A DNA stretch of 64,000 nucleotides from Streptomyces sp. B3I8 (GTDB lineage: Bacteria > Actinomycetota > Actinomycetes > Streptomycetales > Streptomycetaceae), in assembly GCF_030816915.1 (NCBI RefSeq), contig NZ_JAUSYN010000001.1:400795-464794 (forward strand). The letters are read 5' to 3'. Positions 1 to 64,000 of this stretch are shown here, piece after piece. Under the pieces are notes generated by a model. It was not told where the DNA came from, made no database searches, and was given only the letters and a program-made list of their open reading frames with translations. Within the stretch, counting starts at the first letter, position 1. The number at the start of each line of letters is the position of its first letter. The translations under genes were made by a program, and so were the position numbers.

Positions 1-74
1 CCACCCCGTCACGACAGCAAGGAAGGCAGCGGCGCGGCCCCTTGCGCTGAAGAACGACCGACGGGGAACGCCCC

Positions 75-108
75 GCTTCCGGCCGGCCACCTCGTGCCGG
101 ACGGAAGC
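75..108 (-). terminator. Hairpin terminator downstream of parB
   Basis: A 7-bp outer stem (GCTTCCG with CGGAAGC) and a 5-bp inner stem (CCGGC with GCCGG) are separated by one G-A mismatch and close an 8-nt loop. It lies about 80 nt past the parB stop in parB's direction. A smaller hairpin (CGGGG-AACG-CCCCG) sits beside it at 62-75. There is no U-tract, as is usual in Streptomyces. Confidence 0.5.
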
Positions 109-188
109 GGACCCTGGCACGGCCCCCGTACCGGTGACATGGCAGCGGCACGCAGGCACTGTCCGGACCGGAGTCCGTGAGGAAGAAG

Positions 189-1328
189 TCATCCGATCCG
201 CGCGTCGGCCTGTTCGGCCAGAGAGCGGGCCAGTTCGCGCAGTCGGCTCGGATTGCGTTCCAGTCCTCTTATGCCCAGGCAGCGGAACAAGTCGAAGAAG
301 GTCTCGTCACTCTCGATCTTCGTGTCCAAGAGCATCGCGAGCGCGCCGGGCTGGTCGTACGGGACCTTGCGGACAGGCCGTTCCTCGGGGGCGGGCTGCT
401 CGCCGGTCCCGGCCGGGAGCGGAACCTCCCGTGTCTCGGGCGCTGTCTGATGAGGTACGCGCTCGCCGTCGCCCGTTCGGTGTGACGTGGCGCTCGAGGG
501 TGATCGGCTCGGTTCGGCAGGGGTGATTACGGCGTAATCACTGCTGGACTTCACCGGCTCTCGGGCCTCGGGCCCACCGGGCGCTGCCGGCCGGTCTGCA
601 CCGCGCCCTCGTTTGTCTGCTTCTTTTCGGGCTCGCTCCTGCTTCAGTTGCTCAAGGGCTCTTTCCTGCTCCGCTGCCGGCCTGTTGCCGACGGCGCGCA
701 GCATGTCGATGGGCTCTGCCCCGATTCTGGCTTGGAGTTCCGGTGTGAGGTTGAGCAGGGCAAGGCGTTGTGACACCCAGCCCTGGGAGCGGTGGAGACG
801 TCGGGCGAGGGCTCGTTGACTGCCGTGGATGGCCAGGAGTCGTTCGAGGGCTCGGGCCTCGTCGAGTTCGTCGAGGTCCTGGCGGTGGATGTTGGCGACG
901 AGGGCTGATTCGAGGAGTTCCTCGGATGTGGCGCCCTGGTCGTCGCTGACCATGACCTTGAGGGTGGCGAGGCCGGCTTCGCGGGCTGCGGCGAGGCGGC
1001 TGCTGCCGTCGATGACGACGTGGGTGGTGTCGGGTTCGAGGTCGGTTTCGCGCTGGGGGTTGGCCTTGACGTAGGCGTCACGGTTCATGACCGTGATCGC
1101 CTGCTTCTGGCCGTGGGTTTTGAGGCTGCCCGCGAGGTCGGTGAGGTCACCCAGGCTGGAGCGTGGGTTGTCGGGGTTGACGCTGATGCGGTGCAGGGGG
1201 AGTTCGGTGGGCGGGGCGATGCCGTCTGTGGGAACGCCGGTGGCGGCGGCGACGGCCTGACGGCGAGAGCTGACGGGGCGCACTCCCCCTCCGAAGCGGC
1301 CTGCGCCCAGTTGATCGGCCTTGCTCAC
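189..1328 (-). CDS. parB: ParB-family partition protein (379 aa)
   Basis: Centromere-binding CTPase partner of ParA. The N-terminal ParB/Srx domain carries NPDNPR, GSSRLAA (where most ParBs have GERRxRA) and the helix ANIHRQDLDELDEA. A KorB-like HTH follows (GSQRALARRLHRSQGWVSQRLALL), then a charged linker and a C-terminal domain ending in a leucine/arginine-rich helix. The GTG start at 1328 overlaps the parA stop by 4 nt (GTGA), so it is preferred over a longer in-frame ATG at 1478 that would lie inside parA. Translational coupling to parA is likely. One copy of the proposed parS palindrome lies inside the gene. Plasmid-type rather than chromosomal ParB is inferred from the context. Confidence 0.93.
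   Translation of the reverse strand: MSKADQLGAGRFGGGVRPVSSRRQAVAAATGVPTDGIAPPTELPLHRISVNPDNPRSSLGDLTDLAGSLKTHGQKQAITVMNRDAYVKANPQRETDLEPDTTHVVIDGSSRLAAAREAGLATLKVMVSDDQGATSEELLESALVANIHRQDLDELDEARALERLLAIHGSQRALARRLHRSQGWVSQRLALLNLTPELQARIGAEPIDMLRAVGNRPAAEQERALEQLKQERARKEADKRGRGADRPAAPGGPEAREPVKSSSDYAVITPAEPSRSPSSATSHRTGDGERVPHQTAPETREVPLPAGTGEQPAPEERPVRKVPYDQPGALAMLLDTKIESDETFFDLFRCLGIRGLERNPSRLRELARSLAEQADARIG
523..541. repeat. Candidate parS palindrome, copy 1 (inside parB)
   Basis: Perfect inverted repeat GTGATTACG-G-CGTAATCAC (9+1+9). It shares the core TGATTACGNCGTAATCA with the copies at 1741-1757 and 2671-2699. It is not the canonical chromosomal parS (TGTTTCACGTGAAACA). Confidence 0.6.
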
Positions 1329-2602
1329 GAGACCTCCCGGGCCATGGCGCGCATGCCGACTGCCTGCTGGGATGTCGGCGCGTAGGACAGCAGGGGCTTC
1401 TTCACCCGGACCGCTTCTTTCTGTTCCTTGAGGTCTCCGATGAGGCCGACGACTCTGGGGTCCTTTATGTCGACCCATCCCTGGAGGGAGGAGGTGGCGA
1501 TGTAGCCGCGGCGTGAGTCGTACAGGTTGACGACGATGCCGAGGTAGTCGATGTCGATCTGGAGGTCGCCACGCAGATCGTCGATCTGGGTGGTGAGGAG
1601 TCCGTAGGCGTCGGCGGAGCTGTCTTCGGCCTGGACGACGATGAGGGCTCCGGACTGACCGGGCTTTTCGCCGTCACGGCGGCGCCCGTAGTAGGCGGCG
1701 GCGTCCATGCTGAGGCCGAGGCTTGGCGGGCAGTCGACGATGATTACGTCGTAATCAGCCTCGAGGGGCGCGAGAGCCCGTTCCAGAGCGGCTTCGCGGG
1801 CTCGCACGGCGGACAGCCGCACATCGAGCAGGAACGCGTCGTTGCAGGCGGGCAGAAGGTGGAGCCGACCGCCGAAGGTGTCGTCGTCGACGGTGACGAT
1901 GAGATCGCGCAGGTCGCCCTTGGGGTCGCCTGCCATGTGGTTGGTGAGGCTGTCCCCGTTCATGGGCAACGGTGTGGCGCCGAGCTGGTTGGTGAGGTGG
2001 CATTGCGGATCGAAGTCGACGAGGAGTACCCGCAGGCCGGGGCCTGGCATGTTCTCGATGTCCAGCGGATCGTCGCCCGGCTCTGCGTCTGCGGTGCGGG
2101 TCTCACTCGCGCGCAGGGCTTTGGTGAGGGCTTTGGCAACCCGTACGGGGTGGAGAGTGTTGGGGTCTTCGGCCAGTGCCTCGCCGAGTCCGGCGGTGAT
2201 CGCTGTCTTGCCCACTCCGCCCTTCTGGTTGCAGACGATGACGCGGCGAGTGATCGCGGGGCGTTCGATGTCCGGGGCCGGATTGGTGTCGAGCCACAGC
2301 TGGACGGACTGGGCGAGGCCTTGGATGAGGGAGACGCGACGGTCGGCAGCGATCTGCCGGAACTCCTCCCATTGGCCAGGGGGGAGGAACGTGGAGAAGG
2401 AGTCGGCGCCGGCGGTGTCGACGGCTGCGGTGGCAGAGGCCAGGTCGCACCAGCCGCTGATGCCCTGCTCAACAGCGACTTGGATTTCGACGCCGTGCTG
2501 GGCGGCTCTGATCTTGAGGTTCTGCCGGAGCCATCCCGGCAGTTTCGAGACGACCTTTTCGCGGTCGTTGGAGGTGGCTGGCGAACTCATGGGAGTCACC
2601 AT
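1325..2602 (-). CDS. parA: ParA-family partition ATPase with long N-terminal DNA-binding-like region (425 aa)
   Basis: Deviant Walker ATPase for plasmid segregation. Walker A is CNQKGGVGKTAI (about residues 124-135), Walker A' is VLLVDFDPQCHLT and Walker B is VIIVDCPPSLG. About 120 residues precede the ATPase. They contain two similar stretches, LPGWLRQNLKIRAAQHGV (21-38) and LPPGQWEEFRQIAADRRV (73-90), each followed by a hydrophobic helix ending GISGW or VQLWL. Both resemble ribbon-helix-helix units, so an autorepressor function is inferred. The ATG at 2602 has AGGAC upstream; a second ATG at 2590 lacks a Shine-Dalgarno sequence. First gene of the parAB operon. Confidence 0.93.
   Translation of the reverse strand: MVTPMSSPATSNDREKVVSKLPGWLRQNLKIRAAQHGVEIQVAVEQGISGWCDLASATAAVDTAGADSFSTFLPPGQWEEFRQIAADRRVSLIQGLAQSVQLWLDTNPAPDIERPAITRRVIVCNQKGGVGKTAITAGLGEALAEDPNTLHPVRVAKALTKALRASETRTADAEPGDDPLDIENMPGPGLRVLLVDFDPQCHLTNQLGATPLPMNGDSLTNHMAGDPKGDLRDLIVTVDDDTFGGRLHLLPACNDAFLLDVRLSAVRAREAALERALAPLEADYDVIIVDCPPSLGLSMDAAAYYGRRRDGEKPGQSGALIVVQAEDSSADAYGLLTTQIDDLRGDLQIDIDYLGIVVNLYDSRRGYIATSSLQGWVDIKDPRVVGLIGDLKEQKEAVRVKKPLLSYAPTSQQAVGMRAMAREVS
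1741..1757. repeat. Candidate parS palindrome, copy 2 (inside parA)
   Basis: TGATTACG-T-CGTAATCA (8+1+8), overlapping the parA codons just before and within Walker B (YDVIIVD). Same core as copies 1 and 3. The coding constraint may have shaped it, which weakens this copy. Confidence 0.5.
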
Positions 2603-2641
2603 ACTAACGTCCTAGATCATCTTCACCATCGACACGTTAGT
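2603..2641. promoter_or_regulatory. Inverted repeat in the parA promoter region
   Basis: ACTAACGT (2603-2610) and ACGTTAGT (2634-2641) are 8-bp inverted repeats immediately upstream of the parA ATG. Position and symmetry suggest an operator for autoregulation by ParA's N-terminal region or by ParB. This is inference. Confidence 0.45.
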
Positions 2642-2670
2642 TAGACCAAGTTGACGGGGGGCGAGGCGGA

Positions 2671-2699
2671 GCGAGGTGATTACGGCGTAATCACCTCGC
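2671..2699. repeat. Candidate parS palindrome, copy 3 (upstream of parA, 29 bp perfect)
   Basis: Perfect palindrome with 14-bp arms, GCGAGGTGATTACG, around a central G. It is the longest of the three copies and the only one outside coding sequence, about 70 bp upstream of parA. Best candidate for the primary centromere site. Confidence 0.65.
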
Positions 2700-2707
2700 G
2701 GCCCGAC

Positions 2708-2935
2708 ATGCCGTGGCTGCGTTCCCCGGACAGCGAGCGCCGTCTGCGCGAGCGGGTCCGCAGGCTCGAGGAACTCCGGGCGGCCGACGCCGAAGAGATC
2801 ACCCAGCTCGAGGCCGACGTCGAAGCTCTGGTGGGCACCCTGCACCGGTGCCACGACAGCGAACTGTCACCTGCGCCGGCAGCTCGCCGACCGCCATGCG
2901 GCCGTGCGCGTACTGCCGGCGCGGACGCCGCCCGG
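2708..2935 (+). pseudogene. Frameshifted small coiled-coil gene remnant
   Basis: The ATG at 2708 opens MPWLRSPDSERRLRERVRRL, followed by a leucine-heptad coiled coil. Near 2860 the sensible reading moves to another frame (LRRQLADRHAAVRVLPA). The result is a short, interrupted protein running into the 3' end of arsI. The family was not identified. It diverges from parA across the 29-bp palindrome, so it could once have been a plasmid maintenance gene. Confidence 0.35.
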
Positions 2936-2946
2936 CAGGCAGCCGG

Positions 2947-3453
2947 TCAGCCGGCGCAGGCGCACCCGGCGGCGGCCTCGGCCTCGGCCGGGGTCCGGGA
3001 GGAATCGCGGGTCTGCTCCTCGGGAGTGCGGCAGGCGGTGGTGCCGCAGCAGGCGTCCGGGGCGGTGCCGGCTTTCTCCAGGGTGCCGGCGTCGGCCTTG
3101 ACCACGTACACCTCCCACGGCTCCTTTCCCGGGCCGGTCACCCACACCTTGTCCTGCAGGGCGTAGCAGCAGGAGGTGTCGTTCTCCTCGAACGTGGCCA
3201 GGCCCGCTTCCTTCAGCCGGGTGGTGGCAGCGGTGACGTCCTCGGTGCCGGCGACCTCGACACCGAGGTGGTCCAGGCGGGTCTCCTCGCCGGCCTTGCC
3301 CTCGATGAGGACCAGCTTCAGCGGGGGCTCGGTGACGGCGAAGTTGGCGTAGCCCTCGCGGCGCTTGGCGGGCTCGGTGCCGAACAGCTTTGAGTAGAAG
3401 GCGATCGAGCCTTCCAGGTCGGCGACGCGCAGGGCGAGCTGGACTCGGGACAT
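2947..3453 (-). CDS. arsI: ArsI/CadI-type glyoxalase-fold C-As lyase (168 aa)
   Basis: Vicinal-oxygen-chelate (glyoxalase) superfamily enzyme of the ArsI/CadI group, which cleaves the carbon-arsenic bond of trivalent organoarsenicals. Q5, H62 and E114 fit the metal triad. The vicinal pair C95-C96 (DTSCCYA) and K102 fit the organoarsenical site. The C-terminal tail is cysteine-rich (CCGTTAC and a final CAC). It is transcribed divergently from arsR across a perfect palindrome, so ArsR control is likely. CadI-like metal-induced function is the main alternative. Confidence 0.85.
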   Translation of the reverse strand: MSRVQLALRVADLEGSIAFYSKLFGTEPAKRREGYANFAVTEPPLKLVLIEGKAGEETRLDHLGVEVAGTEDVTAATTRLKEAGLATFEENDTSCCYALQDKVWVTGPGKEPWEVYVVKADAGTLEKAGTAPDACCGTTACRTPEEQTRDSSRTPAEAEAAAGCACAG

Positions 3454-3477
3454 GGCGGTCTCCCCTCACAGAGGATG

Positions 3478-3501
3478 CTGTATCGACAACTGTCGATACA
3501 G
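3478..3501. promoter_or_regulatory. ArsR operator between arsI and arsR
   Basis: Perfect inverted repeat with 11-bp arms, CTGTATCGACA and TGTCGATACAG, separated by AC. It lies between the divergent arsI and arsR starts, where an ArsR dimer would repress both. Confidence 0.75.
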
Positions 3502-3542
3502 TCGAGGTTGCCACCTGGATAGACAGACGTCAACATAGAGCC

Positions 3543-3920
3543 ATGTCGAAACAAGCTGATCTGCCGCTGCTCGGCCAGGGCGCGGCGTGCTGCGCCCCGA
3601 TGGTCCGCGAGCCGCTGGGCGAAGGGGACGCCATCGAGCTGTCGCGGATGTTCAAGGCGCTGTCGGACCCCATCAGGCTGCGGCTGCTGTCCCTGATCGC
3701 CTCCCACGAGGGCGGGGAGGCATGCGTGTGCGACCTGATCGGCCCGTTCGACGTCTCCCAGCCGACCATCTCCCACCACCTGAAGGTGCTGCGCGAGGCC
3801 GGGCTGGTCGGCTCCGAGCGGCGCGGGACCTGGGTGTACTACTGGGTCCTCCCCGAGGCCCTGGCGAAGCTGTCCGTTCTGCTGCATACCCCTGCCGTGC
3901 CCGCGAAGGCGTCCGCGTGA
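3543..3920 (+). CDS. arsR: ArsR-family metalloid-responsive repressor (125 aa)
   Basis: Winged-helix ArsR/SmtB repressor. KALSDPIRLRLLSLI is the ArsR signature, EACVCDL is the alpha-3 thiol site that binds As(III)/Sb(III), and FDVSQPTISHHLKVLREAGL is the recognition HTH. A CC pair near residue 18 may add ligands. The ATG at 3543 gives the normal family length. The 3' end overlaps the next start by 4 nt (GTGA), making it the first gene of arsR-aqp-arsC. The operator at 3478-3501 lies just upstream. Confidence 0.92.
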   Translation: MSKQADLPLLGQGAACCAPMVREPLGEGDAIELSRMFKALSDPIRLRLLSLIASHEGGEACVCDLIGPFDVSQPTISHHLKVLREAGLVGSERRGTWVYYWVLPEALAKLSVLLHTPAVPAKASA

Positions 3921-4693
3921 GCGCCCCGGTGCCGCTGGCGCGGCGGGCGGCGGCCGAAGCCGTCGGGACGGCGGCGCTGGTGGCCGTGGTGGTCGGCTCC
4001 GGGATCCAGGCGACTGAATCGACCCGCGACATGGGCCTGCAGCTGCTGGCCGACTCCCTGGCGACCGTCTTCGGCCTGGGGGTGCTCATCGCCCTGCTCG
4101 GCCCCGTCTCCGGGGCGCACTTCAACCCCGTCGTGACGCTCGCCGCCTGGTTCACCGGCCGCCGTACGGCCGACGGTCCCGGCCTGCGGGAGGTGGCCGT
4201 GTACGTGCCCGCGCAGATCGCCGGCGCCATCGGCGGCGCGGTCCTGGCCGACGCCATGTTCGCCCGGCCGCTGGTGCGGTGGTCGACGCACGACCGGTCC
4301 GCCGGACATCTGTGGCTGGGCGAAGTGATCGCCACCGGGGGACTGGTCTGGCTGATCTTCGGGCTGGCCCGGGTGGGCCGGGCGCACCTGGCGCCGGTGG
4401 CGGTCGCCTCCTACATCGGCGCCGCCTACTGGTTCACCTCCTCCACCAGCTTCGCCAACCCGGCCGTGACCATCGGGCGGGCGTTCACCGACACCTTCGC
4501 CGGCATCGCCCCCGCCTCCGTGGCCCCGTTCCTCGCCGCCCAGCTCGCCGGCGCCGGCGTGGGCCTGGCCCTGGTCGCCCTCACCTTCGGGCGCCCGGCG
4601 CCTGCGACCGGGAACGAGGTCGCCGTCCCGCACGGCGAGCAGCACCTCCCCACCCCCTCCCGACCTGCTGAAGAAAGCATCGTTGCCCCATGA
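3917..4693 (+). CDS. MIP/aquaporin-family channel, probable arsenite efflux (258 aa)
   Basis: Polytopic major-intrinsic-protein channel with both half-helix motifs, HFNPVV (first NPA variant) and FANPAVT (canonical NPA), and about six membrane segments. The GTG start overlaps the arsR stop and the 3' end overlaps arsC (ATGA), so it is in the ars operon. No ArsB or Acr3 pump is visible, so passive release of arsenite made by ArsC, as for AqpS of Sinorhizobium, is the likely role. Function is inferred from context. Confidence 0.85.
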   Translation: MSAPVPLARRAAAEAVGTAALVAVVVGSGIQATESTRDMGLQLLADSLATVFGLGVLIALLGPVSGAHFNPVVTLAAWFTGRRTADGPGLREVAVYVPAQIAGAIGGAVLADAMFARPLVRWSTHDRSAGHLWLGEVIATGGLVWLIFGLARVGRAHLAPVAVASYIGAAYWFTSSTSFANPAVTIGRAFTDTFAGIAPASVAPFLAAQLAGAGVGLALVALTFGRPAPATGNEVAVPHGEQHLPTPSRPAEESIVAP

Positions 4694-5109
4694 GCACTCC
4701 CGCCACCCCGTCCGTGCTGTTCGTCTGCGTGCACAACGCCGGCCGCTCCCAGATGGCCGCCGCCTTCCTCACCCACCTCGCCGGGGACAAGGTTCAGGTC
4801 CGCTCGGCCGGCTCCGCCCCCGCCGACGCCGTGAACACCGCCGTCGTGGAGGCCATGAAGGAGGTGGGCATCGACATCTCCGCGCAGATCCCGAAGGTCC
4901 TCACCGTCGAGGCGGTGCAGGCCTCGGACGTGGTCATCACGATGGGCTGCGGGGACGCCTGCCCGTACTTCCCCGGCAAGCGGTACCTGGACTGGAAGCT
5001 GGACGATCCCGCCGGTCGGGGAGTCGAGGCCGTCCGGCCGATCCGCGACGAGATCGAGCGGCGCATCCGCGGCCTGCTCGCCGAGCTCGGCATCGAGGTG
5101 ACACCGTGA
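4690..5109 (+). CDS. arsC: Arsenate reductase, low-molecular-weight phosphatase type (139 aa)
   Basis: Reduces arsenate to arsenite in the cytoplasm. The P-loop CVHNAGRS (C13 to S20) is the LMW-PTPase active site, and C87 and C91 in TMGCGDACP are the relay cysteines of the thioredoxin-coupled ArsC group. DWKLDDP carries the acidic residue. The ATG overlaps the channel gene stop by 4 nt. Product arsenite would leave through the upstream channel. Confidence 0.92.
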   Translation: MSTPATPSVLFVCVHNAGRSQMAAAFLTHLAGDKVQVRSAGSAPADAVNTAVVEAMKEVGIDISAQIPKVLTVEAVQASDVVITMGCGDACPYFPGKRYLDWKLDDPAGRGVEAVRPIRDEIERRIRGLLAELGIEVTP

Positions 5110-5235
5110 GCACGGCCACCGCGTACGCGTCGCGGTGATGCACCCCGAGCACGCCGCTGCCGTACTGGAGATCCACCAGCTCGGCATCGACGAACAGAAC
5201 GCCACTGTCGCTGCGCGGCATCGCCGGCACTCACG
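5106..5235 (+). pseudogene. Decayed GNAT acetyltransferase (arsN-like) remnant
   Basis: A GTG overlapping the arsC stop starts VSTATAYASR and then hits a stop. One frame over, the sequence continues MHPEHAAAVLEIHQLGIDEQ, the N-terminus of phosphinothricin-type GNAT acetyltransferases, which in ars operons are ArsN. Homology fades after about 35 residues. A frameshift and 3' truncation are inferred. Confidence 0.55.
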
Positions 5236-5433
5236 CACGGACCCGGATCACACTGAGGGACACCGCATCGTGAGCGGAGCAGCAGACGACCGCGACCGCG
5301 TCCGCGCCGCCATGGATCGCGAAGCCTGGAGACGGATTTTCTGGTCGAAAGCCCCTCTGTCAGGGGCTTCACCCGTCTGCCGGCCCAACTGGCCGGCCCA
5401 GCCGGCAGGTTGGAAAGAGCTCACTGAGAGGGT

Positions 5434-5670
5434 TTCAGTCGCTGTTTTCAGTCCTCGACAAAACCGCAGGTCAGAGGGGTGAGGCAACTAAAACAGCGAC
5501 TGAAGCAACTGAAGCCTCCTCTATACGACGCACACACGCGCACGCATGAACCCCTCATGTACCCGCATGTTGAGTCGCTTCAGTCGCTTTCCCCCCGTCC
5601 TTACCCTGTCTGAGCTGCGGTTTCTCTTCAGCGACTCAGCGACTCAGCGACCGAGAATCGCTGGGTCGCT
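5434..5670. repeat. Iteron-like cluster of AGCGACT repeats
   Basis: AGCGACT or its complement occurs at 5437, 5495, 5573, 5582, 5630 and 5638, with variants at 5504, 5646 and 5664. The copies at 5630, 5638 and 5646 are tandem at 8-bp spacing. TTCAGTCGCTGTTTT (5434-5448) is repeated perfectly inverted at 5490-5504. The stretch 5236-5643 is otherwise non-coding and includes AT-richer tracts. It resembles a plasmid replication origin or a repressor-binding array. Confidence 0.5.
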
Positions 5671-5979
5671 GCTTTCCAGGCCCATCGGCCGTTTTGCGGA
5701 CCGCTCGAAGACGAGGTCGCTGTCCGGGCCTTCGCCGGTGCGGACCCGGGTCAGCGTGCCGACGCCTTCCTCGGGGTGGTCGGGGAGGAACGCCAGGGCG
5801 GTCCTGCAGCCGAGTCCCTCGGTCACGCCGAAGACGTGACCTCGCCCGGCAGCGAAGGCCGCGGCCGTCTCGTTCAGCTCCTGGCCGTCGTCGTCGTTGC
5901 GCAGACGCAGCGGCCGACAGGCCGCGACGCCGTCGATCTCGGCAGGGGATGAGGTGATCAGGACGCCGTTGGACCACAC
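5644..5979 (-). CDS. Partial hypothetical protein next to the repeats
   Basis: A 111-aa reading from a GTG at 5979 without a convincing ribosome site. The sequence looks protein-like (VWSNGVLITSSPAEIDG, then an acidic GFGVTEGLG-like middle and a polar end), but I do not recognise the family. Its stop codon lies inside the AGCGACT repeat cluster. It abuts the end of the hydrolase remnant, so it is probably the 3' part of a larger gene. A replication protein fragment is possible but unsupported. Confidence 0.3.
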   Translation of the reverse strand: MWSNGVLITSSPAEIDGVAACRPLRLRNDDDGQELNETAAAFAAGRGHVFGVTEGLGCRTALAFLPDHPEEGVGTLTRVRTGEGPDSDLVFERSAKRPMGLESSDPAILGR

Positions 5980-5986
5980 GCGCGGC

Positions 5987-6262
5987 TCAGCCCAAGGGGC
6001 TCTCGGCGGTGGGGACCGGTGGGACGGAGGCGCGCAGCAGCCCGTCCCGCGCGCTGACGGGACGGCTTGCGCGGGCTTCGGCCTCCAGACGCTCGGCGGT
6101 GGACAGCCGTGCGTCGTGTCAGCAGTCCGCGTCGCCGGAGGTGGCCTGGGAGGCGGTGGCGACGATTTCACCGATGTCCGAGCCACCGTGGAGGGCCGGG
6201 CCGAGATCACGCAGGGTCTCGAACCAGAACTGCTGATCGTCCCGGAACATCAGCTGCTGCAT
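5987..6262 (-). pseudogene. N-terminal fragment of FrsA-like alpha/beta hydrolase with in-frame stop
   Basis: MQQLMFRDDQQFWFETLRDL matches the N-terminus of FrsA/dipeptidyl-peptidase-like alpha/beta hydrolases. A TGA at 6119-6121 follows TSGDADC, where the family has Trp. The same frame then continues with a sensible HDARLSTAERLEAEARAS to 5987. A TGG-to-TGA mutation plus loss of the catalytic domain is the simplest account. The start overlaps the upstream NmrA gene by 13 nt, so it was the last gene of that operon. Confidence 0.6.
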
Positions 6263-7098
6263 TGCATCTCCCTCTCGAGGACGGCCCGGAAGGTGTGCGG
6301 GGGGCGACCGGTGAGGCGCTGGACGGTGTCGGTGATGCGGTCCTCCGCCCCTTCGGCGATGGCACGGTCCATGCCGGCCAGCATCGCGGCGAACTCCGCC
6401 GGCACCTGCGTCGTGAGGCGGTCGCGCATCTGTTCGTAGGACAGGCGGTGGTGGGCCACGGGCCGCCCGGTGACCTCGGTGATGATCGTGGCGATGTCGT
6501 CGTGGCCGAGTGCCTCGGGTCCGGTGAGGACGAGATCGGTGTTGGGGGCTTGTTCGTCGGTCAGAGCGCGCACGGCGACGGCCGCGATGTCCTCGGCGTC
6601 CACGAAGCCGACCCGGCCGCTTTCGGTGGCGGTCCGGATGATGTTCTCGTCGCGGATGCTGTGGGCGTGCGCGTGCGTGCCGGTGAAGTTCTGCATGAAC
6701 CACGAGGGCCGCAGGACCGCCCACTGTTCGAAGAGATCGGGCAGGGCCCGGTGCACCGCTCCCACCGCCGCGCCGCCCTCGGGGATGGCCGAGGAGCTCA
6801 GCAGCACCGCGCGGTGCACGCCGACAGCGCGTGCCTGACGGAGGAACGGCAGCATGGTGGCCGCGGGGTCGGAGTCGCCCAGGGGCGGTATGAGGTAGAC
6901 GCGGTCGATGCCGTCCAGGACGGCCGCGTGGGTGGCGGGGTCGTACCAGTCGAAAGCGACCGGCTCGGCGCCGGCGACCGGGGCGGCCCGGCGGCTGGCG
7001 GCTTTGACGCGATGGCCCGTGGCCGTCAGCTGTGCGGCGGTGCGGCTGCCGGTGGTGCCGGTGGCGCCGATGACCAGAGTGGTGCCGGCGGTGGTCAT
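6250..7098 (-). CDS. NmrA-like NAD(P)-binding protein (282 aa)
   Basis: Atypical SDR of the NmrA/TMR family. The N-terminal dinucleotide motif is VIGATGTTG, followed by a Rossmann fold and ASRR, the region that selects NADP. Such proteins are quinone reductases or redox-sensing regulators. The ATG overlaps the stop of the SnoaL-like gene upstream (ATGA). The operon order is snoaL-nmrA-hydrolase remnant, divergent from a TetR gene. The substrate is unknown. Confidence 0.82.
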   Translation of the reverse strand: MTTAGTTLVIGATGTTGSRTAAQLTATGHRVKAASRRAAPVAGAEPVAFDWYDPATHAAVLDGIDRVYLIPPLGDSDPAATMLPFLRQARAVGVHRAVLLSSSAIPEGGAAVGAVHRALPDLFEQWAVLRPSWFMQNFTGTHAHAHSIRDENIIRTATESGRVGFVDAEDIAAVAVRALTDEQAPNTDLVLTGPEALGHDDIATIITEVTGRPVAHHRLSYEQMRDRLTTQVPAEFAAMLAGMDRAIAEGAEDRITDTVQRLTGRPPHTFRAVLEREMQCSS

Positions 7099-7520
7099 CG
7101 GCTGCCCCCGGTGAATCCGGTGCCGGGTTCCTGGACGGCGAGGGGGTTCCAGTAGTCGCGGTAAGAGGTGATGTGCCCGTCCCGGACGGTCACGACGGCG
7201 ATGTAGGTCATGTCGAAGGGAGCGTCGCTCTCCACCAGGCGGCCGACACCGCGCATCTCGACCACGATGGTCTGTGGATCGGTGGTCTGGTGGATCCGCA
7301 GGTCGGGGAAGTCATGCAGGTCGATGTGGTCGGGGTAGTGCCGCATGTAGGCGGCGACGGCCTCCTTGCCCTCCAGGCGCCGGGGCCAGCCGGTGGGAGC
7401 GAAGGGGAACTCCATGAGGCCGTCCTCGGCCCACAGAGCGACCCACGCGGGAATGTCCTTGTCGAGCAGCAGCCGCAGGCTGTGGCGGTACAGATCCGTC
7501 GGGGAAGTCGGTGCGGACAT
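7095..7520 (-). CDS. SnoaL-like/NTF2-fold protein (141 aa)
   Basis: Small cone-shaped NTF2-like fold protein: an N-terminal helical start (LYRHSLRLLLDKDIPAWVAL), then WAEDGLMEFPFAP and a C-terminal beta sheet (MTYIAVVTVRDGHITSYRDYWNP). The ATG at 7520 is chosen because GGAGG lies 6 nt upstream; the ATG at 7526 would touch the GGAGG directly. First gene of the operon, divergent from TetR at 7609 across two operators. The family includes polyketide cyclases and ketosteroid-isomerase-like enzymes; the catalytic role is not assignable. Confidence 0.8.
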   Translation of the reverse strand: MSAPTSPTDLYRHSLRLLLDKDIPAWVALWAEDGLMEFPFAPTGWPRRLEGKEAVAAYMRHYPDHIDLHDFPDLRIHQTTDPQTIVVEMRGVGRLVESDAPFDMTYIAVVTVRDGHITSYRDYWNPLAVQEPGTGFTGGSR

Positions 7521-7542
7521 GGGCATCCTCCAGTTCTAGAAT

Positions 7543-7588
7543 GCGGACCTGAGGTCCGCTTCGACGAAGATACGGACCACGGGTCCGT
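7543..7588. promoter_or_regulatory. Twin TetR operators
   Basis: Two near-identical dyads, GCGGACC-TGA-GGTCCGC (7543-7559) and ACGGACC-ACG-GGTCCGT (7572-7588), lie 29 bp apart centre to centre in the 88-bp gap between the SnoaL-like and TetR starts. They likely bind the adjacent TetR and control both directions. Confidence 0.75.
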
Positions 7589-7608
7589 TTTGCAAATGGA
7601 GGAGCAGC

Positions 7609-8214
7609 ATGCCGGAGCGCAGGTCCCGCAAGGACGCCGCCCGCAACCAGGTGGCCGTACTCGAGGCCGCCGACACCCTTTTCGCCCGCCGTGGGAGTCC
7701 CGAAGACATCACCATGTCCGACGTCGCCGCAGCGGCCGGCGTCGGCAAGGGCACGCTCTTCCGGGCCTTCGGTGATCGCGCCGGGCTGCTCCGCGCCCTG
7801 TACGAGACACGGCTCGAACCGATCAGGGAGGCCATCGCAGCCGGCCCACCGCCCCTGGGGCCCACGACCCCACCGCAGGATCGCGTGCCCGCCCTGCTCG
7901 ACGCCGTCCTGTGCTTCAAACTCGACAACCGGCGCCTCGCGCTGGCCCTGGAGGAAAGCGGGAGCAGCAGCCCGTACCGGGCGGAACACTACGAGCGGTG
8001 GCACCGCCTGCTCCGAGCCGTGCTGGAGCAGATCCCCGGCCTGACCGACAGCGACTTCACCGCTCACGCCCTGCTCGCCGCCACACGAGCCGACCTCATC
8101 GAGCACCTGGCCGCAGAAGAGCGTATTCCGAGGGAAAGAATGCGGGCGCAGTTGGCGAGCTTCGTCACCGGCGTCCTGGCCTCCGGCCCACCGCGAGGCA
8201 CGACCGCCGAGTGA
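7609..8214 (+). CDS. TetR-family repressor (201 aa)
   Basis: N-terminal TetR HTH: ADTLFARRGSPEDITMSDVA, then AAGVGKGTLFRAFGDRAGLL as recognition helix. The C-terminal ligand domain is variable. The ATG has GGAGG upstream (AATGGAGGAGCAGC). It diverges from the snoaL-nmrA operon with two operators in between, so local autoregulated repression induced by a small molecule is inferred. Confidence 0.9.
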   Translation: MPERRSRKDAARNQVAVLEAADTLFARRGSPEDITMSDVAAAAGVGKGTLFRAFGDRAGLLRALYETRLEPIREAIAAGPPPLGPTTPPQDRVPALLDAVLCFKLDNRRLALALEESGSSSPYRAEHYERWHRLLRAVLEQIPGLTDSDFTAHALLAATRADLIEHLAAEERIPRERMRAQLASFVTGVLASGPPRGTTAE

Positions 8215-8624
8215 TCGAGGACCGGGTGAGTCCTTGACCAGCGGGGCCTCTCACGAACGACCCCTTGCCCGAGCAGGATCAGCAAATAGCCGCAGTGCCG
8301 CGATCCGAGCGGCGTCGTGCCGGGTCAGAGTTCATGGCGTCCGGCGTGCGGCTGTTCACCGTCGCGGAACGAGCCGGGCAGATCGAGCCCGACCGCAACC
8401 TGACGTCTCCTGTCCGTCGCACTGATCACCGACGATGCCGGACAGCGCCTCGTCCGGGCTGCCCGCGCTTTGCCCGCCGCCTTACCCCGTCATCAAGGAC
8501 CGTCGGATCCGATGGGATCAGAGCCGTTCCGTACCCCCCGGGGAGCGGGGGTCGATCGGACGCGCGGGCGCCTGTCGTCATTCGGTCCTTTGCCGACACC
8601 CGGTTCGGCGCGCGGCGCAAGGCG
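8215..8624. other. 410-bp stretch without a recognisable gene
   Basis: Between the convergent TetR and MarR genes. Open frames cross it but show no known motifs and no ribosome sites. A fragment reading GVRLFTVAERAGQIEPDRNL on the + strand could be a gene relic; I could not place it. Confidence 0.4.
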
Positions 8625-9122
8625 TCAGCAGTCGGAGTCCGCGGGAGCGTCCGCCGAGTTTTGCGCGGTCCGGGCGACGCGGGCCAGCAGGGTGCGCAGG
8701 TGGTGGGCGTCGTGTTCGTCGAGGTCGGCGAGCAGTTCCGCCTCGGCGGCGGCGAGGTTGTCACGGACCTGGGCGAGGCGAGTGCGTCCGGTGTCGGTGA
8801 GCAGGACCTGGCGTGCGCGGCGGTCGCGGGGGTCGGGTCTGCGGGTGACGAGGTGGTGGGCTTCGAGGTCGTCGAGGAGGTACGTCATGACCGTCCGGTC
8901 GAGGCTGACCGCCTTGGCGAGGGCGAGCTGGGACGGGGGCTCTCCGTCGGCGAGGGCGACCAGGACGAGGTAGGCGCGTGCGCCGCCGGGCAGGTCGGCG
9001 ACCGATTCGGTGGCGACCCGTCGGAAGGCCGAGGAGACCATGCGGATCGCCCAGCCCAGGTCCGTGTCCAGCGTCGGCCGGGAGTCCTCGCCGGGGTGCG
9101 TGTCCGACGTCGATGCGCTCAT
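8625..9122 (-). CDS. MarR-family regulator (165 aa)
   Basis: Winged-helix MarR. It reads SQLALAKAVSLDRTVMTYLLDDLEAHHLVTRRPDPRDRRAR, covering the recognition helix and wing with the typical DPRDRRA. The ATG at 9122 is preferred over 9176 because the longer frame reads through the large operator palindrome. Divergent from the SDR operon at 9265, which it probably represses until an aromatic or oxidising ligand binds. Confidence 0.9.
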   Translation of the reverse strand: MSASTSDTHPGEDSRPTLDTDLGWAIRMVSSAFRRVATESVADLPGGARAYLVLVALADGEPPSQLALAKAVSLDRTVMTYLLDDLEAHHLVTRRPDPRDRRARQVLLTDTGRTRLAQVRDNLAAAEAELLADLDEHDAHHLRTLLARVARTAQNSADAPADSDC

Positions 9123-9130
9123 CTCCGCAC

Positions 9131-9189
9131 CATAGCACGATGCTATGCATCCAAGATGTTCTTGCGAACAGAACATCTTGGATGCATAG
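9131..9189. promoter_or_regulatory. Compound MarR operator with 20-bp arms
   Basis: A perfect inverted repeat has 20-bp arms at 9143-9162 and 9170-9189 around a 7-nt spacer TGCGAAC. A second dyad, CATAGCA-CGA-TGCTATG (9131-9147), overlaps its left arm. Both sit between the MarR start and the SDR start. The size is unusual and suggests two MarR dimers. Confidence 0.75.
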
Positions 9190-9264
9190 TGAATTGGGCA
9201 GCCGGAGCGACCGCACGTCGTGCGCTGATCGCCCGGACCCCTCTATCGCAAGGAAATGCCCACG

Positions 9265-10017
9265 ATGAGCAGCAGAAACGATCTGCAGGGCCGCACGGCG
9301 CTGGTGACCGGAGCCACCTCGGGGATCGGCAAGGCCATCGCCCGCAACCTGGCCGGCCAGGGCGCTTCGGTCGTGCTGCACGGTCGCGACCAGGCGCGCG
9401 GCGAGGCACTGGTGAAGGAGTTGGCGGCCGAGGGCGCGACGGCGCGTTTCCTCGCCGCCGACCTGTCCGACGCGCAGGACACGCTGCGCCTGGCCGCCGA
9501 GGCCGGCCGGGTCGACATCCTGGTGAGCAACGCGGGCCTGTACGTGTTCGCGCCGACCGCCGCGACGGACGCCACGAGCTTCGACCGGCACATCGCCGTC
9601 AACACCCGCGCCCCCTTCCTCCTGGTCGGGGCGCTCGCACCGGGTATGGCCGACCGAGGACAGGGATCGATCGTCCTCGTCGGCTCCAGCGCCGCCCGCC
9701 TGCCCGCCGCGGTCGGCGCCGCCTACGGCGCCTCCAAAGCCGGAGCGGAGATCCTCACCCGCTACTGGGCCACCGAGTACGGGCCCGCCGGCGTGCGCGT
9801 CAACACCGTCTCCCCGGGCCCGGTCCACACCGAGGGCACCCGCTCGATGCTCGGCGAGCACATCGCCGTCCTGGACACCACCAACGCCCGCGGCCGCGCC
9901 GGCGACCCGCGGGAGATCGCCGAGATCGTGTCCTTCCTCGTCGGCCCGGCCAGCTCGTACGTCAATGGAGCCGTGCTCTTCGCCGACGGCGGCGAGCGAA
10001 GCGCCCTTCCCGCCTGA
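9265..10017 (+). CDS. Short-chain dehydrogenase/reductase (250 aa)
   Basis: Classical SDR: TGATSGIGKA cofactor loop, VSNAG, catalytic Ser in VGSSAA, YGASK catalytic Tyr/Lys and the C-terminal PGPVHTEGT segment. AAGGAA lies 9 nt before the ATG at 9265; an ATG at 9256 touches it, so 9265 is preferred. First of three genes (SDR, epimerase, epoxide hydrolase-like) under the MarR operator. The substrate is unknown. Confidence 0.9.
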   Translation: MSSRNDLQGRTALVTGATSGIGKAIARNLAGQGASVVLHGRDQARGEALVKELAAEGATARFLAADLSDAQDTLRLAAEAGRVDILVSNAGLYVFAPTAATDATSFDRHIAVNTRAPFLLVGALAPGMADRGQGSIVLVGSSAARLPAAVGAAYGASKAGAEILTRYWATEYGPAGVRVNTVSPGPVHTEGTRSMLGEHIAVLDTTNARGRAGDPREIAEIVSFLVGPASSYVNGAVLFADGGERSALPA

Positions 10018-10028
10018 GGAGCAGTCCC

Positions 10029-10937
10029 ATGAACGTCTTCATCATCGGAGCCACCGGTTTCGTCGGCGGCCGCCTCGCCCCCCACCTGGCCGCCGAAGGA
10101 CACACCGTCTCCGGCCTGGCCCGCACCGATACCGCTGTCACCGCCCTGCGGCAGCGGGGCATCACCCCCGTCGCAGCCGACCTGGACGCACGCCGCCCGG
10201 CCGCGATCGACGCCGCGTCGGCCGCGGACGCCGTCATCTATGCCGCCCAGGCCGACCCGGAACAGGAAACGGCCACCGTCGCCGACCTGACCCGTGCGCT
10301 GGCGGGATCCGGCAAGACGCTGCTCTTCCTGTCCGGCAGCGGCGTACTGATGCAGCGCACCGCAGGCGCCTGGAGTCCGGACGTCTTCGCCGAGGACGAC
10401 GCCTTCGCCACCGAGCCACTGGCCGGATTCCGCAAGGATGCCGAGGACGCCGTTCTGGCCTCCGCCGCTCACGGTGTGCGCGCGATGGTGGTCCGCCCCG
10501 GCCAGATCTGGGGCCCCGGCGACCACGGACACATGTCGATGATCTACCAGTCGGTCGCCGTGCTCGGCGCCGCCGCATACGTCGGCGACGGGCTCGCCGT
10601 CTACAGCCACGTCCACATCGACGACGTGACCCGCCTGTTCAGCCTCGCTCTGGCCAAGGGCCGGGCAGGGGGCCTGTACCACGCGGTCGCCGGTGAGACC
10701 CCGAACCGGTGGATCGCGGAGAAGGTCGCCGAAGACCTCGGCGTGAAGACCCGCAGCGTCACCCCGGAGGAGGCCGAGCAGGTGTGGGGGCCGTTCGGCG
10801 CCCTCGTCCTGGCCGCCTCCAGCCGTATCCGCGCCACCGCCGCCCAGCGGGAACTGGGCTGGCAACCCCGGCACACCGACATGCTCACCATGACCGGCGA
10901 CCAGCGCTTGCGCGACCTGGCCGTCCCCACCGGCTGA
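10029..10937 (+). CDS. NAD-dependent epimerase/dehydratase-like protein (302 aa)
   Basis: Extended-SDR Rossmann protein with N-terminal IIGATGFVGGRLAPHL and a C-terminal substrate domain. The usual YxxxK is not obvious; the region reads GFRKDAEDAVLAS with RPGQIWGPGDHG after it, typical of the atypical SDRs near this family. It starts 11 nt after the SDR stop, so it is co-transcribed. The reaction is not assigned. Confidence 0.82.
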   Translation: MNVFIIGATGFVGGRLAPHLAAEGHTVSGLARTDTAVTALRQRGITPVAADLDARRPAAIDAASAADAVIYAAQADPEQETATVADLTRALAGSGKTLLFLSGSGVLMQRTAGAWSPDVFAEDDAFATEPLAGFRKDAEDAVLASAAHGVRAMVVRPGQIWGPGDHGHMSMIYQSVAVLGAAAYVGDGLAVYSHVHIDDVTRLFSLALAKGRAGGLYHAVAGETPNRWIAEKVAEDLGVKTRSVTPEEAEQVWGPFGALVLAASSRIRATAAQRELGWQPRHTDMLTMTGDQRLRDLAVPTG

Positions 10938-11018
10938 CACCCGCCGTTGCCGGGGGCCTCGGGCCCGCGGCAGCAGCCCTCTCCCGCAGGCTTCCTCCTT
11001 CCCGAAAGGCTTCGACCC

Positions 11019-11876
11019 GTGAGCAGCACCGACTGGCTTCCCGACGGCTACACCCTCCAGCGCACAGCCACCAACGACACGCACCTGTCCGTGGCGGTCG
11101 GAGGCAGCGGACCGATCCTGGTCCTCCTGCACGGCTGGCCCCAGACCTCGCGCGCCTGGGCCCGCGTCATGCCCGCACTCGCCCGCACCCACACCGTCGT
11201 CGTCCCCGACCTGCGCGGCACCGGCGAGAGCGAACGCCCCGAGAACGGCTACGCCAAGACCGACCAGGCCGACGACATGCGCGGCGTTCTCGACGCCCTG
11301 AACCTGACGGGACCGGTCGCGGTGGTCGGCCACGACATCGGCTCCATGGTCGCCCTGGCCTGGGCCGCCTCCCACCCCGACGACATCTCCCGACTGGTCC
11401 TGGTCGACGCCCTGCTGCCCGGCCTCGGCCTGGAAGAGGCGATGAACGTCGCCGAAGGCGGCATGTGGCACTTCGGCCTCTTCATGACCGAGCACATACC
11501 GGAGATGCTCTTCGACGGCCATGAGCTGGAGTTCTTCACCGCCACCTTCAGCGCCATGTCCAACCCGGGCACCTTCACCGACACCGACCTCGCCCACTAC
11601 GCCCGTGCCTACACCGGCCGCGAGCGGCTGCGCGGCGGGTTCGCCCATTACCGCACCCTCCTTGACGACGGCCGCGACAACCGCGCCCTGCTCGCCCGGC
11701 GCAAGCTGCCCATGCCTGTCCTGGCCATCGGCACCACCCGTTCCGGTACCAGCACCGCCCAGGCCCTGGGGCCCCACGCCAAGGATGTACGCAGCGCCGT
11801 CGCACCGACCGGACACTTCGTCGCCGAAGAGGACCCCAGCTGGTTCACCGAGACGGTGACCACCTTCCTCGCGTGA
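11019..11876 (+). CDS. Epoxide hydrolase-like alpha/beta hydrolase (285 aa)
   Basis: Alpha/beta hydrolase with HGWPQTSRAW (oxyanion region) and the nucleophile elbow GHDIGS, where Asp replaces Ser as in epoxide hydrolases and haloalkane dehalogenases. The C-terminal catalytic His is in PTGHFVAEEDP. The GTG at 11019 follows GAAAGGC. Third gene of the MarR-linked cluster, 81 nt after the epimerase gene. Confidence 0.85.
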   Translation: MSSTDWLPDGYTLQRTATNDTHLSVAVGGSGPILVLLHGWPQTSRAWARVMPALARTHTVVVPDLRGTGESERPENGYAKTDQADDMRGVLDALNLTGPVAVVGHDIGSMVALAWAASHPDDISRLVLVDALLPGLGLEEAMNVAEGGMWHFGLFMTEHIPEMLFDGHELEFFTATFSAMSNPGTFTDTDLAHYARAYTGRERLRGGFAHYRTLLDDGRDNRALLARRKLPMPVLAIGTTRSGTSTAQALGPHAKDVRSAVAPTGHFVAEEDPSWFTETVTTFLA

Positions 11877-12420
11877 TCCTCCGGCCCTTCGACGCCGAAG
11901 GCCGTGACTCACCGATCCCCGCTCCCGTCGTCGCCCTCGTCCGGCCCGGGTGCGTCCGGGGCGCGCAGCGGGCGCAGGACGCCGCCAGCCGGGACGCCGG
12001 CGGTGAAGCCGTAGCGGCCGAGCGGTCCGGGAAGATCGACATCAGCAGACTGACCGCGGTCCTCACGGAGCTGTACTCACCCTGGCCAGTCCAGCCCGGC
12101 ATGCATGCCGAGGATCGAACGAGCCCTTCCCGGCCCGTACCGGCCCGTCCCCGTCCCCGTCCGGATCACATCACCATGTGGAAGGCCCGTCGGCAGACGA
12201 TCGGCCTCCTCGACGCTCGCCGGTGAACTCGGGCTGATCGAAGCCGCCTCCCATGCCGCAGAGACGGCACGCCTCGGACTGGCGCGCTGGCGGCCCGAGG
12301 CCGGTCACCGACCAGTTGGTCCAACCGCAGTGGCAACGTGTCCCCGGTTCGGCGCGAGGTCCTGGCCCTGCCCGCCGCAGGGATGTGACAGCGGCCCGGC
12401 CCGTCGGCAAGCCCGGACCC
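11877..12420. other. Gene-poor 540-bp stretch
   Basis: No frame shows a recognised family or a ribosome site. A minus-strand stretch near 12020 reads LPGPLGRYGFTAGVPAGG and may be a relic of an unknown gene. Nothing else is supported. Confidence 0.4.
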
Positions 12421-12570
12421 ATGACACACGCCGCGCCGGCTCCCGGCGGGTTCGACGAGTCCGAGATGTACGAGATCTTCGAGCGGGGGTGTGCGGCGGC
12501 CGGCCTCGACTGCTCCGACGCCCGCCTGCTGCGCGGGCAGACGAACGCGGTCGTCCTCCTGGATCTGTTC
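12421..12570 (+). pseudogene. N-terminal fragment of an aminoglycoside phosphotransferase-like gene
   Basis: From the ATG at 12421 the frame reads MTHAAPAPGGFDESEMYEIF and continues to LLRGQTNAVVLL, typical of the first 45 residues of APH/choline-kinase-fold phosphotransferases (helix, then the nucleotide-binding strand). It then loses similarity. The ATP-lysine and HxDxxxxN catalytic loop are missing, so it is non-functional. Confidence 0.45.
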
Positions 12571-12719
12571 GTACGGCGCCGACCACGGGCAGGCGCCGAC
12601 GAGGCAGGAGATCGACCACGACTCTCGTGTCGGCCACGTGCAGCGACTCTGTGGCTCGACGGCGGGCGACTGGTGCTTGCCCCGTGCCGGAACTCCCCAG
12701 GTCACCGTCTGCGCGACCG

Positions 12720-13394
12720 CTATGTCTGTCCGTCGCCGAGCGTGGGGTCGCCGCTGTAGGTGGTGACCTGTGCCGCCGCGGTGAGGGCGCTCTCCAGCCG
12801 TGCGCGCAGGCCTGGGCGGGTCTTCTCGCCCGGCTGTTTCGCCCACTGCTCCACGGCGGATTGGAACGCGGCGACGAGGAGGTCCTGGGCCAGGCGCGGG
12901 CGCAGGTCTTCAGGGTCGGTCAGGGTCAGCCGCGTGGACAGTGTCTGCCGGGTTCGGTCGCTGATGCGGTCGCAGAAGCTCAGGTTGTGTGCGGTGATCG
13001 AGGGCGAGGTCTCCGCAAGCCGCCGGCTGGCCGCCATGCGTTCCGCCCAGTGGGAGGCGGTCATCTTGTCGAGCGCGGTGAGCAGGGCATCTTGCAGGAT
13101 CGCGAAGACAGGCCGGCCAGAGGACGGGACTGACTCGACTTCGCGCAGAAAGGTCAGCCACAGTTCGTGGCTGGGGGCCAGGACGGCGTCCTCCTTGCTG
13201 GCGAAGTAGCGGAAGAACGTCCTTTTGGAGATCTCCACCGTGGCGCAGACCTCGTCCAGCGTCGTCTCGGCGAAGCCGTGTTCCTGGAAGAGGCGCAGGG
13301 CGGCGTCGATGAGAGCATCCCGGGTCTGCTGCTTCTTGCGTTCTCGCAGCCCGGCGGGAGCTTCGGGCGCTGCCCTCAGTCTGGCGGTTGACAT
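12720..13394 (-). CDS. TetR-family regulator (224 aa)
   Basis: TetR HTH: LIDAALRLFQEHGFAETTLD, then EVCATVEISKRTFFRYFASKEDAVL, with the KRTFFRYF recognition helix. A basic N-terminus (RERKKQQTR) precedes it. The C-terminal half resembles MftR/AcrR ligand domains. It diverges from the quinone oxidoreductase gene at 13466, with an inverted repeat between them, so it likely represses that gene. Confidence 0.9.
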   Translation of the reverse strand: MSTARLRAAPEAPAGLRERKKQQTRDALIDAALRLFQEHGFAETTLDEVCATVEISKRTFFRYFASKEDAVLAPSHELWLTFLREVESVPSSGRPVFAILQDALLTALDKMTASHWAERMAASRRLAETSPSITAHNLSFCDRISDRTRQTLSTRLTLTDPEDLRPRLAQDLLVAAFQSAVEQWAKQPGEKTRPGLRARLESALTAAAQVTTYSGDPTLGDGQT

Positions 13395-13418
13395 GCGATC
13401 ACCCTAACAAGATGCTGA

Positions 13419-13444
13419 CACTGATACGCGTCTGCCACTCAGTG
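13419..13444. promoter_or_regulatory. Candidate TetR operator
   Basis: Inverted repeat CACTGA (13419-13424) and TCAGTG (13439-13444), inside the longer arms TGACACTGA and TCAGTGACA. It lies between the divergent TetR and oxidoreductase starts. Confidence 0.45.
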
Positions 13445-13465
13445 ACAAATTTTGGGATGGTGTTC

Positions 13466-14416
13466 ATGAAGGCTGTCATCGTGCCGTCGTTCGGGGATTC
13501 CGACGTGCTCACACTCGTCGATCACGCCGAGCCCATCCCAGGGCTGGGGCGGGTGGTGGTGAAGATGGAGGCCGCAGGGGTCGGCTATGTCGATGTGATG
13601 GCTCGCAAGGGCGACTACCAGCCGCTCTCCGAACCCGGCTTCGTCCCGGGGCTGGAGGCGGCAGGCACTGTTGCCGCTGTCGGGAAGGGAGTGGACGCGC
13701 GGTGGACCGGTCAGCGGGTCTTCCTGCTGACGAAGTGCGGAGCCTATGCCGAAGCAATCGAAGTCGGCGAGCGTGACCTCGTTCGCCTGCCGGCGGGTGT
13801 CAGCGCCGCCGAGGCGGTCGCGTTGGGCATCAACGCACTGGTGGCGGGCTTGGGCCTGGACAGGGCGAACGTCAAGAAGGGCGATCGGGTGCTGGTCAGG
13901 GGTGCCGGTGGGGGCATCGGGCTGATGGCCGCCCAGTTGGCCACCTTGGCTGAGGGCGAGGTGACCGCGATCACTTCGTCGCCGGAGCGTGCGGATCGGC
14001 TGCGGGAACTCGGTGTGGCGCGGGTTCTGGACCGCAGCGAAGGCGTGGACGGCAGGGGGGAGGGCTACGACGTCGTCGTCGACCCGGTTGCGGGCGCGGA
14101 CCTCGGCCGCTACATCGAGGGCTTGCGGCCCAACGGCCGGTACTTGCTCGTCGGGTCCGCAGGGGGCGTACCAGAGCCGGATACCTTCCAGAGTTTCCTC
14201 GCCGGCTACCACAACTCACCAACACTGATCGCTTTCAGTCTCAATTCTGTTGGCCCTGAAACGGTCGGAGTGGCGGCGGCCGCACTGTTCGATCAAGCTG
14301 CCCGGGGCGATCTCCGAGGGGTCATTGACGAACAGTTCCCGCTCGCCGAAGCTCACCGCGCACACGAGCGTCTCGAATCGGCTCCCGTCTTCGGAAAGAT
14401 CACGCTGCACCCCTAA
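13466..14416 (+). CDS. Quinone oxidoreductase-type MDR dehydrogenase (316 aa)
   Basis: Medium-chain dehydrogenase/reductase of the zinc-free QOR group: GroES-like N-domain (MKAVIVPSFGDSDVLTLV, EAAGVGYVDVMARKGDY) and a Rossmann domain with RGAGGGIGLMAAQLA. No structural or catalytic zinc cysteines are visible. The ATG at 13466 is chosen over 13457 because GGATGG precedes it and MKAV is the usual family start. Likely NADPH-dependent quinone or enone reduction, repressed by the divergent TetR. Confidence 0.88.
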   Translation: MKAVIVPSFGDSDVLTLVDHAEPIPGLGRVVVKMEAAGVGYVDVMARKGDYQPLSEPGFVPGLEAAGTVAAVGKGVDARWTGQRVFLLTKCGAYAEAIEVGERDLVRLPAGVSAAEAVALGINALVAGLGLDRANVKKGDRVLVRGAGGGIGLMAAQLATLAEGEVTAITSSPERADRLRELGVARVLDRSEGVDGRGEGYDVVVDPVAGADLGRYIEGLRPNGRYLLVGSAGGVPEPDTFQSFLAGYHNSPTLIAFSLNSVGPETVGVAAAALFDQAARGDLRGVIDEQFPLAEAHRAHERLESAPVFGKITLHP

Positions 14417-14505
14417 GGGCTGTCCCACCGTCGCGGGAGGGGTTGACGGCGTAGATCAGCGGGTCCTGCGCGGAGGGCCACGTCCGGAGCAAGGGGGGGC
14501 TGGCC

Positions 14506-14709
14506 ATGGCGTTGTCGGAATTCTCCGACCGGCTGCCGCGGTGTTCACGGTGCCGAGGCGACCTCATCATGTGCGGGGTGGCGCCGCAGAACGACGAACA
14601 CGGACGGCCGATCCACCTGGAGCTGTGGCCGGTGTGCGACACCGGCGACGTGGACCGCCCGGCGGCCCCAGCGATGGCTGCGCGGCACTCTGCTTGCCGA
14701 CCGACGTGA
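14506..14709 (+). CDS. Small cysteine-containing protein, possibly 3'-damaged (67 aa)
   Basis: Reads MALSEFSDRLPRCSRCRGDL, then MCGVAPQNDEHGRPIHLELW and a second Cys after WPV (VCDTGD). CxxC plus a later C suggests a small zinc-ribbon-like protein known as a hypothetical family in Streptomyces (perhaps DUF6300; from memory, not checked). The last ten residues look like frame noise, so the 3' end may be truncated. The leader 14417-14505 starts with GGGCTGTCCCA, reminiscent of an IS end. Confidence 0.45.
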   Translation: MALSEFSDRLPRCSRCRGDLIMCGVAPQNDEHGRPIHLELWPVCDTGDVDRPAAPAMAARHSACRPT

Positions 14710-14731
14710 ACGCCCTGGCGTGATACGGCGC

Positions 14732-14758
14732 CCGCCCGGAGCGAGGGAGCCCGGGCGG
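14732..14758. terminator. Hairpin terminator between convergent genes
   Basis: CCGCCCGG (14732-14739) and CCGGGCGG (14751-14758) form an 8-bp stem with an 11-nt loop, downstream of kdpE on the minus strand and of the small ORF on the plus strand. Confidence 0.5.
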
Positions 14759-14817
14759 TCGACAGGGCCCAGGGCGTGGGTATGGCCATCGTTGGTCTCG
14801 GAACAGCGAACGCGGAA

Positions 14818-15504
14818 TCAAGCGGGAGGGTCGGGGGTGAAGCGGTAGCCGATGCCGGGCTCGGTGATGAGGTAGCAGGGTCGGGAGGGTTCTGGTTCCA
14901 GCTTGCGGCGCAGGTTGGCGAGGTGAACGCGCAGGTAGTTGGTCTCCTTCTCATAGCGCGGTCCCCAGACCTCCTGGAGGAGTTGGCGTTGGGTGACCAG
15001 GCGTCCGGGGTTGCGGACGAGAATCTCCAGCAGATGCCATTCGGTGGGAGTGAGGCGGATTTCGCCGGCTGCGGTGGTGACGCGCTTGACGGCGAGGTCG
15101 ATGGTGAAGGCCGCTGTGGTGATCACGGGCTGTTCGTCGGCGGGGGTGGCGCGGCGCAGGGCGGCGCGGATGCGGGCGAGGAGTTCGCCCATGCCGAAGG
15201 GTTTGGTGACGTAATCGTCGGCGCCGGCATCCAGGGCGTTGATCTTGGCGGTCTCGTCGTGACGGGCGGACAGGACGATGATCGGAGCGGTGGACCAGCC
15301 GCGGAGGCTTTCGACGATGTTGATGCCGTCAAGGTCGGGCAGCCCGAGGTCGATGACAGCAAGGTCGGGGGCTGCGGTGGCGGCTGCCTCCAGAGCGGTG
15401 GTGGCGTTGGGCGCCGCGTCGGTCTGGTAGCCGCGGGCGGTCAGGGCGATGGTCAGGGCGCGCAGCAGGTGGGGGTCGTCGTCGACGATGAGGATGCAGG
15501 TCAC
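14818..15504 (-). CDS. kdpE: KdpE-like OmpR-family response regulator (228 aa)
   Basis: Receiver domain (ILIVDDDPHLLRAL, phospho-Asp in LAVIDLGLPDLDG, Lys in DDYVTKPF) plus a winged-helix output domain (RLTPTEWHLLEILVRNPGRL and a LRVHLANLRRKLEPEPSRP loop). This is the KdpE type. The GTG start overlaps the sensor kinase stop by 4 nt (GTGA). Third gene of kimA-kdpD-kdpE, so it likely activates K+ uptake under low K+. Candidate binding sites lie upstream of kimA (18948-19001). Confidence 0.9.
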   Translation of the reverse strand: MTCILIVDDDPHLLRALTIALTARGYQTDAAPNATTALEAAATAAPDLAVIDLGLPDLDGINIVESLRGWSTAPIIVLSARHDETAKINALDAGADDYVTKPFGMGELLARIRAALRRATPADEQPVITTAAFTIDLAVKRVTTAAGEIRLTPTEWHLLEILVRNPGRLVTQRQLLQEVWGPRYEKETNYLRVHLANLRRKLEPEPSRPCYLITEPGIGYRFTPDPPA

Positions 15505-16913
15505 GGTGCTGTGGGGAGGGTGAGGGTCATGGTCAGGCCGCCGCTGGGGGTGTCGGTGGGGATCAGGGTCCCGTTCATGGCCTCGGTGAATCCGCGGGCG
15601 ATGGCCAACCCCAGGCCGAGGCCGTGATGGGTGGTGTGGTCGTCCAGGCGCTGGAAGGGGGCGAAGATGAGTTCCCGCTCGTCGGCGGGGACGCCCGGGC
15701 CGTGGTCGGTGACCTGCAGGCTGATCACTTCTCCTTCTTGGCGGGCGTGCACGTGGACGGGCCGGCCGGGCGGTCCGGCCTGGAGTGCGTTGGCGACCAG
15801 GTTGGCGACGACGCGTTCCAGCAGGCCGGGGTCGGCCCAGGCGGGCGGCAGGTCGTCGGGGACGTCGATGTCGACGGCGCGTCCGGGGGGTAGCGGGGTG
15901 TGCAGGAGGGCCACGGCGGTGATCTCGTCCACGGCGGTGGCGCGGGGGTGCACGCTGAGGGCGCCGGCTTGCAGACGGCTGAGCGCGAGGAGGTTTTCCA
16001 CCAGGTCGCTCATCTTGTCGGCGGAGGCGTCCACGGTGGCCAGGAGTTCGGCCTGCTGGGCGTCGGTGAGTTCCAGGTCGGGCTCGCGCAGGCTGGACAC
16101 GCATGCCTTGATGCCGGCGAGCGGGGTGCGCAGGTCGTGACCGACGGCGGCCAGCAGCGCGGCCCGCAGTTTGTCGATCTCGGTCAGCTCCCGCGCGCGG
16201 GCCGCTTGGGCGGCGAGGCGCTCGGCCTGCAGCGCGCGGGCGGCGCCGGTGGCCAGCAGGGTGAGGAAGCGCTGGTCGGCGGCGAAGAGGGCCGGGCCGT
16301 CGGCCACCAGCCGCAGGTGCTCCCCGGCCGGTGCGGACAGCGTCGGATGAGCTGACGGCGGCTCGCCGACGACGGCGACCGGGCGTTCGCCGTCGGCGTC
16401 GCGTTCCAGCAGCGCGGCGCCGGTCATGCCGAAGGTGTCCCGGACATGCTCCAGTACTGCGGTCAGCGGCCGTTCCTCCAGCGGCGCCTCGGTGATCCGG
16501 GCCAGCAGGGCGGCCTCGACGCCGCTGCGGGCGGCGGCGGCGCGTTGCCGGGCGGCCAGGTCGACCGCGACGCTGATGGTGGTGGCGACCACCACGTAGA
16601 CGGCCAGGGTGATGACCAGGTCGCGGTTCTCCACCGTCAGGGTGTGGAAGGGTGGGACGAAGAAGAAGTTGACCAGCAGGTCGGAGGCCACTGCGGCGGC
16701 CAGTGCGAGGCGCAGTCCGCCGGTGGCGGCCACGATGACCACCGCGGTGAGGTAGAGCAGCACGATGCTCGCGAGCGACAGCGAGTCCCTCACGGGCACC
16801 AGAGTCGTGGTCAGGACAGTCAGGCCCGCTGCGGAGGCGCCGGCCGCAGCCAGCCGACGCCCCGTGCTCCAGCGGCGACGCCGACCCTCGTGCGGCAGAT
16901 CCAAGCCCTTCAT
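15501..16913 (-). CDS. kdpD: KdpD-like sensor histidine kinase lacking the N-terminal KdpD/Usp domains (470 aa)
   Basis: Four membrane segments of the DUF4118 type (SLASIVLLYLTAVVIVAATG, NFFFVPPFHTLTV, LVITLAVYVVVATTISVAV), a GAF-like linker, the HisKA H-box GHDLRTPLAG, and a HATPase with N-box NLVANALQ, DHGPGVP and GLGLGLAIA. Full-length KdpD is about 850-900 aa; the ATP-binding KdpD and Usp sensor domains are absent, and MKGLDLPHEG begins close to the first helix. It starts 11 nt after the kimA stop, and the 3' end overlaps kdpE. Confidence 0.88.
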   Translation of the reverse strand: MKGLDLPHEGRRRRWSTGRRLAAAGASAAGLTVLTTTLVPVRDSLSLASIVLLYLTAVVIVAATGGLRLALAAAVASDLLVNFFFVPPFHTLTVENRDLVITLAVYVVVATTISVAVDLAARQRAAAARSGVEAALLARITEAPLEERPLTAVLEHVRDTFGMTGAALLERDADGERPVAVVGEPPSAHPTLSAPAGEHLRLVADGPALFAADQRFLTLLATGAARALQAERLAAQAARARELTEIDKLRAALLAAVGHDLRTPLAGIKACVSSLREPDLELTDAQQAELLATVDASADKMSDLVENLLALSRLQAGALSVHPRATAVDEITAVALLHTPLPPGRAVDIDVPDDLPPAWADPGLLERVVANLVANALQAGPPGRPVHVHARQEGEVISLQVTDHGPGVPADERELIFAPFQRLDDHTTHHGLGLGLAIARGFTEAMNGTLIPTDTPSGGLTMTLTLPTAP

Positions 16914-16924
16914 GATTCAAAACG

Positions 16925-18910
16925 CTAACCGACCTTCGACCCCGCGCCAGGCGAGGCCGGGTACGGCTGCTGCGCGGCCACGCGGTCACTGGAGTCCAGC
17001 TGCCACGGCACGCTGGTCACCATCACCCCGCGCTGGAACAACAGCCGGGTCTTCAGCCGCAGCGCGGACTGATTGTGCAGCAGCTGCTCCCACCAGTGGC
17101 CGACCACGTACTCGGGGATGTACACCGCGATCAGGTCCTGGGGGTGCTCACGGTGCAGGCCGGCGATGTACTCCAGCACCGAGCCGGTGATGTCCCGGTA
17201 CGGGGAGGCCATCACCGTCAGCGGAACCGGGATCTGGCGCTCGTCCCACTCGGCGCGCAGGGCACTGACCTCCTCGTCGCTGATCTTGACGGTCAGTGCG
17301 CTGAGGGAGTCCGGGTGGGTGGCCTTGGCGTAGCCCAGCGCGCGAAGGGTGGGCTGATGCAGATGGGAGACCAGCACCACCGCGTGGGTGCGGCTGGGCA
17401 GCACGATGCCGCCCGGCTGCGGATGCAGCTCACGCGCCACCCGGTCGTAGTGGCGGCGGATGCCCCGCATCATCGCGTACAGCACCGGCATGGCGATCAC
17501 CACCAGATAGGCGCCGTGACTGAACTTCGTGACCAGGACCACTACCAGCACCAGCGCGGTCAGGCACGCGCCCACCGCGTTGATCACCCTTGAGCGGTGG
17601 ATTCGTCGGCGCTGCCCCGGATCGGCCACACTCGCCAGTTCACGGTTCCAGTGCCGGACCATTCCGGTCTGGGAGAGGGTGAAGGAGGTGAACACGCCCA
17701 GGATGTAGAGCTGGATCAGACGGGTCACCGACCCCTGGAAGGCGTAGATCAGGGTTCCGGCGACCACGGCGAGGATGATGATGCCGTTGGAGAACGCCAG
17801 CCGGTCCCCGCGGGTGTGCAGCTGCCGGGGCAGGTAGCGGTGCTCGGCCAGGATCGCCGACAGCAGCGGGAAGCCGTTGAAGGCGGTGTTGGCCGCCAGG
17901 ATAAGAATCAATGCGGTCGTGGCCTGGATGTAGAAGAACATCACCGAGTGCGTGCCGCCGAACACGGCTGCGGCAATCTGCGCGATCACCGTGCGCTGCG
18001 AGCCGGTGGCACAGTCTCCGGGGAATCCGACCAGCTGGCAGGCGTCGTCCACGTAGTGCACGTGGCTGATCATGGCCAGTGCGGTGATCCCGGCGAACAT
18101 GGTGATCGACAGCCCGCCCATCACCGCCATGGTGGTGGCCGCGCTGCGTGCCTTGGGGGGTCTGAAGGCCGGCACTCCGTTGGAGATCGCCTCCGCACCG
18201 GTCAGTGCCGTGCAGCCGGAGGAGAACGCCCGCAGCGCCAGCAGCATCAGTGCCATCCCGGTCAGCCCCACGTGTCCTGGCTCGGCGCGGACCTGCCAGC
18301 CAGCGCTCTCGGCCACCGGCGCATGGCCGAAGGATGTCTGCAGCAGCCCGGTCATGACCATCGCCAGGACGCCGGCGATGAACAGATAGGTCGGCACCGC
18401 GAACATCCGCCCCGACTCGCGGACCCCGCGCAGATTCATAGCGGTCAACAGCGCCACGAACCCCAGGTTCACCGCGACCCTGTACGGGTCCAGTGCCGGC
18501 ACTGCGGAAATGATGTTGTCCACGCCGGCCGCTACCGACACGGCCACCGTCATCACGTAGTCCACGAGCAACGCCGAGGCCACCACCAGTCCCGCCCAGG
18601 GCCCCAGGTTGCGGGTGGCCACTTCGTACGAGCCGCCGCCGGAGGGGTAGGCCTGCACCACCTGCCGGTAGGACAGCACCACCACCGCCAGCAGCACCAC
18701 CACCGCGGCCGCCACCCACGGCGCCAGGTGCAGATAGGCCAGCCCGCCCAGCGTCAGCACCAGCAGGATCTCCTGCGTCGCGTACGCCACCGACGACAAC
18801 GGGTCACTGGCAAAAACCGGCAGGGCGATCCGCTTGGGCAACATCTGCTCACCCAGGCGGTCACTGCTGAGCGGACGGCCCACGATCAGGCGCTTGAACG
18901 ATATCGACAC
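16925..18910 (-). CDS. kimA: KimA-like APC-superfamily potassium transporter (661 aa)
   Basis: Large APC permease with about 12 membrane segments (for example DPLSSVAYATQEILLVLTL, the KimA/KUP-like first unwound helix, and YPSGGGSYEVATRNLG) and a cytosolic C-terminal domain of about 160 residues from SRTHAVVLVSHLHQPTLRAL. This is the architecture of KimA (YdaO) of Bacillus subtilis, a H+-coupled high-affinity K+ importer. The GTG start gives MSISFKRLIVGRPLSSDRLG. First gene of an operon with kdpD and kdpE, which supports K+ transport. Generic amino-acid permease is the alternative annotation. Confidence 0.88.
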   Translation of the reverse strand: MSISFKRLIVGRPLSSDRLGEQMLPKRIALPVFASDPLSSVAYATQEILLVLTLGGLAYLHLAPWVAAAVVVLLAVVVLSYRQVVQAYPSGGGSYEVATRNLGPWAGLVVASALLVDYVMTVAVSVAAGVDNIISAVPALDPYRVAVNLGFVALLTAMNLRGVRESGRMFAVPTYLFIAGVLAMVMTGLLQTSFGHAPVAESAGWQVRAEPGHVGLTGMALMLLALRAFSSGCTALTGAEAISNGVPAFRPPKARSAATTMAVMGGLSITMFAGITALAMISHVHYVDDACQLVGFPGDCATGSQRTVIAQIAAAVFGGTHSVMFFYIQATTALILILAANTAFNGFPLLSAILAEHRYLPRQLHTRGDRLAFSNGIIILAVVAGTLIYAFQGSVTRLIQLYILGVFTSFTLSQTGMVRHWNRELASVADPGQRRRIHRSRVINAVGACLTALVLVVVLVTKFSHGAYLVVIAMPVLYAMMRGIRRHYDRVARELHPQPGGIVLPSRTHAVVLVSHLHQPTLRALGYAKATHPDSLSALTVKISDEEVSALRAEWDERQIPVPLTVMASPYRDITGSVLEYIAGLHREHPQDLIAVYIPEYVVGHWWEQLLHNQSALRLKTRLLFQRGVMVTSVPWQLDSSDRVAAQQPYPASPGAGSKVG

Positions 18911-18947
18911 AACCGGCAGCCAACGCGCCCTTCGAAGCAGCGCCCGA

Positions 18948-19001
18948 TTCTTCGCGCGTTCTTGACGCCGCTACTGGCGATCTTCACGCCGTCTTGGCGT
19001 G
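18948..19001 (-). promoter_or_regulatory. Candidate KdpE boxes upstream of kimA
   Basis: On the minus strand, 11-bp elements CACGCCAAGAC, GGCGTGAAGAT, (10-bp gap) GGCGTCAAGAA and CGCGCGAAGAA follow one another, sharing about GCGTNAAGA. Head-to-tail 11-bp spacing is typical of OmpR-family sites. They end 38 bp before the kimA GTG. Confidence 0.45.
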
Positions 19002-19044
19002 ATCATCCAGTAAGCCCGGCTTCAGGTACTCCACGAAACCGGGG

Positions 19045-19422
19045 TCAGCTCACCTTGACCAGCTCGGAGAGCTGACCGGTCAGACGTGTGGTGCGACGCT
19101 GATGGCGCTCCAGAAGCCCGGGAACCTGCTCTCGGAAGGTCTGCCGCCCGCAGCCCAGGACGGGACAGACCAGCCGTCGTAGCCTCACCCGGACCACGAC
19201 CTGCCGGCCGTCGACCGGAACATCCCGGACCGTCCGGCCGTGATACCCGTGGACCCTCCCCGTTACGACCCCGCCCACCGGACAGGGAACGGGAACACCC
19301 CGGGTCCGAGCCGTGGCCCGGACTATCTCGCCACCGTCCGCCACATCCTCGACAACCAACGCCGACAACCCCGAAAACACCGTTCCTACAGGCCCGTTCG
19401 CCTCATGCACGCTCATGACCAC
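19045..19422 (-). pseudogene. ISL3-family transposase, N-terminal fragment
   Basis: About 125 residues matching the N-terminus of ISL3 transposases: VFSGLSALVVEDVADGGEIV, ARTRGVPVPCPVGG, VHGYHGRTVRDVPVDGR and RRLVCPVLGCGRQTFREQVP. The catalytic DDE domain is absent and the frame stops after QLSELVKVS. The first zinc-finger Cys is replaced (PVGG for PVCG), so it is a relic. Confidence 0.75.
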
Positions 19423-19490
19423 AGGCGGGCACTCGTCGTCACCACCGACTACGGAGCAGACCCACTCGTCGGACAGACCAGGCGCGGCAG

Positions 19491-19512
19491 GCGTTCAGGA
19501 TGCGTTCAGGCC
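19491..19512 (+). promoter_or_regulatory. 11-bp direct repeats upstream of the COG4705-like gene
   Basis: GCGTTCAGGAT followed at once by GCGTTCAGGCC, a head-to-tail repeat with 11-bp period like OmpR-family operators. It precedes the membrane protein gene by about 120 bp. The response regulator encoded at 21899-22561 is a candidate ligand. Confidence 0.45.
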
Positions 19513-19631
19513 GACGCTGCCAAGATCGGTTTGGGCGATCACTCCAGAGGGTTGCCTGCCCATGACACAGGGTGCCTGCCCTATCGCTGGGCAGGTGTTC
19601 TGCCGTACGACCGATGCGGAGCTTCCCCACC

Positions 19632-20522
19632 GTGCAGCAACCGGAAATTTTCACCGATCTGGAGGTCGCGAGCGCGACCAAGTCGGTGATGAAGAAACTT
19701 CCCGAGGTCACTCTGGCGTTTTGGATCATGAAGGTCGCCGCGACCACTCTTGGCGAGACGGCCGGGGACCTCTTCGCCCAGACCTTGAGACTGGGCTACT
19801 TCCTGACCACGATCGCCCTGTTCCTGCTCTTCGTGGTGACGCTGGTCATCCAGCTGAGGTCGAGCCGCTACAACCCGTTCTTCTACTGGACCGTGATCCT
19901 CTCGACCAGCATGGCCGGCACCACGATGTCCGACTTCATGAACCGCGACGCGAGCACCAAGTTCCTTTCCGGCGGCGCCACTTCGCTCGGCTGGGGACCG
20001 CAGGGCCTGGGCCTTGGCTACCCCACCGGTGCGGCGATCCTCATCTCGATCCTGCTGGTCGTCTTCGCCGTCTGGAAGGCCACCGGGATGACCTTCCAGA
20101 TCCGCGACATCGTCACCTTCCGCGGCGAGGCCCTGTTCTGGTCGGCGATCCTCGTCTCCAACACCCTTGGCACGTCCATGGGCGACTTCCTGTCCGACAG
20201 CTCCGGGCTGGGTTACGCCGGAGGCGCGCTGCTCGTGAGCGGGGCGCTCGCCGTGCTCGTCGCCCTGATGAAGGCGCCGGTGGTGCCGAACGTGCTGCTG
20301 TTCTGGATCGCCTTCGTCCTGACCCGTCCGCTGGGTGCCACGGCGGGTGACTTCCTGACCAAGCCGGTCGCCAAGGGCGGCCTGGACCTCGGCACCGCAG
20401 GATCCTCGGCCGTACTGCTGGCCGTCCTGCTCGCTCTGGTGGCCTACGCGCAGGTCCGAGAACGCCGGACCACCACGTCGCGGCCGACGGAACGGGAGCC
20501 GGTCGCACAGCAGGCCGACTGA
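19632..20522 (+). CDS. COG4705-like multi-pass membrane protein (296 aa)
   Basis: Integral membrane protein with about eight hydrophobic helices and three internal repeats of the type GETAGD, GTSMGDFLSD and GATAGDFLT, the hallmark of COG4705 proteins, whose function is unknown. The start is ambiguous: a GTG at 19632 has GGAG 10 nt upstream, while an ATG at 19614 lacks a Shine-Dalgarno. It ends 7 nt before the convergent histidine kinase stop. Neighbouring sensor and regulator genes suggest inducible membrane stress or ion function. Confidence 0.75.
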   Translation: MQQPEIFTDLEVASATKSVMKKLPEVTLAFWIMKVAATTLGETAGDLFAQTLRLGYFLTTIALFLLFVVTLVIQLRSSRYNPFFYWTVILSTSMAGTTMSDFMNRDASTKFLSGGATSLGWGPQGLGLGYPTGAAILISILLVVFAVWKATGMTFQIRDIVTFRGEALFWSAILVSNTLGTSMGDFLSDSSGLGYAGGALLVSGALAVLVALMKAPVVPNVLLFWIAFVLTRPLGATAGDFLTKPVAKGGLDLGTAGSSAVLLAVLLALVAYAQVRERRTTTSRPTEREPVAQQAD

Positions 20523-20528
20523 GTCCGG

Positions 20529-21902
20529 TCACCCGACAGGCAGGTCGACCCGGAAGCGTGCTCCGGAGGCGTAACCGGGATCGTGGGACACCTCGCCGCC
20601 GACGGCGCGGGCCAGGCGCCGTGCGAGCGACAGCCCGAGACCCGCGCCGTCGTGCCCGTCGCCGGAGTCGGCGCGGCGGCCGGGCTGGAAGAGGTCGTCG
20701 ACGAACGATGCCGGGACGCCGGGGCCGTCGTCGGTGACGTCGATACGCACGCTGCCGGGCAGCTGCCGCGCGGACACGGTCACCGTGGCGCGGGCGTAGC
20801 GGACCGCGTTGGTCAGCAGCGGGCTGACGATGCGTTCAAGGAGAGCGGGCGCGACTCCCGCCTGCTGTCCTGGATCGGTCACGTCGACGAGGATTTTCAC
20901 ATGATCCCGGGCGTCGAGGCTCTCGACCAGCCGGTGCAGGACCGGCACGACGCTGGTGGTGCCAGGGGCCACCGAGGTGTTCTGAGCTCTGTCCCGGGCA
21001 TCGTCGAGCAGTGTGTCGCAGATGGTGCGCATGGACTGGGCCGCTTCGGCGATCACTCCATGGGTGGCGCGGGTCTCGGCGGCGGTGCGTGGGCGCGCCT
21101 GCCACCAGTCCAGTTCGATGACGATCCGGGTGAGCGGGGTGCGCAGTTCGTGGGACAGTTCGCCGGTCAGCTGCTGCTCGTGGCGCAGCACGGTGCGTAT
21201 ACGGTCCAGCAGAGTGTCCAACGAGGAGCCCAGACGGGCGAGTTCGGCTGGATGGCTCTCGGCGCTGAAGCGTTCGTCGGAACCGACGGCGCTCCACTGG
21301 GTGGCCTGTTCGGTCATGGCGCGTACGGGGCGCAGCGCCCGTCCGACGGCCAGACGCGTCAGCGCGTAGGTGCACGCGAGCATGACGGCGTCCAGGATCA
21401 GGGAACCCAGCAGCAGGGTGTCGGCCGAATTCCGGTAGGGCTCGAGGTCCAGGGCCGTGACCACGGTGGCGCCGTGACGGCCGCCCACGAGATCCGAGCA
21501 CAGGCGCACGGCGTGTGGGCTCTGAGCGTCGACGGTCGAGCAGGCGCGCTCGCCCTGTGCGGCGAGCCGGTTGGCGGCCCGGGTCAGCGTGCTGCCGGCC
21601 GTGGTGGCGGGCGGCTGCTCCAGCAGCCGTGTCCCGGCGTAGATCCACGCGTTGGCGTCGAGGAGGCGGTCGTTGACGGTCTCCAGGACCTGCACCCGTC
21701 GGCCGCTGGTGTCGATGGTCGTTTCGACGGCTGCGGCACGGTTGCGCAGTTGGTCGTCCGCCTGGTGTTGCAGGTGCCGGTCCATCACGGTGTTGAACGT
21801 CACCGTCAGTACGGTCATCAGCAGCGCGGCGGTGGTCAGTGCCACGAGGGAGAGCCGGCCGCGCAGTGTGCGGGGAGTCAGGCGGCGCGGGAGACGGTTC
21901 AT
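20529..21902 (-). CDS. Sensor histidine kinase (457 aa)
   Basis: N-terminal helix (LSLVALTTAALLMTVLTVTF), an extracellular domain of about 130 residues with two Cys (ACSTVD and RLCSDL), a second helix (LLLGSLILDAVMLACTYAL), HAMP, H-box GELSHELRTPLTR and a HATPase (DDGPGVPASF, GAGLGLSLARRLA). The ATG overlaps the stop of the response regulator (ATGA). The signal is unknown; the two Cys could form an extracytoplasmic disulfide. Confidence 0.92.
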   Translation of the reverse strand: MNRLPRRLTPRTLRGRLSLVALTTAALLMTVLTVTFNTVMDRHLQHQADDQLRNRAAAVETTIDTSGRRVQVLETVNDRLLDANAWIYAGTRLLEQPPATTAGSTLTRAANRLAAQGERACSTVDAQSPHAVRLCSDLVGGRHGATVVTALDLEPYRNSADTLLLGSLILDAVMLACTYALTRLAVGRALRPVRAMTEQATQWSAVGSDERFSAESHPAELARLGSSLDTLLDRIRTVLRHEQQLTGELSHELRTPLTRIVIELDWWQARPRTAAETRATHGVIAEAAQSMRTICDTLLDDARDRAQNTSVAPGTTSVVPVLHRLVESLDARDHVKILVDVTDPGQQAGVAPALLERIVSPLLTNAVRYARATVTVSARQLPGSVRIDVTDDGPGVPASFVDDLFQPGRRADSGDGHDGAGLGLSLARRLARAVGGEVSHDPGYASGARFRVDLPVG

Positions 21903-22561
21903 GACAGGCGGTGTCCGATCCCGCGTGCCGTCGTGAGGCTCAGGTCGCTGTCGGCCTCGCGCAGCTTGCGGCGCAGCCGGCTCAGGTACTGATCGAGGGT
22001 GTTGTCGCTGACCTGTGCGCCGTCCGGCCAGGCGGCTCTCACCAGGTCGCGTCGGCTCACGAGGGCGCCGCCCGCGGCGACGAGCGTGGCCAGCAGCCGG
22101 AACTCCGTCGGCGACAGGTCGACGTCGGCTTCGCCGGCCCTCGCACTGTGCCGGGTCGGGTCCAGGACCAGATCCCCGGAGGTGGCCATGGCTGGGGGCC
22201 CGGAGCGTTTGAGTGCTGCTCGCAGCCGGGCGACGAGTTCGGCGAGGTGGAATGGCTTGGGCAGGTAGTCGTCGGCCCCGGCGGAGAACCCGGACAGCCG
22301 GTCGGTGAGGTGGTGGCGGGCCGTCAGGAAGATGATCGGGGCGGCGAAACCGTTGGCGCGCAGCGCCTGGCAGACGTCCCGTCCGTCCGCGTCGGGGAGC
22401 CCCACGTCCAGGACGACAGCGGAGATGCTGTCGGTGGCCAGCTTCAGGGCGGTGGCGCCGTCGGCGGCGAGCACCGGCTCGAAGTCCTCGTCGAGCAGGC
22501 CGCGGCGGAGCACGTCACGCAGGGCGTGATCGTCCTCGACGACCAGGATCTTGTGGCGCAT
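21899..22561 (-). CDS. OmpR-family response regulator (220 aa)
   Basis: Receiver (ILVVEDDHALRDVLRRGL, phospho-Asp in VVLDVGLPDADG, DDYLPKPFHLAEL) and winged-helix DNA-binding domain (VDLSPTEFRLLATLVAAGG, NTLDQYLSRLRRKL). Two-gene operon with the kinase. The ATG at 22561 is chosen since MRHKILVVEDD is the normal start; the upstream extension belongs to another gene. It may bind the 11-bp repeats at 19491. Confidence 0.92.
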   Translation of the reverse strand: MRHKILVVEDDHALRDVLRRGLLDEDFEPVLAADGATALKLATDSISAVVLDVGLPDADGRDVCQALRANGFAAPIIFLTARHHLTDRLSGFSAGADDYLPKPFHLAELVARLRAALKRSGPPAMATSGDLVLDPTRHSARAGEADVDLSPTEFRLLATLVAAGGALVSRRDLVRAAWPDGAQVSDNTLDQYLSRLRRKLREADSDLSLTTARGIGHRLS

Positions 22562-22916
22562 GGTCCTCCGTTGGATCTTCGGACGTAGGGGGTGGGCTCG
22601 GGACGAACGATGCCGGGAGCCACCGGGCCACCCCGTACAAGCACACTCCGAGCCATCCGGTCGCGAACCGCCGGCCCCCGATGACGTCGGGCGCCGCGAG
22701 GACATAGGGGACGGCGCCGGTGCCGGTGTCGGTCACCTCTCGGGCCGGCGCCGTCGTCACGTCCGGGCGATGGCCGAGCGACCAGGTCAGGAAGCCGTCG
22801 TCCGCCCACAGTGGGGCGCTGTTCCGGCCGCTCACCAGCCAGGTGAGGATGCCGAATGCCATGAGGGCGCCGAGACCGATGGTGCCGGCCAGGTAGGCGG
22901 CGTCGCGCCGGTTCAT
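22515..22916 (-). pseudogene. PAP2-type phosphatase N-terminal fragment
   Basis: From the ATG at 22916: MNRRDAAYLAGTIGLGALMA, then a membrane helix, then FLTWSLGHRPDV and TDTGTGAVPYVLAA, which fit the first third of Streptomyces PAP2-superfamily phosphatases. None of the three catalytic motifs (KxxxxxRP, PSGH, SRxxxxxH) is present. The last residues run into the response regulator start. Probably a 3'-truncated relic. Confidence 0.45.
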
Positions 22917-23637
22917 GAGGCCGTCACCAGCGGGCGCAGACGGCCGGAGCCGATCCACCGGCCCACCGATCGCGACCACCGCCGCACGGCGGTCATACCG
23001 AGCTGCCCCGCCAGGTACTCCACGACCTCCCACGGCACCGCGAGCGGGCGGCACCGTCCTGGTGATCGTGGACCAGCCCGTTGCCGGACAGAGGCCGCCC
23101 GCCCGCATCGCAGCACCGCCGAGCGGAGGCTGAGGGGGGAAAAGCCACTCGGTGAGATCACTGAGCGGCGGGCGTGAAGGTCCTGCCCTCCGTCGACGTG
23201 GCGGTGCAGATCTGCACGGTTCGCTACGTCGGCCGGTTCCTGGGACCTGGGGGAGAACTCGCAGCCGACCGTCGTCCTCTCGGAGCTGGACGTCGACCTT
23301 GCGCAGGTCGTCCTGGCTGTCAAAAGGATCGAAGCCGTGGCACTCATGCATACGGACCACGTGCGCGACCCCGGGCGTCATCGGCGGGACCCGAAAGCCG
23401 ACCGGGACGGCGTTCCCGCGGGCCGCAGCCTCTCCTCCCCGAGGCCGCTTTGTCCAGGACGTCCGCATCCACTGAACGGTGGCCTCCACGACGCTTCCCC
23501 CTGCCGCCTCGTCGAAAGTCTCACCCTATGTCCACGCGGCCTGACGACACCTCGGAGGAAGACCAACTCGAACTGTCCGCATAAATTCCGATATGACCTT
23601 CGGCCTGTACAAGATGCACGGCTTCCGCGCCGGCTGA
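22917..23637. other. 720-bp stretch with no identifiable gene
   Basis: Open frames on both strands lack ribosome sites and known motifs. On the minus strand a short DSQDDLRKVDVQLREDDGRL stretch looks protein-like but ends nowhere sensible. It precedes the Tn3 transposase fragment and is probably transposon-disturbed DNA. Confidence 0.4.
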
Positions 23638-24002
23638 TGAACCGGCAGCTCACCGTGCAGGAGTCCCGCCACCGCCCCGCCCGCGCGATCTGCCACGGCG
23701 GCCGCGGCCAGATCCGCCAGGCGTACCGCGAGGGCCAGGAGGACCAGCTCGCCGCCCTCGGCCTCGTCCTCAACGCCGTCGTCCTGTGGAACACCCGCTA
23801 CCTGGACGCTGCCGTCGCCCGGCTCCGCGCCGAGGGCCACGACATCAAGGACGAGGACGTCGCCCGCCTCTCCCCGCTCAGGGACCGGCACATCAATTTC
23901 CTGGGCCGCTGCCTGTTCAACATCAAGGCCGGCGACCCCGGCCAGGGCCTGCGCCCGTTGCGGGACCCGGACGCCGTCGAGGACGGTGAAGACCAGGAGT
24001 GA
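23638..24002 (+). pseudogene. Tn3-family transposase, C-terminal fragment
   Basis: Reads RQLTVQESRHRPARAICHGG, GQIRQAYREGQEDQLAALGL and VLNAVVLWNTRYLDAAVARL, then DEDVARLSPLRDRHINFLGR, the end of Tn3/Tn4556-type transposases. No start or catalytic DDE core remains (full length about 1000 aa). The 38-bp Tn3 inverted repeat was not recognised nearby. Confidence 0.8.
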
Positions 24003-24090
24003 TGGGCGACGCACCCGACCTGTCAGGCCGTTCGTTTCGAAGCGGAGGTCCCGCGCAGATACCCGGGGACCGGTAAGAGAAGAGGACACC

Positions 24091-24216
24091 ATGGCCCGCA
24101 CGAAGGCCCGGCGCCGGGCCGCTGGTGAAGACGGCCGGGAATACGCGGTGTCCGGGCCCTGTGGCGACCTGCTGCCGGTGGAGCGGTTCACCCTCACCCG
24201 CTCCCGCCGCGCCTGA
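24091..24216 (+). CDS. Possible 41-aa basic peptide
   Basis: MARTKARRRAAGEDGREYAV and ending LTRSRRA, preceded by AGAGGACACC with GAGG 5 nt before the ATG. The family is unknown. It may be a start fragment left by the transposon insertion just upstream. Confidence 0.25.
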   Translation: MARTKARRRAAGEDGREYAVSGPCGDLLPVERFTLTRSRRA

Positions 24217-24244
24217 CCCGCCGGCCGGGGGCCGGTCCTCCGGC

Positions 24245-24275
24245 TTGACTTCGAGCGCGCTCCAATTCCTAGTGT
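24245..24275 (+). promoter_or_regulatory. MerR-type promoter with 19-bp spacer
   Basis: -35 TTGACT (24245-24250) and -10 TAGTGT (24270-24275) are 19 bp apart, 2 bp more than optimal, and the spacer carries the dyad GAGCGCGCTC (24253-24262). This is the geometry of promoters switched by MerR-family activators through DNA untwisting. The aldo/keto reductase ATG is 63 bp downstream. Confidence 0.6.
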
Positions 24276-24337
24276 CGCAGGCGTTCGTCAGCGCTTAAGG
24301 TACCGCCCGGTCCACCGGGCAGGAGGAGTAGCCCCGC

Positions 24338-25330
24338 ATGATCACCCGAACCACGCTCGGCTCGCCCCGTCTCACCGTCAGCGCGATGGGCCTGGGGTGC
24401 ATGGGGATGAGCGAGAGCTACGGCGCCGCCGACTGGGACGGCGGCCTGGCCACCATCGACCGGGCCCTGGAGCTGGGCATCACGTTCCTGGACACCTCCG
24501 ACTCCTACGGCACCGGGCACAACGAGGTGCTGGTGGGCCGGGCCATCCACGCCCGCCGGAACCAGGTGCAGCTAGCCACCAAGTTCGGCATCGACCGCAG
24601 TGCCGGCGACCGGGGACGCCGCATCCGCGGTGCCCGGGACTTCGTGCTGCGCTCCTGCGACGCCTCGCTGCTGCGACTGGGCGTCGAGGTGATCGACCTG
24701 TACTACGCCCACCGCCCGCCCCAGGACGTGGAGATCGAGGAGACCGTCGGGGCGATGGCCGAGCTGGTCGAGGCGGGCAAGGTCCGCCATCTGGGCCTGT
24801 CCGAGGTCGACGGCGAGCTGCTGCGCCGGGCGCACGCGGTGCACCCGATCACCGCGGTGCAGAGCGAGTACTCGCTGTGGACCCGCGACGTCGAGGCGGT
24901 CACCCCGGTGATGGCCGAGCTGGGGGTCGGGCTGGTGCCGTACTCGCCACTGGGGCGGGGGTTCCTGACCGGCACCCTGGACCGCTCCACACTGGGCGAG
25001 AAGGACTTCCGGCGCACCAACCCCCGCTTCGCCGGCGAGGCGGGCGAGGCCAACGAGAAGATCGCGCAGACCGTGCGCGAGGTGGCCGACCGGCTGGGTG
25101 CCACCCCGGCCCAGGTGGCGCTGGCCTGGGTGTACGCCCAGGCCGAGCGGCTCGGGGTGGCGGTGGCGACCATTCCGGGCACCCGCAGCCCAGTCCGGCT
25201 GGAGCAGAACGCGGCCGCGCTGGAACTCACCCTGGACGCCGAGGCGCTGGCCGCGCTGGACCCGCTGAGCGACCAGGTAATGGGCGAGCGCTACACCCCC
25301 GCGCACACCGCCGAGGTCGCCCGGGGTTAG
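24338..25330 (+). CDS. Aldo/keto reductase (330 aa)
   Basis: NADPH-dependent (beta/alpha)8 oxidoreductase. Catalytic tetrad: Asp and Tyr in LDTSDSYG, Lys in ATKFG and His in YYAHRPP. The start MGLGCMGMSESYG and the cofactor-binding C-terminus IPGTRSPVRLEQN place it with the AKR13/YajO-like group that reduces small aldehydes. GGAGGAG lies about 7 nt before the ATG. Preceded by an orphan MerR-type promoter, so redox or electrophile induction is likely. Confidence 0.92.
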   Translation: MITRTTLGSPRLTVSAMGLGCMGMSESYGAADWDGGLATIDRALELGITFLDTSDSYGTGHNEVLVGRAIHARRNQVQLATKFGIDRSAGDRGRRIRGARDFVLRSCDASLLRLGVEVIDLYYAHRPPQDVEIEETVGAMAELVEAGKVRHLGLSEVDGELLRRAHAVHPITAVQSEYSLWTRDVEAVTPVMAELGVGLVPYSPLGRGFLTGTLDRSTLGEKDFRRTNPRFAGEAGEANEKIAQTVREVADRLGATPAQVALAWVYAQAERLGVAVATIPGTRSPVRLEQNAAALELTLDAEALAALDPLSDQVMGERYTPAHTAEVARG

Positions 25331-25562
25331 CCAGCGGGTTCGACGCGCACGACGTCCAGCTCGACGACATCGTTGACGTCACGCCCACCAGTGACCTCGC
25401 CGGTCACGACCAGCCGGGGTCGGGCCGGCGGTGCCCCGTCCTGTTCGACGGCCAGGATCGCCCCGGTTGCCGACGCCCGGGGCGATCTCGCCGTAGGAGC
25501 CCAGCGCCCGGTGCCCGTCCGCGCCCACCGCGAGCACGCTGACGCTCAGCTGTGCGTCGTCA
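25330..25562 (-). pseudogene. C-terminal fragment of a molybdopterin oxidoreductase (sulfite-oxidase-like), frameshifted
   Basis: The minus strand reads LSVSVLAVGADGHRALGSYG and EIAPGVGNRG, then, after a one-base shift, AILAVEQDGAPPARPRLVVT and GGRDVNDVVELDVV to a stop. This pattern is the last about 75 residues of bacterial Mo-cofactor oxidoreductases. The rest of the gene is missing. It converges on the aldo/keto reductase. Confidence 0.5.
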
Positions 25563-25710
25563 ACCGATCGTTTGACGACAGGCGGGCGACGCGTCCGATG
25601 AACCCGTGCAATCCGGGCGTCCGGGCGCGAATCTCATCAGATCCGATGGTGGTTGCTGACAGGGTTTGACGACAGACAGGGCCCATTCCTCCGTACGGAA
25701 GGGGCCCTCG

Positions 25711-25917
25711 GTGGCGAACCTGGTCTACAAGCGGGTCTCGACCGACCGGCAGTCGACCGCCCGGCAGAACCTCGTCCTGCACGAGGCCGGGATCGAGGAC
25801 CCGGTCGTCTTCGAGGAGGACCCGGGTACCTCCAGCCGCCTCCATCCGCTCCGGCGGCCGGAGTTCCGCGAGCTGCTGAACTATGCGCGGCCGGGCGACA
25901 CCGTGCACATCTCCGAG
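25711..25917 (+). pseudogene. Serine recombinase (resolvase) N-terminal fragment
   Basis: VANLVYKRVSTDRQSTARQN contains the YxRVSTxxQ motif with the nucleophilic Ser; then LLNYARPGDTVHISE, where the family continues into the catalytic Arg segment. Homology breaks at about 25917, exactly where an IS701-type transposase begins on the other strand. Probably Tn3-associated and truncated by the IS. Confidence 0.75.
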
Positions 25918-26516
25918 CCCTTGCGGTAGCCGTAGGCGGCATCCGCGGTCACCCACCGGAACGGGATGCGGTCTGCGATCGCCCTGCGGACCATCGCTTT
26001 GGCCATGGTCGCCTTCGTCTCGAACGCGACCTCGTCGCCGATGCCCGAGTGGCGGCAGCGTGCCCGGTCGTCGGTCCAGGAGATGGGCAGATAGAGCCGC
26101 CGGTCGATCAAGGTGCGTCCGCGGCCTGCGGCGTAAGCGAGGAAAACACCGATCTGGCAGTTCTCGGTGCGGCCCGCGGTGCCTGAATACTGCCGTTGAA
26201 CCCCTGCCGATCGGGAGCCCTTCCGCAAAAAGCCGGTGTCGTCGACGATGAGCCCCGCGTGCCGGTCACCGAGGTTGTCGACCACGTATTGGCGCACGTC
26301 GTCGAGGACCTCGTCGGCGTCCCACTCGATCCGGTTCAGCATCCGCTGGATACGGTCAGGGCCGTCGTGTCCTGCCTCTTCGGCCAGTGTCCAGCCGTTC
26401 TTCCGCTGCGATGGAGCAAGCAGCCCACGCATGTAAGCCAGCGCCGACTCCCGCGGCTCGGACCGGTTGAACCGATGCACGAACCGCCCATGCACCGCAT
26501 CAAGTCGCGCGCCCAC
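25915..26516 (-). pseudogene. IS701-family transposase, truncated
   Basis: About 200 residues: LDAVHGRFVHRFNRSEPRES, APSQRKNGWTLAEEAG, then LIVDDTGFLRKGSRSAGVQR with the catalytic DD and QRQYSGTAGRTENCQIGVFL. The frame ends at VTADAAYGYRKGSE at the junction with the resolvase fragment, so the C-terminal half, including the last catalytic Glu, is lost. The start near 26516 is uncertain. Confidence 0.78.
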
Positions 26517-26939
26517 ACACGCACATCAGTAGGGGCCCCACCCAGGCCACAAGCCGTCCGGCACGATCCAACTCCACGTTCCCCGCCCCATGCCCGGACA
26601 ACGTCCGCCTCACCACATGGGACACGGTCCAAACGACAAGCCAAGACCAGCCGGGTGTCGAATACTTCGGGGGACACGAGAGCCTGGCGCTGTTCGACTG
26701 CCGGACGGCTGGAAGAGGTCGGCCGAGGGGCTCTGCGTGAGGTTCTCCAGGATCGTGCGCAGCCACGGGCTGCGCACGGCCGGCAGCCGGGCCAAGGTGT
26801 GCCGGAACGTACCCCGGTCGGCCCGGAACAGATGGGTGGGGCGCGGCGGGAGCGGGTCGTCGCGGAGTGCGTCCTGGGGTATGCGGCCCGAGGCGGGAAC
26901 CGGCAAGCACGGCTGAGGAGAGACCAGCCACAGCCGCCG
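26517..26939. other. Unidentified coding-like relic
   Basis: A minus-strand frame (about 26625-26930) reads LFRADRGTFRHTLARLPAVR and SPWLRTILENLTQSP, which looks like real protein but has no start, no recognised family and merges into noise. It sits between an IS701 piece and an SDR fragment and is probably a decayed gene end. Confidence 0.3.
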
Positions 26940-27166
26940 GCCTCTGCGATTCGAGCGGCCACGGCGTTGGTGCCTTCTGTCGTCAGCAGGTCGGCTTCGA
27001 TGCATCGGCCAGGGTGCTCGTACCCGTCGGGCATCGTTCGTGCCGTCGCGTAGACGTCGGCACCCATCTCTCGCAGTCTCTCCACGACGGCCTTGCCCGA
27101 GCCCTTCGAACCGCCCGTGACCAACGCCCGGCGACCGTCGAGACGATCGCGATCTGAACTGGACAT
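26940..27166 (-). pseudogene. SDR N-terminal fragment
   Basis: MSSSDRDRLDGRRALVTGGS then KGSGKAVVERLREMGADVYA: a short-chain dehydrogenase cofactor loop (TGGSKGSGKA) and first beta-alpha-beta unit. Similarity ends near AARIAEAGG; no catalytic YxxxK follows. Truncated at 3'. Confidence 0.65.
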
Positions 27167-27204
27167 TTCTCTCTCCAGTGAAGATTGAGGTGGTGCGGGT
27201 TCGG

Positions 27205-27567
27205 TCAGGCCGGGTGGTTGGCGATGACGAGTTCGGCGATGAGGTCGTCCCGCAGCGCGAACCGGTAGTCCAGCTCGGCGACGCCGCCCGGGAAGGTGCC
27301 CTCGAGCCGCACGGTTACCACCCAGTGGGTGTCATCGACGCGGTGAGCGCCGATCTGCTCGGTCGTGTATTCGAACTCGGACCCGGCGTCCCGCAGGAAC
27401 GCGTAGGTCTCCTCCCGGCCGCGGAAGGTCTCGTCCTGGTCGACGATCACCGCATCCTCGGCGAAAAACGACGAGGCGGTGTCGGCGTCGCGGGCGACGT
27501 GAGCGGCGAAGAACTCGCGCACGGCGGTCGGGAGCAGATGGGACGGGAGATCGGTGTGCTGTGTCAT
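27205..27567 (-). CDS. SnoaL-like NTF2-fold protein (120 aa)
   Basis: VREFFAAHVARDADTASSFF, AEDAVIVDQDETFRGREETY and a beta-rich C-terminus (ELDYRFALRDDLIAELVIA) are typical of SnoaL-like/DUF4440-type proteins. The ATG at 27567 follows GTGGG. It diverges from the MerR gene at 27646 and ends 39 bp before the SDR fragment, so it may have belonged with that SDR. Substrate unknown. Confidence 0.78.
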   Translation of the reverse strand: MTQHTDLPSHLLPTAVREFFAAHVARDADTASSFFAEDAVIVDQDETFRGREETYAFLRDAGSEFEYTTEQIGAHRVDDTHWVVTVRLEGTFPGGVAELDYRFALRDDLIAELVIANHPA

Positions 27568-27608
27568 GAGCCCACCGTGTGACCTCACGGCGCGGGAGGG
27601 TCAAGCCG

Positions 27609-27646
27609 TGGACTCTCCCCCAGGGGGAACGTCCAGAATGAAGGGA
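27609..27646 (+). promoter_or_regulatory. MerR autoregulatory promoter, probably leaderless
   Basis: -35 TGGACT (27609-27614) and -10 CAGAAT (27634-27639) are separated by 19 bp holding the dyad TCCCCC-A-GGGGGA. The expected start point falls at or next to the ATG at 27646, implying a leaderless mRNA, which is common in Streptomyces. Confidence 0.5.
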
Positions 27647-28440
27647 TGCTGACCATCGGGGAGTTCTCGCGGCTGACCCACTTGAGCGTGCGGACCCTGC
27701 GCCGGTATCACGAGGCGGCCCTGCTGGAACCCGCCGTGGTGGACGAGACCACCGGTTACCGCTACTACGGCGTCGACCAAATCCCGACCGCGCAGGTCAT
27801 CCACCGGCTCCGCGAGCTCGACGTCCCCCTGAGCGAGGTGCAACGGATCCTGCGGACCCCCGACCCCGGTGTCCGGGCGGCCCTGGTCGCGGGCCACCTG
27901 CAACGCCTCGAGGATTCGCTCGACCGCACCCGGGCCGCAGTCGTATCGCTGCGCCGCCTGCTCCGGCCCGACCCCGCGCCCATCGACGTCGAGCTACGTG
28001 CGGAGCCCGCCCGGACGGTCGCGGCGGTGGAGGCCGTAGTCGGGCATCGCGACATCACGACCTGGTACGCAGGCGCGATGGCCGAATTGGAGGCGGCCGT
28101 CGCCGGCGACGTGACCGGACCGCCGGGCGGCAGCTACGACAACGCCCTTTTCGAGCAGGAGCGCGGTCACGCGGTCGTCTACCTGCCGACCGCTGCGCCA
28201 CCTCGCACCGGACGCGTGCACCCCATGACTCTGCCGGCCGCGGAACTGGCCGTCACCACCCATGTCGGCGAGCATGACGGCATCGAGGTCACGTACGGCG
28301 AACTCGGGACCTGGGTGGTGGAGAACGCGATGTCGGTGGCCGGGCCCGTGCGGGAGGTCTACGTTGTCGGCCCCCGTGACACAAGCGATCCCGCTGCGTG
28401 GCGCACCGAGATCGGCTGGCCGGTCTTTCGCGTCACCTGA
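27646..28440 (+). CDS. MerR-family regulator with GyrI-like effector domain (264 aa)
   Basis: N-terminal MerR HTH (MLTIGEFSRLTHLSVRTLRR, YHEAALLEPAVVDETTGYRY), a dimerising coiled coil (HLQRLEDSLDRTRAAVVSLR) and a C-terminal effector-binding domain from about residue 125 ending in YVVGPRDTSD and TEIGWPVF, as in BltR/TipA-class multidrug sensors. Divergent from the SnoaL-like gene. It could also act on the orphan 19-bp-spacer promoter at 24245. Confidence 0.9.
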   Translation: MLTIGEFSRLTHLSVRTLRRYHEAALLEPAVVDETTGYRYYGVDQIPTAQVIHRLRELDVPLSEVQRILRTPDPGVRAALVAGHLQRLEDSLDRTRAAVVSLRRLLRPDPAPIDVELRAEPARTVAAVEAVVGHRDITTWYAGAMAELEAAVAGDVTGPPGGSYDNALFEQERGHAVVYLPTAAPPRTGRVHPMTLPAAELAVTTHVGEHDGIEVTYGELGTWVVENAMSVAGPVREVYVVGPRDTSDPAAWRTEIGWPVFRVT

Positions 28441-28543
28441 AGCCGTCAGTGTAGTGCGGAGTCGACGAGCTCTCAGTAACTCACACCCTCCCACCACCCA
28501 GCGCTCCTAGAATCGGCTTCAGTTCACCGTCATGGAGGGCATG

Positions 28544-29542
28544 ATGCAAGAACACGACGAGTTACAACTCCAGGAAGCCGCCGAGGCCGGAGATCCCGAA
28601 GCCTCATACCAGCTCGCGGATCTCGTCCGTAAACAAGGACGCCACGAAGAGTACGAGCAGTGGATGCGACGCGCTGCTGAGGCGGGCCACTACTACGCAC
28701 TCCAGGCCTTGATCCACAAGACCAGCGAACGGGCCCGAAGTGACCCGGAAGCCGAAATCTGGGCAGAACACTGGTACCGACGTTGGGACAAACTCGACAC
28801 GGAAAGCAGGCCGGCATGGTACGCACAAAAACATGCTCCTCTCGTAGCACTTGCAGAGCGCATGCCGGAGTGGGTGTCAAGACGCACAGAGGAAGCAGAG
28901 AGAATACTTCTCGATCTTGCCGAGAAAGGGAGCAGCGACGCTGCCGGATCTCTCGCCGTCAAGAAACAAGAAAAGAAGGAGTACAAGGCGGCAGCCGAGT
29001 GGTTCATCCGCTCCCACGGAAGCAGCAGCAGAACATTCCTCGCCCAGCTGAAACGCGATGAAGGTCATCAGACTGCGTACACCCGGCTAGCCAGGGAGGG
29101 CTTCGAACCCGCAAAAGAAGTTCTTCGTCATCTCGGCACACCCAGCCTCAGACCACCGCAAGCACCCGGTCCGGGTACGACCGACGTCATCGTCACCGCC
29201 ATCCTGACGGCAGCAATCCTCCCCTTCATCCAAACAATCGCATCAAAAGCAGCAGAATCTTCCTACTACGCCACTCGAAACTTAATTCTCAATCTCATGC
29301 ACAGGGGCGGGAACATACAAATTGAGCGATCAGCGGGGCGGAGCGCGGAAATCTGCATAATTCGAGACCCCAAAAATGGTGTCACCTTCGAAATGAAGGA
29401 CGATCAATTTCTCAGTGACGAGGCTCTTGATAAGCTTATCGAAACCGATCTCGAATCCCTCGCCGCCCCAGATCCTTCTGGGAAACCAGTAACCATCCGC
29501 TGGGACGACTCGAAATATATGTGGGTCCGTCACGTGAAGTAG
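28544..29542 (+). CDS. Sel1/TPR-like protein with hydrophobic C-terminal effector-type module (332 aa)
   Basis: Residues 1 to about 200 form Sel1-like alpha-helical repeats (EAGDPEASYQLADLVRKQGR, MRRAAEAGHYYALQALI, ERILLDLAEKGSSDAAGSLA). A Pro/Gly linker leads to a hydrophobic helix (TDVIVTAILTAAILPFIQTI) and a small C-terminal beta domain ending IRWDDSKYMWV. That tail resembles effector-associated domains seen in actinobacterial conflict proteins; this is inference. The third ATG (28544) is chosen because GGAGG lies 5 nt upstream. A -10-like TAGAAT is at 28509. Base use is AT-richer than neighbours, suggesting transfer. An IS5 element lies 17 bp downstream. Confidence 0.75.
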   Translation: MQEHDELQLQEAAEAGDPEASYQLADLVRKQGRHEEYEQWMRRAAEAGHYYALQALIHKTSERARSDPEAEIWAEHWYRRWDKLDTESRPAWYAQKHAPLVALAERMPEWVSRRTEEAERILLDLAEKGSSDAAGSLAVKKQEKKEYKAAAEWFIRSHGSSSRTFLAQLKRDEGHQTAYTRLAREGFEPAKEVLRHLGTPSLRPPQAPGPGTTDVIVTAILTAAILPFIQTIASKAAESSYYATRNLILNLMHRGGNIQIERSAGRSAEICIIRDPKNGVTFEMKDDQFLSDEALDKLIETDLESLAAPDPSGKPVTIRWDDSKYMWVRHVK

Positions 29543-29558
29543 TTCCTGACTCGATCGC

Positions 29559-30433
29559 TTACAACGGCTGACACAATGAGCCGAGTTGTCGGTGGGTGAT
29601 GAGGCAGCAGGCGAGTGTGAGGAACGCTTCGTGGATGTCGGCTCGCCGTTCCCGTCGGATGCGCAGACGTCGGAAGCCGTGCAGCCACGCAAAACTCCGC
29701 TCGACCACCCAGCGGTAGGTGCCCGGTCCGGTGCCGTGCAGGGTGCCGCGGCGGGTGATCGCGGACACGATGCCACGTGCGCTGACCTGGTCGCGGTAGA
29801 TGTCGTGGTCGTAGCCGCGGTCGGCGAACAGCGAGTCCGGCTTGCGGCGGAACCTACCGACTCGGCCGCGGACCGGTGGGATCGCGTCGGGCAGGTGCAG
29901 AAGTTGAGTGACGTCGTTGCGGTTGCCGCCGGTCAGCAGGACGGCGAGCGGTGTGCCGTGCCCGTCGGTGATCAGGTGGTGCTTCGAGCCGGCCCGGCCT
30001 CGGTCGACCGGCGAGGGGCCCGTATGGATCCCCCTTTCAGCGCTCTGACGTGGGAGGAGTCGACCACGCAGCGGGACCGGTCCAGCCGGGAGGCCGCGTT
30101 CAGCTCGGCCGGCAGGACCTTGTGCAGCCGCTGCCACACTCCGGCCTCGTTCCAGTCCCGCAGACGGCGCCGGCACGTCATGCCCGAGCCGAAACCGAGG
30201 TCCTGAGGCAGGTACTCCCACTGGATCCCGGTGTGCAGCACGTACAAGATCCCGCACAGCACATCCCGGTCCGGCAACGGCTTACGGCCCGGGTGACGGA
30301 ACCTGCGCTCGCGCTGCGGCAGCAGCGGCTCCAGGTGATCCCACAGCTCATCCGACGCGATCCACGGTGACGTCCCCACAGAGGACCGAACGCTCAACTG
30401 CCGCCCTGGACACGGCAACCAGGAGCGATCCAC
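29559..30433 (-). CDS. IS5-family transposase expressed by frameshift
   Basis: The first phase runs from a GTG at 30433: LWDHLEPLLPQRERRFRHPG, DVLCGILYVLHTGIQWEYLP and CVVDSSHVRALKGG. The second phase continues GPSPVDRGRAGSKHHLITDG, LFADRGYDHDIYRDQV and YRWVVERSFAWLHGFRRLRI to a TAA inside the left inverted repeat. The phases meet at AAAGGGGG (about 30030), a slippery site typical of the IS427 group. DDE residues: VDSSH, LFADRGY and VERSFAW. Confidence 0.85.
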
Positions 30434-30455
30434 CTCATTGCGTTAGCCGCTGTTA
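29559..30455. mobile_element. IS5-family insertion sequence (about 0.9 kb)
   Basis: Imperfect terminal inverted repeats of about 22 bp: left starts TTACAACGGCTGACACAATG (29559), right ends CTCATTGCGTTAGCCGCTGT (30434-30453). The element holds one two-phase transposase gene and appears intact. No clear target duplication was found. Confidence 0.7.
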
Positions 30456-30608
30456 GCCGCTATAAGGACACCGTGCTGGTCGTGGGACAGCCCTCAGTGT
30501 TCTGAGTCGGGAATTCTCTTCAGGACACGCGCTCATAACCCGCTTGTCCGATCTCCTTACGGGACGTGTTGGCAGGCCCCCGGCTCACCGACCACACCGC
30601 GTCCTGAT

Positions 30609-31118
30609 TCAGGAGGCGAGAGTTTCGGCACAGCACCCATAATTGCGGTAGTCGTAATAATGAGATCCCAGCATTCTTTGGTTGCACTGGACGCAAATGG
30701 CGCTATTGTTAGGATTCACGCGAATGACGGAGGCGTCCTTCATTGCGAAGATCGCCTCCACCATGTCTTTTCCGTGTTCGCGGATTCCCTGTTGCAGGAA
30801 TTCGAACGCGCCGTATGTACCTCCACACTCGCACGAAAGCTTGTTCGAGTAGGCTGACCCTGTGCACTTGACCCCCAATTCGGACTCAATCCGAGCCTTT
30901 TCTCCGGGTGATACCGGCTCCATGCCTGCTTCCCTGATGCGCGTAGGCGACCAGTACCACACCTTGATTGCGTCGGCTTGGGCGCGGGGAAGGTAGAACG
31001 TCTCGGTCCTGCCGCTCTTAATCGCTTCGCGCACCGTGGCAAAGACGCTCCCGTCGTCCGCCGCGAGGACGATCTGTCCGCCGCTGACGATTTCATCAAT
31101 GGCAGCGAAAGTTTCCAT
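30609..31118 (-). CDS. Cysteine-rich hypothetical protein (169 aa)
   Basis: I do not recognise it. The N-terminal half is mixed alpha/beta (IVSGGQIVLAADDGSVFATV). The C-terminal half has CxCGG (LSCECGGTYGAFEFLQQGI), CxxC (SAICVQCNQRML) and a final YYDYRNYGCC, suggesting zinc binding. TGGAGG lies 9 nt before the ATG, so expression is credible. Base composition is AT-richer than average. It lies between an intact IS5 element and an IS256 fragment. Confidence 0.6.
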   Translation of the reverse strand: METFAAIDEIVSGGQIVLAADDGSVFATVREAIKSGRTETFYLPRAQADAIKVWYWSPTRIREAGMEPVSPGEKARIESELGVKCTGSAYSNKLSCECGGTYGAFEFLQQGIREHGKDMVEAIFAMKDASVIRVNPNNSAICVQCNQRMLGSHYYDYRNYGCCAETLAS

Positions 31119-31323
31119 GGCCTGTACCTCCAGAAAAGACGAAAGGGCAACCCAGTCAGGCGGCTGAGTTCCTTTTTTACTCTCTTGGCTTTTCTTTGGG
31201 TAGTCAGGGGTGCCATTTGAGTGAACCGGCGGGGATGGTTACCGGTAACTGGTCTGCGACGGGCTGACCGACTTCCGGACGCGGTGAACACCGTCTGGCC
31301 TGCGGCGATCGTGCACACTTGAG

Positions 31324-31790
31324 TCGTTCACCTGCTCCGCAACAGCTTCAAGTACGCGGGCCGCCAGGACCGGGAGAAGATCGCCAAGGCCCTCCGCCCG
31401 GTCTACGCCGTACCGACCGAGGAGGCCGCCATGGAGCGGTTCCTGGAGATCTCCGAGGAATGGGGAGCGAAATACCCGGCCATCGTACGGTTGTGGGAAC
31501 GCGCCTGGGCAGCGGAGTTCGTCCCCTTCCTCCGATTCGACGTGGAGATCCGCAAGATCGTGTGCACGACGTACGCAGTCGACAGTGCGAACGCCCGGAT
31601 CCGTAAGGCCGTCCGCGCCCGCGGGCGCTTCCCCGCCGAGCAGGCAGCCCTCAAGTGCGTCACCTCGCGGTCCGGGCAGCGTCCGCCCGCAAGCGCAACA
31701 CAGGCACAGGGCGGGGGCAGCACAGACCCCAGAAGCACTTCCCGACCTGGGCCGCGCGCTTGTCCAACGCATCAGGGGGTCAGGTGACCT
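31324..31790 (+). pseudogene. IS256-family transposase, C-terminal fragment
   Basis: Reads VVHLLRNSFKYAGRQDREKI, AKALRPVYAVPTEEAAMERF, then FLRFDVEIRKIVCTTYAVDS and ANARIRKAVRARGRFP, the end of mutator-type transposases with the catalytic Glu region (AVDSANARIR for AVESxNxRxR; E replaced by D). Frame quality decays after LKCV. The N-terminal two thirds are missing. Confidence 0.78.
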
Positions 31791-32048
31791 TGGTCGTATG
31801 GGCCGGGAACAAGGCCATGACCGCCGCGCCGGTATTGGACTCGTAGGTGAACCGGCTGATCCGCTCCGCCACATCGTTCTGCACGGAGCACCGCCGACCT
31901 GGTGCACTTGGTGCACCCTGTTCGGCATCCATCCCGGCACTGCCGCCCGATACGTCTACACCGCGCACCCCGACAGGGCGCTGCCCCGGATCCGCTGAGC
32001 ATCCGCCCGCATGCGGTTGTGAGGTGCGGACTTGAGGGGAGGGGACTG

Positions 32049-32816
32049 TCAGCGCCCGGTGCCAGCACGCTCACCTGGGCCATTCCCCAGGTCCTCCATC
32101 ACGGGCAGGCACTCGGCGAGCAGGTCGACGACGTCGCGCCAGGCTCGCTGCGCGTGCTGTGGGTGGTGGCCGACGCCAGGGACCACAGGGTGGTCGACCG
32201 GCGGGTGGTGGAAGGCGTGCAAGGCGCCGCCGTAGACCGCGAGGCGCCAGTCGACGCCAGCGGCCTGCATCTCAGCGGTGAACGCGTTTCGTTGCGCGGG
32301 CGGCATGATCGGGTCTTCCGACCCGACCCCGGCCCACACCGGGCAGCGAATGCGTGCCGCCTCGCCCGGTCGGCCCGTGGTCAGTGCGTTGACTGTCCCG
32401 ATCGCGCGCAGATCGACACCATCGCGACCGAGTTCCAGTGCGACTGCGCCCCCAGTGCCGTAGCCGACGGCGGCGATCCGGTCGGGGTCGGTCCGCGGTT
32501 CGGTGCGCAACACGTCGAGCGCCGCATGGCCGATCCCCCGCATCCGGTCGGGATCAGCGAGCAGTGGCATACAACGGGCCAGCATCTCCCCGGGGTCACC
32601 CAGATAGCGCCCGCCATGAAGGTCGAAGGCCAGCGCTACGTATCCGAGCTCGGCGAGAGCATCGGCCCGGCGGCGCTCGACGTCGCTGAGCCCCATGCCC
32701 TCAGGTCCGAGCAGCACCGCGGGCCGACGGCCGGCACCGGCCGGGAGCGCGAGGTGCCCGATCATCGTCAAACCGTCGGCCGGGTAGTCGACCGCACGCG
32801 TCGTAATCGTCGCCAT
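32049..32816 (-). CDS. Dienelactone hydrolase-family protein lacking the nucleophile (255 aa)
   Basis: Alpha/beta hydrolase of the DLH type: PAVLLGPEGMGLSDVERRRA, AFDLHGGRYLGDP, nucleophile elbow AAVGYGTGGAVALELG, Asp in VGSEDPIMP and His in GGALHAFHHP. The elbow has Gly where DLHs have Cys (GYCxGG), so classical catalysis is unlikely. The ATG at 32816 (MATITTRAVDYPADGLTMIG) is the usual start. A 12-bp inverted repeat lies 38 bp upstream. Confidence 0.85.
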   Translation of the reverse strand: MATITTRAVDYPADGLTMIGHLALPAGAGRRPAVLLGPEGMGLSDVERRRADALAELGYVALAFDLHGGRYLGDPGEMLARCMPLLADPDRMRGIGHAALDVLRTEPRTDPDRIAAVGYGTGGAVALELGRDGVDLRAIGTVNALTTGRPGEAARIRCPVWAGVGSEDPIMPPAQRNAFTAEMQAAGVDWRLAVYGGALHAFHHPPVDHPVVPGVGHHPQHAQRAWRDVVDLLAECLPVMEDLGNGPGERAGTGR

Positions 32817-32853
32817 GAGACGGGACTGTAGTGATCGTCGAGCCCGGTCCGGC

Positions 32854-32880
32854 CGCTGTTCTGCCGCTGGCAGAACAGCG
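32854..32880. promoter_or_regulatory. Palindrome upstream of the DLH-like gene
   Basis: CGCTGTTCTGCC and GGCAGAACAGCG flank a GCT centre, a perfect 12-bp inverted repeat 38-64 bp upstream of the start codon. Likely operator; the binding protein is not adjacent. Confidence 0.5.
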
Positions 32881-33118
32881 CGGGTGTCCCTCCGAAACAC
32901 GGGACGGACCCGGCGCTCAGGGCTTCAAGATCATCCCGATGCCCCTTGGGCGCGCCAGTGTCACACCCCCAGCGCGTCGTCCAGGAGCGGAATCCCCCGC
33001 ATCACATAGAGGGACGCCATCAAGGTGCACGTGTCAACCCGTGTGTGAGGGAGGCACGCCTCGCCTCCCAACGGTTCCGGCGGGGCGGGTAGTTGAGGGG
33101 TTCGGTCAGTCAGTCGGC

Positions 33119-33493
33119 TCAGCCCCCGCAGCCACCGTATTCGAGGGAGCTCACTGCGTTGTCGTAGAGGAACAGAAGTTCCTGCTTCTCACCCGGCGGG
33201 ATGGTGTAGTGGTAGCCGTGGTAGTCGGCATCGGTGTAGATGCAGACGAACCCCTCGCCACGGTTCCACACCGAGCTGGCTCGGTCGTTCCACGCCCAGC
33301 CGAGGTTGGGGGTGTCCACCCGATACTGGAGCTGCAGGTTGTTCCCGGTGAGGTTGTGGCCGTCGTAGAGGCAGATCTGGCCTTCTTCACAGCGGGTCAC
33401 GGGTTCATCGGCCGATGCGGCTCCCGGAGCCGCCAGTACGGCGGTGGAGGCGAGGACTGCTCCTACTACCGAGGTCTTTAACGTCAGGTTCAT
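33119..33493 (-). CDS. Secreted peptidase-inhibitor I36-like protein (124 aa)
   Basis: Signal peptide (MNLTLKTSVVGAVLASTAVL, cleavage near AASA-DEP), then a mature beta/gamma-crystallin-like domain of about 95 residues with four Cys (RCEEGQICLYD, FVCIYTDADYHGYHY, YGGCGG). This matches the I36/SMPI family of Streptomyces extracellular protease inhibitors. Monocistronic. Exact protease target unknown. Confidence 0.85.
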   Translation of the reverse strand: MNLTLKTSVVGAVLASTAVLAAPGAASADEPVTRCEEGQICLYDGHNLTGNNLQLQYRVDTPNLGWAWNDRASSVWNRGEGFVCIYTDADYHGYHYTIPPGEKQELLFLYDNAVSSLEYGGCGG

Positions 33494-34039
33494 GACTATC
33501 TCTTCCCGTTGGTGCGCGTGGGTATCTGTGGAAGCGCGGTCGTGGTCCCGCCTCCTGCTGCCCGGGGCTTGACCCGAGATCGTGAACGCCGGTTCCCACG
33601 GCGGCAGTCAGCGTAACCGATCATTGTTCGAAGGCGTTCGGGCGTTCGGGCGTTCGGGCTGATCTGGCCGATGCCGGAGTGCCTCCTCCTGGTGTTGCAG
33701 CGGGTGGCCCATCGGAAGACCGCGAGGCGGGACAAGCTCACCCAGGAGCAGCGTGCCGCCCTCGCCGCACTGGGCATGGACCGGGCGGGCCCGGCGCCGG
33801 CCGTCGAGGCCGCCCCGACGCAGCCCGCCCCGCAGCCCGCGCCCCCGGCGGGCCCGAAGAAGCGGCCGGTGCGGGAGCACCACGAGGAGTGCACATCCAC
33901 GGCGAGCGCCGGATCCTCGTCGTCACCATGCTCGTCACGCTCGGCGGTGGCGACGTGGAGCTCGCGTCGTTCGTTCTGTCCGCGGTCGGGATCATGAACG
34001 GTGCGGTGCCGGGTGTCCTCGTGTCCCCGATCGGTCCGG
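33494..34039. other. Decayed stretch between I36 gene and TetR remnant
   Basis: No frame is coherent. Positional logic says it holds the degraded C-terminal two thirds of the TetR gene that begins at 34351. Runs of GTTCG near 33630 and Pro/Ala-rich low-complexity frames are all that is visible. Confidence 0.4.
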
Positions 34040-34351
34040 CACGCACGCCGCCCGCCGGGGTCGCGGTGGAGCAGGTGCTCCGAGCGCAGCACGCGGGCGT
34101 AGGCGGTGAGGTCCTCGTGCCGCTCGTCGCCCGGCGGGACCGCGGCGAGGGCGCCGGCCACGCGGCGCATGACCTCGGTGGCCCTCTCGTCGAGCAGCTC
34201 CTGCTTGTTGCGCACGTGCCTGGTGGAGGGCGGAGGCGCGGACGTCCGGCCGGGAGGTGAGCGCGCGGACGGTGAGGGCGTCCATGCCTTGGTCGCCGAG
34301 GAGTTCGAGCGCCGCCGTGACGATCCGCTCCCGGGTGATGCCTAGGGCCAT
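34040..34351 (-). pseudogene. TetR-family repressor, frameshifted and truncated
   Basis: The first frame gives MALGITRERIVTAALELLGD and QGMDALTVRALTSRPDVRAS. At about 34220 the homology moves frame to VRNKQELLDERATEVMRRVA and LTAYARVLRSEHLLHRD, then is lost. It is a close paralogue of the intact TetR at 39756-40394. The HTH would still be made if translated. The same operator motif occurs upstream. Confidence 0.7.
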
Positions 34352-34356
34352 TGACT

Positions 34357-34405
34357 CCTTAACAGCGTTCAGGCATGCTGGTCACGGCATTGAACTTAGT
34401 TAAGG
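34357..34405. promoter_or_regulatory. Paired TetR operators, locus 1
   Basis: CCTTAACAGCGTTCAGG (34357-34373) and TTGAACTTAGTTAAGG (34390-34405) both fit the dyad YYnAAC-N3-GTTnAGG. They lie between the TetR remnant and the divergent oxidoreductase remnant and monooxygenase genes. Matching sites occur at 39051, 39086 and 40403. Confidence 0.65.
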
Positions 34406-34414
34406 AGAGTCGTG

Positions 34415-34769
34415 ATGCGTGCTGCACACCATCGTGCGCGGGCCGGCCACCAGGCGGCACCACGGCGCAGCCGGACGAGGTATCCGCTGGTGCCGGGCAT
34501 CGACGTCGCTCGCGGGCCTGGAGGCGTCGTTGAGCGCGGACCTGCTGCCCAGCCGGCGGATCCGGACCACCGGGAGCGGCGCCGGATCGCGGTCGGCCGA
34601 GGAGATGCTCGTCGAGGCACCCGAAGTCATGGCCCGCTTCGCCGACGGGTCCCCGCAGCTGCCCCGCACCGCGTTCCCGCTGAGCCGGGTCGGTGAGGCA
34701 TGGGCACACACCGGGCCGCAGCCGCGCCGTCGTCGTGCCGGATCGAGCCGTCCATTCATCAGAACGTGA
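34415..34769 (+). pseudogene. Remnant of an MDR/quinone oxidoreductase
   Basis: Begins MRAAHHRARAGHQ then, in the same frame, YPLVPGIDVA (GroES-like domain). A second frame carries MARFADGSPQLPRTAFPLSR and VGEAWAHT, like the family's C-terminus. The central Rossmann domain is gone. It follows the TetR operators directly, so it was the original regulated gene. Confidence 0.4.
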
Positions 34770-34786
34770 TCGGAGAAAGGAAAACC

Positions 34787-36004
34787 ATGCAGAAGAGGGC
34801 ACTTGTGGTAGGGCTCGGGATCGCGGGGATGTCCGCGGCCATCGGGCTGCGCCAGGCCGGCTGGACGCCGGTGATCGTCGAACGGGCACCCGAGCGACGT
34901 ACCGGGGGCTACTTCATCTTCATGTTCCCGGAGGGTGTGCAGGCCGCGGCCGACCTGGGGATCGCCGACCACCTGCACACCCGCAACCCGGATTGGCGAC
35001 CGGGCGGGAACTCGTGGTCGGTGGATCGCCGGGGCAGGCGGAAGCCGGCTCTGGGACTGCTGGACGCGCCCAGCGGGCTGGCAGCCGTGCTGCGCAGCGA
35101 CATCGAGGCCGCGTTGTGGCAGGGCATCACCGGCGACGGGACCGAGGACGCGGTCGAGGTGCGGTTCGCGACCACTCCGGTCGAGATCACCGAGGGCACC
35201 GGCGGAGTACGGGTCCTGCTCGAGGACGCCGGCACCGGGAAGCAGTACCACGAGGACTTCGATCTCGTGGTCGGCGCGGACGGGATGCGCTCGAGCGTGC
35301 GCCGGATGGTGTTCGGTCCGGACGAGGACTACCTGGCGAACTGGAAGGCGATGATCTGCGCGTTCCAGATGAAGGAGCAGGTGCCGTCCTACGAGGCGAG
35401 CGACAGCATCATCGTCTCGCGCCCCAAGCGTGCGATGTGGGTGTTCGGACTCGCCGACCACGCTCCCTGCGCGTGGCTGACCTTCCGCACCGAGGACATC
35501 CCGGACCGGTTCGCCGGGCCGTCGATCGAGCAGGTGCGCGCGGCCTTCTCCGGGATGGAGGACGAACCCGTGGTGCGCCACGTCCTGGACTCCCTGGAGC
35601 AGGCCCCTGACCACGTGTTCGACTCGATCCACCAGGTGAAGATGCCCAAGTGGAGCACGGGGCGGGTCGTGCTGGTGGGGGACGCGGCCTGGTGCATGAA
35701 CACCTACTCGGCCATGGGCTCCTCGTCCTCGCTGCGCGGCGGCGCCGCACTGGGCGTGGCCCTGCGGGAGCACCCCGGCGACCTCGCCGCCGCTCTGGAC
35801 GCCTGGGAGGCCGGCCTGCGTCCCTACATCAGCAGCCAGCGACGCTCCGCACGGGTCAAGCAACAGCGGTTCGTCCCGTCCAGCCGCCCGGTCCAGGTGC
35901 TGGTCGGGGGCGTTCTCGATCTGGCCCGCAGGGTCGTCCACCGCCGGCTGGCAGCGGAGTTCACCGCGGCGGCGGCCGCTGCCCCGTCCGGCACGGCGCG
36001 GTGA
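34787..36004 (+). CDS. FAD-dependent monooxygenase 1 (405 aa)
   Basis: Class A flavoprotein monooxygenase: N-terminal GxGxxG in VVGLGIAGMSAAIGLRQAG, the DG motif VVGADGMRSSVRRMVFG and the GD motif VLVGDAAWCMNTYSAMG, which hydroxylates aromatic or polyketide-like substrates using NAD(P)H. GAAAGGA precedes the ATG. It is followed after 5 nt by a paralogue and preceded by TetR operators, so substrate-inducible detoxification (for example of an antibiotic) is plausible but unproven. Confidence 0.88.
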   Translation: MQKRALVVGLGIAGMSAAIGLRQAGWTPVIVERAPERRTGGYFIFMFPEGVQAAADLGIADHLHTRNPDWRPGGNSWSVDRRGRRKPALGLLDAPSGLAAVLRSDIEAALWQGITGDGTEDAVEVRFATTPVEITEGTGGVRVLLEDAGTGKQYHEDFDLVVGADGMRSSVRRMVFGPDEDYLANWKAMICAFQMKEQVPSYEASDSIIVSRPKRAMWVFGLADHAPCAWLTFRTEDIPDRFAGPSIEQVRAAFSGMEDEPVVRHVLDSLEQAPDHVFDSIHQVKMPKWSTGRVVLVGDAAWCMNTYSAMGSSSSLRGGAALGVALREHPGDLAAALDAWEAGLRPYISSQRRSARVKQQRFVPSSRPVQVLVGGVLDLARRVVHRRLAAEFTAAAAAAPSGTAR

Positions 36005-36009
36005 CGGCC

Positions 36010-37209
36010 ATGCGGAAGAGGGCGTTGGTGGTCGGGCTCGGGATCGCGGGGATGTCCGCGGCGATCGGGCTGCGCCGGGCCGGTTGGACGCCGGTGATCG
36101 TCGAACGGGCGCCCGAGCGGCGCACCGGGGGTTATTTCGTCGGGCTGTTCCCGGAGGGTGTGCAGGCCGCGGTCGACCTGGGGATCGCCGACCACCTGCA
36201 CACCCGCAACCCGGAACGGGGGGCCGGCGCGAATGCGTGGTCGGTGGATCGCAGGGGCAGGCGCAGGCCGGCCCTGGGATTCCTGGATCAGCCCGGAGGG
36301 CCGGCAGCGGTGCTGCGCGGGGACATCGAGGCCGCGCTGTGGCAGAGCACCACGGGTGTCGAGGTGCGGTTCGGGACCACTCCGGTCGCGATCACCGAGG
36401 GTCCTGCCGAGGCGCAGGTCCTGCTCGAGGAGGCCGGCACCGGTGCGCAGTACCGCGAGAGCTTCGACCTGGTCGTCGGTGCGGACGGGATGCGCTCGAG
36501 CGTGCGCCGGATCGTGTTCGGTCCGCACGAGGACCACCTGACCACGTGGAACGCGATGATCTGCGCCTTCCAGCTGAAGGAGCAGGTGCCGTCCTACGAG
36601 GCGAGCGACAGCATCATCATCGCGCGCGCCAAGCGGGCGGTGTGGGTGTTCGGGCTCGCCGACCACGCGCCCACCGCGCTGCTGACCTACCGGACAAGGG
36701 ACATCCAGGAGCAGTTCGACGGATCGCGGGTCGAGCGGCTGCGCGCGGTCTTCTCCGGGATGGACGACGACCCTGTGGTGCGCCACGTCCTGGACTCCCT
36801 GGAAGAGGCCCCTGACCACGTGTTCGACTCGGTGCACCAGGTGCGGACGGAGCGGTGGAGCGCGGGGCGGGTCGTGCTGGTGGGGGACGCGGCCTGGTGC
36901 ATGAACCTCTACTCGGGCATGGGCGCCACGTCCTCGCTGCGCGGCGGCGCCGCACTGGGCGCGGCCCTGCGGGAGCACCCCGACGACCTCGCCGCCGCCC
37001 TGGACGCCTGGGAGGCCGGGCTGCGCCCGTTCATCACCAAGCACCAGCGCACCGCGCGGCTCAAGCAGCAGATGTTCGTCCCGTCCAGCCGTCGGGCCGA
37101 GGCGCTGCGCTCGGTCCTCGTCGGTCTGGCCCGCAGGATCCGCGGCCGCCGGCCGGCGACGGAGGCGGGCGGGCCGCAGGCCTTGGCGCTGTCCGGCACG
37201 TCGCGCTGA
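36010..37209 (+). CDS. FAD-dependent monooxygenase 2 (399 aa)
   Basis: Close tandem paralogue of the preceding gene, with the same motifs: VVGLGIAGMSAAIGLRRAGW, VVGADGMRSSVRRIVFG and VLVGDAAWCMNLYSGMG. It is five residues shorter in the middle (LWQSTTGVEVRF versus LWQGITGDGTEDAVEVRF). The ATG at 36010 mirrors the paralogue's start; a GTG at 36001 overlapping the previous stop is possible. A strong hairpin lies 77 nt past the stop. Confidence 0.88.
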   Translation: MRKRALVVGLGIAGMSAAIGLRRAGWTPVIVERAPERRTGGYFVGLFPEGVQAAVDLGIADHLHTRNPERGAGANAWSVDRRGRRRPALGFLDQPGGPAAVLRGDIEAALWQSTTGVEVRFGTTPVAITEGPAEAQVLLEEAGTGAQYRESFDLVVGADGMRSSVRRIVFGPHEDHLTTWNAMICAFQLKEQVPSYEASDSIIIARAKRAVWVFGLADHAPTALLTYRTRDIQEQFDGSRVERLRAVFSGMDDDPVVRHVLDSLEEAPDHVFDSVHQVRTERWSAGRVVLVGDAAWCMNLYSGMGATSSLRGGAALGAALREHPDDLAAALDAWEAGLRPFITKHQRTARLKQQMFVPSSRRAEALRSVLVGLARRIRGRRPATEAGGPQALALSGTSR

Positions 37210-37285
37210 CGACGGTGTCCGCGCCGAGGAGGGACGATGCGGGACGCCGGAGAGCCTGGGTCGCTGCGGGCATCGTGGTAGCCGG

Positions 37286-37318
37286 GGGGTGCCTTTATGC
37301 CTTCCGTAAAGGCACCCC
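37286..37318 (+). terminator. Strong hairpin terminator after the monooxygenase pair
   Basis: GGGGTGCCTTTA and TAAAGGCACCCC form a perfect 12-bp stem with a 9-nt loop. No U-tract follows. It marks the end of the duplicated monooxygenase operon. Confidence 0.8.
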
Positions 37319-37439
37319 TGTCAGGTTTGGGCTGGTCAGAGGCGGTTAGGGGGTGCTGAGGTTGTGCGGCGAGCGCGACGTCCGTCGGTGTCCGGGGTTC
37401 AGCGTCTCCGGCGAGGTTCGCGGTCGACTCGCTGGACCC

Positions 37440-37564
37440 TGCGCGAACACGGCCCGGATTACGTGCTCCTGGACGGCCCCCTCGGCGAGGGTGACCGCCT
37501 GGGCGACGGACGCGCCCACTACTCCTTCAAGCACCGGCGCCACGGCGTGAACGTGCGGGAGTGA
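37440..37564 (+). pseudogene. IS5/HARBI1-type (DDE_Tnp_4) transposase fragment
   Basis: Reads PDYVLLDGPLGEGDRLGDGR then AHYSFKHRRHGVNV, the segment around the first catalytic Asp in HARBI1-like IS5 transposases. It is cut off at about 37562, where another IS5-type element starts, so it was interrupted by that insertion or its ancestor. Confidence 0.65.
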
Positions 37565-38442
37565 GCCGTTGGCCTGGCAGACCAAAGAGAGATGCCCGCG
37601 ACGTGGAGTCCGGCCAGGTAGATGGTTGCGGTCTCCTCGTAACGGGTGGCGATGCCCCGCCACTGCTTCAGGCGGTTGATGCAGCGTTCAACGGTGTTGC
37701 GCTGCTTGTACGCCTCGCGGTCGAAGGCGGGCGGCCTACCGCCCTGGCTGCCGCGCCGCAGCCGGTGGCCACGCTGATCCGCCGGAACCGGGATGACCAC
37801 GCGGATTCCGCGCTTGCGCAGGTGCTCACGGATCGCGCGTGAAGAGTACGCCTTGTCGGCCAGAACCATGTCCGGCCCGGTACGGGGACCGTCCTCGCTG
37901 CCGAGGGACGCGGAGGCGGGCCATGACGTGAGGGAAGACGGGCGCGTCACCGGCCTGTCCGGCGGTGAGCACGAAGGCAAGTGGCCGACAGTAAGCATCG
38001 GAGGCGAGGTGGATCTTCGTGGTCAGTCCACCGCGAGACCGGCCGATGGCATTGTCATCAGGTTCGCCGGCCGGGGCCCCTTTTTGCGGGCCCCGGCTGC
38101 GTGCTGGTGAGCGCGCGCGATAGTGGAGTCGACCGAGACGGCCCAACCAAGGTCTTCCTCGGCATCGGCCTGCGCGATGAGCGCGGTGAACACCCGCTCC
38201 CAGGTGCCGTCCACGGCCCACATCCGCAACCGGTTGGAGAGGCCCCTCCAGTTCCCGTATTTCTCGGCAAGGTGGACCCACTGCGATCCGGTCTGGAACT
38301 TCCAGGCGATCGCCTCGATCACCTCACGGTGATCCCACCACCGACCACCCCGCCGCGGCGTCCGGTCTGGCAACAATGGCTCGATCCGCGCCCACTGCAC
38401 GTCAGTCAACGGCACGCTCAGACCAACGATCAGATGATCCAA
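37519..38442 (-). pseudogene. IS5-family transposase with extra frameshift
   Basis: First phase: VPLTDVQWARIEPLLPDRTP, EAIAWKFQTGSQWVHLAEKY and VDSTIARAHQHAAGARKKG. A slippery CAAAAAGGGGC at about 38078 leads to the second phase NAIGRSRGGLTTKIHLASDA, expected for this IS group. A further, non-programmed shift near 37900 separates it from DMVLADKAYSSRAIREHLRK and NTVERCINRLKQWRGIATRY. The extra shift makes it probably inactive. Confidence 0.75.
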
Positions 38443-38465
38443 ACGAAACGGCCCAGGTGATGCCG
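37562..38465. mobile_element. IS5-family insertion sequence, inactivated (about 0.9 kb)
   Basis: Element carrying a minus-strand IS427-group-like transposase. The right end lies near CATCACCTGGGCCGTTTCG (minus strand, about 38465) and the left end near GTGAGCCGTTGGCCTGGC (37563). Inverted repeats are poor, so the limits are approximate. Confidence 0.55.
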
Positions 38466-38508
38466 TTGGAGCGTCGGCAACCGCAGGGCCGGCTCCAACG
38501 CGCGACCG

Positions 38509-38775
38509 TCACGGTGCCGAACGTCTCCGCTGCAGCAACCAGGTACCCCCTGTCACTGTCCCCGTCACCAATAGGCCCACCATCAGTGACATTTTGAACT
38601 CCTCCATCTTGCTGCCGTCGTCCGCCATAACCACCGACAGCGTCGTGATGACGACCGTGATCACTAGCCCGATGGCCAGGTTCTTCCACACCAGTGATTT
38701 CAGCAATTTCTCCTCGTTTCTCGATGAGTGCGGCGCCGCGTCGTTCTTCATTGGGTGGCGCACCTGGCTTGCCAT
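38509..38775 (-). CDS. Small two-helix membrane protein (88 aa)
   Basis: Hydrophilic N-terminus (MASQVRHPMKNDAAPHSSRN), helix 1 WKNLAIGLVITVVITTLSVV, a short polar loop DDGSKMEEFK, helix 2 SLMVGLLVTGTVTGGTWLLQ and a basic end RRRSAP. The family is unknown. The start may be the internal ATG at 38751. It is next to IS debris on both sides and could be a transfer remnant, but the frame is intact. Confidence 0.5.
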   Translation of the reverse strand: MASQVRHPMKNDAAPHSSRNEEKLLKSLVWKNLAIGLVITVVITTLSVVMADDGSKMEEFKMSLMVGLLVTGTVTGGTWLLQRRRSAP

Positions 38776-38794
38776 CAGTTCGGTGCGATCAATA

Positions 38795-38980
38795 CTCGTT
38801 CGGCACGGTCTTGCGTCGCGTCCCGTTACGGACGTTGCCGGCCGACCCCCTCGGGCGGGGTGTCGTGCTTCTCATGGCCGGATGTCCGGGCATTTCCTCC
38901 TTCGGAGAGGTCTCCGGCACCGTCCGGGTCAAATGCTTCAACAGCCCGCCCGGGCCGGTCAGCCACGAGCCCTGGGTGCA
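38795..38980 (-). pseudogene. IS256-family transposase, N-terminal fragment
   Basis: The minus strand reads WLTGPGGLLKHLTRTVPETS, KEEMPGH and, after a small shift, GNVRNGTRRKTVPNE, matching the N-terminal LTGPxGLLKQLTKxVLExAL...GNxRNGTRxKTV signature. It complements in kind the C-terminal IS256 fragment at 31324, which is on the opposite strand. Confidence 0.6.
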
Positions 38981-39050
38981 CTGTCTTGCTTGCCCTCCTT
39001 GTCGCGACGCTCTCTGCGGCCGCAGTCCCGCGTCCGAGCCCGGGCCGACT

Positions 39051-39102
39051 CCTTAACGTCGTTCAGGGCGCTGTCTTCTTTATAGCATGAACTTAGTTCA
39101 GG
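39051..39102. promoter_or_regulatory. Paired TetR operators, locus 2
   Basis: CCTTAACGTCGTTCAGG (39051-39067) and ATGAACTTAGTTCAGG (39087-39102) repeat the paired arrangement at 34357-34405, with similar spacing (35 versus 32 bp). The gene they once served is no longer readable downstream. Confidence 0.6.
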
Positions 39103-39755
39103 TCGGAGGGTGCTCATGGCTGTTGCCTTTGTTCGGCGTTGCCGAGACCGACGAGTTCTGGAACGGGGTGCGCAACGCAACCGGGGGAGGACGTGGAGCC
39201 GGGGGCGCTCGGCCTGCCCCGCGGACGGCGCGGCCCACGGGATGCGAAGCGCCAAGGACGCCCATGCGGCCGGCCTGCCGGGCGGTGGGAGGCTTCGACG
39301 GTCCGGCCGCTTCCTGCGGGGGCGCCGTTCCGCAGGATGACCGAATTGCCAGGCCGGAGGGGTTGGGACACCACCCCCGCGACAGGGGTCACGGTGTCGG
39401 GACCGTTGTGGACCTGCTCGGCCGGCGGTACATCTTCCGAGGGGGCGGTGCTCCAGCTCACCGACACGGACATCATGGTCGAGGGGGTGGCCGCGAACTC
39501 CCCGACCGGAGTGCGCCTCTGCATCCTGATGGCGGGACCGGCCCTCGTCGCCGCAGCAGTCTTCGCACTCGCCCCCTTGCGCCGCCGCCGATCCCGTCTG
39601 CGGCCCTCGCAGGCCGGGAGGGTCGTCCTCGATGCCGGGGACCGTGGAGAATCCGTCGTCCTCCGTCGGGCAAGAAGAACGCTCACGTCCGCTCCGTCAC
39701 GGAGCGAACGCTCCGGACGAGATGATGAGCCGCCGGCAGGCATCCTGGGCCGGTG
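39103..39755. other. Degenerate stretch with one short hydrophobic frame
   Basis: A plus-strand frame from about 39320 reads PFRRMTELPGRRGWDTTPAT, TDIMVEGVAANSPTGVRLCI and a hydrophobic helix LMAGPALVAAAVFALAPL, like the end of a small membrane protein. No start is convincing. The rest looks like rearranged DNA. Confidence 0.3.
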
Positions 39756-40394
39756 TCAGACCTTCAGCCGGGCGGCGAGCCCGTCGAGGACGATGCCGAG
39801 GTGCCGCTCGAAGCGTTGGTCACCGTGGTCGTGAAGGTGGCCGGCTTGCTTGACCAGGGGCGCGTTTCCGCCCAGCCATGCGTCGCGTTCGGCGAGGGAA
39901 TAGCGGGTGGGGTCGGTCTCGGCGGACTGGAGGTGTTCCTGTTCCTCGATCACGAAGCCGACAACGAAGGCGGTCACCAGGTCGACGGCGTCGTCCGCGT
40001 CGGAGAGTTCGACCCCGGACGCGGTCCAGCGGACGAACCAGATCTCCTTCGCCTGTACCACCTCCGGGTCGGCGATGCGCCTGCCGCTGAAGATGCGTGC
40101 TCCGTCACGGTGGAGCAGGAACTCCGCACGCAGCACACTCGCGAACGCCACCAGATCATCACGCCAGCCGTCACCCGGGGGAAGCTCCGACAAGGCGGAG
40201 CCGACCCGGCGCATGACAGCGGTGCCCATTTCGTCGAGCAGCTCCTGCTTGTTGCGAACGTGCCAGTACAAGGCGGACGGGCGTACGTCGAGCCTGGTCG
40301 CCAGCGCACGCACGGTCAGGCCGTCCATACCTGCCTCGTTGAGAAGGCCAAGCGCTGCTGTCACGATCCGGTCCCGGGTGATGCCTTTGTTCAT
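39756..40394 (-). CDS. TetR-family repressor with TetR-type C-domain (212 aa)
   Basis: HTH: GITRDRIVTAALGLLNEAGM, DGLTVRALATRLDVRPSALY and WHVRNKQELLDEM. The C-domain (AVDLVTAFVVGFVIEEQEHL) resembles the TetR_C_1 group that includes TetR itself. The ATG at 40394 gives MNKGITRD. A 17-bp dyad identical to that at 39051 lies at 40403-40419, just upstream, so autoregulation is likely. Intact paralogue of the broken TetR at 34040-34351; it may cross-regulate that locus. Confidence 0.9.
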   Translation of the reverse strand: MNKGITRDRIVTAALGLLNEAGMDGLTVRALATRLDVRPSALYWHVRNKQELLDEMGTAVMRRVGSALSELPPGDGWRDDLVAFASVLRAEFLLHRDGARIFSGRRIADPEVVQAKEIWFVRWTASGVELSDADDAVDLVTAFVVGFVIEEQEHLQSAETDPTRYSLAERDAWLGGNAPLVKQAGHLHDHGDQRFERHLGIVLDGLAARLKV

Positions 40395-40402
40395 ACTTGA
40401 CA

Positions 40403-40419
40403 CCTTAACGTCGTTCAGG
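40403..40419. promoter_or_regulatory. TetR operator, autoregulatory site
   Basis: CCTTAACGTCGTTCAGG, identical to 39051-39067, 8 bp upstream of the TetR ATG (minus strand). Confidence 0.65.
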
Positions 40420-40638
40420 CCCGCAGGGCGGGCCGCCCTACCACGGTTATTGATCAGAAACTCATGGGGGTCTCGAGCGGGTCCCAGCGGGCGTGTGGGC
40501 CGCCGAAGCAGCCGCGGACGATGTGTGGCTGCCGCCGGCGCCCGAGGAGGAAGCGCCGGGTTCAGGCGGCGAGTTCGGCCTGGCCGCGGGCTCGCTGCCG
40601 GCGGAGCAGTCAGTCGTGGCGTGGTCTGTAAGGCCACG

Positions 40639-41091
40639 ATGGTTCGCGCGACCGCCTTCATGGAGCACTTCGCGAGCGTGATGGCACCGGGCCTGGAGCA
40701 CGGGGAGATCGTGCTGAGGCTGCCGCTGCCGGAGGACGTCGCCCTGAAGATGATCTCGGTCAGGGACATCGGCCGGGTCGCCGCCGCGCTCCTGCTCGGC
40801 ACCGCCAAGGCGCCCGGCGGAGCCGTCGAGCTCGTCGGCGACGAGCTGACGGGTCCCCAGATCGCCGCGGCGTTCGGCGCGCGCGCCGGGCTCCCGGCAC
40901 GGTACGAGGTCCTCCCGTTGAGCGTGCTTCCCACCGACCTCGACAGGGTGATGTTCCGCGAGTTCGCGAAGGCGGCGGAACACCCCGCGGACCTCGCGGT
41001 GGTGCGCTCGATCGAGCCGGCCACCCTGGACCTGGCCGGGTGGATCCGAGCCACCGGCTGGACCGCGCCCACCGACGTGGCCGGTTCCTGA
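40639..41091 (+). pseudogene. NmrA-like protein, C-terminal part (150 aa)
   Basis: MVRATAFMEHFASVMAPGLE then VALKMISVRDIGRVAAALLL and GGAVELVGDELTGPQIAAAF, the substrate domain of NmrA-type atypical SDRs. The N-terminal GxxGxxG Rossmann half is missing, and the ATG is simply the first in the remaining frame. Probably a truncated gene from the TetR-regulated oxidoreductase module. Confidence 0.6.
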
Positions 41092-41365
41092 GCCTCCGGC
41101 CGCGATGAACGCTCCGCCATCGCGCCCACGGTCTCGGCTCCGGGCACGGCAACGCATCCGCCAGCGGTTGAAGTAGTCACGAAGCTCCCGGGGCGTGCCC
41201 GGGGCCGACACCGGCACGCTGGTCGTCGAGAGACCGCCGGTCGACGGCGAGGTGAAGATCCACTGGAACCGGGCCGCCCCGCCACCGGTCACCGTAGAGC
41301 GGCCGGGCGGTCCGGTGCCCCGTCGGCGGACGTCGGGAACGGCCGGTGCGCGTCGCCGGCCGGCG

Positions 41366-41660
41366 TCATCCGTGCGGTGCCCGGCGCTGTGCCGGCCGCA
41401 CGAAGAACTCCAGCCCCTCCGGGTCGTCCACGGCGGCGGGGGTGACGACGGTGCCGGGGTTCGCGCTCATGAGGATCCGTTTGAACGGGACCTCCAGTTC
41501 CTTGCCGGCCCTGGTGTGCGGGACGGCCGGCACCGCCAGGATCTCGTCGGGCACGTGGCGCGGTGCGGCACGCCGCCGGGACGCCCGGCGGATGCGGTCG
41601 CGCAGCCCGTCGTCGAGTACGGCGCCCTCGCGGAGCGCGACGAGGCCGGCGGGGTCATGC
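41366..41660 (-). pseudogene. Acetoacetyl-CoA synthetase C-terminal fragment
   Basis: Reads LVALREGAVLDDGLRDRIRR, HVPDEILAVPAVPHTRAGKE and LEVPFKRILMSANPGTVVTP, then DDPEGLEFFV: the last about 95 residues of AcsA/AACS-type ligases, including the catalytic-lysine segment (TRxGKxLEVPVKR). The N-terminal ligase body is missing. It overlaps the 3' end of the alpha/beta hydrolase gene at 41655. Confidence 0.7.
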
Positions 41661-42605
41661 GGGCTCTGCGTCCGGCTGCCGGTTCAGGCCCAGGAGTTGC
41701 GGGGTGCTCACTGCGGCGGCGCAGCGCTCGGCGAAGCCGAGGACCTGGAGGCAGTACTCGCGGCCGACGACGCTGTCGGCGATGCCGTGTGCGGAGCCGG
41801 GGAACAGGGCTGCGTCGACGTAGGGTGAACGGGTGCGCAGTGTGTCGGCGAACTCGGCGACGAGGTCAGGCCGGGCAGCCCACAGTGTGTCGAACTCACC
41901 CAGCCGGTAGTGGACGGGCACGGTGATCCGTGAGGCGAGGCGTTGCCACTCCCGCGGCCAGCCGCCGACGATCTCCAGCCCCTCGGCCCGTACGACGGGT
42001 TCCAGGATGCCCGGCAGGCTGTGCATGCCGATCTGATGGGGGGCCAGTGCCCACCGGGGAGGCGCGGTGATCCTGCCCTGGAGTACCGACATGTCGACGC
42101 GTTCCTCGGCCGGGGTGGAATGCCAGGCGTCCACCACGTTTTCCGGCGGCAGTTGGCCGATGTCCGCGACGGCCAGACCGAGCAGCGGCCAGCCCGGCCG
42201 TTCCTGGGCGCTCCACAGGGCGGCCAGGTGGATGCCGACTGCGCCGCCGATGGAGCAACCGATCACGACGACCCCGGGCGCGGTCGTGGCATGCCGCTGC
42301 CACAGTTCGGCGACGGCCTGGTCGAGCCGTTCCGCGGCGGCCCGCAGCACTCCCGTGTCAGAGCCGGCGGGGAGGCTGAGAGGCTTACTGCCGCCGTAGC
42401 CGGGGCGGTCGAGGGCGTAGGCGGGGAATCCGTTGCGTGCAGCCCGCAGGATCTGTGAGTGGCCCGGGATGTCGAACGACCGCGCGGTGGCACCACCGCC
42501 GTGCAGGAACACCAGTACGGGCTGGTCGGTGGTTTCGTCCGGCAGTGCGGCGAGGCCGGTCGTCCTGCCGCCGGACAGTGTGATGTCACTGGAAAGGGTC
42601 TTCAT
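41655..42605 (-). CDS. Alpha/beta hydrolase (316 aa)
   Basis: LVFLHGGGATARSFDIPGHS (oxyanion loop), nucleophile elbow VVVIGCSIGGAVGIHLA (Ser), acid in YRLGEFDTLWAARPD and His in PGSAHGIADSVV. A typical serine hydrolase of about 300 aa; substrate unknown. It diverges from an IclR regulator and likely forms a regulator-enzyme pair, perhaps ester or lactone cleavage in catabolism of a plant or aromatic compound. Confidence 0.88.
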   Translation of the reverse strand: MKTLSSDITLSGGRTTGLAALPDETTDQPVLVFLHGGGATARSFDIPGHSQILRAARNGFPAYALDRPGYGGSKPLSLPAGSDTGVLRAAAERLDQAVAELWQRHATTAPGVVVIGCSIGGAVGIHLAALWSAQERPGWPLLGLAVADIGQLPPENVVDAWHSTPAEERVDMSVLQGRITAPPRWALAPHQIGMHSLPGILEPVVRAEGLEIVGGWPREWQRLASRITVPVHYRLGEFDTLWAARPDLVAEFADTLRTRSPYVDAALFPGSAHGIADSVVGREYCLQVLGFAERCAAAVSTPQLLGLNRQPDAEPA

Positions 42606-42654
42606 GGATCACTCCTGGGTGGAGATGCGGTACCGGCGGGGCGTCGCCCTGCGG

Positions 42655-42668
42655 TACGGACCACCGTA
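42655..42668. promoter_or_regulatory. Candidate IclR operator
   Basis: TACGG-ACCA-CCGTA inverted repeat between the divergent hydrolase and IclR genes, preceded by two direct GCGGTAC copies (42628 and 42651). A further dyad, TGGCA-N7-TGCCA, is at about 42689. Confidence 0.45.
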
Positions 42669-42728
42669 TGAGTGCGTGCCGTAGAGTGGCAGTGCAGATG
42701 CCAATGAGTGGAACAGGAAGGCTGAGGC

Positions 42729-43556
42729 ATGGCTCAAGCGGTCCCGCCCGGTGAACCGGCTCCGCGGCGCGGGCGCAGGCCCGCGCGGGGTGACGCGGTC
42801 GTCGACCGCGCTTTCACACTCCTGGGCGCCTTCGACCCGACCCGCCGGACCCTGTCCCTGGCCGAGCTGACGCGTCTCACGGGTATGCCGCGCAGTACCA
42901 CCCTGCGCCTGGCGAAGAAACTGGTCGGCACGGGAGCACTGGAACGAGGCGACGACGGCCGGTACGCCATCGGCCTGCGGCTCCTGGAGATTGCCTCGCT
43001 GGCACCTCGCGGCCATGGCCTGCGGGCCCTCGCCATGCCGTTCATGGAGGACCTCTTCCACATCACCCGCCAGCATGTCCTGCTGGCCGTCCGTGACGGC
43101 GACGAGGCACTGCTGGTCGAACGGCTGTCCGTCCACAACGCCGATCCGGTGCTCTACCGCGTCGGCGGCCGCATGCCGTTGCACTCCACGGGAGTCGGAC
43201 TGGTTCTGCTCGCCGGCGCACCACCCGCCGAGCAGGAGCGGATCCTGGAGGGTCTCTCCGCCCAGCCCGCCGGGCCGCAGGCGCCGGACGTCACGGAACT
43301 GCGCAGGATCCTGGCCGACGTACGACGGGGCGGGTTCGCCACCGTGACGCTGAGCACTCCGTGGCCGCGGACCTCCGTGGCCGCGCCACTCCTGGGCCCC
43401 GGCGGCGTCGTCTGCGGCGCCCTGTCCGTGGTCCTGCCGAGCGGGACCGTCGACCACAGGACGATGACGCCCGCCGTCCGCACCTGCGCACGAGCGATCT
43501 CCCGCGAACTACGCAGCGGGCCCTGCGAGGACAACCCCGACCACAAGCGCCGGTAA
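42729..43556 (+). CDS. IclR-family regulator (275 aa)
   Basis: Winged helix with AVVDRAFTLLGAFDPTRRTL, LAELTRLTGMPRSTTLRLAK and an effector domain (PLHSTGVGLVLLAGAPP, GGFATVTLSTPWPRTSVAAP, GALSVVLP). The ATG has GGAAGGC upstream. Typical IclR length. Divergent to the alpha/beta hydrolase, which it probably represses or activates in response to the substrate. Confidence 0.9.
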   Translation: MAQAVPPGEPAPRRGRRPARGDAVVDRAFTLLGAFDPTRRTLSLAELTRLTGMPRSTTLRLAKKLVGTGALERGDDGRYAIGLRLLEIASLAPRGHGLRALAMPFMEDLFHITRQHVLLAVRDGDEALLVERLSVHNADPVLYRVGGRMPLHSTGVGLVLLAGAPPAEQERILEGLSAQPAGPQAPDVTELRRILADVRRGGFATVTLSTPWPRTSVAAPLLGPGGVVCGALSVVLPSGTVDHRTMTPAVRTCARAISRELRSGPCEDNPDHKRR

Positions 43557-43957
43557 CTCGCGGCACCATGTGAGCGGTACGGCGAAGGCGGCGCACGTGA
43601 TGCTCGGTCCGTTGCGCGCATTCACGCACGGTGCCGGGTGCGGCCCTCTCCCGGGCGCACGTACGGACAACCGCCCGCGCGGCCGGTCGCACCACCATCC
43701 TCTTCGCGGCAACGCTGCCCCGCGCGGCGGCGGAGCCGGCGCGCGACACGGCGAGCGTGCTCCGGTCCCCAGCCACGTCCGCGCCGGCCTTCCCGCCCCT
43801 CCCTCATCCCAACTCCAGTCCGGGACATGGGCGAACGGCCTCCCTCCACCTCGGCCGAAGCCGTACGCGGCCCTTGGCGCGGGGTCTGTCTGTCCAGCTT
43901 CTTGCCGACAGGCCGGGACAGCGGGGAATGAACCCGGCCGGCTCACGGTTGCCGTAA
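43557..43957. other. 400-bp intergenic stretch without gene
   Basis: All frames are Arg/Pro/Ala-rich with no ribosome site or known motif. Probably decayed sequence between the IclR gene and the nitroreductase promoter. Confidence 0.4.
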
Positions 43958-43972
43958 CCGAATCTGATTCGG
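43958..43972. promoter_or_regulatory. Candidate operator upstream of the nitroreductase gene
   Basis: Perfect dyad CCGAATC-T-GATTCGG, within GTAACCGAATCTGATTCGGA, 19 bp before the nitroreductase ATG. The TetR encoded at 44862, downstream in the same direction, is the likely ligand. Confidence 0.55.
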
Positions 43973-43990
43973 ATAACGGAAGGGCAGCTC

Positions 43991-44830
43991 ATGACCGACT
44001 CGTCGCGGCGGCACGCACTCCTGGAAGCCCGCTACGGGCAGCAGGCGACGCCGGGGAACATCATCTGGAACGAGCAGATCGAAGCGCTGCTCGCGCACCG
44101 CTCGGTGCGCGCGTTCACCGATGAGCCGCTGCCCGAAGGCGCTCTGGAGACGGTGGTGGCGGCCGCCCAGTCGGCGTCCACGTCGTCGAACCTTCACCAG
44201 TGGAGTCTCGTGGCCGTCTCGGACCCGGAGACGAAGGCCGAACTCGCGAGGCTGACACACGGCGCGGAGTTCACCGGGTTCGACTTCGTCGCCGAGGCCC
44301 CCAGTGTGCTGCTGTGGGTGGCGGACATGTCGCGCAACCACGCGATCAGCGTCGAGCAGGGCGGCAAGCCCGTCGTCACCGACTACGTCGACGCCTTCCT
44401 GATGGCGTCGGTCGACGCGGCCCTGGCCGCCCAGAACGGTCTCGTCGCGGCGGAGGCGATCGGACTGGGAGGCGTGTACCTGGGCTCGCTGCGCAACCAC
44501 GCCAAGGAACTCGCCGACCTGATCGGACTTCCCGCGTACGCCTACGTCGTATTCGGCATGGCCATCGGCACCCCGGACCCGAACCGCCCCAGCGCGGTGC
44601 ATCCCCGCCCGGCGCAGGACGTCGTGCTGCACCGCGAGCGCTACCGCACACGTCCGACCAAGGAGTGGATCGATGACTACGAGACCGCGTTCAAGGACTT
44701 CCGCGCCGAGTACGGACTGCGTGACAAGACATGGAGCCACTCCGTCGTGACGGGCACGGGCCTGGATTACATGGACGGGCGTGAGAACCTGCGTCGTACG
44801 CTGGAGGAGCGCGGCTACCTGCTGCGCTGA
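43991..44830 (+). CDS. NADPH-dependent nitroreductase, NfsA-type (279 aa)
   Basis: FMN nitroreductase fold: IEALLAHRSVRAFTDEPLPE (FMN phosphate site HRSxRxF), AAAQSASTSSNLHQWSLVAV, and GLGGVYLGSLRNHAKELADL. A C-terminal extension to about 279 aa fits NfsA/SnrA-like oxygen-insensitive flavin reductases. Followed by a TetR gene after 31 nt in the same direction. Role: reduction of nitroaromatics or quinones, or flavin supply. Confidence 0.9.
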   Translation: MTDSSRRHALLEARYGQQATPGNIIWNEQIEALLAHRSVRAFTDEPLPEGALETVVAAAQSASTSSNLHQWSLVAVSDPETKAELARLTHGAEFTGFDFVAEAPSVLLWVADMSRNHAISVEQGGKPVVTDYVDAFLMASVDAALAAQNGLVAAEAIGLGGVYLGSLRNHAKELADLIGLPAYAYVVFGMAIGTPDPNRPSAVHPRPAQDVVLHRERYRTRPTKEWIDDYETAFKDFRAEYGLRDKTWSHSVVTGTGLDYMDGRENLRRTLEERGYLLR

Positions 44831-44861
44831 AGGGCATTCGACGGGAGTGGGGGCGCCGGGC

Positions 44862-45467
44862 GTGGCCAGGCCGAAGACGCCGTTGTTGTCCGCCGCACGG
44901 ATCGCGGACGGTGCGATCGAACTCGCCGACCGCACCGGTGACATCCAGATGGTTCAGCTGGCCCGGCACCTCGGCGTCGCCCCGTCCTCCCTCTACTCCC
45001 ATGTCACGGGCCGGGCGAACGTCATCGACCTCGCCCGGCTGCGGATGCTGGAACGGATGGAACCCCTCGGCCCCGCGCGCGACTGGCGCGAGGCCGTGGC
45101 CAACCTCCTGCGCCGGCTCACCGCCCTGTACGCCGGGCACCGGCGCATCCTGCCGCTCCTGTCCACCACCGCGATGGCCTGCGACCGTTCCCTCGCGGTC
45201 TACGAGCCGATGTTCACCGCACTGATCGAAGGGGGCTTCCGGCGGGACCAGCTGCGCCTGGTCGTCGCCATGGTCGAGTTCCAGGCGTTCGGTCTCGCCC
45301 AGGGACTGCCGGCGCCGGCCATGTCCGACCACATCCGCGAGACCCTTCCCGCCTACACCGCCTCGGTGGACCACTCGCGCTACGACCTGGCCACCGCGAC
45401 CGAGTTCTCCGTGGCCATGGTCGTCGGCGGGCTGGAAGCGATCCGGGCCCACCCCGGTGGGCCGTGA
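44862..45467 (+). CDS. TetR-family regulator (201 aa)
   Basis: LSAARIADGAIELADRTGDI, QMVQLARHLGVAPSSLYSHV and TGRANVIDLARLRML form the HTH. The C-domain resembles TetR_C_1 (LAVYEPMFTALIEGGFRRDQ). The GTG at 44862 gives VARPKTPLLS; ATGs upstream belong to the nitroreductase frame overlap. In an operon with the nitroreductase, whose promoter carries a dyad at 43958. Confidence 0.88.
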   Translation: MARPKTPLLSAARIADGAIELADRTGDIQMVQLARHLGVAPSSLYSHVTGRANVIDLARLRMLERMEPLGPARDWREAVANLLRRLTALYAGHRRILPLLSTTAMACDRSLAVYEPMFTALIEGGFRRDQLRLVVAMVEFQAFGLAQGLPAPAMSDHIRETLPAYTASVDHSRYDLATATEFSVAMVVGGLEAIRAHPGGP

Positions 45468-45678
45468 CGCACTCCGGCACACGACGGACCAGCCCTTGAC
45501 CGCCCCTCCCCGCAGGCACTGAGCAAGGCTTCCCGGGCTGTTCCACATCGCCGAGAGCCGCGACGTCCCGACGCAGGCGCACAAGGTGGTCCGGGCCCGC
45601 GACTTCCCCCGTGCGGCGCGGTGGAGCGGGCAGCCCGCGCACACACGGACGGCCCGGCTCCCCTGCACGGCGGCCGCG

Positions 45679-46569
45679 TCACCGCAGATGCAGATCGACC
45701 AAGCACTCAAAGGCGCGGGCAGCCGCGCTGCGGGCGCGGTTGCCGGGCGTGGCCAGCGAGATCGGCCAGTCGAGGTCCGCGCCGGTGACGGGCAGCGAGA
45801 CGAGCCCGGCATCGGGCTCAGTGCTGCCCCGGGGCAGCAGAGCAACGCCCAGGCCATGACGGACGAAGTCGGCACCGGCTCCGATGGCGGTGATCTCGAT
45901 GGTGACGTGGCGTCGGAGCCCGGCCGCGGTGAACGCGCGATCCGTCACGGCGCGGTTGCCGTAACCGGAGGGAAAGTCGATGAACGCCTCACCGGCCAAC
46001 TCCCCGAGCGCCACCCGGTTCCGGTCGGCAAGCCGGTGGCTCGCGGGAACGACGAGGTCCAACGGCATGGCGGTGAGGTCTCTCCACCGCACGCCGGACG
46101 GCGGCGAGTCAGGAATCGACACGAACGCGAGGTCGAGCCTGCCCGCAGTGAGCGCCTCGAGGAGCCCGGGCGAGCCGCCGTCTGACGCCGCGGTGGCCAG
46201 ACGCACGGAGACGGCGGGATGCTCGCGGTGGAAGCGGCCCATCAGCGCCGGCAGGTCGATCACGCCCAGAAAACTCAGTGTCCCGACGGTCAGGGTCCCG
46301 CGGACGCCACCGTTGACCTCGTCGACAGCGTCACGTGCGTCCCGCACGGCATCGAGGGCGGCCCGCGCCTTCGGCAGCAACGCGCGTCCCGCGTCCGTAA
46401 GACCGACCCGTCTGGAGGTGCGCTCCAGCAGTCTGGAGTGCAGCTCCCCTTCCAGGGCCGCGATCGTCGCCGACACAGCCGACTGCACGATGTGCAGCCG
46501 GGCGGCGGCGCGCGTGAAACTCGACTCCTCAGCTACCGCGATAAAACACTCCAACTGGCGCAGTTCCAT
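45679..46569 (-). CDS. LysR-family regulator (296 aa)
   Basis: Classical LysR: MELRQLECFIAVAEESSFTR, AARLHIVQSAVSATIAALEG, then a substrate domain (GTLTVGTLSFLGVIDLPALM, GRLDLAFVSIPDSPPSGVRW). The start at 46569 is the canonical MELRQL; the long upstream frame is antisense of the dehydrogenase. It diverges from the MDR gene at 46684, the probable target, with about 115 bp between the starts. Confidence 0.92.
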   Translation of the reverse strand: MELRQLECFIAVAEESSFTRAAARLHIVQSAVSATIAALEGELHSRLLERTSRRVGLTDAGRALLPKARAALDAVRDARDAVDEVNGGVRGTLTVGTLSFLGVIDLPALMGRFHREHPAVSVRLATAASDGGSPGLLEALTAGRLDLAFVSIPDSPPSGVRWRDLTAMPLDLVVPASHRLADRNRVALGELAGEAFIDFPSGYGNRAVTDRAFTAAGLRRHVTIEITAIGAGADFVRHGLGVALLPRGSTEPDAGLVSLPVTGADLDWPISLATPGNRARSAAARAFECLVDLHLR

Positions 46570-46683
46570 CCCTCCACCATCTCTCAAACTGATGGCTGCG
46601 AACAAAATCGTGCGTTGGACGTGATCCACCGGGGTGCGGAGCATGGAAGGCGTACGAGCCCACTTCTCCGGGAGCCGACCGCC

Positions 46684-47724
46684 ATGACCACCGCACTGTC
46701 CGACCCCCGTCACGCCCCCCGCACCCACCGCGAGATCCGGCTGGCGGCCCGCCCCGCCCCGAGGGCGCCGCTCACGGACAGCCTCTTCGAGATCGTCGAG
46801 GTCCCGACCCCCTCCCCGCAGCCCGGCCAACTCCTCGTGCGCACCCGGGTGATGAGCGTGGCCGCCGTGATGCGGACGCTCATGGACGAGACGACCGATG
46901 TGCCCATGCGCCCCTTCGCGCTCGGCGCTCCGCTGTACGGCCCCGCGATCGGCGAGGTCGTGTCCGCTCCCGGCACCGGGTTCGCCCCCGGCGACCTCGT
47001 CCAACACGACCTGGGCTGGCGCGAGTTCGCCCTCCTGGACGCCACCGTCACACAGCGCCTCGAACCCGGCCTGCTGCCCGACTCGGCCGCCTATCTGTCT
47101 CAGGGCCCCACCGCCTGGATGGCCGTCACCCGCGGAGCCGAGGTAAGCCCGGGAGACACCGTCTTCGTCAGCGGCGCCGCGGGCGGTGTGGGCTCCCTCG
47201 CCGGACAGGCCGCCCGGCTTCGTGGGGCCCTGCGGGTCATCGGCAGCACCGGCTCGCAGCGCAAGGCGGACGTCCTGCGCGAGGAACTCGGCTACGACGC
47301 CGTGATCCTCCGCGGCGCGGGACCGATCGAGGAGCAACTGCGCGCCGCGGCTCCGAAAGGCGTCGACGCGGTGATCGACACCGTCGGCGGCGAACAGCTC
47401 CAGGCAGCGATCGCCGTGGCGAACCGGGGCGCCCGCATCGGCCTCGTCGGGGCGCTGGGAGTCCAGCTCACGGAATCCGGCACCCCTGCGACGGCCATCG
47501 ACACCTTCTCTCTACTGACCCGGAGCATCACGTTGCGCGGCACCGTCCTGCACGCGGACCACCTCGACCTGATTCCCGAGTGGCACCACCAGTTCGGCGC
47601 CGGACTGCGCGACGGCACGCTCACCTTCCCCCACTCCCGGCTGCACGGCCTGGACAACGCCCCCAGGGCCCTGCGCGAACTGATCGAAGGCCGCCACGTA
47701 GGAGCGGTCCTGGTGGAACTGTGA
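46684..47724 (+). CDS. NADP-dependent MDR oxidoreductase, CurA-like (346 aa)
   Basis: Medium-chain reductase of the prostaglandin/alkenal reductase group: a QLLVRTRVMSVAAVMRTLMD GroES core, FVSGAAGGVGSLAGQAARLR with the AAGxVG NADPH motif, and IDTVGGEQLQAAIAVANRGA. No zinc ligands. Reduces alpha,beta-unsaturated carbonyls. Divergent LysR at 45679. Confidence 0.88.
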   Translation: MTTALSDPRHAPRTHREIRLAARPAPRAPLTDSLFEIVEVPTPSPQPGQLLVRTRVMSVAAVMRTLMDETTDVPMRPFALGAPLYGPAIGEVVSAPGTGFAPGDLVQHDLGWREFALLDATVTQRLEPGLLPDSAAYLSQGPTAWMAVTRGAEVSPGDTVFVSGAAGGVGSLAGQAARLRGALRVIGSTGSQRKADVLREELGYDAVILRGAGPIEEQLRAAAPKGVDAVIDTVGGEQLQAAIAVANRGARIGLVGALGVQLTESGTPATAIDTFSLLTRSITLRGTVLHADHLDLIPEWHHQFGAGLRDGTLTFPHSRLHGLDNAPRALRELIEGRHVGAVLVEL

Positions 47725-48114
47725 GACAGGAACTCACCGGTTCCCGATTGTCGCTGTTTCCATCCCTCGGGCAGGCGCACGATCCGCGGGTCGTCCCGCA
47801 CGCCGATGGGGACGGTGCCGTCCTCCTGCGACACGAAGGCGGCGACGGCCCTGAGCATCCCCGCCCGGCCGCCTGCCTACCGGGTCCTGCTTCTTGTGGG
47901 ACAGCGGTTGGCTCACTGGCGGACTGCTCGGCGGCGGAGTCGGAGAAGGCGATACGGGCGCGGCGAGGGCCGGACGGTGGGGCATCAGGCGACGACCGGG
48001 CGCTGGGCGACGAGCTGCGCGAGGTGGGCCTCGCGCAGCTCCTCCCACGGTGAGCAGTTCTCGACCGAGGGCAAACCGTCGGCGGCGATGTCCTCGAGGA
48101 CGGCGGCGAACTGG
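47725..48114. other. Stretch with unplaced gene relics
   Basis: The minus strand holds AVAAFVSQEDGTVPIGVRDD PRIVRLPEGWK (about 47860-47760) and FAAVLEDIAADGLPSVENCS PWEELREAHLAQLVAQ (about 48110-47990). Both look like protein ends but neither has a start nor a family I can name. Confidence 0.3.
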
Positions 48115-48680
48115 GTGTCTGGTGGCCGGCTCCCGTCGACCGCGCCGCAGGAACGGCGGGCCGTCACGCTCGTCATGGCCTGCGTCGGAGTGTTCGTCGC
48201 GTACCTGCCGGTGACCACAGTCTCGGTGAGCCTTCCTGCCATCCAGCGGTCCCTGAATACCTCGACCGTTCAGTTGTCCTGGGTCTCCGACGCGTTTGTC
48301 CTGCCGATGGCAGCCCTGATCTTGACAGCCGGGGTCTTCGGCGACGTGTACGGCCGCAAGAAGGTCTACCAGGTAGGACTCGCTCTCAGCGGTCTCAGCG
48401 GTCTCAGCGGTCTCAGCGGTCTCGTCGCACTGTGTGCGCCGTCCATTCAGGTTCTCTGGGCGGGCCAGGCGCCGGCCGGGCTGGGGTCGGCCGCGTTGCT
48501 GCCCACCACTCTTGCCCTGATCAGCCACGCCGTCCCCGACCTGCGTGAGAGGGGCAAGTTCATCGGTGTGTGGGCCACGTTGCTCATGGCCGCTCTGGCG
48601 GTGGGCCCGGTCGTCGCCGGCGTCGTCCTCAATCACTTCGCCTGGCGCTGGATCTGTCTCCCTGTCGTCCCCGCGTCGCG
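48115..48680 (+). pseudogene. DHA2-type MFS transporter, N-terminal fragment
   Basis: About 185 residues: VTLVMACVGVFVAYLPVTTV, SVSLPAIQRSLNTSTVQLSW, motif A DVYGRKKVYQ, then GERGKFIGVWATLLMAALAV-like helices ending at NHFAWRWI. Twelve to fourteen helices are expected; only about five remain. Four tandem CTCAGCGGT copies (48385-48420) insert a GLSGLSGLSGL stretch. Confidence 0.65.
48385..48420. repeat. 9-bp tandem repeat, 4 copies
   Basis: CTCAGCGGT four times in a row inside the MFS fragment, keeping frame and encoding Ser-Gly-Leu repeats in a membrane helix. Probably slippage after loss of selection. Confidence 0.8.
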
Positions 48681-48730
48681 GGCGGACGCCGGATTACCGA
48701 TGAGGCGTCTGCTTTCGGCAGGATGGGTGC

Positions 48731-49264
48731 ATGACCGAGATCCACACACCCCGTCTTCTCCTCCGTAGCTGGCACGACGACGACCTCGTGCCAATGGCGG
48801 ACATTAACGCGGACCCACGGGTCATGCGCTGGATCGACGACGGCTCGGTGCGCGACCTGGACCACACGGCCGAGGCCATCGAGCGATGGGAGGAGGAGTG
48901 GGACGAGGAGGGCTTCGGGCTCTTCGCCGTCGAGCTGCTGGCCTCGGGCGAACTGATCGGCTTCACGGGACTGTCCGTGCCCGAGTTCCTGCCGGAGGTG
49001 ATGCCCGCCGTGGCGATCAGCTGGCGGCTGGGTTCACAGTTCTGGGACCAGGGGTACGCGTCCGAAGCCGCGCACGCCACGCTGGAGTTTGCGCTTCAGG
49101 ACCGCGGCCTGGACCGCGTCATCAGCATCAACCGGGTGGGGGACAGTGCCTCCGAGAACGTCATCCGCAAGCTCGGCATGGTGCCCGAGCGGGAGACGGT
49201 GCACCCGGTGTACGGCTACCCTCTGCGCGTGCATGCCATCGACCTCACTGAGTTCCAGGCGTAA
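48731..49264 (+). CDS. RimJ/RimL-like GNAT acetyltransferase (177 aa)
   Basis: TPRLLLRSWHDDDLVPMADI, then SWRLGSQFWDQGYASEAAHA (acetyl-CoA loop QGYASEA) and VISINRVGDSASENVIRKLG. Typical RimI/RimL-type N-acetyltransferase of proteins or small molecules; the target is unknown. The N-terminus is intact, with AGGAT before the ATG. Confidence 0.9.
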   Translation: MTEIHTPRLLLRSWHDDDLVPMADINADPRVMRWIDDGSVRDLDHTAEAIERWEEEWDEEGFGLFAVELLASGELIGFTGLSVPEFLPEVMPAVAISWRLGSQFWDQGYASEAAHATLEFALQDRGLDRVISINRVGDSASENVIRKLGMVPERETVHPVYGYPLRVHAIDLTEFQA

Positions 49265-49416
49265 ATCGGCCGAGCCGTCGATCATCGCAGGACAGCCGAC
49301 CAATGTCCCCACGTCCCCGAGCGCATTGATCGTGACGGTACGGACACGAGGGACAGATAGTGCCCTACCGTCGCTGACCTGCGCTTTCGCGGAATTTCGG
49401 ACAGAGTCGGCGCCGG

Positions 49417-49760
49417 GTGGATTCTTCTCACCGGCGGCTGCTCCAGGACCCCTCCACCACACAGGTCTACGACCGGCCCTCGCACCCCCGGCGAGTGGAA
49501 GCGGTACGCGCCATCGCCGCCACGTACCAGTTCGACCTCACCGGCGGCCGGCTCCGCGCCCGCAACTACGCTGACGACCTTGCCGACCGGATCCGCGCAG
49601 GCGTCGGCTCGGTGCCCGTCCCCGCGGGACGCTGCCACGAAATGAATAACGTCCGCGCCGACGGACACCGCTGCCCGGTATACAACCGCTGCTTCTCCTG
49701 CGCCTTCTGCACCACCGACTTCACCCACCTGCCCGAACTGCGCCAACTACGCCGCAGGAG
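49417..49760 (+). pseudogene. C-terminal fragment of a large tyrosine recombinase-like protein
   Basis: Reads VYDRPSHPRRVEAVRAIAAT, GGRLRARNYADDLADRIRAG and AGRCHEMNNVRADGHRCPVY, then NRCFSCAFCTTDFTHLPELR. This Cys-rich end occurs in large Streptomyces transposition-related integrases (from memory). It is disrupted at about 49760 where another transposase fragment starts. Confidence 0.45.
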
Positions 49761-49769
49761 AAGGTCACC

Positions 49770-50146
49770 GCGATCCACTCGCCGGCCCGGGACGCGGAAG
49801 TCGCGGCCGCGGTCACCACCGACTTCCAACTCACCCCGAGATCATCCTCGTCCGGGCCGACCGTGCTTACGCGGGAAAGCTCGGCACCTGGGCAAAGAAG
49901 TATCTGAACCTCACGATCAGCACGATCTCCCGGCCCAAGGACACCACCGGATTCGTCGTCCTTCCCCGCCGCTGGGTCGTCGAACGATCGCTCGCCTGGA
50001 TGATGAACGCCCGCCGGCACGCGCGCGACTACGAGCGGCTCATCCAGCACTCGGAGTCCCTTATCACCTGGGCCGCCATCACCTTGATGACCCGTCGCAT
50101 CGCCCGCAGAGGACCCCGCACCGGCAGCTGGACGAAGCGGCCCTGA
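49770..50146 (+). pseudogene. IS5-type transposase, C-terminal fragment
   Basis: Reads EIILVRADRAYAGKLGTWAK then VLPRRWVVERSLAWMMNARR and HARDYERLIQHSESLITWAA, the DDE C-terminus (VERSxAW) of IS5 transposases. A frame change near 49830 breaks it from the upstream AKVTAIHSPARDAEVAA-like part. No inverted repeat was identified. Confidence 0.7.
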
Positions 50147-50160
50147 CCCAACCTGACACG

Positions 50161-50420
50161 ATGACGGCCGTGAATCCCCAGCCGCACCCCTGCCCCCGGC
50201 TCGGTTCCGACCAAGCGGCCTCAGACGTCCGTGCGGCTGTCGGACTCGTTTCCGCGTTGTCCGGAAGCGACCGGTGCGGTGCTGGGTGGTTCTGCCGCCC
50301 GCGGTCAGTCCACTCTCAGCAGTGATCTCGACATCACAGTCCTTCTCCCTGATCACGGCATGAGACGTCGTGAGGTGCTTGGTCATGACGGCCGCTTGGC
50401 CGAGGTTTTTCGACGTGATC
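50161..50420 (+). pseudogene. Nucleotidyltransferase-domain gene, frameshifted fragment
   Basis: MTAVNPQPHPCPRLGSDQAA is followed after a frame change at about 50280 by VLGGSAARGQSTLSSDLDIT VLLPDH, the GSxxxGxxxxxSDxD motif of minimal nucleotidyltransferases, and then RREVLGHDGRLAEVF. Truncated by the SDR gene on the other strand. Confidence 0.6.
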
Positions 50421-50443
50421 CCGGTAGGGCCTTTTCTCGTGCG

Positions 50444-51151
50444 TCAGCCAGTGCCGGCGCCGCCGTCCACGCGCAGGATCTGGCCGGTGATGTGGGCGGC
50501 GTCCTGGGAGAGCAGGAAGCACACGGCCGCAGCGATGTCGTCGGGACGGCCCAGGCGCCCGGACGGCACGCCTGCGAGGTAGCGCTGCTCGGAGACGGAT
50601 CCGGCGGGGTTGGCGGCACGGAAGAGTTCCGTTTCGGTCGGGCCGGGGGCGACGGAGTTGACGGTCACTCCGGTGGCGGCGAGTTCGCCGGCCCAGGCCC
50701 GGGTGCAGAAGTCCAGTGCTGCCTTGGCCGCTCCGTAGGCGGTGCGCTCCGGTTTCCCCAGGGTCACCAGGCTGGTGATGTTGACGATGCGGCCCCAGCC
50801 GTGGGCGGTCATGGAGGGCAGGGCGGCCTGGACGGTCTGGACGGCGACGCGGACGGTGAGGTCGTAGACGGCGTGCAGGTCGTCCAGGCCGACATGGAGA
50901 AGGGGTGCGGGCCGGACCAGGCCGACGTTGTTGACGACGGCGTCGACGGGACCGTCGGCCAGGACTGCGCGCAGCGCGTGGTGCGTGGCGGCCGGATCGG
51001 ACAGGTCGACAGCGTGGAGCTTTCCGGGGAAGGTGTCGAGCGGGGTGCGGGCGAGGCCGATCGGCCGATGGCCCTGCCCGACCAGGCGTTCGGCGATGGC
51101 CAGGCCGATGCCGCGCGAGGCTCCGGTGATGAGCACGCGTCGGGGGTTCAT
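50444..51151 (-). CDS. Short-chain dehydrogenase/reductase (235 aa)
   Basis: LITGASRGIGLAIAERLVGQ, VNNVG, catalytic Ser in NITSLV, YGAAK and a C-terminal VDGGAGTG. Classical SDR. Third gene, after crotonase and DinB genes on the same strand (gaps 114 and 7 nt), probably one operon opposite a LysR gene at 53168. Confidence 0.9.
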   Translation of the reverse strand: MNPRRVLITGASRGIGLAIAERLVGQGHRPIGLARTPLDTFPGKLHAVDLSDPAATHHALRAVLADGPVDAVVNNVGLVRPAPLLHVGLDDLHAVYDLTVRVAVQTVQAALPSMTAHGWGRIVNITSLVTLGKPERTAYGAAKAALDFCTRAWAGELAATGVTVNSVAPGPTETELFRAANPAGSVSEQRYLAGVPSGRLGRPDDIAAAVCFLLSQDAAHITGQILRVDGGAGTG

Positions 51152-51265
51152 GGAGAGGGCGGCCTTTCTTATGTCTGCGGGGCGTGTCCGTACGGGGTTC
51201 GTGAGGGCGTGGGAGCCCGGGTGCCGGTGTCCTGTCGGGCACCGGCACCCGTGGCGGTGCGGGGC

Positions 51266-52078
51266 TCAGAAGCCGGGGAAGAGGGACTGCAGGTCGGCAA
51301 GGGTGAGGGTTCCGGTGGCCTGGAGGGCGTCCGTGGGCCGGTGGCGGCCGTAGACGAGGCGCAGTACGGCTTCCGCCGTGCCGGCGAGGGTGCCGGCCGG
51401 GTGGGCCGATTCGCACGGGTACAGGTGCAGCTCGGCGCCCAGGTCCAACAGCATGGTGGCGGCCGGGTCGGTCAGGGTGAGGGTGAGCTGCGCCGGGGCG
51501 AGCCGGGTGAGGGTGTCGGCGTCCCGGAAGCGGGTGGCGACCAGGTCCAGCCGCTGCCACAGCAGTTCCGCTTCCGGTGCGGGGATGGTGGCCTCCGGGT
51601 CCAGCGCGGCCTCGATGTCCCAGGCGTGGACGGACTGCTCGGAGAGCCGGTAGCCGGCGTAGGCGGGTACATCGAGCAGGCCCGCAAAGTACGGGACGCG
51701 CACCGACCGCTGCTGCGGCGCGTTGAGGGAGTCCAGCACATGCAGGTGGCGGGCGTCGGCGTCCTGCCAGGCTTCGCGCTGGGCGAGTGGGGACAGCGCG
51801 TTCCACCGCTCCCACACCGGCTGCAAGTCCTCCCGCCTGGGTCCGGTCGCGTCGCCTGTGATACCGCGTCGGAGGAGAGTGGTGGAGATTTCGGCGGCGC
51901 TGCCCAGGTGGGAGAGGACTTGGGCGATGCTCCATCCGCCGGCTTTCGAGGGCCGGTCCAGTTCTTCCGCGGAAAGGGCGCCGACGGTACCGGCCAGGCG
52001 TGCGGAACTGGTGTGCAGGGCCGCGAGCCAGGGGCGCAGAGCGCAGCGAGCGTCGGCGGTGATCGTCTGTGTCGTCAT
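51266..52078 (-). CDS. DinB/maleylpyruvate isomerase-like (mycothiol-dependent) protein (270 aa)
   Basis: N-terminal DinB-2 four-helix domain: LRPWLAALHTSSARLAGTVG, GGWSIAQVLSHLGSAAEIST with the metal-binding His, and LSEQSVHAWDIEAALD with a second HAWD motif. C-terminal SCP2-like domain follows. This two-domain arrangement is that of actinobacterial MDMPI proteins, mycothiol S-transferases or isomerases. Starts 7 nt after the crotonase stop. Confidence 0.85.
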   Translation of the reverse strand: MTTQTITADARCALRPWLAALHTSSARLAGTVGALSAEELDRPSKAGGWSIAQVLSHLGSAAEISTTLLRRGITGDATGPRREDLQPVWERWNALSPLAQREAWQDADARHLHVLDSLNAPQQRSVRVPYFAGLLDVPAYAGYRLSEQSVHAWDIEAALDPEATIPAPEAELLWQRLDLVATRFRDADTLTRLAPAQLTLTLTDPAATMLLDLGAELHLYPCESAHPAGTLAGTAEAVLRLVYGRHRPTDALQATGTLTLADLQSLFPGF

Positions 52079-52085
52079 GTCGTTC

Positions 52086-52853
52086 TCAGTTGTTCTGGTA
52101 GGCGAGGTCGGCGGCGGTGAGGCCTTCGAGGGCCATGCCGAGCTGGAGGCCCTCGGCCATGCGGCGGCTGATGCGCTGGCGCAGGGTGACGGCGAGGTAG
52201 CGGGTGAGGAGCTGGGGCTTGGCGGCCAGGTCCTCGGCGAGTTCCTGGGCGCGGGGCAGGACCTTCTGAAGCGGCAGGACTTCGGCGACGGCGCCCCAGC
52301 GCTCGGCCTGCTCGGCGGTGAAGGAGCCCTGGGTGAGGGTGAGGTAGCGGGCGCGGTTGACGCCGAGGGCTTCCTCCCAGGCGATCTGGATGCCGTCGCC
52401 GGGGACGATGCCGAAGGTGAGGTGGGGGAAGTCGGAGAAGACGGTGGTGTCGGCGGCGACGACGATGTCCGCGAGCAGGGCGTACTCGCTGTGGACGGAG
52501 GCGGGGCCGTTGACCGCGGCGATGACGGGCATCTCCAGGTCGACCAGGCGCTGCAGCACGCGGCGGCCCTCGGCGATGGTGCGATCCCACTGGGCGGGCT
52601 TGGTGATGTCGCCCAGGCTGGCACCGTCGATGTCGGTCATGAACCGGTCGCCCGTGCCGGTGAGGACCAGGACCCGGTTGGCGCGGTCCTCGCCGATCTC
52701 GTACAGGGCGCGCGGGAGGTCGGTGTGGGTGGTGCCGGTGAAGGTGGCCGGCCCGTCGTCGGTGTGGAAACGCAGGGTGAGCACGCCTGATGCGGTGCGG
52801 CTCATCGCCAGGTTCTTGAACGCCGTGAAGTAGGACGGGATCTGCTCGGACAC
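52086..52853 (-). CDS. Enoyl-CoA hydratase/isomerase (crotonase) family protein (255 aa)
   Basis: Crotonase fold. The oxyanion and catalytic segment reads AAVNGPASVHSEYALLADIV with SDFPHLTFGIVPGDG after it. His/Glu and Asp at these places match 6-oxocamphor hydrolase-type beta-diketone hydrolases more than classical hydratases. A GTG at 52853 is the start since GAGGAG lies 6-8 nt before it; the upstream frame opening at 52871 lacks one. First gene of the operon crotonase-DinB-SDR. CoA dependence not shown. Confidence 0.88.
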   Translation of the reverse strand: MSEQIPSYFTAFKNLAMSRTASGVLTLRFHTDDGPATFTGTTHTDLPRALYEIGEDRANRVLVLTGTGDRFMTDIDGASLGDITKPAQWDRTIAEGRRVLQRLVDLEMPVIAAVNGPASVHSEYALLADIVVAADTTVFSDFPHLTFGIVPGDGIQIAWEEALGVNRARYLTLTQGSFTAEQAERWGAVAEVLPLQKVLPRAQELAEDLAAKPQLLTRYLAVTLRQRISRRMAEGLQLGMALEGLTAADLAYQNN

Positions 52854-53167
52854 GAAAGGCTCCTCGGTCAAGGGCGAGCGGGCGTTCCGCTCTGTGCCTC
52901 CTACTCAACTCCTGGCCCGGTCTGCTGCACAGTGCCTGGCCAGAGCACCCTCCGAGGGCGGCCATAAGCTCCGGTGATGGCATCGGACCTGCGTCCGGCC
53001 GGATCGCACGCGGGTGTTCCCCAAAGCGGCAACGGCCTGCCGTGGTGGCATCGCGGTGCTCGTGCCCACCCTGACCAAGAGCACGGCGTAGGTGACGGAC
53101 AGCGACATTACGTCGGTTCCGCAGACGTGCGTGGTGTGTCACTTGCTGCACGTGATGCGATAGGCGC
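52854..53167. other. Divergent promoter region of the crotonase operon and LysR
   Basis: No gene. It holds the start regions of the LysR gene (+) and the crotonase operon (-). An ATGCG-N5-CGCAT dyad overlaps the LysR start (53155-53169), a plausible autoregulation site. Confidence 0.4.
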
Positions 53168-54088
53168 ATGGAGATCCGAGCGATGCGCGCGTTCGTGGCA
53201 GTGGCCGAGGAGGGAGGCCTGTCCGCGGCGGCACGGCGGCTGCACATCAGCCAGCCCGCCCTGTCCCAGACAGTGAACGCACTGGAACGCGAGTTCGGCG
53301 CGCAGTTGCTGATCCGCAGCTCCACCGGCGTGCAGACCACACCCACCGGTCTGACCCTGCTCGCCGAGGCCCGTGCCGTCCTGGCCCGCTACGACCAGGC
53401 ACTGGCGGTCATGACCGCCCGCACCGGGGAGAGCGCTACGACACTGCGCATCGGCATCCCGCTGGAGCTGCCCGCCGACCTGCTGTCCAGAGCGCTGCTC
53501 GACCTGGCCGTCGCCTATCCCGGCACACGCGTCCAGGCCCGGCACCTGTCCACCTCCGCGCAGCTGGTGGAACTGCGCAAGGGCGACCTGGATCTGGGGC
53601 TGCTGCGAGAACGCCCCCTGGGGCAGGAACTCGACGCGATGCTGGTCGTCGAAGAACGCCTGGGAGTTCTCCTCGCGGCGGAGCGAGCCACAGAACTGGC
53701 CGGCCCCGACGGCATCCGCCTCGACACCCTGACCGGACTGGACTGGGTCGGTTTCACCCGCTCCGGCAGCCCCGCCTGGTACGACGAACTCACCGCCATC
53801 CTGCGCAGCCACGGCATCGACCCGGGCGCGCAGGTCCCCGAAGGACAGCCACTGATCGCCGAGGTGAAACTCGCCTCCGTCAGCGCCGGCCACGCCTTCA
53901 CCCTGGCGCCTCCGGGCTGGTCCCAGCCCCTGCCCGACACCGTCACCTGGTTCCCACTGGCCGGCCATCCCCTCGTCCGCCGCACCTGGGCTGTGTGGAA
54001 CGCGGGATCCCACCGCCGCGACCTCGGCCACCTCATCGCCGCCCTGGACCAGCCCACCGCTCAAGAAGCATCCACCACCGCCGGTTGA
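53168..54088 (+). CDS. LysR-family regulator (306 aa)
   Basis: MEIRAMRAFVAVAEEGGLSA then AARRLHISQPALSQTVNALE is the HTH, followed by the periplasmic-binding-like effector domain (TLRIGIPLELPADLLSRALL, GDLDLGLLRERPLGQELDAM). Divergent from the crotonase-DinB-SDR operon, the likely target. Confidence 0.92.
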   Translation: MEIRAMRAFVAVAEEGGLSAAARRLHISQPALSQTVNALEREFGAQLLIRSSTGVQTTPTGLTLLAEARAVLARYDQALAVMTARTGESATTLRIGIPLELPADLLSRALLDLAVAYPGTRVQARHLSTSAQLVELRKGDLDLGLLRERPLGQELDAMLVVEERLGVLLAAERATELAGPDGIRLDTLTGLDWVGFTRSGSPAWYDELTAILRSHGIDPGAQVPEGQPLIAEVKLASVSAGHAFTLAPPGWSQPLPDTVTWFPLAGHPLVRRTWAVWNAGSHRRDLGHLIAALDQPTAQEASTTAG

Positions 54089-54189
54089 AGCCACATCGCC
54101 GGTCGGAGGACATCACTCCGGCCGCCGGGACCGCGCCCAGCCTGCCGATGTCAATTGACTCGGAGCTACCGACGGTTACCGATGAGGGG

Positions 54190-54460
54190 TTACGACACAG
54201 CTTCTGCCAGCCATTGTCGCGGGTGGCGGTAGTCGTAGCCCTTGTCGGCGTGGAGTTCGGCGGGCCTGCGCCGACGGGGTCCTCGGCGGGAGCGGATCGG
54301 GGGTATGCCTTTCACGAGCGGGATCAGGGCCTGGCTGTCGTGGACGTTGGTCCCCGAGATGCCGATGGACAGGGGCAGGCCGGTCCGCTCGGTGATCAGG
54401 TGGATCTCCGAGCCCCCGGCCGGGGGCAGGGCGATCAGGTCGCCCGCGTCGTGGCCCATG
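54190..54460 (-). pseudogene. IS4/IS5-type transposase fragment
   Basis: Reads LIALPPAGGSEIHLITERTG, LPLSIGISGTNVHDSQALIP and PAELHADKGYDYRHPRQWLA: the central catalytic part (HADKGYD) of a DDE transposase. Both ends are missing; upstream it runs straight into the 29-bp tandem repeats. Confidence 0.75.
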
Positions 54461-54463
54461 ACA

Positions 54464-54580
54464 GGGAGGTAGGCCACCTCTGCATGACGACGGGGAGGTA
54501 GGCCACCTCTGCATGACGACGGGGAGGTAGGCCACCTCTGCATGACGACGGGGAGGTACGCCTCCTGTGCATGACGGCCG
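54464..54580. repeat. 29-bp tandem repeats, three perfect copies plus one degenerate
   Basis: The unit starts GGGAGGTAGGCCACCTCTGC and ends ATGACGACG. Perfect copies: 54464-54492, 54493-54521 and 54522-54550; a fourth, altered copy ends at about 54580. Each unit holds an imperfect dyad AGGTAGGCCACCT. There are no spacers, so this is not a CRISPR. Confidence 0.9.
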
Positions 54581-54780
54581 TGACCTCCCGTGTGTGTGCC
54601 GTCGACTGGACGACCGCCGGCCGGATCGTCTCCCAGCTCGCCGCGTACGGCCACCGGGCGGACTTCCTCGCCACCCGCTTGGCGGGGGAGGCCCTCAACC
54701 CCCGGGACTCTGGCGCCCGCTGGTGCTCCTCGGTCATGCTGCGGGAGCTGAGCCCCATGATCGGACGGAGTCCCGCATGA
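54571..54780 (+). CDS. Small hypothetical protein (69 aa)
   Basis: MTAVTSRVCAVDWTTAGRIV SQLAAYGHRADFLATRLAGEA then PRDSGARWCSSVMLREL. It looks like the end of a larger plasmid-type hypothetical protein and begins inside the degenerate fourth repeat unit. The stop overlaps the next start (ATGA). Family not identified. Confidence 0.4.
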   Translation: MTAVTSRVCAVDWTTAGRIVSQLAAYGHRADFLATRLAGEALNPRDSGARWCSSVMLRELSPMIGRSPA

Positions 54781-55109
54781 TCGTCTTCGAAGTCCCCGCC
54801 GGTGAGCTCGTCGACGAGCTGAACCGCCAGGCCGCCGAAGCCGGTATCACCGACCCGGCGATCGTCTCCCTGATCGGGGCCGCCGACTCCTTCACCGTCT
54901 CGACCATGCCCGAAGGCGACGCGCTCAAGGACACCATCACCACGTACGGCCTGCCCGGCGAGATGACCGGCACCGGCGAGATCCGCAACGGTTTCGTCCA
55001 CCTCCACGTCGTCATGGGCGTCGAAGGCGACCGCGCCATCGCCGGACACCTCCACGAAGCGCACATCGGCACCCACTTCGCCCGCGCCTACGTCCTCCCC
55101 GTCAGCTGA
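54777..55109 (+). CDS. PPC/DUF296-domain protein (110 aa)
   Basis: Single PPC (plant and prokaryote conserved) domain: VFEVPAGELVDELNRQAAEA, AIVSLIGAADSFTVSTMPEG, GEIRNGFVHLHVVMGVEGDR and AGHLHEAHIGTHFARAYVLP. Bacterial members are trimeric and of unclear function, some DNA-related. The ATG overlaps the upstream stop by 4 nt. Stand-alone gene. Confidence 0.8.
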   Translation: MIVFEVPAGELVDELNRQAAEAGITDPAIVSLIGAADSFTVSTMPEGDALKDTITTYGLPGEMTGTGEIRNGFVHLHVVMGVEGDRAIAGHLHEAHIGTHFARAYVLPVS

Positions 55110-56054
55110 TCAGCCCCTGCGCGGCGGCATGTGCGTCCAGCCCGTGAGACGGCCCGCAGGCTCAAGGCGCCCGGGCGGGGGCCGTCACGCTCCCCGCCCG
55201 GGCGCCTGGCCCGTTCACCCCGCCCACCCGTACTCGTCCTGCACGCCCCGTCCGGCGTCCCGCTCGTCGCCGTCGAGGAGGCCGTTCACCGCGCCCTCGG
55301 TGAACTCCGTCTCGCCGTCACCGTGCGCCTGAAGGCCGCCGAACCGCCTGCGGACACGTCCGCTGTCACCGTGACGCCCTGGTGCCCAGCTGCCATGTCA
55401 GGCAGCGCTCGGTGGGGCGGATGCCCGGTCGACGACGCATCCCGATCAGTCGGAGGTCTCAGCGCGGCGGGGGAGGACGAGTGCTTTCCGCTGCGGTGCC
55501 GACCGGCAGGGCGCGTACCGCCGCCGCCGCACCCCGCCCGCGCCGGCGCAGGGAGAGCCAAGCCGGCCAAGGTTCCCACCGGGGCCTGCGGCGCCCACCT
55601 GCACGGCTGCGGGGGCGCGGGGGGCCCAGAGGCGAAGACGCCATGCCGCGCAGCTGGTCTCGCGCCGGCCCCTTCGCCTCCCGGCCGCAGGGACGGGCAC
55701 CAAGCGGCACGGCCACATCGTTGTCATGGATGCACCGGGGGAGACCGTCCGGCTGCGCGCGGAACCAGCCCGCAACACCGCAGCAACTGGCTGCTCCGCG
55801 CATGGAACAGCAAGGAGTCCTGTGCCCGACGAACTTACCGTCCTGTGCCCGACGAACTTACCGATGCCGCCGCGCCGGTCATCCGGCTGCAACCGGACTT
55901 CCGTCCCGCAGCGTTCCTCTCCCGAACCGACAAGCTCTCGTGCACTGGAATCCTTGAGGGCCTTGAGCCGACTGGATGCGGAGGTGGTCTGCTTCGGCGG
56001 CCTGGGTGTCGTCGAGCTCCCGGTCCTCGCCGTCCTGCTCACCGCCGGCGCCGA
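55110..56054. other. 940-bp stretch without an identifiable gene
   Basis: All frames are Arg/Pro/Ala-rich or antisense. It includes a 23-bp tandem duplication (55818-55863). It separates the PPC gene from a helicase fragment and is probably decayed helicase and transposon DNA. Confidence 0.4.
55818..55863. repeat. 23-bp tandem duplication
   Basis: TCCTGTGCCCGACGAACTTA-CCG occurs twice in a row (55818-55840 and 55841-55863) in non-coding sequence. Confidence 0.8.
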
Positions 56055-56225
56055 TGATCCATCCTCGTCGCGCCGTACGTGCACCTTGTGCTGCCCGTGG
56101 GTGCGGGCGCGGGAGGCGAGCTGCTCGACGAGTCGTTCATCATGCGGGCGCAGGCCCTGGAGTACGGCCACGAGCGGCTTGAAGCCGGCGCTGGCGACCA
56201 TGTCGGCCGGGTCCTCGTCCCGCTC
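56055..56225 (-). pseudogene. Fragment of a second telomere-associated helicase
   Basis: The minus strand reads EDPADMVASAGFKPLVAVLQ GLRPHDERLVEQLASRA, then HKVHVRRDEDG. It is nearly identical to part of the truncated helicase at 60265-62253 (FKPLVAVLQGLRSHDERLVE...). About 55 residues remain, from the end of the helicase core. Relic of a duplicated end gene. Confidence 0.75.
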
Positions 56226-56297
56226 GGATCCAGGTCCTAGTCTGGTTGTCCGATGTGTTGCGGCCGTCAGACCGGACGGTCGTGACGGGGGGCGCTG

Positions 56298-56909
56298 TCA
56301 GGGAGTGGCTTCGATGGCTTCGCCTGGATGTGCAGGATGCCGGCGGCGGGCGCGCGATGCGCGCAGATTCAGGGCGTTGCCGCAGGTCTTCATGTCGTGC
56401 CAGACGCGTGTGCCGTTGCGTGACCGGTCGTAGAACGCCGCGCCGCAGGCCGGGTTCTTGCACGTCTTCAGTCGGCTCAGAGTGCCGGTGTGGGAGGCCA
56501 GCAAGGTCTCCAGGTGAATCAGTGATGCGACGGCGGCAGCGCCGTCGTCTCGGGGTGCATAGGTCAGGCGGCCGTCGCGGAATGTGATGTCGGCTTCCAG
56601 CGGGTGCGGCGTGCCGTCATCGACGTCGCCGGCGAGCCAGCCGCGCATGAGGCTGCGGAGATCACGGAGCGCGGCCACATCGTCGCCGCCGATCGTGATC
56701 CGGGGCGCGGTCCGGCCGGTCTGCTCCTGCCAGGTCCGCAACGCTGAGTCGAGCCACGCCTGCGCCGAGGTCTCGTCGGTCAGGAGGTCAGGGATCGAGG
56801 CCGCGGGCATGCTCGCCGAGTTCAGCAAGTCCTGTACGACGCACAACCCCCCGGGAGCTGCTGCCAGACGGAGGCGCCGGGTGCTCTGGGCGGTGTCGTC
56901 GCTGTTCAC
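56298..56909 (-). CDS. CGNR-type zinc-finger protein (203 aa)
   Basis: N-terminal ABATE-like domain (APGGLCVVQDLLNSASMPAA, SAQAWLDSALRTWQEQTGRT, DDVAALRDLRSLMRGWLAGD) and C-terminal CGNR finger CKNPACGAAFYDRSRNGTRV with CGNA, where Ala replaces the usual Arg. A stress-related DNA-binding regulator family. The GTG at 56909 is chosen since the longer frame overlaps the divergent SDR promoter. Confidence 0.85.
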   Translation of the reverse strand: MNSDDTAQSTRRLRLAAAPGGLCVVQDLLNSASMPAASIPDLLTDETSAQAWLDSALRTWQEQTGRTAPRITIGGDDVAALRDLRSLMRGWLAGDVDDGTPHPLEADITFRDGRLTYAPRDDGAAAVASLIHLETLLASHTGTLSRLKTCKNPACGAAFYDRSRNGTRVWHDMKTCGNALNLRASRARRRHPAHPGEAIEATP

Positions 56910-57037
56910 GCTCGCCAGCTTAACCCAACCCGACGCTACCGTCACGCCATGAGTGCTGTCGCGCGACACCCTCATAAGCGTTACGGTGGTGTCATCGTTC
57001 GGCGGTTCACCACGCACCGATCACCCAAGGGACACCC

Positions 57038-57799
57038 ATGAGCACTGCACTGACCGGCACGACCGCACTCGTCACCGGAGCGAGCGGCGGTATCGGCGCC
57101 GCCACCGCCCTGTCACTGGCCGCCCAGGGCGCGAATGTCGCGCTGGCCGCCCGGCGCAAGGATCGCCTCGACGAACTCGTCGAGCGCATCAAGGCCGACG
57201 GCGGCACCGCCGTCGCGATCGAAACCGACATCACCGACCGCACGCAGGCGACCGCCATGATCGAGCAGACCGTCGCAGCCTTCGGCGGCCTGGACACCCT
57301 CGTCAACAACGCCGGAATCATGCTGCTCGGCCCCGCCGAGAGCGCCCCCATCGAGGAATGGGACCGGATGATCGCCCTCAACGTGCAGGGCCTGCTGTAT
57401 GCCACCCACGCCGCACTGCCGCACCTGCTCGCCGCGGCCGTGGGCCCCCGCGCAACAGCCGACATCGTCAACATCAGCTCCCTGGCCGGTCGCGTCCCCA
57501 TAGCCGGCTCCGCCGTCTACAGCCTGACCAAGCACGGCGTCGGAGCCTTCACCGAAGCGCTGCGCCAAGAGGTCACCGGCCGCCATGTCCGCGTGTCCCT
57601 GATCGAACCCGGCCCCGTCGCCACCGAACTGTTCACACACATCCGTCCGGAAATCCTGGAAGCAGGCAAGGACGCCTACGCCAACGCCACTCTCCTGCAC
57701 GCCGAAGACATCGCCGACACCATCACCTACGTGGTCACCCGCCCCGCACGCGTCGTCATGAGCGAACTGCTCGTCCGCCCCGACGGCAGCCAGTGGTAG
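57038..57799 (+). CDS. Short-chain dehydrogenase/reductase (253 aa)
   Basis: LVTGASGGIGAATALSLAAQ, NNAGIML, catalytic Ser in NISSLAG, YSLTK with Tyr and Lys, and PGPVATEL. Classical SDR of about 250 aa, YdfG-like. Divergent from the CGNR gene, which could control it. Followed after 185 nt by an aldehyde dehydrogenase. Confidence 0.9.
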   Translation: MSTALTGTTALVTGASGGIGAATALSLAAQGANVALAARRKDRLDELVERIKADGGTAVAIETDITDRTQATAMIEQTVAAFGGLDTLVNNAGIMLLGPAESAPIEEWDRMIALNVQGLLYATHAALPHLLAAAVGPRATADIVNISSLAGRVPIAGSAVYSLTKHGVGAFTEALRQEVTGRHVRVSLIEPGPVATELFTHIRPEILEAGKDAYANATLLHAEDIADTITYVVTRPARVVMSELLVRPDGSQW

Positions 57800-57984
57800 A
57801 TCCGGCTCACCACACCCGTGGATGCCGACCGGCAGTGAGCCCGCGCCTGCGAGGCAGCGGCCGACTGAGACAGGAAGACGCCTTGGGCGACTGCCCCGCG
57901 CGCAGGCAACAAGGACGAACCGTTTTCACCGAAGCAACCGAGCTTTCCGGGGCAGCGCCCCCGCGTTTCCCTGGAGGAGGAACG

Positions 57985-59424
57985 ATGGCCATCACGCACG
58001 ACACCACCCTGCACCGTCCCCACGTCATGACAATCAACGGCCAACCGGTGGAGGGCGCTGCGACGTTCGGCGTCGTCGATCCCTCCACCGGTGACGTCTT
58101 CGCCCAGGCACCGGACTGCACGCCCGAACAGCTCGACGCGGCGATGCGGGCCGCACAGCTGGCACAGCCGCCGTGGGCGCAGGACGAGGATGCGCGCCGC
58201 AGAGCGCTCCTCACCGCCGCCGACCTGCTGGAGGCGCACGCGGACGACCTGGCCCGCATCCTCATCCGCGAGCAGGGCCGCCCCGCCTCCTTCACCGGCG
58301 AAATGGATCTGGTCGTCGCCTGGCTTCGCTACTTCGGCAACGTCGAGATGCCCCGCGAGGTGCTCATCGACAACGACACCGAATTCATCGAGAAGGTCCA
58401 CAAGCCGCTCGGCGTCGTCGCTGCGATCGCCCCGTGGAACGCGCCCCTGATGCTCGCCATGTGGAAGATCGCTCCAGCCCTCCGCGCCGGCAACACCGTG
58501 GTCCTGAAGCCCTCGCCCTACACACCGCTGTCCACGCTGGCCATGGGCGAACTGCTCCAGAGCGTCGTTCCGGCCGGTGTGCTCAACGTGGTCTCCGGGC
58601 TCGACCCGCTGGGCGCTCGCATGGTGGAGCACCCCGTCCCCCGCAAGGTGAGCTTCACCGGCTCCACGGCCACGGGTAAGAAGGTGGCCGCCTCGGCCGC
58701 GAACAGCCTCAAGCGGGTCACACTCGAACTCGGCGGCAACGACCCGGCCATCGTCCTTCCCGACGCCGATCCAGCCGCCATCGCGGACAGATTGTTCTGG
58801 GGCGGCTTCGTCAACAGCGGCCAGATCTGCCTGGCCGTGAAGCGCGTCTACGTGCACAGCACCATCCGCGACCGCCTGGTCGAGGAACTGGCGGCGCGGG
58901 CGCGAGCCGCGGTCGTCGGCGGCGGTTTCGACCCGCGCACCACCCTCGGCCCGCTGACCAACGCCATGCAGCGCGACAAGGTCGCCCACTTGGTGAGCGC
59001 GGCGATCGACGACGGAGCGGTCGCGGTCACCGGCGGTGAAGCGCCCTCCGGTCAGGGGTACTTCTACCCCCCGACGATTCTGACGAACGCCAAGGACGGC
59101 ATGGCCGTCGTCGACGAGGAACAGTTCGGCCCGGTCATGCCGATCGTCGCGTACGACGACCTCGACGCCGTCATCGAGCAGGTGAACACCTCACCGTTCG
59201 GCCTCACCGCGTCCGTGTGGTCCACCGACCTCGACGCCGCCGCGCGCGTGGCGGCGCGGCTGGACGCCGGTCAGGTCACCATCAACGCCCACGCCAACGG
59301 GCTGCGCCCATACCTTCCGTTCAGCGGCCACAAGGAGAGCGGCATCGGCGTCGAGAACGCCTTGGAGGGCCTCGCGGAATACACCAGCACGACGGTCCTG
59401 ATCCGCCCGAAGCCCACCAGCTGA
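57985..59424 (+). CDS. NAD(P)-dependent aldehyde dehydrogenase (479 aa)
   Basis: ALDH superfamily: WNAPLMLAMWKIAPALRAGN (NAD site), LKPSPYTPLST, GSTATGKKVAASAANSL, catalytic Glu in ELGGNDPAIVL, Cys in NSGQICLAVKRVYVHS, and EEQFGPVMPIVAYDDLD. GGAGGAGG precedes the ATG. Resembles PhaL/AldA-type dehydrogenases of aliphatic or aromatic aldehydes. Lies between two SDR genes; the products may share a pathway. Confidence 0.93.
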   Translation: MAITHDTTLHRPHVMTINGQPVEGAATFGVVDPSTGDVFAQAPDCTPEQLDAAMRAAQLAQPPWAQDEDARRRALLTAADLLEAHADDLARILIREQGRPASFTGEMDLVVAWLRYFGNVEMPREVLIDNDTEFIEKVHKPLGVVAAIAPWNAPLMLAMWKIAPALRAGNTVVLKPSPYTPLSTLAMGELLQSVVPAGVLNVVSGLDPLGARMVEHPVPRKVSFTGSTATGKKVAASAANSLKRVTLELGGNDPAIVLPDADPAAIADRLFWGGFVNSGQICLAVKRVYVHSTIRDRLVEELAARARAAVVGGGFDPRTTLGPLTNAMQRDKVAHLVSAAIDDGAVAVTGGEAPSGQGYFYPPTILTNAKDGMAVVDEEQFGPVMPIVAYDDLDAVIEQVNTSPFGLTASVWSTDLDAAARVAARLDAGQVTINAHANGLRPYLPFSGHKESGIGVENALEGLAEYTSTTVLIRPKPTS

Positions 59425-59611
59425 CCGCATCGCCGTCCAACCCAGCCCTCTTTGGCCCGCCGCCTGTCGTCTGCCCGGGCCGAGAGCCGACACCGCCCCG
59501 CCACGTCGAGGCGTGGTGGTGGGGGAGCGGCGCTCAAAAAAACCTCTTGAGCCATCGGTTCGGAACAGGCCGTGCAGGCCTTGCACACGCACAAGCGATC
59601 AGGAGCACATC

Positions 59612-60526
59612 GTGACCACAAACGCCCAGCCCACGGACGCACAGCCCGCGTCCAGCCGTCCTGCCGGCCACGGGGACGTGCGCATCTGGTTCATCACCGG
59701 CGCCTCGTCGGGTATCGGTCTGGCTCTGGCCCAGGCGGCGGCCGGCAGGGGAGACAACGTCGTGGCGCTGGCCCGCCGCACCGACGCCCTCACACCTCTG
59801 ACCGAGCAATACGGCTCACAGGTGCTGGCGGTTGCGGCCGACGTGCGCCTCCCCGAGCAGCTGCGTGCCGCGGTCGCGGCAGCCATCCGGGCATTTGGCC
59901 GCATCGACGTGGTCGCCAACAACGCCGGATACGGCCTGTTCGGCGCGGTCGAGGAGAGCACGGATGCCCAAGCGCGCGGCATCTTCGACACCAACGTCTT
60001 CGGTGTCCTCAACGTCCTGCGCGCCGTCCTACCCGTCCTGCGCGCCCAGGGCAGCGGACACATCCTGCAGGGCTCGTCCTACTACGGACAGACCGCCCAC
60101 CCCGGCGTCGGTCTGCTCGCCGCCACCAAGTACGCCGTCGAAGGACTCACCGACGCCCTCACCGGCGAACTCGCCCCCCTGGGCATCAAGGTGACCCTCG
60201 TCGAACCCGGCCCCACCGCCATCGCCTTCCTGTCCGCACTCGACGTCGCCGACACCCTCCCCGACTACGACCCCACCGTCCGCACCGTCCAGAAGAGCAT
60301 CGGCGAACTGCCCGCCACGGCGTTCAACACCACTGAGCGTGTCGCCACCGCCATCCTCACCGCCGTCGACGCCGACCAGCCGCCCCTGCGCCTGGCCACC
60401 GGCACCACCGCCGTCAGTGAGATACGCGCAGCGCTCCAGACCCGCCTGGCCGAACTCGACACGTGGGAAACGATCAGCGCCAGCGTCGACACCCCCACCC
60501 CCGCCGACCACACCGGCCAGGCATGA
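59612..60526 (+). CDS. SDR-family protein lacking the catalytic tyrosine (304 aa)
   Basis: FITGASSGIGLALAQAAAGR, NNAGYGLFGAVEEST, LQGSSYYGQTAHPG, then VGLLAATKYAVEGLTDALTG. The SDR Tyr (YxxxK) is Leu (LAATK). The GTG at 59612 has AGGAG 6 nt upstream. Ends at a perfect hairpin that also terminates the opposing helicase. Possibly a non-catalytic or altered-substrate reductase; a sequence error is not excluded. Confidence 0.88.
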   Translation: MTTNAQPTDAQPASSRPAGHGDVRIWFITGASSGIGLALAQAAAGRGDNVVALARRTDALTPLTEQYGSQVLAVAADVRLPEQLRAAVAAAIRAFGRIDVVANNAGYGLFGAVEESTDAQARGIFDTNVFGVLNVLRAVLPVLRAQGSGHILQGSSYYGQTAHPGVGLLAATKYAVEGLTDALTGELAPLGIKVTLVEPGPTAIAFLSALDVADTLPDYDPTVRTVQKSIGELPATAFNTTERVATAILTAVDADQPPLRLATGTTAVSEIRAALQTRLAELDTWETISASVDTPTPADHTGQA

Positions 60527-62253
60527 CGCCGACCACTGCGACCTGAGGCGCCCGACGCCTTCCTCACTCCAGCACGGGTCCGCCCCGAGGGCGGACCCGT
60601 GCTGGAGAAGTGGAGCAGCGCGGATTGCGCCGCGCCCTCGGTCTTGGCGTGCCCGCCCTCGCCTTCGGCCGTGGTGGCGATGATCCGCCCGTCCTCGTCA
60701 CGCCGGACGTGGACCTTGCGCTTGCCGCTGGTGAGCGCGCGGGAGGCGAGCTGCTCGACCAGCCGCTCATCGTGGCTGCGCAGACCCTGGAGCACCGCCA
60801 CGAGCGGCTTGAAGCTCGCGGAGGCGAGCATGTCGGTCGGGTCCTCGCCGGGCTCCAGGAACACTGGCACGATGATCCTGGCCACCTTCGTGCTGCCGTC
60901 TTTGTTGAGCCTCAGGGCGCGGCCGATGTTCTGCACGATCTCGATCTGGGAGCCGCGGGTGTCGGCGAAGCAGACGGCTTCGACTCCTCGTTCGCCGGTG
61001 ATGTCGACGCCTTCTCCGAGGACGCGGCAGCTGGCGAGGAACGCGCGGTGTACGCGTCGGCCGTCGGCGTCGATGCCGCCTGCGAACTGGTGGAGGGCTT
61101 CGCGTCGTTCGGTGACGAGGTGGTCGCCGCACAGCCACGCCGACCACACCCGCTCCGGCGGGACGTGCCGTCCGGCTTCCAGTTCGTAGAACCCAGCGCC
61201 GATCGACGACGCGGGCAGCTTCTCCGCGGCCGCCAGGTCCTCGCCGGAGGCGTCGCGCGCGTACAGCGCGGCTGCGGTCTTCGGCAGTTTCTCCGCGAAC
61301 GCGGCGGCTTCCTCGACCTTCTGGTGGAACGTCATGACCGTACGCAGGTTGTACGCCGCCGCGTGCTCCAAAAGTGCGGTCTGCAGCAGCGCCAGGCGCC
61401 GGCCCCGCCGCGCCTCCTGTGACTCCCCGACGATGTGGGAGGGGTCGTGGATTTCGAGGACGTCGATCTCGAACCCGGCGAGGATGCCCCGCTCGATCGC
61501 CTCGGAGAGCCCGAGTTCGGCGCCGGGGAGCCAGGCCCCGAAGGTGCCGTCCGGGTCGTCGGCCATGCTCGCGAGTTCCGCCTCCATCCCGCCCGCGCCC
61601 TTCTGCGGGCGGGGCGAGGCGAGGATGCGCGGGGTGGCGGTGAGGTAGAGCCGGAAGTCCGCGGGGATGCGGGCGTTGTCGTGGATCGCCGCCCACGGCC
61701 GACCGAGGTCACCCGCGGTTGAGTGGGCCTCGTCCACGATGGCGAGGTCGAACGGGGCCATCTGCTGGCCGTAGAGCCGCTCCCCGCCCGCCAGAGCGGC
61801 TTCCACCGGCCCGCGAACCGTCCGCCGGCCGGTCGGGTCCTCCGGGTCCTCGCGGTCCACGAGGGAGGCGTAGGTGGCGAACACGACCACGGGCCCGGAC
61901 CCGGCCCAGAGCGCGAGCTGGATCGCATTCGTGGTGGTGCGCACCCCCAGTGCACCGAGGACCGGGTCGTTCTCCAGCGAGCACACCGCCACCATCGGCG
62001 CCCGATGCCCGACCGCACGCCACGCCTGGGCGGTCTGTGCGAGCAGGTCCAGGGTGGGCACGGTCACCAGGATCCGTCCGCCCGGGAAGCACTCCAGCGC
62101 GCTCGCGGCAGCCGTGATCGTCTTACCGGAGCCGGTGGCGGACACCAGCGTGCCCCGGGCCCCCTGCACGGGAACAGACGATCTTGCAAAAAATTTGGCC
62201 CATTCCCGAATGGCCGTTTTCTGGGTCACCTGATGTTCCCGGAGACTGATCAC
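60265..62253 (-). CDS. Telomere-associated DEAH helicase, truncated (ttrA-like)
   Basis: Superfamily 2 helicase: Walker A VSATGSGKTI (about residue 38), DEAH in LAIVDEAHS, LTATPR, and a C-terminal helicase domain with RALRLNKDGSTKVARIIVPV and FKPLVAVLQGLRSHDERLVE. This is the terminal helicase family found near Streptomyces linear plasmid ends (ttrA). The GTG at 62253 follows AAAGGAAAGG. Homology stops near residue 550 (SALLHF); the usual C-terminal helicase-associated repeats are absent and the frame continues as antisense of the SDR to 60265. Truncated, probably non-functional in transfer. Confidence 0.82.
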   Translation of the reverse strand: MISLREHQVTQKTAIREWAKFFARSSVPVQGARGTLVSATGSGKTITAAASALECFPGGRILVTVPTLDLLAQTAQAWRAVGHRAPMVAVCSLENDPVLGALGVRTTTNAIQLALWAGSGPVVVFATYASLVDREDPEDPTGRRTVRGPVEAALAGGERLYGQQMAPFDLAIVDEAHSTAGDLGRPWAAIHDNARIPADFRLYLTATPRILASPRPQKGAGGMEAELASMADDPDGTFGAWLPGAELGLSEAIERGILAGFEIDVLEIHDPSHIVGESQEARRGRRLALLQTALLEHAAAYNLRTVMTFHQKVEEAAAFAEKLPKTAAALYARDASGEDLAAAEKLPASSIGAGFYELEAGRHVPPERVWSAWLCGDHLVTERREALHQFAGGIDADGRRVHRAFLASCRVLGEGVDITGERGVEAVCFADTRGSQIEIVQNIGRALRLNKDGSTKVARIIVPVFLEPGEDPTDMLASASFKPLVAVLQGLRSHDERLVEQLASRALTSGKRKVHVRRDEDGRIIATTAEGEGGHAKTEGAAQSALLHFSSTGPPSGRTRAGVRKASGASGRSGRRHAWPVWSAGVGVSTLALIVSHVSSSARRVWSAARISLTAVVPVARRRGGWSASTAVRMAVATRSVVLNAVAGSSPMLFWTVRTVGS
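60567..60607. terminator. Perfect 19-bp hairpin at the convergent SDR/helicase junction
   Basis: Arms starting CTCCAGCACGGGTCCGCCC and matching GGGCGGACCCGTGCTGGAG, loop CGA. It lies 41 nt after the SDR stop and inside the reading frame of the truncated helicase, as if the helicase 3' end had been replaced. Confidence 0.75.
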
Positions 62254-62743
62254 AGATTTCGACCTTTCCTTTTTCCGGGCGACATCAGGTTCTTCCACCA
62301 CGTGCCCGTGCCCGAAGTGACCGCGCTTTCGTCGAGGGCCGGAGCGGGGCAGGGGTACCTGCCGATCCCGCCGCGCGCGGGCAGCTCGTCCTCGAAGCCG
62401 CAGGCGGCTACAGCTTTGAAGCCACCGTGCCACAGCGCTTCGAGCACGGCCGTGACGGCCTGCACCACCTCGTCCGGCGTTCCCGCGTGGGCCTCGCACT
62501 CAGCACGGTCGGCCACTGAAGGAAGCCGAAGGGATGGGCGCGCCGATTGGTGGCGTAGTCGTTGTGCTCGCCTTCCACGCGCACCGGCCCGACGGTCAGC
62601 TCCGCACCGTCGTCCTCAACGAGGCCGAGGGCGTCTCGAAGCCGGCCCACGACCCGCGGGGCGGACACGGCGTCCACGTAGATCGAGGCGTCGCTGTAAG
62701 GGGAGTCCGGGCCGAGGGGCGACGGCCCGCGATCATTCGGCAC
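62250..62743 (-). pseudogene. Frameshifted hypothetical protein downstream of ankyrin gene
   Basis: From a GTG at 62743, overlapping the ankyrin stop: PYSDASIYVDAVSAPRVVGR LRDALGLVEDDGAELTVGP, then HPFGFLQWPTVL. At about 62503 the sense moves frame to ECEAHAGTPDEVVQAVTAVL EALWHGGFKAVAACGFEDEL. Together it looks like a small immunity-like or SUKH-like family member paired with an ankyrin protein; the exact family is not identified. Confidence 0.45.
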
Positions 62744-63017
62744 GCGCGCTCCCCGGGGATTTGGCCGGGGTGAGGGAGAGGAAGTGCTGGAGCAGCCGCT
62801 GGGCCGGTTCGTGGCCGTAGCTCTCGGCCATCTGCAGCGGAGTTTCCCCGTTGGCAGCCGGCAGGTACAGGTCGGCACCGTAGGCCAGCCCGATTGCAGT
62901 GCTGGCCGTGTGCAGGGGACGCCCCGACTGCAGGTGGCCGTCCCCTTCCGAGCCGATCGCGTGAGTCAGCAACGTGAGCCCGAAGCACACCTCGTCCGGG
63001 TCCGCCCCAGCGTCCAC
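62733..63017 (-). CDS. Ankyrin-repeat protein, probably 5'-truncated (94 aa)
   Basis: MDAGADPDEVCFGLTLLTHA, GRPLHTASTAIGLAYGADLY and LPAANGETPLQMAESYGHEP AQRLLQHFL: about two and a half ankyrin repeats, starting at a GTG inside a repeat consensus, so the N-terminus seems lost. It overlaps the next ORF by 11 nt. No catalytic domain. Subtelomeric location. Confidence 0.65.
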   Translation of the reverse strand: MDAGADPDEVCFGLTLLTHAIGSEGDGHLQSGRPLHTASTAIGLAYGADLYLPAANGETPLQMAESYGHEPAQRLLQHFLSLTPAKSPGSARAE

Positions 63018-63305
63018 GGCTCCACCTCAGGCCAGGAGCTAGGCCCTAGCGCATCGGAACCCATAGCGCCCTTCCCCTCTCCACCGGCCTTGCTGGGCCG
63101 TGGCTGTCAGACAGCAGACCGGCCACGGACCTAACGCGCCGAGACCGATACGCCCTCAATCCCCGCTACCGGATGTCCCCGCTTTACACCAATGCTACAT
63201 GCTGCATCACATCAAGATGCAGCTTCCGAGACCACCCGACCGGGCCCCTCCACAAAATCCCCTGTGACCCCGATGGGCGTCACACATCGGGGTACACGGT
63301 GCCGC

Positions 63306-63602
63306 ATGGCACCGAAGACCGAACGCATCCAGCTCCTGTGGGCCGTGCGGCAACTGCGCCGTATCCGCTCCTTCTACGCCGCAGCCATCCTGCTGTGGAC
63401 GGGGACCACTGCCTGGACGGGCTGGCAGGCACCCGGGAGTCGGCAGATGTGGGTGTCCGTCCTCCTCCTGGCCGTCTTCACCGTACTGCTCGTCACCGCG
63501 AGCCTCGCCCTGCGGCGTCTCGCCGTTCCCGCCGCAGGCCGGCCCGCGCACCACGCTGCCCCGCCCAAGCTGCCAAGCACCCGCCGTCACGCTCACGCCT
63601 GA
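63306..63602 (+). CDS. Small subtelomeric membrane protein (98 aa)
   Basis: MAPKTERIQLLWAVRQLRRI RSFYAAAILLWTGTTAWTGW is helix 1, then VSVLLLAVFTVLLVTASLAL is helix 2; a basic Pro/His tail ends RRHAHA. The ATG at 63306 is picked because the longer frame starts in telomere-proximal repeats. Last gene before the telomere. Function unknown. Confidence 0.6.
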   Translation: MAPKTERIQLLWAVRQLRRIRSFYAAAILLWTGTTAWTGWQAPGSRQMWVSVLLLAVFTVLLVTASLALRRLAVPAAGRPAHHAAPPKLPSTRRHAHA

Positions 63603-63743
63603 GAGCCCGTCACTCTGCTCACGAGTCAGCCAGACCCCAGCCGCGCCCGCTTTGGACGGGGTCATGTGGCCTGTTGACAGCCCGTGACCGGACCACACAA
63701 GCCCCCCATCCCTGTAGGTGCCCGGGCCGTAGGCCCGTTGGCC

Positions 63744-64000
63744 GGCCCGCGCAGCGGGCCCGGCCTTTGTGGCGCACAGCGCCACCAGGTGGCTGGAGCG
63801 CAGCAGAGGCCACCCGGGGCCGAAGGCCCCGCAGCTCCGGGAGCGCAGCGAACGGAGCGTCACCCGCCCTGCGCAGCAGGGCGGGTGTGCGGGACGCGCA
63901 GCGTCCCGCCAGCGCTCCCGCGGAGCGGGAGCGCAACACCCGCGCGCAGCGCGGGTGTTCGCTTGCCCATCGCGCAGCGATGGGGTACCCGCTCCGCGGG
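63744..64000. other. Right telomere of a linear replicon (palindrome array)
   Basis: Nine palindromes in 257 bp, named from the end: I 63988-64000 (CCCGC-TCC-GCGGG), II 63966-63984, III 63935-63959 (11-bp arms), IV 63912-63934 (GGA loop), V 63889-63909, VI 63861-63887 (12-bp arms), VII 63834-63858, VIII 63816-63830 (GAA loop) and IX 63744-63760. Loops are GCA, GGA or GAA, as in archetypal Streptomyces telomeres, which are capped by a covalently bound Tpg protein and folded in the 3' overhang. The replicon ends at or within a few bases of 64000. Confidence 0.93.

Follow-up and report, generated by a model that had tools for sequence, protein, structure and literature searches.

Does the window, the 64,000-nucleotide stretch of Streptomyces DNA analyzed here, end at the physical tip of a linear replicon, and what does that tip share with the other replicon ends of the genome? 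The window corresponds to positions 400795-464794 (+ strand) of contig C1 of genome G000, and C1, which is 464,794 bp long, stops at window base 64000. A single further contig, C2 (7,518,387 bp), makes up the rest of the genome and is here named the chromosome. The reverse complement of the window end starts CCCGCGGAGCGGGTACC. A preliminary description had placed an archetypal linear-replicon telomere at 63744..64000, with a ladder of palindromes carrying GCA, GGA and GAA loops. We searched 638 overlapping 300-bp slices of the window, including the terminal one, for perfect, non-overlapping hairpins with stems of at least 5 pairs and 3-nt loops. The terminal slice ranks first, with 10 hairpins and 82 stem pairs (window mean 0.67 hairpins); a pair of slices overlapping it reach 5 and 4, all others have at most 3, and no slice outside the last 500 bp exceeds 3. 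The ten hairpins span 278 bp (63723-64000, minus strand, 5' tip at 64000), so the telomere is where it had been placed, with a start set about 20 bp short, as an extra hairpin lies at 63723-63737. The ladder itself is borne out: five of the 3'-strand loops are GCA, GGA, GAA, ACA and GTA occur once each, and palindrome I has TCC. DNA folding gave -131.4 and -129.2 kcal/mol for the two strands (z = -9.49 and -9.84), and for each 0 of 200 shuffles were as low. These z-scores and the hairpin density across the 638 slices rule out chance palindromes.

Read inward from the tip, all on the minus strand, the ladder begins with the 13-nt palindrome I, CCCGCGGAGCGGG (63988..64000), which is exactly complementary to nt 72-84 from the tip, a stretch within palindrome IV. 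Palindromes II (63966..63984) and III (63935..63959) have stems of 8 and 11 bp, respectively, and GCA loops on the 3' strand; palindrome IV (63912..63934) has a 10-bp stem with a 3'-strand GGA loop and an alternative pairing with palindrome I. Hairpins V (63889-63909) and VI (63861-63887) also have 3'-strand GCA loops, and the hairpin search adds four more, with GAA (63815-63831), ACA (63769-63785), GCA (63744-63760) and GTA (63723-63737) loops. The numbering past IV is assigned in the present analysis. In the accessible part of PMC4513846, the archetypal layout is a 13-nt palindrome I complementary to part of IV, with the first four palindromes within 91 nt, II and III forming GCA-loop hairpins closed by G:A, and an end replication minimum of 167 bp comprising the first seven palindromes. 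Here, palindrome I lies at the very tip and is complementary to part of IV, II and III would, at the level of sequence, form GCA-loop hairpins with sheared G:A on the 3' strand, and ten hairpins over 278 bp stand against the minimum of seven palindromes or 167 bp. The palindrome II-type hairpin is the published Tap-binding hairpin.

The structure is also kept by covariation. Of 21 aligned ends, 11 well-aligned telomeres were used and 10 divergent or gapped rows were dropped, including the close relative on the plasmid of Streptomyces sp. HUAS CX7 (NZ_CP130682), which differs in a palindrome IV that deviates from the usual form and is gapped in the alignment. Across hairpins II-VI, a structure taken from the window itself as one of the 11 rows, 98.5% of 542 pair cells are paired and 8 are unpaired. 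Changes on both sides affect 23 of the 50 pairs (4/8 in II, 4/11 in III, 1/10 in IV, 6/9 in V and 8/12 in VI), and zero pairs vary one-sidedly. Five measures were compared with 500 shuffles, which ignore relatedness, and on each of them 0 shuffles came up to the real alignment; slid structures pair at most 59% of cells. Counted by cell over the hairpin arms (63861-63984 and the ten other ends), 64 changed on both sides, 0 on one side, and 8 are unpaired. Such two-sided arm changes would fit arm-to-arm correction during end patching.

Relatives of the telomere are concentrated at the ends of Streptomyces plasmids. A 300-bp query matches 96 of 72,556 plasmid records, 95 from Streptomyces and 1 from [Kitasatospora], and among the 60 matches listed, 57 lie within 200 bp of the record end. 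Heading the list is SLP2, whose right end is 91.6% identical over 299 bp; this match provides the proposed alignment to a known Streptomyces telomere and, with the covariation-kept structure, places this end among the archetypal telomeres. No telomere match was found in 50,697 phage records, and no viral contig searched with the palindrome I-II pattern carries it; a phage origin is ruled out on these two grounds. The exact telomere 54-mer occurs in five draft-genome contigs, at or within about 12 bp of the contig end in four. The fifth (L138:1-200; NZ_BDJC01000098.1, Streptomyces sp. JHA26) is a fold-back, in which inverted telomere nt 1-69 (palindromes I-III) come first and the sequence then continues from nt 72. 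This start, palindrome I folded back onto IV, could be either an artefact or a parvovirus-like flip of the end.

So, is this a true end? C1 stops exactly at window base 64000, as the preliminary description had anticipated. The left end of C1 starts with the identical 13-nt palindrome I and has a comparable hairpin ladder, with ~81% identity to the right end over 278 bp; it is, from its sequence, a different archetypal telomere. The window also encodes ParB-like (189-1478, minus strand) and ParA-like (1325-2602, minus strand) plasmid partition genes. Because the contig stops at 64000 and has a second archetypal telomere at the opposite end (C1:1), C1 reads as a complete 465-kb linear plasmid, which would place the telomere of the window at the physical tip of a linear molecule. 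It is very improbable that the sequence is instead a decayed or internal copy of a telomere at which the contig just happens to stop. Telomere sequence can sit within a record, as in 3 of the 60 listed plasmid matches (H3, H58 and H60), but both C1 ends begin at the first nucleotide of palindrome I, and the hairpins are intact. With the hairpins, the pairing of palindromes I and IV, the contig end and the telomere at the other end of C1 all in agreement, the claim of an archetypal linear-replicon telomere holds, and 63723-64000 appears to be the genuine terminus of a linear Streptomyces plasmid.

The capping genes were said to be missing from the window and to lie elsewhere or act in trans, and this is what a profile search of the whole genome found. 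The NCBIfam Tpg profile has a single locus at C2:15378-15923 (292-293 bits, cut-off 90) and the Tap profile a single locus at C2:15975-18299 (1089.5 bits, cut-off 600). The two genes are adjacent on the chromosome contig (C2:15378-18299), with one copy each, and the search found none in the window and none anywhere on C1. Of 14 control genomes, 0 gave a match to Tpg and 4 gave one to Tap, none above the cut-off. A lone tpg on the plasmid is ruled out, as the sole tpg of the genome lies on C2. The predicted Tpg has 185 aa (from a start Met chosen in the analysis), with Thr at 114 in S-T-D-Q-D (S113, D115 and D117). In S. lividans Tpg, nucleotidylation is assigned to T114, which has S113 before it and D115 and D117 after it (PMC3572947, available text). 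Compared with the archetypal Tap-Tpg end-patching system, both proteins score above curated cut-offs, are encoded adjacently and retain the Thr114 context; the sole difference seen is that they are encoded on the other replicon.

Since C1 encodes neither tap nor tpg, it appears to depend on the chromosome for capping, most likely in trans by chromosome-encoded Tap and Tpg. After replication, the 3' strand would stay single and fold into the hairpin ladder; chromosome-encoded Tap would bind hairpins II and III and position chromosome-encoded Tpg, which would prime the last stretch and remain bound to the 5' C via Thr114. This is the published mechanism, transferred here on the basis of anatomy. 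There are precedents: SLP2 is described as requiring chromosomal tap (PMC3572947, available text), and pSLA2-S and SAP1 are listed, in the part of PMC8743542 at hand, without genes for either capping protein. All sequence-testable features of an archetypal Streptomyces telomere, including tap and tpg encoded in the genome, are present, and the telomere is in itself ordinary.

The archetypal reading gains an addition, in that 3 kb of this end is also on the chromosome. The right end of C2 is the window's telomere without the first 10 nt of the tip; starting at nucleotide 11, the two right ends are identical over 3,056 bp (60935..63990, minus strand, matching C2:7515332-7518387; 100%, 0 differences). 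The first mismatch, at 60934 (minus strand), marks the inner edge of the shared segment and falls within a DEAD/DEAH helicase gene, the counterpart of the SLP2 terminal helicase. Inside the edge, identity between C1 and C2 falls at once to 61-88% in 50-bp steps. We interpret the locus as the right archetypal telomere of a 465-kb linear plasmid, capped in trans. Homologous recombination has probably exchanged the outermost 3.06 kb with the chromosome recently, or copied it from one molecule to the other, and one edge of this tract falls within the ttrA-like helicase gene. We put the probability of this whole reading at about 0.88. Taken by itself, recent end recombination between plasmid and chromosome is probable.

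The helicase gene (60603..62283, minus strand) is transcribed inward near the end, as is described for terminal ttrA genes in the accessible text of PMC8743542, which our label 'ttrA-like' follows. On the chromosome the gene is complete, encoding 896 aa from the chosen start, and has four PF03457 (HA) stretches. In the plasmid copy, homology is lost after about residue 564 of 896, ResIII/DEAD is present and PF03457 is absent; judged against the complete, HA-containing chromosome copy, it is filed as a truncated relative. Its homology ends ~330 bp inward of the edge, at about 60603, and the frame continues to 60265 in unrelated sequence. A 41-bp palindrome (60567..60607) lies where the homology ends, just beyond a neighboring + strand SDR-like frame, which begins there on the way inward, and is probably a terminator hairpin; on this account it was rejected as a fused telomere. 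At the C1 left end, another ttrA-like gene (L007:992-3695) has a frame change near C1:3000, with homology resuming in another frame, which is either real or a base-calling error. Between the helicase gene and the telomere are a small ORF (62733..63017, minus strand) with no Pfam match, at the same place as an annotated ankyrin-repeat gene in the CX7 and S. coelicoflavus plasmids, and a 136-aa ORF (63192..63602, plus strand) with no Pfam or NCBIfam match, about where the outermost hypothetical gene of SLP2 sits.

The identity of the plasmid and chromosome ends could also have been made by the assembly, with a real telomere and plasmid-end reads joined to C2 through the homologous helicase gene. 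The edge does fall in a gene that three of the four contig ends carry, and contigs of other genomes begin in the same gene (G159 and G019) or 85 bp outside it (G010). C2 is moreover imperfect, lacking 10 nt at its right end and a telomere at its left, where a hairpin ladder was sought and none is present. C2:1-7494 repeats, in inverted orientation and at 99.84% identity, a stretch starting 7,955 bp from its right tip; without a ladder and inside this 7.5-kb inverted repeat, the left end of the chromosome was probably cut short in assembly. If the missing left part matches the right end, the terminal repeat would span roughly 15.4 kb. A mis-join should, however, be weighed against the chromosome gene being a single unbroken frame with all domains and S. 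coelicoflavus-like on both flanks, with the switch seen in the plasmid gene instead, and against the near-identical plasmid and chromosome ends in other assemblies and in publications. We consider it unlikely.

If the exchange is real, in which direction did it go? The closest collinear ends are those of the CX7 plasmid (94.0% over the telomere query and 90.1% over about 3.4 kb of joined pieces) and the S. coelicoflavus NBC_00099 plasmid (NZ_CP108219; 83.5% and 87.0%, respectively). At megablast sensitivity, each covers at most 14% of the last 25 kb, and they resemble different parts of the helicase genes of C1 and C2. Among the matches listed for 60 relatives (61 genomes including its own), no close copy of either end was found, the best long matches being about 83% over 1.6 kb. 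We compared C1 and C2 at positions where the S. coelicoflavus and CX7 ends differ, a site test that used only three reference ends. Just outside the edge, both favor S. coelicoflavus over CX7 (55:19). Inside the edge, the plasmid gene favors CX7 (S. coelicoflavus to CX7, 7:31 and then 8:14; Fisher p = 2e-8 for the first). In the chromosome gene, a ~360-bp tract inside the edge (3057-3420) sides with neither (25:36; p = 1e-4 versus the outer flank), and beyond it the gene is S. coelicoflavus-like again (167:25). Because the affinity flips at the edge in the plasmid gene, this gene is somewhat favored as the recombinant, with transfer from chromosome to plasmid. The direction is not clean, owing to the odd chromosome tract and a slight difference in strength between the two flanks of the chromosome gene (55:19 and 167:25; p = 0.017), and the imperfect C2 contig also counts against certainty.

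Linear plasmids are mobile partners, which speaks for the reverse, a plasmid that donated its end to the chromosome. The terminal 5.2 kb of the chromosome is also 87% like the S. coelicoflavus linear plasmid end, and the odd 360-bp tract in the chromosome gene adjoins the edge. The switch in affinity, however, occurs at the edge in the plasmid gene and not in the chromosome gene as a whole, and we regard plasmid-to-chromosome donation as rather unlikely.

Shared ends recur in other genomes. We surveyed 18 few-contig genomes (15 + 3), comparing 20 kb per end in the same orientation and the first three pieces per pair, for stretches of 3 kb or more, ≥ 99% identical, that one end of the largest contig has in common with an end of a different contig. 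Eight of the 18 chosen genomes share ends in this way (G000, G089, G090, G115, G122, G159, G177 and G185), a proportion that is no frequency, as G090, G115, G177 and G185 were picked because ttrA scored the same, or almost the same, on two of their contigs (three candidates per genome scored). G318 (4 left ends), L068 and L102 (contigs of about 14 kb) and L099 were left out. The shared length is 3.06 kb in G000, 3.7 kb in G185, 4.9-6.8 kb in G122, 11.9 kb in G090, 12.5 kb in G089, 12.7 kb in G177 and at least 20 kb in G115, which is identical through all 20 kb compared. G159 shares 10.8 kb, with the large contig beginning 3.6 kb inside the other contig's end. Only two smaller contigs share an end in G019 (20 kb), two smaller contigs of G004 share 1.2 kb, and G023 shares 0.8-1.1 kb at 97-99%. 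At the survey threshold, no sharing between contigs was found in G010, G025, G027, G036, G097, G235 and G285; the two contigs of G036 are probably halves of one chromosome.

The inner edge could be measured in seven of the eight sharing genomes (all except G115). It lies at ttrA-like sequence in three: inside the gene in G000, 6 bp past the 3' end of the match in G185 and at a fragment start in G090. It lies away from ttrA in the other four (G089, G122, G159 and G177), so edges in ttrA are not supported as a rule. In G090, the edge meets a ttrA fragment, the second one, on only one of four ends, C2 right (L081), about 11.94 kb from the tip.

Ends shared between plasmid and chromosome are already published for SLP2 and pSHJG1, and the present case is a well-resolved further example. 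SLP2 (NC_004933, S. lividans 1326) has the same type of telomere at its record end, with the 91.6% match over 299 bp, and the same inward order of an outward-facing small gene, small genes and a helicase. Its 15.4-kb right arm is reported as common to the S. lividans chromosome ends (PMC3572947, available text), whereas 3.06 kb is shared here. SLP2 is also described there as carrying two lone tpg homologues, unlike C1, which has none, and its annotated terminal helicase is 2,646 bp, compared with the shortened gene on C1. The rightmost 1.2 kb of pSHJG1 (S. hygroscopicus 5008) is, in the accessible part of PMC3424136, strongly homologous to the chromosome right arm, which its authors interpreted as recombination, and this plasmid is likewise given as lacking Tap. 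One pSHJG1 end is assigned to another telomere class in the consulted portion of PMC8743542, whereas C1 is archetypal at both ends.

What is new here is a sharply bounded natural shared end, with 0 differences in 3,056 bp and one edge inside a ttrA-like gene. The available text of PMC8743542 describes telomere exchange by recombination with incoming plasmids and ttrA at most ends, proposes that telomere exchange is connected with the ttrA genes found terminally on most replicons, and states that ttrA in SLP2 is required for conjugal transfer. Telomere turnover in a population, with probable exchange with plasmids, is reported in the accessible part of PMC7205883. In our literature search, the titles and abstract openings describe no crossover inside ttrA; most of the subscription literature and the original SLP2 paper lay outside its coverage. 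We tentatively suggest that the terminal ttrA-like gene may serve as a homology platform for copying telomeres between plasmid and chromosome, keeping the ends cappable by one chromosomal Tap-Tpg pair, and that the chromosome end may just have overwritten that of the plasmid, with a crossover inside the gene. If reads confirm the junction, this strain would let the proposal that links ttrA to telomere exchange be tested directly.

Further inward, the window holds a fragment of a second ttrA-like gene (55995..56217, minus strand; 80% to the chromosome copy), a relic ~4.6 kb inward of the present ttrA-like gene that matches a stretch near the present truncation. It possibly marks a former end. 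At 54460-54575, a 29-bp tandem repeat occurs in four copies, the final one diverged.
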